A stretch of DNA of 21,937 nucleotides from a virus. The position numbers were made by a program, and so were the translations under genes. A model generated the notes under the pieces. The model was not told the DNA's origin and made no database searches. It saw only the letters and a list, made by a program, of their open reading frames with translations. Location of the stretch: positions 1 through 21,937 of IMG/VR virus record IMGVR_UViG_3300047474_000115. The stretch is one strand, 5' to 3'. Shown here piece after piece: positions 1 to 21,937 of the stretch; the first letter of the stretch is position 1, and each line of letters starts with the position of its first letter.

Positions 1-2263
1 TGAAGCTCTCATCATCCGCCGCGTCTACCAATTCATCAATCAAGTTTTTAACTTGGGTCAGGTATTGGATAGAAGACGCCCCGTCTGTTCCTTCTAGGGC
101 ATTTATTCTATCGCTCATCTTAGGGCGGAGCGTGGTGTACAGTTCCTTTAGATCGAGGTCTGGATTAGAATTCTGAATCCTCTCAACTACTTCCTCAAAA
201 GTTTCAAAAACAGCATCTGCACCGTCTTCAGCTTCTTGAAGCTTTCGCGGTTTAAATTGACCTAAGAACATTGCGATAGGGTCTTCTTTAGTTGCCGTAG
301 AAGCAATAAAATCTAGGCTACCATCCTTAGCAAATATTTTTTGTAGCTCCGGAATAAAAGTTTCGTAGTCGATCTCAATGTCTTTTGTTATGGCGCTGTA
401 CGCATCATCCACTGCTTGTCTAGATGCAAGGAAGGATTGTAGTAACTGCTCCCCAGCCGCATCGTTCAGTGCCGCAACTTCATTCTTAGTCGAGCCCAGC
501 GCCTCGGCGTTGTCCATAAGGATGTTTTTTGCCGTGTCTAGCTGGGACTGACTTAACCCAGCTTCAGCGCCACTTAGCAACTCTTCTGTTTGCTGTACGG
601 CTCCTCGGGATGTATTTAAGGCGTCTACGCCTTCGTCAACCATCCCTCCTAAGAAGTCTACAGCGGCTTCTGGCCCGCCCTCAATCGCACCCTCGGATGC
701 GGCGTCCATAGTGTCACTAATCTGCCTATTAATATTGGCAGTTGCACTTGTAACAACACCTTCTGGATCGGCGGCAGTACCGACTACTTTTTTCAACTGG
801 TTAATGTTGGAGATTAGGTCATTTGCACTTGAAGTAACAAACTCCTCAAAGCCTTCTGTGCCAAGCTCTGCTATTTTCCATGCGTATGCGCGTCTGAAGT
901 AATCTTCAGCGCCCAGCATTATAGAACCAGCACTATCCAAGTTTATTTCAGATCCACCGGCCAATGCACTCTTGAAAGTTGCATTTTCATCTAGAACGTC
1001 AGCCATTACTTTGGCTTTGATCACAAGGCTTTCTACAGGCTCATCTGCACCACCTACCATTACTGGATCAATCTTCTGCATGAACAGAAGGGCGGTAGTT
1101 CTCTGTAGCTGTTCTCCTTTTGGAGTTCCTTTTGGTAGTATAAAACCACTACCTTTTCTCCAAAGCCAGCCAGCGGATTTTCCTAAGACTATTAGGCCCG
1201 CATTAATTCCTGTGCTGTCTATGGCATGACCCAGAAAATCTTTAACGCCGCCCTCTTCCATACCAAGCTGATCTAGTGCCCAATCTCCTACTAAGGGCTC
1301 GGCATTTTGCCCATCAAGAACTAGGGCTTCACCTGTAATGACGCCTGATCCGATAAGGACAGATTTAAGGTATTTATCAAAGGCCAGCTTGTAGTCTACT
1401 GCTCCGCCCTTCTTCATCTTTGAGTATACGTTGCCCATTTGCTCGGCAAGCTTAGGTGTCATCTTAGCCAAGCCTGGGAGTGCTAGTAAGCCTTTGGCTA
1501 ATGCCCCTCCTGTAACCGCACCGCCGATAACCTCACCGATATCCATGCCGATTTTCTCTAGCTCGGTAGCGGCTGGCATAACAGGGATCATGCCGTAAGT
1601 TTCGTTAGAGCTTGGATCTCCCCCAAAATACTTATCGTAAAAGTACTCAGGTACAGACAAGGTGCTACGCAACATCTGCATACCAGCGCCCTTGAGTACT
1701 CGTTCAATGCTACCGTCCAAAGGATCAGGTACTAGGTAGCTAACTTCTTGCTTACCCTCGCCTCTGAATTCAGAAGTGACAGGCTCTGTTCCCTTTTGTA
1801 CCCGTATGCCCGCGTCATATTTAGGGGCGTTGGGGTTACTTTCTATGCCCGCATCATCATATAAGGCATCCGCGTTTGGAATACGCCCTGTGATGGGCTC
1901 ACCAACACTTTCCTGTATTGCGAGGTTCTGCTCCTGTACGGCGTTTGCTAGAAACTCTTGACGCTCATCAGAAGTCTGTAGGCCGGTGTAGGCGTCTGTC
2001 TGGACAGCCTCCACGATCACAGGGTTCATTTTCTCCTGCTCCGTGATAGGTGTTTCCATTCTATCTACCGTACCGCCCAGCCCGAGAAACCCGAGCATAC
2101 CCGTTCTATACTCAGGCTCTTCAACATACCCGCCTGAGAGAGCGCCTTGCTGTCCGTGAAATGGGCCTTTCTTTTCTGTTTCCGTATCCTCTTGTTCCGA
2201 AAGAGCTTGGTCGAGGACAGCGTTATCGGCCTTTTCTAAAGTAAATTCTAATGTTTCAGCCAT
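1..2263 (-). CDS. Large internal (ejection-type) virion protein, C-terminus beyond the window
   Basis: Reading the minus strand from the ATG at 2263-2261, the frame stays open for 754 codons to the window edge, so the gene is partial at its C-terminus. The start is supported by TAGGA eight bases upstream, overlapping the stop codon of the preceding gene; the gap is 9 bases. The first ~220 residues are acidic and low in complexity. Around residues 240-270 there is a Gly/Ala-rich hydrophobic stretch (IGEVIGGAVTGGALAKGLLA), and a second glycine-rich hydrophobic stretch follows near 300-320. The rest is mostly predicted helical and rich in Ala, Glu and Asp. I recognise no enzyme motif. Size, position next to a transglycosylase-like protein and composition fit a T7 gp16-like internal or ejection protein. 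That role is inferred from context only. Confidence 0.75.
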   Translation of the reverse strand, partial: MAETLEFTLEKADNAVLDQALSEQEDTETEKKGPFHGQQGALSGGYVEEPEYRTGMLGFLGLGGTVDRMETPITEQEKMNPVIVEAVQTDAYTGLQTSDERQEFLANAVQEQNLAIQESVGEPITGRIPNADALYDDAGIESNPNAPKYDAGIRVQKGTEPVTSEFRGEGKQEVSYLVPDPLDGSIERVLKGAGMQMLRSTLSVPEYFYDKYFGGDPSSNETYGMIPVMPAATELEKIGMDIGEVIGGAVTGGALAKGLLALPGLAKMTPKLAEQMGNVYSKMKKGGAVDYKLAFDKYLKSVLIGSGVITGEALVLDGQNAEPLVGDWALDQLGMEEGGVKDFLGHAIDSTGINAGLIVLGKSAGWLWRKGSGFILPKGTPKGEQLQRTTALLFMQKIDPVMVGGADEPVESLVIKAKVMADVLDENATFKSALAGGSEINLDSAGSIMLGAEDYFRRAYAWKIAELGTEGFEEFVTSSANDLISNINQLKKVVGTAADPEGVVTSATANINRQISDTMDAASEGAIEGGPEAAVDFLGGMVDEGVDALNTSRGAVQQTEELLSGAEAGLSQSQLDTAKNILMDNAEALGSTKNEVAALNDAAGEQLLQSFLASRQAVDDAYSAITKDIEIDYETFIPELQKIFAKDGSLDFIASTATKEDPIAMFLGQFKPRKLQEAEDGADAVFETFEEVVERIQNSNPDLDLKELYTTLRPKMSDRINALEGTDGASSIQYLTQVKNLIDELVDAADDESF

Positions 2264-2272
2264 CAGTGTGTC

Positions 2273-5266
2273 CTATTCAAAAAACTTGATGGAGATTTTA
2301 GGTTCTCCATTTGCGGTAGTAGTTCTCTCCACCCAGAATTTCTTGCCCTCTGCCTTCAGTTTTCTAATCGCTTCAGCCGCCGCCACGCCTTGATCACCGC
2401 TAAGTTGATCTAATACTGCGTCCGGCAGAGAGTCACTTTGAGGGCCGAGGTAGCGGCCTTGAATGACCCCTGTTTCAGACTGTGCCCACAGGTAATTGTC
2501 TAGGGCCCGTTGCGTTGTACGCCCCGCTTCCACGCTTTCTGCGCTAAACCGAGTAGCGTTGGGCATTAATATTCTGTCGAATACATCAGTGCTTTTTCTG
2601 GCGTTGATGATTGAAGGGCTCTGCCCTGCTATCGATACTTGCTCGTTAAAGCTAACCCAGTGGTTGTTCACCATGCTCTTCAGTGTCGTAGTAAAGACAG
2701 TGTAATTATTCCCTGAGTTAACAGAGTTTTTAAGCACCCGATAATCTTGGTTACTAAAGCCGTTACCCGCTTGCCCTTCAGCCCTACCAACAGAGAAGAT
2801 AAAGCGAACCATGTCTGCTTGAAATTGCTTGTAGACATTTGCTTGGGCTGTAGTTGCGTTTGATAGCCCGTCAAGACCCTCAATTTTAGCTAAAACCTCT
2901 GATTGGCTTAGGTTTCTGTAGTCCTCACTTCCCAGCAAATCAACAAACGAGTCTAGCTCGGTTTTGAAAGAGCTAAAAAGACTATTTATTGATCCGGCCG
3001 TAGTAAGAGTGTTTTCATACATCGCAACCTTATCAGACAGGTTTTTAGCGTTAGTAGCCATTTGAGAAATGCTAACAAACTGTGCCTGTAATTCAGACGT
3101 TTCATCATTCGCCGCTGTTATGCGCTTATCTACATCGTCTGATTGGGCTAGTGTCATTGCACTGACGTTTGTATACGGAGCAGTTTCACCGTCAGTTGGC
3201 TTGTTCCAAGGCTCGTTGGTCATAGGATCGATGAACCCACCGGCCCCATCACTAATCAAGTTTCTTGTTTTTTCTACGCCGTCTGAATTAGTAAATGTAA
3301 CCACCATTTCCATAGGATCGTCTGCTACTTTTGTGGCGGCAGAAGCGGCTAAGTAGGCTTTTTTTGTAATTTTGAACGATGCTAAAAATGCAGAATCTTC
3401 ATCAGTTAGCTCGTCTGGAGTCTTATTTAGAATACCTTCTTCTTTAATAGAGTCGGCGGCGAAGTTAGCTGGGGTGTATGTCAGCGATAGCCCATCCGAA
3501 TCTGTGGAAGTCATTTCTTTCCAAGTAGATTCTGCTTCTATGAGAATTTCTCTCTGATCTATCAGAGCCTTTTGGTAGGCATCTGTTTCTGCGGGGGTAC
3601 GCACCGGAAGACCTTCGTACCGCTCAATGACCTTCTCTGTAGCCTCCCAAGTTGGGTCGTTATAGATAGTTTGCATGTAAGAAGTTTTGGCCGCTAGGGC
3701 CTGTGCGTCTGCGTCACCCAAAGTATTAAAATGCAGAATTCTCTCTTGCATTATCTTTAGGTTGGAGTAGTACGCATCATCTAAACTTGCATCATCAGTC
3801 GGGTCATAGTTAGCTACAATATTACTAGCATTCCTATACTTATCATCGCCCCTCTGGAAGGTATCCCAGAGCATGGCGTTAGCACTATCAAGAGTGTTGT
3901 CTATGCTAGTGTCTAGCTTCCACTTCTTCTCAATTATTGCATTTGCTTGTGCTAGTAGCTGACCACTTTCGGCACTGTTAAAGACTTCAAACAAAGTCTT
4001 ACCACCCAACTCGGGGTATTTAGTTCCGTTGTCTGTCCTCATGTTTTCGACATAGTTGCCTTTTGTCGAGCCGTCTGAGGATACTAGCCGCAGAGGCAGA
4101 GTTTCCCCTGTCCCACGCCTAATCGGAGTGTATGCGTCTGAGCCTACTGAGGAAGCTTGGATGCGGTTGAACGTATCTATATTAGACAATCCAGTTTGGA
4201 TAAGAATTTCAGCATCAATCTTCTCTCGGTGCTTCTTCTTAAACCAACCAACCAGACCAGTTTCGTCACTCGGGGGTATTACAGAAACGGGCTCACTAAG
4301 ATCTACCGGAGTTGCCGCCGAAGTTGTCTGGGCATTGCCGCCAAACTTTTCGAGGTAGTCGCTAAGGTAAGTCCGAGCATATGTGCCATCAGGGTTCTGT
4401 ACTTCGTCTGATGGGTTACTAGCACCGCCGGAAGTTAGGAAGTCTGTAGCCCCCTTCTTACCGCCCAGATGGGCCATAGCAAGAATGCCATCGGCCGTCA
4501 CAGTAACGCCATTAATCTCCGTTCCTACATATTGTTGTAGGCCAGAGTCATTTGCCCACTTAGTCAGATCACCAATGTGCCAATCTCGTAGCGCCTTACG
4601 TTGCTCGGCGTTAAGATTAGGTATGTCATCTAGAGTTAGGTTTGTTCCGTTAGCCGTGTTGTAATCCTGTAGGCGTAGCTTACCAAACTGCAACTCCCCC
4701 ACAACTACTCGGCCCTCAGTATCCACCGTGCGGGCAGAGGTATCTCCACTACTCTCTGCGCCAATTAAGTTTGACTCAAAGTCGGCAGACGGAGCTATTG
4801 TATTTAGGGCCTGATTGGTTTGTACATCTACTGGTAGTGGCTCCCCTTCTTCAACGCCAGATGCCGCCTCGGTTAGAGCCGCGTTAGTCTGATCTGCTAG
4901 GTCGGTAGCCGGAGTCGCTACCCCATCAATAGGCGCAGTTAAGTTATCTTTCTTTGCCTCAAGTGCGGCCCAAGAAGATTGGTTGTTCTGGATCATCTGC
5001 TCTATTGAGGAAACAGTTTGCCCTAGCCGTGCCGCATCATAAATATTGTTGTAGGCCGCACTATCTGCGGAAATATCATATTTATCCATCAGCCTAGTAG
5101 CCAGATCATCGGCTTCTAAGTCTTTTTGCTGTTCAGCTTTGTACCCAGTGTACTTTGCTTTAAACCCAGCAAGTTGCTCTTTTACTCTAGAAGTTTTTAT
5201 TGCTTCCCCGATTTGTAGACCTTTAATAAAGCCATCGGAGAGTCCATCCATTCGATATCTACTCAC
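2273..5266 (-). CDS. Internal virion protein with lysozyme/transglycosylase-like domain (997 aa)
   Basis: A 997-residue protein with a putative peptidoglycan-cleaving domain at about residues 161-310. It shows FESNLIGAESSGD with candidate catalytic Glu171, then VVGELQFGKLRLQDY, then a helical part containing GILAMAHLGG and a GTYARTYLSDYLEKFGG end. This is the usual layout of phage SLT/lysozyme-like domains (Glu in an ES-G context, then G-x-x-Q). Such domains in internal proteins thin the cell wall during DNA entry, as in T7 gp16. The remaining ~690 residues are helical and without known motifs. The start is GTG at 5266-5264, preceded by AAAGGAG at 8 bases; an in-frame ATG lies five codons further in. 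It overlaps the preceding gene by 8 bases. The N-terminus carries a glycine-spaced motif (DGFIKGLQIGEAIK) also found at the end of the preceding protein. The enzyme call is moderate, the virion role likely. Confidence 0.78.
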   Translation of the reverse strand: MSRYRMDGLSDGFIKGLQIGEAIKTSRVKEQLAGFKAKYTGYKAEQQKDLEADDLATRLMDKYDISADSAAYNNIYDAARLGQTVSSIEQMIQNNQSSWAALEAKKDNLTAPIDGVATPATDLADQTNAALTEAASGVEEGEPLPVDVQTNQALNTIAPSADFESNLIGAESSGDTSARTVDTEGRVVVGELQFGKLRLQDYNTANGTNLTLDDIPNLNAEQRKALRDWHIGDLTKWANDSGLQQYVGTEINGVTVTADGILAMAHLGGKKGATDFLTSGGASNPSDEVQNPDGTYARTYLSDYLEKFGGNAQTTSAATPVDLSEPVSVIPPSDETGLVGWFKKKHREKIDAEILIQTGLSNIDTFNRIQASSVGSDAYTPIRRGTGETLPLRLVSSDGSTKGNYVENMRTDNGTKYPELGGKTLFEVFNSAESGQLLAQANAIIEKKWKLDTSIDNTLDSANAMLWDTFQRGDDKYRNASNIVANYDPTDDASLDDAYYSNLKIMQERILHFNTLGDADAQALAAKTSYMQTIYNDPTWEATEKVIERYEGLPVRTPAETDAYQKALIDQREILIEAESTWKEMTSTDSDGLSLTYTPANFAADSIKEEGILNKTPDELTDEDSAFLASFKITKKAYLAASAATKVADDPMEMVVTFTNSDGVEKTRNLISDGAGGFIDPMTNEPWNKPTDGETAPYTNVSAMTLAQSDDVDKRITAANDETSELQAQFVSISQMATNAKNLSDKVAMYENTLTTAGSINSLFSSFKTELDSFVDLLGSEDYRNLSQSEVLAKIEGLDGLSNATTAQANVYKQFQADMVRFIFSVGRAEGQAGNGFSNQDYRVLKNSVNSGNNYTVFTTTLKSMVNNHWVSFNEQVSIAGQSPSIINARKSTDVFDRILMPNATRFSAESVEAGRTTQRALDNYLWAQSETGVIQGRYLGPQSDSLPDAVLDQLSGDQGVAAAEAIRKLKAEGKKFWVERTTTANGEPKISIKFFE

Positions 5267-5909
5267 CGCTGTTCTCCTTTATGGCTTGCCCAAGCTTAAC
5301 TCCTGTGACTAGGCCATCTCCCGCCCCATTCATGTCGAATGCGGGGTCAGGTTGTCCGAATACTGAGGGTGTCATTGGGCTCGGGGCCATCAGACCTCCG
5401 GTGTTAAATGCAGGGACATCCTCTGGGTCGGCTCCGCCGAGCATCTCTTCTTGCTCTTTGCGTAAAGCTTCTACTTCCTCGGGATCTATTGCTTCGTTGG
5501 GTGTGCCTCTTTCAAGGCGCTTATCTACGACTTCTGCCGACACATACTGAGGGGCTTCATCGATCCCTAGTTCATATTTAATGTCGTAGCTTTTTGCCAT
5601 TATCTCAAATAAACGAGCTACTGGCCCAGCTATAAGAAGCGCAAAGTCAGGTGACCACTTACCTTCACTAATTCCTTTGGTCACAACCATGTCTACACAG
5701 GCGGCTATAGTCACTTCAGATTTAAGAAGGTTCATGTACATAAACCCTTCCTGAGTGTCCGTTAACTGCTCTGTGATGTAGTCTACGGCTTCATCAGTGT
5801 CGGTAATATCTGGCGGTCTACGCCACGGATAATTACGCTCATCTGAAGTTTTATTCTCCCCAGGGATAGGGCCATCTGGATTACGGGGGTCGAGTAGTTG
5901 TCTAGGCAT
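5259..5909 (-). CDS. Virion-associated protein of unknown function, 216 aa
   Basis: I do not recognise the family. The start chosen is ATG at 5909-5907, because AGAGGA lies 8 bases upstream; the frame could extend to a GTG at 5933, but that has no good ribosome site. The gene overlaps the stop of the preceding gene by 8 bases. The N-terminal ~30 residues are rich in Pro, Asp and Arg and include YPWRRPPD. Residues ~35-120 look like a compact helical domain with a hydrophobic centre (FALLIAGPVARLFEIMAKSY). After a charged Glu-rich helix, the C-terminal third is Pro/Gly/Met-rich and disordered-looking, containing NTGGLM. The extreme C-terminus, GDGLVTGVKLGQAIKE, resembles the N-terminus of the next protein. 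Its place between internal virion genes suggests a particle or assembly role. Confidence 0.75.
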   Translation of the reverse strand: MPRQLLDPRNPDGPIPGENKTSDERNYPWRRPPDITDTDEAVDYITEQLTDTQEGFMYMNLLKSEVTIAACVDMVVTKGISEGKWSPDFALLIAGPVARLFEIMAKSYDIKYELGIDEAPQYVSAEVVDKRLERGTPNEAIDPEEVEALRKEQEEMLGGADPEDVPAFNTGGLMAPSPMTPSVFGQPDPAFDMNGAGDGLVTGVKLGQAIKENSGE

Positions 5910-6099
5910 CAGTCTCTTCCTCTCCATCTTCACCCATAGCTTCTTCTAAGGTGGTTTCGTCTTTCAAAACTTCCTCTTCCAGTTCATCGAAAAACTCAGG
6001 GGTGTATTGTACACTTTCCTGTATCTCTCCGATATTTTCTGCCAACTTTCCTTTATAAAAGGATGCTATGGATTTTCTTAAACCTTCTTCAAATGTCAT
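5902..6099 (-). CDS. Small acidic protein of unknown function, 65 aa
   Basis: A 65-residue protein with a basic, aromatic N-terminal third (SIASFYKGKLAENI) and a strongly acidic C-terminal half dominated by Glu and Asp. The start ATG at 6099-6097 forms an ATGA overlap of 4 bases with the stop of the preceding gene, and its own stop overlaps the next start by 8 bases, so it is very likely translated by coupling. No membrane segment or signal peptide is visible. Size and charge would fit a small assembly partner of the neighbouring internal proteins, but nothing in the sequence proves that. Confidence 0.7.
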   Translation of the reverse strand: MTFEEGLRKSIASFYKGKLAENIGEIQESVQYTPEFFDELEEEVLKDETTLEEAMGEDGEEETDA

Positions 6100-7997
6100 C
6101 GTGGGAACACCTCATCGTAATTCACCCTAAGATATCCGTCCTCGCCTTTTTGAACGGACTCGGGTTTAATTTTCATAACTTCTTGTGCAATTACGCCTAG
6201 AGTAGGTTGATTTTGTATCCCCATTTCATGAGCTTTTTCGTTCCAATCCCATTGATAAATGCCCACCCCGTTAGTGAGGTCTTTGACATGCACCACATTC
6301 TCTTTGAGGCGGATATCTGATAGGGCGGCAAATACGCCGATACCTGTTCCAACTGCGTTCAGAACTCCGTTTATTTTGGAGGCTTTGTACTCTTTGCCGA
6401 TCTGGTACTTTTGAATGTCGTATCCGAGCTTGGCCTCGAAAATACGCAGTAAACGATCTCGGGCGTTCTCACCCTCTCGCCAAGCGTAGTCTAAGAGGGA
6501 GTCGGTACGATCCCACATCTGGTTAAGCTGTTCAGAAGTGAGCCCTACCATATTCTTTACGTCTAGTGCCGCCGCTTCAAACTTCTGCTCGGACTCTAGA
6601 ACCGTAATATCCTGCCGCCACTTTGCGTTACCGGCATCAACTTTATATTGCATGGTTTGGTAGAACTGCTCTCTATTGTTCTCAAGAGAAGCATTGAACT
6701 CTCGCATGTCATTTATTTCGCCCGCATTAAACTGCTTCATGGCGTTAGACTGCGTTGCGTTGAAGCGAGAGATCTGTGACCCAAGCTCATCGTAAAACAT
6801 ATCCATTTCATTTTGGCTTGAAGCCACAAATTGACGTTTTACGTTTTCTTGCTTGGCATCTTCCATAATAGATTGCTGACGCAACTGCATTTTTAGGACA
6901 TGCGTCTGTTGCTCATTTTCTAAGTTTTGAAGATCCATCATCATAAAAGATTTGGCATTGGTGACAGCTTGCGTCATACGAGCATCCAGATCTGCCACAT
7001 TCATCTTAGATAGAATGTTTGCCGTGTTTAGTGCCTGAGTATTTCGTGCATCTAGGTTCTTAATAGTCAGGGTCTGGAAAAACTTACTGTCTGCGTTTGC
7101 GATAGGTAGGATAGATTCCATTGTGGCGGCGGAGACTGCGCCCATTGCGGCCGTCCCTGTCACACCACTAAGGGCCATCATCTTCATCACGCCCTTAACG
7201 GCTCCGGCGGCAAACGCAGGGATTCTGGGCTCCCCTGTCACCGGATCAACAAATTGCTTTTGCAGTATTTCAAGCTGTCCTGCTACTGTAGCTTTGGCGT
7301 CAATGTAATTACCTTCGCCAAGCTCCTGCGCCAGCATCTTTCCAGAAAGAGTTGTGGTATCTACAACCGTGGACATGTTCTGGGTGTAGACCGTGTTTAG
7401 AGATTGCCCTACTTGGTTAATTGTTCCATCTGCGTTTACGCCAGTAGCTAACCCTTTCATGTCTAGGGTATCGATGTTCACTATGGCTTCATCGCTAACA
7501 GTACCCTGTGCCGCATTTGCATCAGCAAGCGCACTGTTTACTGAGGCTTGGGTATTCTGAACAGTGTAGCTATTAACATCGCCCTGCGTGACGTTGCTGG
7601 CGAGGCTAGTGTTATTTACGGTTGCAACATCCTGAGAAAGACCTCCAGCATCTATGCTGTAGTCTGAGCCGTCTAGTATAGTCCCAGGTGTGTTAGGGTC
7701 GATGCCCTCTACGTCATCGGAGAGAGTTCTGTCAGGGCCTAAGAATGTAGAGGGGTCGTTGATTATTGATGTAGAGACTTCTGCTACGTTAGTGCCGCCC
7801 ACTACCTCAGAATTATTAGAAACTGATGAATCTGTCCCAGTTGGACTATTTGCAATGGCGGCATTTTCATTAACAACGCCTTCGCCGCCAGCTATATCCT
7901 CTAGAGAGAGGTCAGTGGTTTGTCCTGTATCACTGGCATTGCCCGTTACAGCACTTATGTCTCCTACGAGCCCATTTATATCAATTGGTATTGGCAT
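6096..7997 (-). CDS. Coiled-coil virion protein with C-terminal S74 intramolecular chaperone domain
   Basis: 633 residues. The first ~200 are Thr/Ser/Asp/Asn-rich, low in charge and beta-like. Residues ~255-300 form an Ala/Gly/Met-rich hydrophobic stretch. Residues ~310-550 are a long helical, coiled-coil-like region with repeated FNA patterns (RFNATQSNAMKQFNAGE, then REFNASLENNREQF). From residue 560 the C-terminus matches the peptidase S74 / endosialidase chaperone family: SDIRLKENV, then GVIAQEV, then GYLRVNYDEV. In this family the Ser and Lys of the first motif carry out self-cleavage once the trimer has folded. Both are present here, so autocleavage before Ser560 is plausible. S74 domains are usually found on tail spikes and fibres, while the helical body and the location suggest an internal or tail-core protein. 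The S74 call is strong; the role of the body is uncertain. Confidence 0.85.
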   Translation of the reverse strand: MPIPIDINGLVGDISAVTGNASDTGQTTDLSLEDIAGGEGVVNENAAIANSPTGTDSSVSNNSEVVGGTNVAEVSTSIINDPSTFLGPDRTLSDDVEGIDPNTPGTILDGSDYSIDAGGLSQDVATVNNTSLASNVTQGDVNSYTVQNTQASVNSALADANAAQGTVSDEAIVNIDTLDMKGLATGVNADGTINQVGQSLNTVYTQNMSTVVDTTTLSGKMLAQELGEGNYIDAKATVAGQLEILQKQFVDPVTGEPRIPAFAAGAVKGVMKMMALSGVTGTAAMGAVSAATMESILPIANADSKFFQTLTIKNLDARNTQALNTANILSKMNVADLDARMTQAVTNAKSFMMMDLQNLENEQQTHVLKMQLRQQSIMEDAKQENVKRQFVASSQNEMDMFYDELGSQISRFNATQSNAMKQFNAGEINDMREFNASLENNREQFYQTMQYKVDAGNAKWRQDITVLESEQKFEAAALDVKNMVGLTSEQLNQMWDRTDSLLDYAWREGENARDRLLRIFEAKLGYDIQKYQIGKEYKASKINGVLNAVGTGIGVFAALSDIRLKENVVHVKDLTNGVGIYQWDWNEKAHEMGIQNQPTLGVIAQEVMKIKPESVQKGEDGYLRVNYDEVFPR

Positions 7998-8241
7998 TTA
8001 TTTTATCTCGCTCTATGTGGCAGTTCCGGAGAGTGTCTCGTAATTTTATATAGTCGATGATGGCACGGTTGATGGCTTCAGAATCTGCCTCAGAAACAGA
8101 CATTAGTTCGTCTGCTAACTGGGAATTAAATTCATCATCATAAACTATAATCTCAGGGCAATAGATCTCTAGTGTGCTAGAGCCCCTTGTCGCGCAAGCG
8201 GTCAATAAGCTCACTGCGGTTATTAATAGAAGTACTCTCAT
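7981..8241 (-). CDS. Outer-membrane spanin lipoprotein (Rz1-like o-spanin)
   Basis: 86 residues if started at ATG 8241-8239, which gives a clean lipoprotein signal: MRVLLLITAVSLLTAC with lipobox L-T-A-C and lipidated Cys16. The open frame extends to 8295, but that extra N-terminus would bury the signal peptide, so I reject the longer start. The mature part is acidic and helical and ends with a YIKLRDTLRNC segment, common in marine phage Rz1-like proteins. It should be lipid-anchored in the outer membrane and bind the inner-membrane spanin to fuse the two membranes at the last step of lysis. Its 5' end lies out of frame inside the i-spanin gene (65-base overlap), and its 3' end overlaps the next gene by 17 bases. 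This implies a host with an outer membrane. Confidence 0.82.
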   Translation of the reverse strand: MRVLLLITAVSLLTACATRGSSTLEIYCPEIIVYDDEFNSQLADELMSVSEADSEAINRAIIDYIKLRDTLRNCHIERDKINANTN

Positions 8242-8422
8242 CAGCTTCCATGTTTTTGTAAAATTCTGCTCTGTCTTTCTCTGTCTCAACATCATCTTTC
8301 AGATGCTCGACTTCGTTAAGCTTTGCCCCATCCTTTCTTCCAAGGATGTAGAGAATGGGCAGTAGAGCCGCGAATGCCGCATAGAGGTAAATCTTCAGTT
8401 TCCCAGTTAAGATGGAAAACAC
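8177..8422 (-). CDS. Inner-membrane spanin (Rz-like i-spanin), 81 aa
   Basis: An 81-residue protein with one N-terminal membrane segment (about residues 9-27, IYLYAAFAALLPILYILG) followed by a charged coiled-coil-like periplasmic part rich in Glu, Asp, Lys and Arg. This is the Rz-type topology: membrane anchor inside, helix reaching across the periplasm. The start is GTG at 8422-8420, sharing one base with the endolysin TAG stop, with AAAGGGG seven bases upstream. The gene for the lipoprotein partner begins inside it in another frame, which is the classic overlapping spanin pair. It is shorter than lambda Rz (153 residues) but within the range of small phage i-spanins. Confidence 0.8.
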   Translation of the reverse strand: MFSILTGKLKIYLYAAFAALLPILYILGRKDGAKLNEVEHLKDDVETEKDRAEFYKNMEADESTSINNRSELIDRLRDKGL

Positions 8423-9159
8423 TAGGCATCCCCTTTGTTATGTGAACTAACCCTCGCGTAAGTAACCAGACCAATCCCTAAAACACTTAAAGTAACGAAC
8501 AGTATTTTTAAGGTGTCTGAGTAGGAAACGAGAGATTGGAGGTTTCCAGCCGCATCAGTTATTACAGTCCCTAAAGTACCGGCTCCGGCAGTTGCCGCTC
8601 CGGCGATAGTCTTAGACTTCTTTAAAGGCTTGAGGGCGGTTGGTGCTGGCTTCTGTGGCATAACTTCACCACCTTCATCCGCCAGTACTGCATCCATAGA
8701 GAACAACGCCGCCTCTGCCGCCCTACGTCTGGTAAGACCAGCTAAGGGCGTTAATACGCCATCTACTTTAGCTTTATTCCATCGTAGTAACTGTTCCGGT
8801 ACGGCAGAGTAATCAGAAGCATTTAAAAGCTTTAGGGCCGTACTCTTAGAGAAATTTCCAGCACCTAAATTAAAAACAAACGACACCAAAGAGTCGAACT
8901 GGTTTTGAGATAAGGGCACTTGTACAAGACGTTGTACGTCTTTTTCAGACTGCCTTACATCATCAAGAAGAAACTGCTCGCATTCTTCTACAGTAACTTT
9001 CTGACCAGAGCGAACACCCTTGGTGTGACCCCAACCTAGCGTCCAACGTCCGGAGCTACAACGGTACGACCTAATCATACCGTCATCCATTTTTTTATCT
9101 AACCCCTCAAACTTCTTAATCAGGGTTACGCCATCTGGGCTGATATTTGTTGGGTGCAT
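8422..9159 (-). CDS. GH24 endolysin (phage lysozyme) with C-terminal membrane segment
   Basis: 245 residues from ATG 9159-9157, chosen because AAAGGG lies 6 bases upstream; a longer frame to 9285 would run back into the preceding gene. Residues ~5-160 match glycoside hydrolase family 24: KKFEG with catalytic Glu18, then YRCSSGRWTLGWGHT with Thr40, and FDSLVSFVFNLGAG. At the position where T4 lysozyme has Asp there is Cys34, a variant known in this family. Glu18 and Cys34 are 16 residues apart instead of the usual ~9, so about 7 residues are inserted. After a Pro/Lys linker comes a Gly/Ala-rich stretch and a single membrane helix (~216-237, ILFVTLSVLGIGLVTYARV). The enzyme cleaves the glycan strands of peptidoglycan. 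The C-terminal membrane part suggests membrane tethering or holin-like help. Spanins follow directly. Confidence 0.9.
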   Translation of the reverse strand: MHPTNISPDGVTLIKKFEGLDKKMDDGMIRSYRCSSGRWTLGWGHTKGVRSGQKVTVEECEQFLLDDVRQSEKDVQRLVQVPLSQNQFDSLVSFVFNLGAGNFSKSTALKLLNASDYSAVPEQLLRWNKAKVDGVLTPLAGLTRRRAAEAALFSMDAVLADEGGEVMPQKPAPTALKPLKKSKTIAGAATAGAGTLGTVITDAAGNLQSLVSYSDTLKILFVTLSVLGIGLVTYARVSSHNKGDA

Positions 9160-9172
9160 TGTTTGCCCTTTC

Positions 9173-10621
9173 TTAGCTCTGCACCGTTGCAGAATAAGGG
9201 TTCGCTGTACCGCCCGAGTAAGTCCGTGCTGTTCCTGTAGGCCCAGCCATCGCAACATTAGAGCCTGGGACGTAGCCAAGCTCATCCATACGGGCCATCA
9301 GTTGGTTGATGTTTAATGCAGTCTGGTTATTTAGACTGCCGTTTGCTGAGAACTGAGATAGGATCAAGCTTCCTTGGTCATCAATCGCTCGGGTAATGTA
9401 GTCACCATTTGAGAGAGCCGACTGTCGGATAAGAGCGCCAGTACTGTCAAAGGAGTCTACCATTGTTCCGTATGTGTTTCGGAATTCATCGTCAATGTTG
9501 GCGCTAGTGTCTGCCAGAGTAGTTCGGACAGTATCTAATCGATCAACAAACTCATTCCGCATTGCTTGGTCTTCCGCGCTATTTGCTTGGAATCCAGATG
9601 TAATCATCTGAGCTACGGACGCAAAGTCTTGGCCCTGACTAGAAACAGTGTTCCCAAATTCATCTTGACCGGAGGCCACATTAGCTAGGGTAGTGTTAGT
9701 CTGTTGTTGCTGTTGGCTTGCTTGAGCAAACGCGGCTTGATTATTTGCGTTGGTATTTGCTTGGCCCGCCATCAAGTCGTTTGTATTAACGGCTTGGGCT
9801 TGTGCAATCTGACTACGCTGTTGATTGGCGAGAGTTGTATTATCGTCATACTGCTCTCTATAGTTCGTAAAGTCAGAACCTATGTTACCCAGCCGAGTAA
9901 TAGTATCGAGTGAATCTGCCTTTAGGTCATCATAGTAGTTTGTGTTCTGTAGGCCAGCCGCCTCTAGCGCGGCTAGGATGGCATTTTGTTGCTCTAAGTT
10001 AGCCGCTTGGTTAGTGTTGGCTAGGTCTTGAAGAAGGGCTGTATTTTCCAGATTATCTGACTTTGTCTCCTCGTAGAAGCCCAGCCGGTCTTCTATACCT
10101 TTAACGCCGTATAGTCGGACTTGCTCCATCTGGTCGATCTTGTCTTGGGCATTTTGAGCTATCAACTGCTCCCCAAACAGCGCCCTATCTTCATTCAAAT
10201 TCTGAAATTGGGTGTTAATATTATTAGTAGAATTACTAAACCCAGTATTCATTGAATCTGTCAGAGTATTCGTCTGGTTGTTGATATTGCTGTTAATTTT
10301 CTCAGTATTAAGATTTGAGAGATTAGTCTGGGACGCAAACCCATCCGTTACCGCCGTATTCAAATTATTATAATTGCTTGCGGCAGTTTCATTAGCCGCG
10401 CTTGCCGCAGTTGCGGCCGCTTGCATCGCATTGTCTCGCTCAATTGACGCTTGCTCAAACGCCGCTTGGGCGGCGGCGGCATTAGCTTGCATCGCGTCAT
10501 AATTCGCTTGAATAGAGTTGGAGATATCCGCTTGACCAGTACTCAGCCCCTCAAATTGCTCCTCATCAAGCCCATAGTCGTTAGTGACGTATGTATTTTT
10601 CTTTTTGCTAAAAAGTCCCAT
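9173..10621 (-). CDS. Large Ala/Asn/Gln-rich coiled-coil virion protein, 482 aa
   Basis: A 482-residue protein beginning MGLFSKKKNTY, then a long Ala/Asn/Gln/Thr-rich helical region. This includes an alanine-rich part near residues 40-80 and a QQQQQ run near 300. I find no Cys, Trp or His in the whole chain, and no membrane segment or enzyme motif. The C-terminal ~40 residues turn Gly/Thr/Ser-rich. The start ATG 10621-10619 follows AGGAGA by 5 bases; the gap to the preceding gene is 13 bases and to the endolysin 13 bases. Composition resembles internal or tail-rod structural proteins of marine podoviruses. Its place between the holin-like gene and the endolysin is odd for a structural gene. 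I infer a structural role and cannot name the family. Confidence 0.75.
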   Translation of the reverse strand: MGLFSKKKNTYVTNDYGLDEEQFEGLSTGQADISNSIQANYDAMQANAAAAQAAFEQASIERDNAMQAAATAASAANETAASNYNNLNTAVTDGFASQTNLSNLNTEKINSNINNQTNTLTDSMNTGFSNSTNNINTQFQNLNEDRALFGEQLIAQNAQDKIDQMEQVRLYGVKGIEDRLGFYEETKSDNLENTALLQDLANTNQAANLEQQNAILAALEAAGLQNTNYYDDLKADSLDTITRLGNIGSDFTNYREQYDDNTTLANQQRSQIAQAQAVNTNDLMAGQANTNANNQAAFAQASQQQQQTNTTLANVASGQDEFGNTVSSQGQDFASVAQMITSGFQANSAEDQAMRNEFVDRLDTVRTTLADTSANIDDEFRNTYGTMVDSFDSTGALIRQSALSNGDYITRAIDDQGSLILSQFSANGSLNNQTALNINQLMARMDELGYVPGSNVAMAGPTGTARTYSGGTANPYSATVQS

Positions 10622-10634
10622 GTGTTTCTCCTAG

Positions 10635-10904
10635 TTATCTGAAATAATAAACAACGAAGCTGACTGCCCCAGTTCCTATTAACCACGCAATACGTTCCGC
10701 AATTTTGACGGAATGATTATTGCTGACCGCAACATCACGAAGGTTTTCGATGTCGGCTTCTTGTTCGTCTGCCCGATATTCCAGACGATCAATTCTTTGT
10801 TGGGAGGCTATAAGCCTCTCCTCAATCCGAGCCGCAATAATTGTAGACTCGTCTAATTTTTTCTCAATTCTGTCCAAGCGATTAGTATCCATTGTTTTAT
10901 CCAT
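10635..10904 (-). CDS. XhlA/holin-like coiled-coil protein with C-terminal membrane segment
   Basis: About 89 residues if started at ATG 10904-10902; a second ATG four codons later (10892) is equally possible. The open frame reaches back to 10991, but that part lies inside the halogenase gene and has no ribosome site. The protein starts with amphipathic helix (DRIEKKLDESTIIAARIEERL and onwards), continues as heptad-patterned coiled coil, and ends in one hydrophobic segment, IAWLIGTGAVSFVVYYF. This is the plan of XhlA-type phage membrane proteins, which work with holins in host lysis. Its place upstream of the endolysin and spanins supports a lysis role: letting endolysin act or timing membrane damage. 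A structural or anchoring function cannot be excluded, as the match is to architecture rather than specific residues. Confidence 0.62.
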   Translation of the reverse strand: MDKTMDTNRLDRIEKKLDESTIIAARIEERLIASQQRIDRLEYRADEQEADIENLRDVAVSNNHSVKIAERIAWLIGTGAVSFVVYYFR

Positions 10905-10915
10905 TACCTTACGGC

Positions 10916-12457
10916 CTACCACCGGCCATCCGGACAAGTGGATTGTTTTAATGCTGTTTTCATGTGAGTTACGCACCCGCACAATGAACACACCTTTAAT
11001 CCGAATTTTTCTGCTCTATGTTCACAGTCCATGCAGATTTCCCTTCGCTTATCTTTCCAGTGCTTAGTCTGAACATTGGGAAATCCGTAAGCTAAGAACA
11101 AAAGACCCCAACTGTCGTTGCCGAAAAATCCGTAATCTTTGTAAATTTTATTAACTACTTCTGGCAGGAGAGTTGTCTCATTGTCAGAGTAAGTTTTTAA
11201 AAGTTTAGAAACTTTGGGTCTTATGCGTAGCTTTCGGCAATCTCTCCAAAACCTACTGTCGCATCTCTGTGAAAATTTGTAATGCGCTGTTATAAAATCT
11301 AAAGTTTGTAAACTCTTTTTAATCGTCCTTTGATTAAATCTCTTCTTTCTTACTGCCAAATCAACGTGGTCGGCAGTTAGCAAGGGCTGTAGGTTGTGTA
11401 ACGCAACATGAGTAAGCGCAATTGCGGTACTTTCTAAAGGCTCAATAAACATTGATGCTAGGCCAATAGATATTACGTTTCCCTTCCAAGGCTCCTTTCT
11501 ATGCCCAGACTGAAAGTTTACCAATCGGGGCGTTAGTGTTTCTGTGTCGTAGCCATACTCTTCGTTGAGATGAGCTAAAAATTCTTTCTTTGCACCTTCC
11601 GAAGAAGTGTGCCGAGAAGAGAAAACGTAACCTGTTCCTACTCTGCTTTGCAGTGGTACGTTCCACACCCATCCATTCTTTAGGCCGTGGCAGTACGTTG
11701 TGTTCCTTTTCTGCGTAGCTTCATCTAAGTAGGGAAGTTGTACTGCCCACGCGCTATCGCAAAAAAGCTCTTTCTCGTATGACACCCAAGGTGATGGGTT
11801 TAAAATAGACGAAAATCCCGTAGCATCTAAGTAGTAATCTGCTTCGATTTCGGCGGCGTTATCCAGTACTACAGCCGATATATCTTCGTTATCCCACCTA
11901 ATCTCTGTAACAGTGCCATGCGTTAATTTTACGTTATCCCTAGTTAGGGAAAGTTCTCTCAGAAGCTTTGCGTACTTGGTAGCATCTAAGTGAAATCCCA
12001 TCCCAATATGCGGGAGGTTTTTAGTATCTTTGAAACCCTCTTGGCGTAGCTTTGCCATCCCAAGAGTCTCACCTACCCAGTTGTACTGGCCCGCCCCAGA
12101 CGGGACGTTTACGAGCCCGTGATTAAATGCGTCTAGCGCACCTTCGTCCTGACCGTTGATAAAAAAAGGATGAACCCACTTAGTTTCTTTCTTAAAAAAG
12201 TTTGCAAACTCAATAGTGAATTTGCCGGTTCCATCAACCTTATCTACCCATGTCCTACTGTTAAATTCTTTAAAGCCGGTGCTGGTATGGAAATTCTCCA
12301 AATATGGTAGGGTACTTTCCCCAACCCCAATAGGCTCATTTACTTCTGGCTCTATAATCTCAACTTGAAATTTGCCAAACTTACTTAAATATGCGGCGGC
12401 TGACCAACCTGTTGTTCCTCCACCTACAATACAGATCTTCTTACTGTGGTAACTCAC
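10916..12457 (-). CDS. Flavin-dependent tryptophan halogenase homologue with C-terminal Cys-rich tail
   Basis: 513 residues. The N-terminal FAD site is GGGTTGW (12-18), followed by IGVGESTLP (43-51). The family catalytic lysine is Lys79 (GTGKFTIEF), the same number as in PrnA. A DATGF motif is at 211-215. The WxWxIP motif that marks halogenases and suppresses monooxygenase activity appears as WVWNVP (263-268). IEPLEST supplies Glu342, matching the active-site Glu of PrnA. Such enzymes use reduced FAD, O2 and halide to make hypohalous acid that reacts through the lysine, and a partner flavin reductase is needed; none is visible here. A phage member, VirX1 of cyanophage Syn10, is known. The start is GTG at 12457 with GAGGG 9 bases upstream, overlapping the preceding gene by 17 bases. 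Residues 473-513 hold CxxC, CxxCxC, His and CPDGRW, a zinc-ribbon-like tail. Substrate unknown. Confidence 0.92.
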   Translation of the reverse strand: MSYHSKKICIVGGGTTGWSAAAYLSKFGKFQVEIIEPEVNEPIGVGESTLPYLENFHTSTGFKEFNSRTWVDKVDGTGKFTIEFANFFKKETKWVHPFFINGQDEGALDAFNHGLVNVPSGAGQYNWVGETLGMAKLRQEGFKDTKNLPHIGMGFHLDATKYAKLLRELSLTRDNVKLTHGTVTEIRWDNEDISAVVLDNAAEIEADYYLDATGFSSILNPSPWVSYEKELFCDSAWAVQLPYLDEATQKRNTTYCHGLKNGWVWNVPLQSRVGTGYVFSSRHTSSEGAKKEFLAHLNEEYGYDTETLTPRLVNFQSGHRKEPWKGNVISIGLASMFIEPLESTAIALTHVALHNLQPLLTADHVDLAVRKKRFNQRTIKKSLQTLDFITAHYKFSQRCDSRFWRDCRKLRIRPKVSKLLKTYSDNETTLLPEVVNKIYKDYGFFGNDSWGLLFLAYGFPNVQTKHWKDKRREICMDCEHRAEKFGLKVCSLCGCVTHMKTALKQSTCPDGRW

Positions 12458-12830
12458 GGAATTTTGCCCTCGCAGATGCCCGCCCCTCAGTAATTTCCTC
12501 TGGTACTGGTACTCCCGTTTCTAATTGACGAATGACGTACCAATCTGTCGAATGCAGATAGTCCTTTGCGGCGTAATTATCTTTAAGCATCTTGGTTATT
12601 GCTTTATCTTCTTCTACCGTTTCTAGGTAAATTAGAATTTCTTCTGCTTGCTCTGGTGTAATACCCGTAGTTTCTCCGCCCCATGTAATTTCTTTAACTG
12701 AGGTGCTGAACTTCAGAATGTCATACTCAAAAGAAAAGACCGGCTTTAGAGAAGTCTGTAAGGCAGTCTCCATCCCAACCTTCACTACTGAGGTTATCTT
12801 GCCGTCATGTATCATTTGGTGGTGGTTCAT
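12441..12830 (-). CDS. Tail fibre assembly chaperone-like protein, 129 aa
   Basis: The start ATG 12830-12828 follows AAGGG by 7 bases. The N-terminal half is beta-like (about residues 10-60), and the C-terminal half is helical and contains STDWYVIRQLETGVPVPEE followed by RASARAKFREL. A TDW motif, a pair of helices and a closing basic helix are typical of phage tail-assembly chaperone and fibre-assembly proteins (Phage_tail_APC type), usually encoded just after the fibre they fold. Here it directly follows the cupredoxin-like tail protein (10-base gap), which is the obvious client. Its end overlaps the halogenase start by 17 bases, tying expression of the two. The family call rests on the motif only. 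Confidence 0.68.
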   Translation of the reverse strand: MNHHQMIHDGKITSVVKVGMETALQTSLKPVFSFEYDILKFSTSVKEITWGGETTGITPEQAEEILIYLETVEEDKAITKMLKDNYAAKDYLHSTDWYVIRQLETGVPVPEEITEGRASARAKFRELPQ

Positions 12831-12840
12831 TTTTTTACCC

Positions 12841-13626
12841 TTAATAAAAATACGTCCAGTAAGAAGTATCTACTGTCTGATCCTCGTAATAACCGGCCGC
12901 TGTCTGGCCCCAATAAGACCCAGAAACCCCGCACTGGATGGTGCAAACCCACGGACACTGCCCCACCTGAGTCCACCCACAGTTGTGGCTTTGTCCGGAA
13001 GGGCAAGCACATGATGGGGCGGCATTCCCGCAAGGCCCAGACCATCCAGACTGCCCGTCACTACAACTCACATACCAGTAAGCAGTACCCGAATTGGCAC
13101 TTACTTGTGACCATGTGCCAATGTTCCCGTAAGTAGGCGGAATCCATACACTCTGTGTTTCAGACTGTTGGGTGTACACCTTTCTCCACATTTCTGTACT
13201 AGCGGATGATCCGGAAGAAATTGTAGAAACTGCGTTACCCATCCCATTTCCATGAACAGTGCAGTAATATTTCAAAACACTCGGAGCATTAGTAGGAACT
13301 GCAAATTCTACCTTCGCCCCTGCCTGTCCTGCCGTACCTGTGACGGTAACTCCCGTAGTATAACTAGCATCAGAAGCATCTCTGAAAGCTAACGGATGTC
13401 CGGCGTTTGTGCTGTCACTCTGATCAAACGTATAAGTAACACCTTTCTGAAGCGTCAGTACGGGAAACGGTGCGTCATTGAACGCAAACTTATTGCCGCT
13501 AGAATTGACAATTGTAACATCAAAAGAGTCAACACTCCCCGTAGGAGCTAAGTCAATTTTCTGTACATCAGACCCATTAAAAGTGATGTTTTGGACAACT
13601 GACCAATCAAATGTCGCTGTTGGCAT
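12841..13626 (-). CDS. Cupredoxin-fold tail protein with Trp/Tyr/Cys-rich C-terminal domain
   Basis: 261 residues in three parts. Residues 1-30 hold a short NITFNGSDVQKIDL repeat-like beta element common in phage tail proteins. Residues ~30-135 match a plastocyanin/cupredoxin-like domain: FAFN, LTLQKGVTYTFDQSDSTNAGHP, TTGVTVTGTAGQAGA, and KYYCTVHGNGMG. The four type-1 copper ligands, His77, Cys122, His125 and Met129, are all in place with normal spacing. Residues ~145-261 are of unknown fold and rich in Trp, Tyr, Gly, Ser and Cys, with eight cysteines between 188 and 232. No signal peptide. It sits in the fibre region, overlaps the small gene before it by 20 bases, and is followed by a chaperone-like gene. 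A receptor-binding or tail-tip role is likely; actual copper binding and any redox role are inferences. Confidence 0.8.
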   Translation of the reverse strand: MPTATFDWSVVQNITFNGSDVQKIDLAPTGSVDSFDVTIVNSSGNKFAFNDAPFPVLTLQKGVTYTFDQSDSTNAGHPLAFRDASDASYTTGVTVTGTAGQAGAKVEFAVPTNAPSVLKYYCTVHGNGMGNAVSTISSGSSASTEMWRKVYTQQSETQSVWIPPTYGNIGTWSQVSANSGTAYWYVSCSDGQSGWSGPCGNAAPSCACPSGQSHNCGWTQVGQCPWVCTIQCGVSGSYWGQTAAGYYEDQTVDTSYWTYFY

Positions 13627-13792
13627 TGTGTAAAACCTGTATCTCGTTTGCGTCCAAAGTTAATACAGATACACCTGTCTCTTTAATAACACGTTCATCG
13701 TCTGTTGTCGATGAGAAATGCAGAGAAAACATCTTGTTACAGTTACTTTCTACGCGCAATTCTAAGTCAGGTTTGTCTGTATTGTTTACCAT
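13607..13792 (-). CDS. Small protein of unknown function in the fibre region, 61 aa
   Basis: A 61-residue protein with a soluble, beta-like pattern: ELRVESNCNKMFSLHF, then a charged turn, then TGVSVLTLDANEIQVL. No membrane segment or motif I recognise. It fills the space between the collagen-like gene (7 bases upstream) and the cupredoxin gene (20-base overlap), so it is probably translated by coupling, as no strong ribosome site precedes the ATG at 13792-13790. A small tail accessory or tip component is possible. Confidence 0.6.
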   Translation of the reverse strand: MVNNTDKPDLELRVESNCNKMFSLHFSSTTDDERVIKETGVSVLTLDANEIQVLHNANSDI

Positions 13793-13799
13793 ACTAATC

Positions 13800-14078
13800 T
13801 CAAGATGTGATTGTCAGAGTTGTTCCGGAATAGCTAAACGTAGCCCCAGCGGGGCCTTGAATTCCCTGCGGGCCTTGAGCGCCGTCTTGTCCGTCAACGC
13901 CGTCCGTCCCAGCCCCAGCGGGGCCTTGAATTCCCTGCGGGCCTACGGGCCCAGTGGCTCCTGTAGGGCCAACTTGGGCTTGCGTATGGGCCGTTACATA
14001 TGTGTTGATATCATTGATATCGTCTGTAGTAACGGCCCCATCAGCAACCAATTCAGCTAATACTTTTGCTTTTGGCAT
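13800..14078 (-). CDS. Collagen-like short fibre protein, 92 aa
   Basis: A 92-residue protein with a helical N-terminal head (1-36), a collagen-like Gly-X-Y part (37-80: six triplets, a two-residue break at 55-56, then eight triplets such as [11 protein letters not shown]) and a short beta-like end ([14 protein letters not shown]). Collagen-like triplets in phages form trimeric rods in fibres and needles. The ATG at 14078-14076 is preceded by AGGAGG at 5 bases, which partly overlaps the stop of the chaperone-like gene upstream. The Gly-X-Y region contains a perfect 34-base direct repeat. A trimeric spacer or tail accessory fibre is the likely role. Confidence 0.8.
13842..13944 (-). repeat. 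Two perfect 34-bp direct repeats inside the collagen-like gene
   Basis: Copies at 13842-13875 and 13911-13944 are identical over 34 bases and start 69 bases apart, exactly 23 codons, so loss or gain of one unit keeps the frame. Each encodes the [11 protein letters not shown] block. Identity at silent positions points to recent duplication or gene conversion rather than amino-acid selection alone. Confidence 0.9.
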
Positions 14079-14087
14079 CTAGTCCTC

Positions 14088-14345
14088 CTAGCCTTGAGAA
14101 GCCACCCACTCTTCAAAAGCCATAATGTGCGTTTCTGCAACAAATGTAGCGACTTCATCAGAGGTTAGATTAGCCGGTAAATCTCTCAGATATTGTCTGT
14201 AATCTGTCCAAAGAGTTTTTGTTTCCTCAGACATATTATCCACACTATCAGAGAAAAATCGCCAATCAGACTTAGCAAGCTCAATATCGCGGTGCAGACG
14301 AACTGCATGAAGCGCAATATTGTGTTCCTGTTGATTTAAAGACAT
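14088..14345 (-). CDS. Small tail fibre assembly chaperone-like protein, 85 aa
   Basis: An 85-residue, mostly helical protein containing KSDWRFFSDSVD and LWTDYRQYLRDLPANLT. A DW motif followed by W-x-x-YRQ-x-LRDLP is the hallmark of phage tail-assembly chaperones of the XkdW/DUF4376-like group, which help fibre trimers fold. The start ATG 14345-14343 has TAGGAGA about 5 bases upstream. It lies 36 bases after the glycine-rich fibre gene, its likely client. The acidic C-terminus ends EEWVASQG. I am fairly sure of the motif; the client is inferred from position. Confidence 0.72.
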   Translation of the reverse strand: MSLNQQEHNIALHAVRLHRDIELAKSDWRFFSDSVDNMSEETKTLWTDYRQYLRDLPANLTSDEVATFVAETHIMAFEEWVASQG

Positions 14346-14381
14346 TTCTTTCTCCTAATATTAATTATGTATAACAATGAC

Positions 14382-15887
14382 TTAACCACTTAAATTAGAC
14401 AGAAAGCCAACATTGGTGCTTGGGAAAGACCGATTCGGGCCCCAAAGAACTCGGACACCACCGTTTCCACCCTGACAGTAATAAGCCGTACCGCCGAGCG
14501 AGGTTCCCCCACCGGCTCCACCGCCGCCAAACATTCCTCCTGATCCTGAGTAACGAGTACTTGAACCTTTGTTTGAAGCATATCCGTTAGTTGCGGCCGA
14601 TACCTCTGCCGTAGTTCTAGGCATGCCGGTACTATCATTATCTGTCGCACCAAAGTTAGGATAGCTATGGCCGCCCGCACTATTAGAAGTGCCATCTTCG
14701 CCACCCGATCCGCCAACGCCACCATGATGATTAGTTGTGCCGTTGTTGTTGTTGTAGAAAGAGTTTGAGTTAAAGCCGCTTCTTATACTTGAATAAACAC
14801 CAGAAGGCCCTTCTCCGAAGAGGCCCACGCCACCTCCCCCACCAAATGAATAGGTTGAAGATTGGTATCCACCTCCACCCGAGCCCGCACCACCTGTACC
14901 ATCAATACTGTTGTTCAGTGTGTTGCTACCGTTTCCTGTGGATTGATACCCATAATAGCCATTTCCGCCACTTCCTGAGTAGCCTCCTGCGCCACCTCCA
15001 CCGCCGTAGCCATTGGACGAACACATTCCGCCCCTACCTTCACTAATGTTTCCAGGGGTAATACTTCCTGCGAGAGGTTTAGCAATGTTAGAAAAAGCAG
15101 TACAACTATGTCTCCCGCCTTCAGCCGTAAATAGAAGTGTGCCGTTTTTAGAGATAGTAGAATCTTGTCCGTGACCAGTATTCCAACCACCTACACCGGA
15201 AGAAATTTCTATGGTATCTCCTGCTACTACAGCGATATCATTGGCCCACGCTAGTGCGCCACCCCCGCCCGCTGAGTTAGCCCAATTACCTGCTCCTGCG
15301 GCCCCTGCGCCAACGAGTACGGCACAGAAAGAAGTAACGCCATCCGGCACTGTCCAAGTAGTAGTCTTTGGCCCAGAGTGTTGACTTGAGTCCATTTGAG
15401 CTTCAAAACAAATGACTTCTCCACGCGGGAAACCAACAGTTGAGCCGAGAGTACCAAGCCATTGTCGTTTAGTGGCAGTCGCACCCACACAAACAAATAT
15501 TTCGCCGTTTGTTGTGTTGATAAACATAGTTCCTAAAGAATCTGCATTTCCTGTACTTGTTGTTGGATCTCCGGCAGACGTAAGATTTGATACCGCCGCA
15601 CCATTAACAAATTTTTGTAGGGTTGCGTTATATACCAGTGTCTGGCCCGCTGATGCCCCACTAATTTGGAAACCTAAGTTCCCAAGTGCCGCATTAGGAC
15701 TCTGGAGGTCACTGAGGTTATTGGCTTGCAATAAGCCAAGAGCGGCGATTGCGTCTGTTTCACTATTGATCGCTTCGATAGCTTTACCCAAATACACCAG
15801 ATCCTTTGGATCGGTAGTACTCGCGGCCAAAGCCTGAGCTTTGGAATCTATCGCGGTGATCAGCGTATTAAAGTTGTAAGCTGTCAT
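14382..15887 (-). CDS. Glycine-rich tail fibre / adhesin, 501 aa
   Basis: 501 residues. The N-terminal ~130 are helical then beta-like (IEAINSETDAIAALGLLQANNLSDL), with a tail-fibre-like SLGTMFINTTNGEIFVCVGA segment. From about residue 155 (EVICFEAQM) to the end the chain is Gly/Ser/Asn/Tyr-rich, with many GGGGAGGYSGSGG-type runs between beta stretches such as WTVPDGVTSFCAVLVGAGAAG. Glycine-rich domains of this sort form the receptor-binding tips of several phage adhesins and pack as polyglycine-type helices. It should be exposed and fast-evolving. It follows the large fibre gene by 3 bases, and a DW-motif chaperone gene comes next. Receptor recognition is the likely job; the receptor cannot be told from sequence. 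Confidence 0.85.
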   Translation of the reverse strand: MTAYNFNTLITAIDSKAQALAASTTDPKDLVYLGKAIEAINSETDAIAALGLLQANNLSDLQSPNAALGNLGFQISGASAGQTLVYNATLQKFVNGAAVSNLTSAGDPTTSTGNADSLGTMFINTTNGEIFVCVGATATKRQWLGTLGSTVGFPRGEVICFEAQMDSSQHSGPKTTTWTVPDGVTSFCAVLVGAGAAGAGNWANSAGGGGALAWANDIAVVAGDTIEISSGVGGWNTGHGQDSTISKNGTLLFTAEGGRHSCTAFSNIAKPLAGSITPGNISEGRGGMCSSNGYGGGGGAGGYSGSGGNGYYGYQSTGNGSNTLNNSIDGTGGAGSGGGGYQSSTYSFGGGGGVGLFGEGPSGVYSSIRSGFNSNSFYNNNNGTTNHHGGVGGSGGEDGTSNSAGGHSYPNFGATDNDSTGMPRTTAEVSAATNGYASNKGSSTRYSGSGGMFGGGGAGGGTSLGGTAYYCQGGNGGVRVLWGPNRSFPSTNVGFLSNLSG

Positions 15888-15890
15888 TCT

Positions 15891-17837
15891 TTATACTCCG
15901 AGGTTTAGTAAGTTTTCGTCTTCTAGGGCTATAATTTGTTCATCACGGGTGGCTAGAAGAGCATCCACTTGGTTTTGGGTGTAAGTATTAGCTACTTGAA
16001 AGGTTCCAAACGCCGCTATCGTGATTTCATCCCCTGTGTTTGCAGGGGTTCCGAGGATAACCTCGATGTTGTTGGTTGCAGTATAGTCAGACGGGGTTAA
16101 GAGTACGCCGTTCTGAAATACTTGAACAAACCCAATATCATAGGAGCAAGGGAAGGTAGTGTCAGACCCTGTGTATCCAGTTGAGTTAGTTCCTACTATA
16201 TAATGTTTGTAGTTTATGAGCCCGTTTACCTGAGAGCCCGCGTCCATCCATGCGCCTTGTTGGCTCCAGATTTTTAGCTGGTCTGTGCCTGTGTCAAACC
16301 ACATATCCCCCGCAACGATATCTACTGTCGGGGCGGTTGCACTTACATGATAAACACCAAAAAATTGCTGTACGTCTTGAGTAGCTGAATTTGCTAAATC
16401 TGCGTAGTACTTGGATGAATACAAACTTCCGGATACTGGTGAGCCCATCTGATTAGCCCAGTTCTGAGCTAGAGTTGCAGATCCGGCCGCATTATTTTCA
16501 GAGGTCAGTGCGTTGGCCGCACTAGTGGCGGCATTGGTGGCACTTCCTAAAATAGCATCAACGTAGGATTTGCTGGTCGCATCTCCTGCCAATGTTGGGG
16601 TGGCAAGATTAAGTATCTTGTTATTGCCGAGGTCTAGAGCCCCTGACAGAGTGCCGCCCGTCTTGTTTAAGAACGTATCTACATAGGTCTTATTAGTGGC
16701 GTCTGTACCCACAGTTGGGGCAGGGAGGCCGGTAATAGCATTGGAGTTTGTGTTGATGTCACCCGACATTGTGCCGCCCGCTAGGGGTAGCTTTGTCGCT
16801 ATCTCGTTAGTAATCGTTGTCGAGAAGTTAGGGTCATCTGCTAGTGCCGCCGCCAATTCGTTAAGCGTATCTAAAGTCCCTGGGGCTGAGTCAACTAAGT
16901 CGGCAAGACCAGTATCCACATATAACTTCGTGGCCGCATCAAGAGGATTAACAGGGGCCGATAGATTTGTAACCGTCCCAGAAGTTCCTGCGTTTAGGTT
17001 AAGTGAACCTGAGATGTTAACGTCTTGGAAACTACTTGTTCCAATAGATGTAACGTCACCCGTTACAGGGCCCACATGAGTACCTGTTGTAGTACCCGTC
17101 ACCGCGCCTGTGATATTACCCGTTACGTTACCTACAAAGTTTGTACTTGCAGTAATAACCGTGCCCGTAACGGCAGTAGCCGTAGACGCGCCAATTACGG
17201 TGTTATCAATGCTACCACCATCAATATTAACGCCAGTGCCAAGATTAGCAGTACCATTAACATGGATGTTTGTAGAGACAGTCACACTGCTCAGAGCGGC
17301 CGTTCCTGTTAAGACATTTATCCCGCCGGACAGGTCTATATTGTCGCCATAGATTGTATCTATGTACCCAATGCCATCAATATAAATATCTTGGTACTGT
17401 AGGGCCGCACTACCAATGTCTATGGTATTCGTAATTTTTGGCGTCATCTGTGCCAAATGGGTTGTTGTATTTAGCTCAAACCAGACTGCCTGTGCGGCCA
17501 GATTACTTTGGCAGATGTGTACGCGGTTAGTTGTAGTGTTAATCCATATTGAGCCTACAGAGTAACCGTAGGTAGCGTCATCAATGGATGACGGATCAGC
17601 TACTGCGTTTGTATTATTTCTTCCACCAACACCGCCATTAATATCTAAGAGATACCCAACAACAGAGGTCGATAAGGGTATTGGCGCTCCATCATTAGTA
17701 GTGCCTGTATGGGTGTGCCCAGAGGTTCCGCCAAAAGCGTCTGCAATAGCATTAAATTCAGCGTTAAGAGGCGGTGCAGTAATATTTGCACCGTTAATGA
17801 TGTCAGCAACGGAAGTTCTAGAGTAACCTATTGTCAT
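15891..17837 (-). CDS. Large tail fibre protein with VTG and YVD repeats, 648 aa
   Basis: 648 residues, starting immediately after the tail tubular protein B stop (TAA then ATG). Residues 1-60 form a virion-attachment-like head with PPLNAEFNAIADAF and a GHTHTGTTNDGAPI motif. The middle (~170-290) is a string of short G-x-VTG repeats (GNVTGNITGAVTG, then GPVTGDVTS), typical of thin beta-structured fibre shafts. Then come phage-fibre repeats ending in TKLYVD, NKTYVD and SKSYVD with LAGGTMSGDI and TGGTLSGAL. An Ala-rich helical stretch follows, then a beta-rich C-terminal domain (QVFQNGVLLTPSDY) and a final short coiled coil. Size and repeats fit a trimeric tail fibre bound to the tubular tail. 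In T7 the fibre gene lies after the internal proteins; here it comes before them. Confidence 0.87.
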   Translation of the reverse strand: MTIGYSRTSVADIINGANITAPPLNAEFNAIADAFGGTSGHTHTGTTNDGAPIPLSTSVVGYLLDINGGVGGRNNTNAVADPSSIDDATYGYSVGSIWINTTTNRVHICQSNLAAQAVWFELNTTTHLAQMTPKITNTIDIGSAALQYQDIYIDGIGYIDTIYGDNIDLSGGINVLTGTAALSSVTVSTNIHVNGTANLGTGVNIDGGSIDNTVIGASTATAVTGTVITASTNFVGNVTGNITGAVTGTTTGTHVGPVTGDVTSIGTSSFQDVNISGSLNLNAGTSGTVTNLSAPVNPLDAATKLYVDTGLADLVDSAPGTLDTLNELAAALADDPNFSTTITNEIATKLPLAGGTMSGDINTNSNAITGLPAPTVGTDATNKTYVDTFLNKTGGTLSGALDLGNNKILNLATPTLAGDATSKSYVDAILGSATNAATSAANALTSENNAAGSATLAQNWANQMGSPVSGSLYSSKYYADLANSATQDVQQFFGVYHVSATAPTVDIVAGDMWFDTGTDQLKIWSQQGAWMDAGSQVNGLINYKHYIVGTNSTGYTGSDTTFPCSYDIGFVQVFQNGVLLTPSDYTATNNIEVILGTPANTGDEITIAAFGTFQVANTYTQNQVDALLATRDEQIIALEDENLLNLGV

Positions 17838-19739
17838 TTATAATCTTCCCGCTATTGAGAATTCAAAGACAATGCCTTGAATACTGTATGGTTCAGTTAT
17901 CCCTAAAGTTACGAAAGTGGCTTGTGCCGCCTGACCAGATCCTTGGACATCTGTGGTGATGATGGGCTTATCCGTGCCGCCATACGCCACATTAACGCCG
18001 TTATACGTTATGTTTATGCCTTTATAGACTACTGGGGCCCCCTCAGAAACTTGCACCCAAGAATTGGGTTTTGCAGTCTTAGGGTCATTCCAATCGTAGT
18101 TTAGAGCCATGTTCATTTCTAGCGGCCCCTCTGCTCTGATGAAGGTGTTTACTTTCCGCATAACTTTTCTTACTTCAGTCTCCCCGAAGTCAAAAAACGG
18201 AGTGGCATAAATGGCTAGTATTTTAGATCCATCAAAGGAGTTATCTCCATTTTCACTCCGGTAAACTTTTCCGTTGTGGTCGCCGTGCAAGACTACCTCA
18301 ACATTGTTAACGTATTCGCTAACAGCACAACTTGCGCGTACTCCAACCATCTCCCCGAATTCCCATCCGAGCCGCTGATCAGCACTCCGCAAACCACCTA
18401 TAATTCCAAAGCTTTCTTCCTGATCCACAACATTTGGAGGATCAATGAAGTACCTAATTTGGCTTTTTGAGCGGATAACAACGCCAACCAAAGAGTCTAC
18501 ATCGTAGACATGGGGTAACTCCCTGAGAAGTTGTTGTATCGGCTTAGAAATTGTTTCTAGTTCAATGTCACCAATACGAGATGTGCCCGCAACAGGCCGG
18601 AAACCATCTGGTGCTAAAAATATCAAATCTCCGCCTATCTCTAAGACAGAGTCTCGGGCCATACAGCCCACATTATTCGTAACATGCTCAATAGAAAAGT
18701 CGCCATTGGCGCTGACTATCGACTTCTTAATGTTGTTCTCACCGAATAAAAATAAGTCATCTCGGAAAGTCTTAAATGCAACGATATCAAACCCAGCAAT
18801 TTGCTGTCCAGCACCTACACTAGCGCCCTGAGAGGTCACTGCCGCATTCCAATCAAATGGATTATTCGGGCTTGAGTGAGCTAACTTTGACGGGTCTGTA
18901 GGATCACCACTTAAAAACAGGTGATTTTTAAATACGTCCACAATAGAGGGCTGGTCTAAACACTGAGATCCCCCTGCATTTAGGGCATCTACCCCTGAGT
19001 TGGAGCTAACAATAACATTCCAATATAGGCCGTTATAGACAAGGGCGTTATTCGCACCATCTACAAAACAAATCATGTTACCAGAGCCGAAATTAAAATT
19101 AACAGATCTTACTCGGTTAATTGGCGTAATTTGCCCAAAAACAGACATTCTACGCAACTCAACACCGGCTGAGTTAATAGGAACAACCTTCTGCCATCCT
19201 CCGCCCGTTTCTTTGTAGAAACAGTACTCATTAACGTCTATCTCAATTACATCTCCGGCGCTTGCTGGGGTGTTAAGAACAAACTCATCTCCCCCCGCCG
19301 TATTTAAATTAATAGTAAAATCAAGAAGAACATATTTTCTTGTGCCATTAATGTAGGCCCAAGTATTGTTAGCAACAAGAACGTCCAGAGTTCTGCCGTT
19401 GTCATCAAAGCCAATGAACGATGTCTGCCCCGCCACGGCCGTAAATTTAAAAGTCTTTACTTTTCTAGTGGCCCAAAGTTCTTTCCCGCCCGTTAGATCA
19501 TTCTTAAAGAAGTCCAAAGACAAGATTTTTCCACCGCCATTGAGCGGGTCAACTTCCGGCGCATACGATCTGTATGGTGCGTACCCTTCTATTCTCCGGT
19601 ATCCCCCAAACAACGAAGGCTCAAAGTTCACAAGCCGTATTGCACTACCTGGACTATTCTCAGATAGGTCGAGGTGGTTCTCATTAGAGTTTAACCCCCC
19701 TCCGCAAACGACTTTGTAACTTTCAATTTGATCTGGCAT
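17838..19739 (-). CDS. Tail tubular protein B (T7 gp12-like nozzle), 633 aa
   Basis: 633 residues, almost entirely beta-like with no membrane segments. The N-terminus has GGLNSNENHLDLSENSPGSA then LVNFEPSLFGGYRRIEGYAPY, typical of podovirus nozzle proteins, followed by GGKILSLDFFKN and, further on, LFLFGENNIKKSIV and LVGVVIRSKSQIRYF. It forms the hexameric nozzle at the tail end, through which DNA leaves. Its start is directly adjacent to the stop of the tail tubular protein A gene (TAG then ATG), the same gene order as T7 11-12. T7 gp12 is longer (794 residues), but shorter marine versions are common. I am confident in this assignment from order and sequence character. Confidence 0.85.
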   Translation of the reverse strand: MPDQIESYKVVCGGGLNSNENHLDLSENSPGSAIRLVNFEPSLFGGYRRIEGYAPYRSYAPEVDPLNGGGKILSLDFFKNDLTGGKELWATRKVKTFKFTAVAGQTSFIGFDDNGRTLDVLVANNTWAYINGTRKYVLLDFTINLNTAGGDEFVLNTPASAGDVIEIDVNEYCFYKETGGGWQKVVPINSAGVELRRMSVFGQITPINRVRSVNFNFGSGNMICFVDGANNALVYNGLYWNVIVSSNSGVDALNAGGSQCLDQPSIVDVFKNHLFLSGDPTDPSKLAHSSPNNPFDWNAAVTSQGASVGAGQQIAGFDIVAFKTFRDDLFLFGENNIKKSIVSANGDFSIEHVTNNVGCMARDSVLEIGGDLIFLAPDGFRPVAGTSRIGDIELETISKPIQQLLRELPHVYDVDSLVGVVIRSKSQIRYFIDPPNVVDQEESFGIIGGLRSADQRLGWEFGEMVGVRASCAVSEYVNNVEVVLHGDHNGKVYRSENGDNSFDGSKILAIYATPFFDFGETEVRKVMRKVNTFIRAEGPLEMNMALNYDWNDPKTAKPNSWVQVSEGAPVVYKGINITYNGVNVAYGGTDKPIITTDVQGSGQAAQATFVTLGITEPYSIQGIVFEFSIAGRL

Positions 19740-20450
19740 CTAGAAATAAGCCCTAACCACTCGTAGAGTCCGAGTATCCGTAACCGTCTGGTACTGATTG
19801 ATTAGAATTCCTTGCATGTTTTTAATGCCCTCTTGAAAAAGCTGGAGAGCAATACTGGCCGCCTCATTATTGTTCCTAAATAAGTGCATCTGACTTAGCG
19901 CACCCTCAATAATGACATAGTCATAGGGTGTAGGAATTCTGGTAGCGTCAGTATTTAACTGTAAATCTGCGTAGTTTAGGTAATAGCGATATTGTATAAC
20001 GTAAGGCTTATCCGGAGTAGGAGACACGATATACCCGTTACCGTGGGCGGGAGCTACTAAAGTAGGTAGTCCGAGGCCCGTAGAGTTATCCGCGTCTAAA
20101 TCATCTGTCCGGTGCTTATCGTAATAAACATCCCGCGATATAAATTTGAGCTTAGATGTTGAATTTCCCAGTAGTGGATTTTTCGCCACTATAAAACTTT
20201 CAAAATCTGCTGTTTTAAAGTACTGAGGCCAAGAGTAATCTTCCTGCCCCACATTCAAAGTTTGCGTATGTTCCGCAGAATTAAAAGGCCACTCGTACTC
20301 CGCCGCGTTTATTTGCGCGATAGAGTTTCTTATGGCGTCTTTTGCTAGGGCTTGAACCCCTCTACAACCAGTAAATTCAACTACCTTTACCTCAACTTCG
20401 TTGAGTCTTCGTAGAAGCTGGTTAGTTAAATTTATAAAAGATGTAGCCAT
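19740..20450 (-). CDS. Tail tubular protein A (T7 gp11-like gatekeeper), 236 aa
   Basis: 236 residues starting MATSFINLTNQLLRRLNEVE. It has the helical N-terminus, a DAIRNSIAQINAAEYEWPFN segment, then beta segments (YIVSPTPDKPYVIQYRYYLNYADL), and a PTPYDYVIIEGALSQMHLF helix, all typical of the gp11/gatekeeper family that links the portal to the nozzle. T7 gp11 is 196 residues. The start ATG at 20450-20448 has only a weak ribosome site (GGGG, partly in the trailing U-rich tract of the terminator). Transcription must read through or restart beyond the terminator that precedes it. Confidence 0.85.
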   Translation of the reverse strand: MATSFINLTNQLLRRLNEVEVKVVEFTGCRGVQALAKDAIRNSIAQINAAEYEWPFNSAEHTQTLNVGQEDYSWPQYFKTADFESFIVAKNPLLGNSTSKLKFISRDVYYDKHRTDDLDADNSTGLGLPTLVAPAHGNGYIVSPTPDKPYVIQYRYYLNYADLQLNTDATRIPTPYDYVIIEGALSQMHLFRNNNEAASIALQLFQEGIKNMQGILINQYQTVTDTRTLRVVRAYF

Positions 20451-20458
20451 TCAAGAAC

Positions 20459-20498
20459 CCCAAAAATAAGGAAAGGAGCCCCCATTACAGGGGCCCCT
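20459..20498 (-). terminator. Rho-independent terminator after the capsid gene
   Basis: On the minus strand, AGGGGCCCC and GGGGCUCCU (20498-20474) can form a 9-bp, GC-rich stem with one G-U pair and a 7-base loop. It is followed by UUUCCUUAUUUUU. It lies 11 bases past the capsid stop and just before tail tubular protein A. T7 has its main terminator at the same place, after gene 10. Partial read-through would give a high capsid to tail protein ratio. Confidence 0.85.
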
Positions 20499-20509
20499 AA
20501 GTTTGCTAC

Positions 20510-21568
20510 TTAGGCTACGTTGTAAGTGGCAGTCATGATCGCTTCTGGACGAAGGATCTTACGGCCGTACAACTGCATCCCACGCACGATGTCAGCAAAA
20601 GATGCTGTATCGCGGTAGCTTTCAGTCTTATTGAGTTGTTGAGCAGTTGCTACGGCAGACTTATGCCCAGCTACTACAGTACCAAAGTTAGTCTCAGAAC
20701 CAGTTGAAAGTACAGTACCGGCTCCAGTTCCAACGTAAGGAAGGTTATTTGACTTGTAGACTTTAAAGCCTCGGATCAAGCCTTCACCAACGCGGCCGTT
20801 GCGAATTTCTTCACCACCACCAAAGTCAGCCGAAACGAACTTGGAATTTTCGTCCATGAGCATTTCGTAGAAAACTGGATCTGCTACAAACCAACGATCC
20901 GCTGTATCAACATTAGCTTCGTCCATCTTACGAGCCATTCGGTTAAGAATAGCCAATGGAGAAGTAATGCCGCCAGCACCACCACCAGCCGCAACTGGGA
21001 TAGAAGTAGCTTCAGCGTCAACACCTAAATCAGATCCACCAAAGTCGAGGATTGACAAAGCGTTTGCCGCTAAAAGCTCATCGTTTCCTGCGCCTGAGTC
21101 TGCTTTCGTGCCATTTACGGCGCTACGGCGTACCCAAACATTGGAACCATTAAGCTCCCAACCAGACAAGTAACCAAGTACTTCAGCATCAAAAGTATCG
21201 CGTAGCTTGTATGCCGCACGATCCGTTGCCAAATCCATGAAATTTACATGGGAGTGGGCGGTTTCGATGTCATCCATCTTGAACATAAAGTAGTTGGCTT
21301 GATCAATTACGAGCGAGAAATCTGCATCACTCAAATCTTGAGCGGCTACTTGAGTTCCCCGAGCGTAAGTTGAAACAGTGATTTCTGGCTCTTTGATAAT
21401 CTTAACACTGTCTCCAAATGAGCTAATCTCGCCCAAATAATCGGTGTTAGTAATATCTTCGCAGACACTGCTCTTGCGAAATTCCTTTTGAACACGTTTG
21501 CTATAAAGTACGGCCGAAAAGTTACCATTTGGTAAGTTATTGTGACCGCTTGCGCTATTAAAAGCCAT
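20510..21568 (-). CDS. Major capsid protein (T7 gp10-like, HK97 fold), 352 aa
   Basis: 352 residues from ATG 21568-21566. The start is decided by a near-perfect AAGGAGG six bases upstream; the open frame to 21610 would add 14 residues with no ribosome site. The sequence shows YSKRVQKEFRKSSVCEDITNTDY, a GEISSFGDSVKIIKEPEITV beta strand, then QDLSDADFSLVIDQANYFMFKMDDIE, and a long helix with DLATDRAAYKLRDTFD. These are the N-arm, E-loop and spine-helix parts of T7-type capsid proteins. Later comes NRMARKMDEANV and the closing LYGRKILRPEAIM. It builds the icosahedral shell. No ribosomal frameshift product like T7 gp10B is evident, since a terminator follows directly. Confidence 0.9.
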   Translation of the reverse strand: MAFNSASGHNNLPNGNFSAVLYSKRVQKEFRKSSVCEDITNTDYLGEISSFGDSVKIIKEPEITVSTYARGTQVAAQDLSDADFSLVIDQANYFMFKMDDIETAHSHVNFMDLATDRAAYKLRDTFDAEVLGYLSGWELNGSNVWVRRSAVNGTKADSGAGNDELLAANALSILDFGGSDLGVDAEATSIPVAAGGGAGGITSPLAILNRMARKMDEANVDTADRWFVADPVFYEMLMDENSKFVSADFGGGEEIRNGRVGEGLIRGFKVYKSNNLPYVGTGAGTVLSTGSETNFGTVVAGHKSAVATAQQLNKTESYRDTASFADIVRGMQLYGRKILRPEAIMTATYNVA

Positions 21569-21574
21569 GAATGG

Positions 21575-21581
21575 CCTCCTT
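21575..21581 (-). promoter_or_regulatory. Strong ribosome binding site of the capsid gene
   Basis: AAGGAGG on the minus strand, complementary to the 3' end of 16S rRNA over seven bases and six bases before the capsid ATG. It is the best such site in the window and fixes the capsid start. Confidence 0.9.
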
Positions 21582-21602
21582 ATTAAGTTAAGTTGTGTGA
21601 AA

Positions 21603-21617
21603 AACCTCAAAGAGGTT
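21603..21617 (-). terminator. Weak terminator-like hairpin in the capsid leader
   Basis: Minus-strand AACCUC, loop UUU, GAGGUU form a 6-bp stem followed by three more U and then C. The U run is short, so termination would be weak. A role as a 5' stabilising or RNase-processing hairpin 35 bases before the capsid start is just as likely. Confidence 0.35.
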
Positions 21618-21688
21618 GGTACAAAACAGAACGAACCAAGGTGCTAAGGGCTGAATAACTACTGGGTAACTTTTCTCTTTATAAACAA

Positions 21689-21710
21689 GCACATAGTCGA
21701 AACTATGGGC
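21689..21710 (-). promoter_or_regulatory. UUCG-loop stem in the capsid leader
   Basis: On the minus strand, CAUAGU and ACUAUG pair perfectly around a UUCG loop; two further pairs form beyond one C-U mismatch. The loop is closed by U-A, not the extra-stable C-G. It probably acts in the capsid leader RNA, by protecting or processing the 5' end; function is inferred. Confidence 0.4.
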
Positions 21711-21872
21711 TTCCTTATTGATCCAAGGGCCAATAGGACAGGTAACTTAAACTGTTCTTCTGAATAATTGCAAAGGTAGGCAAAATATGCGGCTTTGCGG
21801 CATTTACGAACTGTGTTAGTTCATAACATATTTGGTGTTGTTATAACACGATAGTTATGTCTCTTACAAGTG

Positions 21873-21937
21873 TTATCTTGCGCCACCAGATAAGTCATAC
21901 TCGAAAGTTCCTTCTCGAATAGACTTCTGAATAGCAT
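21873..21937 (-). CDS. C-terminus of an upstream gene (possibly scaffolding protein)
   Basis: Reading from the window edge, one minus-strand frame gives AIQKSIREGTFEYDLSGGAR and then TAA. Only about 20 codons are visible, so the family cannot be read from sequence. In T7-type phages the gene just before the capsid gene encodes the scaffolding protein, which is the best guess from order. An alternative frame opens with ATG and runs 38 codons, but it has no ribosome site in the window. Confidence 0.4.
   Translation of the reverse strand, partial: AIQKSIREGTFEYDLSGGAR

Follow-up and report, generated by a model that had tools for sequence, protein, structure and literature searches.

A flavin-dependent halogenase of an HMO-2011-type podophage is paired with a tryptophan- and tyrosine-rich tail protein, its candidate substrate

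What use might a virus have for a halogenase? In the viral DNA considered here (a 21,937-base IMG/VR record, analysed whole and called "the window" below), the gene for a flavin-dependent halogenase (10916..12457, minus strand) lies close to a gene for a tail protein rich in tryptophan and tyrosine (12841..13626, minus strand), and a partner of this Trp/Tyr-rich kind stands at the same place in all 13 loci of the halogenase's clade. We propose, with a probability of roughly two in three, that the enzyme would be a dedicated virion-protein halogenase, active and made late, most likely acting on that tail protein and altering the adhesion of the tail to the host. The direct basis for the proposal is the enzyme's family, its intact residues and its fold, together with gene order, co-occurrence, and the sharing of one gene cassette between unrelated phages. 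In other words, the clade-wide pairing points to a marine phage that adds halogen (chlorine, bromine or iodine) to its own tail.

The reading frame of the halogenase runs from a GTG start at 12457 to a TAG stop at 10916 and encodes 513 amino acids. Residues 7–462 match the Pfam family Trp_halogenase (PF04820; E 2.3e-92, 310.7 bits, gathering cut-off 21), the PHROG tryptophan halogenase family phrog_2928 matches as well (E 6.7e-96), and the top sequence match in the PDB is VirX1 (E 1.6e-55). Four marks named in the initial annotation are all present on the minus strand: the FAD-binding motif GGGTTGW (residues 12–18, 12404..12424), the catalytic Lys79 (codon 12221..12223), which sits within VDGTGKFTIEF, the WxWxIP motif in the form WVWNVP (residues 263–268, 11654..11671), and the catalytic Glu342 in EPLEST (codon 11432..11434). 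Both motifs are supported by an alignment of phage halogenases as well as by the sequence; K79, W263, P268 and E342 are invariant among 21 phage halogenases, and K79, W263 and E342 stay so when bacterial halogenases are added (alignments of 52 and 49 rows), the lysine aligning with those of VirX1 and Thal. The catalytic pair of PrnA is K79 and E346.

The predicted structure tells the same story. An AlphaFold2 model of the halogenase has a pLDDT of 87.8 and a pTM of 0.87, and its best 50 Foldseek matches are all flavin-dependent halogenases, with E values down to 1.3e-39 and TM scores of 0.72–0.81. Profile, alignments and modelled fold agree, and together they confirm that the frame encodes a flavin-dependent halogenase with its catalytic residues intact, the chemistry itself being predicted. 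Nor does the protein appear to belong with the non-halogenating flavin monooxygenases, a grouping that would have spoken against the initial annotation: the Lys/Glu pair is present, the sequence and fold matches are halogenases, and the tree described below places the protein with halogenases. Three further IMG/VR contigs from the same population encode the halogenase at 100% protein identity (with 3–7 mismatches to the window over overlaps of 12–18 kb), so the gene is not an assembly error.

At its C terminus, the enzyme carries a Cys-rich, zinc-ribbon-like extension (residues 461–513, 10919..11077, minus strand; phrog_13558, E 3e-10), which within the clade is common to the window, L381 and L382 only (branch support 97). 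The same kind of domain, CxxC...CxxCGC...CPxGRW, stands alone as a small protein in phages of Synechococcus, Leptospira and Rhizobium. The neighbouring frame at 10635–10991, as listed, starts within the halogenase gene, overlapping it by 76 bases; an ATG near 10905 is likelier to be its true start.

In a first tree, the window halogenase grouped with those of L264, L023, L266 and L024 (SH-aLRT 100), and in a later one, built after further scans, the clade counted 12 rows of the tree and 13 loci, with support unchanged at SH-aLRT 100. VirX1 (L009_8) falls in a separate branch, also at SH-aLRT 100; the window enzyme is not of the VirX1 lineage but is a new deep branch of the known halogenase family. 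VirX1, from cyanophage Syn10 (PDB 6QGM), is likewise a viral flavin-dependent halogenase with the same catalytic lysine and glutamate, encoded in an operon of its own with glycine-rich tail fibres; it is, however, only about 29% identical to the window enzyme, belongs to a T4-like myovirus, lacks the zinc-ribbon-like tail, and has no Trp/Tyr-rich partner of the window family that we could see beside it. The bacterial enzymes BrvH and Xcc4156 (PDB 6FRL and 6Y1W) rank high among the matches by sequence and by fold, but in the tree the sampled halogenases of bacteria are separate from the window clade. We considered a bacterial origin by way of a close relative and set it aside: the first genome scan gave no such relative, the matches of the profile scan were only 29–34% identical, and a plasmid search returned only distant bacterial halogenases.

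The enzyme had been called PrnA-type, and of that description the catalytic residues and the fold stand; the more specific likeness seems doubtful. The free-tryptophan halogenases PrnA, RebH and Thal, which share fold and catalytic residues with the window enzyme, are natural-product pathway enzymes. In RebH, the lid residues Y454, Y455, E461 and F465 hold the amino and carboxyl groups of tryptophan, a clamp written as YYx5Ex3F, and BrvH lacks it (PMC5945002). The string YYx5Ex3F is absent from all 13 clade proteins in a plain string test run with no positive control.

The window contig is an HMO-2011-type podophage, as judged by homology and synteny of its genes for coat, tail and internal virion proteins. 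It has at least eight genes in common with Roseobacter phage CRP-3 (in the capsid, tail and internal virion region), with a coat protein 71% identical and a tail protein, 17838–19739, that is 51.6% identical to its CRP-3 counterpart over the full length. The halogenase gene lies in a tail/lysis operon, where the initial annotation had put it, with a phage lysozyme gene downstream in the same operon direction (8422..9285, minus strand; PF00959, E 1.2e-40) and tail genes on the other side. The first of these, for a tail-fibre-assembly-like protein (12441..12830; phrog_4912 and phrog_27919), does overlap the halogenase gene by the 17 bases reported earlier, and the strand, left unstated then, is minus. 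Beyond it, also on the minus strand, come the genes for the Trp/Tyr-rich protein, which matches tail-fibre PHROGs, for a collagen-like shaft protein (13800..14078; Pfam Collagen, E 1.7e-6), whose C-terminal 13 residues recur upstream in 9 of the 13 clade loci, for a glycine-rich tail-fibre protein (14382..15887; Pfam Gly_rich_2, E 1.3e-5; phrog_4474), and for a tail fibre protein (15891..17837; PHROG tail fibre families). After the lysozyme gene, overlapping small frames at 7981–8295 and 8177–8422, one with a lipoprotein-like LTAC box, probably encode a pair of spanins in nested arrangement. Among the window's frames that were profiled, none was recognised as a flavin reductase.

A late tail/lysis position would also suit an enzyme that, late in infection, halogenates a structure on the host surface or a host protein, for instance to keep out superinfecting phages or to free virions from debris. 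We consider this very improbable, since it leaves the obligate Trp/Tyr-rich partner unexplained, and an informal look at the halogenase noted no signal peptide or export feature.

CRP-3 shares the phage backbone with the window but not the cassette, and the other HMO-2011-type isolates checked are like it in this respect, with neither a halogenase nor a Trp/Tyr-rich gene: the stretches examined in seven HMO-2011-type or related records (L022 and L373–L378) hold no halogenase, and the main text of an HMO-2011-type genome paper (PMC9038755) has neither the word "tryptophan" nor the word "oxygenase". Where the window has its halogenase, CRP-235 has an HlyC-type lysine acyltransferase (L373:25525-25947; PF02794, E 1.6e-15). 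Because this is another protein-modifying family in the corresponding place, the site may be a slot for tail-modifying enzymes. At the halogenase place in CRP-738 there is a gene annotated "putative acyltransferase" (L375:27813-28268), perhaps another tail-modifying enzyme.

How constant, then, is the neighbourhood of the halogenase itself? The clade consists of the window, L023, L024, L264, L266, L344, L345, L381, L382, L383, L385, L386 and L387, or 11 distinct loci at <90% identity, and in all 13 the gene order is the same: Trp/Tyr-rich protein, tail-fibre-assembly-like protein, halogenase. The middle gene carries the motif DWYxxRxxExG at every locus. The pattern, in which the first or second gene upstream encodes a short Trp/Tyr-rich protein, was first noticed in the window, L023 and L024, and the other 10 loci were found afterwards. 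It held as a prediction in L264 and L266, which came from a clade-specific scan and of which L266 has a compact pair, L266:5060-5527 with L266:5956-7428; L344 and L345, reached through a tail-gene anchor from L266 and not through the halogenase, have both halogenase and Trp/Tyr-rich gene; and the last halogenase scan added L381, L382, L383, L385, L386 and L387, all with the Trp/Tyr-rich gene. Between the window and L264, L383, L385 or L266, the halogenase and the middle gene are the only genes shared by BLASTP (E 1e-8, low-complexity filter on), and the Trp/Tyr-rich gene is the third piece common to these phages, by composition and alignment.

Both ends of the cassette are under purifying selection in L344 and L345 (dN 0.15 and dS 1.14 for the halogenase; dN 0.20 and dS near saturation for the Trp/Tyr-rich protein), the window copies being too alike to show it. 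This bears on a different doubt, that the enzyme is inactive, or that its fold serves some other flavin chemistry, for example hydroxylating the tail protein or cross-linking its Trp and Tyr residues. Halogenating activity is, after all, something that we read from residues and fold, and the second Trp of WxWxIP is replaced by Phe in L266, L344 and L345. Yet the window enzyme has Lys79, Glu342 and both motifs intact, and selection in the clade is purifying; of all the readings weighed here, we find this one the least credible.

The proposed substrate is itself a composite. Residues 34–138 of the protein 12841–13626 match tail-fibre and baseplate families, and the rest of its C-terminal half is rich in Trp and Tyr, which make up 15.5% of its last 110 amino acids; the protein ends SYWTYFY, and most of its relatives end SYWAYYY, SHYVYFY or similar. 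(Within residues 34–138, His, Cys, His and Met are placed, by inspection, as in a copper-binding cupredoxin, and this domain is widespread in marine viral contigs.) Across the clade, the homologue or analogue at this place has 15–28% Trp+Tyr in its richest 100 amino acids and 14.5–30% in its last 110, a region in which just 7 of 2361 other (non-redundant) viral genes reach at least 15%. Neither PHROG nor Pfam has a family that matches the proteins from L264 and L266, and that of L266 has no match among phage records. Between L344 and L345, and again between L264 and L023, conservation is higher at Trp and Tyr positions than at most others; comparison of the window with L381 and L382 gives no clear sign that Trp positions are better conserved than others. 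A model of the Trp/Tyr-rich domain made from five sequences is not confident (pLDDT 53.6), and its fold matches are meaningless.

The linkage can also be approached from the partner's side. When 2.9 million viral contigs were scanned twice with alignments of the Trp/Tyr-rich protein, making no use of the halogenase, eight contigs were returned, and all eight bear a halogenase. The profile of the Trp/Tyr-rich family (A4) was too insensitive for L344, and absence was judged instead by six-frame composition. On that measure, 23 relatives of the L266 tail for which ≥2.6 kb is available upstream have neither a halogenase nor an upstream 100-residue window of at least 18% Trp+Tyr, although values of 14–17% turn up in a few of them, where the protein, frame or region is an unrelated one. 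Likewise, no 100-residue window in the seven HMO-2011-type or related records reaches 18%, the maximum being 17%, in a different protein of CRP-738. Composition alone separates positives from negatives with slight overlap. A Fisher test of co-occurrence gives p ~1e-9 (run with 24 anchor relatives, which are 23 by recount), a value that serves as a guide only because the loci are not independent.

Could the target nevertheless be something else in the tail? The initial annotation had thought it unusual for a halogenase to be coupled to tail genes, and here we find the opposite: tail coupling is the rule for phage halogenases, the VirX1 locus included. We took 37 halogenase-bearing records of phages or viruses; 22 of them match the glycine-rich tail-fibre family phrog_863 strongly (E < 1e-20), and in 21 of these 22 the halogenase is <5 kb from the fibre gene (in all 21, within 2.3 kb). 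Random placement would put 3.3 of the 22 within 5 kb, for a combined p of 7e-9 that is optimistic because the records are related to each other. The VirX1 gene (L009:9499-11091, annotated "hypothetical protein") is itself in a glycine-rich tail-fibre operon. Many of these loci have a small gene before the halogenase and 2OG-Fe(II) oxygenase genes after it, with P-SSM2, S-B64 and S-SSM6a as exceptions to the common layout. Arrays of 3–5 halogenase genes in ~12 kb occur in the viral contigs L056, L067 and L072, some near glycine-rich fibre genes. Two GenBank entries for "Bacteriophage sp." from human faeces, MT837902 (L010) and MT835646 (L011), were left out as bacterial-looking DNA; in the latter, TonB-receptor-like genes adjoin the halogenase genes.

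One might therefore suppose, from the closeness of glycine-rich fibres to phage halogenases at large, that the window enzyme modifies the glycine-rich fibre 14382–15887 or the collagen-like shaft 13800–14078, as may occur in cyanophages, and that the Trp/Tyr-rich protein is a mere neighbour. The loops of such fibres contain Tyr and His, and the window and L382 have a glycine-rich fibre in common. Against this, the constant partner in the clade is the Trp/Tyr-rich gene (13 of 13), and in L023, L024, L264 and L266 we saw no fibre of the glycine-rich kind close to the halogenase. Such fibres also occur where there is no halogenase, for example in CRP-3, and for that reason we have demoted the glycine-rich fibre as a substrate; we regard this reading as unlikely.

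A more familiar idea is that of an auxiliary metabolic enzyme which, during infection, halogenates a small host molecule such as tryptophan, indole, a signal or an antibiotic precursor. For cyanophage halogenases this is what is usually suggested (PMC10452541, PMC2984593), and many small aromatics are substrates of VirX1 in vitro (PMC8407142). No metabolic gene was recognised near the window halogenase, however; the linkage to virion genes is constant across unrelated phages, and the motif test gave no sign of the free-tryptophan clamp. This idea, too, seems to us unlikely, and a shade more so than modification of the glycine-rich fibre or the shaft.

We return, then, to the Trp/Tyr-rich tail protein. 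The initial annotation had read the gene's position as hinting at a target that is produced or exposed late in infection, and that hint is now strengthened to a specific candidate two genes upstream. We infer that the halogenase would be made late, together with the tail, and that FADH2 supplied by the host, oxygen and the halide of sea water would yield hypohalous acid at the flavin. Lys79 and Glu342 would steer this acid onto aromatic side chains, most likely the Trp and Tyr of protein 12841–13626, which the middle, tail-fibre-assembly-like protein may present or keep soluble, and the resulting halogenated aromatic tip would alter the attachment of the tail to the host. There is precedent for such chemistry: ChlH halogenates internal Trp residues of peptides and of some proteins (PMC12518702), and the substrate site of BrvH is open to solvent and has been likened to that of the peptide halogenase MibH (PMC5945002). 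For the peptide halogenases ChlH and MibH and a proteusin brominase, the enzyme is encoded in linkage with its ribosomal substrate (PMC12518702, PMC10858898). Here as well, the gene is linked to that of a ribosomal protein rich in target residues, its putative substrate. If our reading is right, the cassette would resemble those systems, to which we liken it by their descriptions, in having a gene-linked substrate; theirs, however, are small peptides of natural-product clusters, whereas the window's would be a virion tail protein. It could also be that the linkage reflects a shared receptor niche instead of an enzyme and its substrate.

A broader proposal, on which we would lay even odds, is that the three genes form a mobile tail-modification cassette, consisting of an aromatic-rich adhesin, an assembly protein and a dedicated Trp/Tyr halogenase, and that tail-linked phage halogenases in general, VirX1 among them, may be virion-modifying and not auxiliary metabolic enzymes. 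Marine phages often carry halogenases, and cultured phages that bear one include Syn9, Syn10 and S-RIM44. Halogenases have been counted among auxiliary metabolic genes and found in 20 of 153 cyanophage sequences (PMC10452541), and the antibiotic role suggested for those of cyanophages has been called speculative (PMC2984593). In the papers that we searched, we found no tested role for marine phage halogenases, no description of a halogenated phage virion protein and, to our knowledge, no earlier description of the cassette with its proposed virion substrate.

What gene order offers is a named candidate substrate for a phage halogenase, the Trp/Tyr-rich tail protein. If the proposal is true, protein-directed halogenases with gene-linked substrates would become available as tools, and the tail fibres of culturable cyanophages, such as Syn10, would be predicted to bear halogen. 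That is, phage virions would carry halogenated protein, and host recognition would gain a chemical layer.
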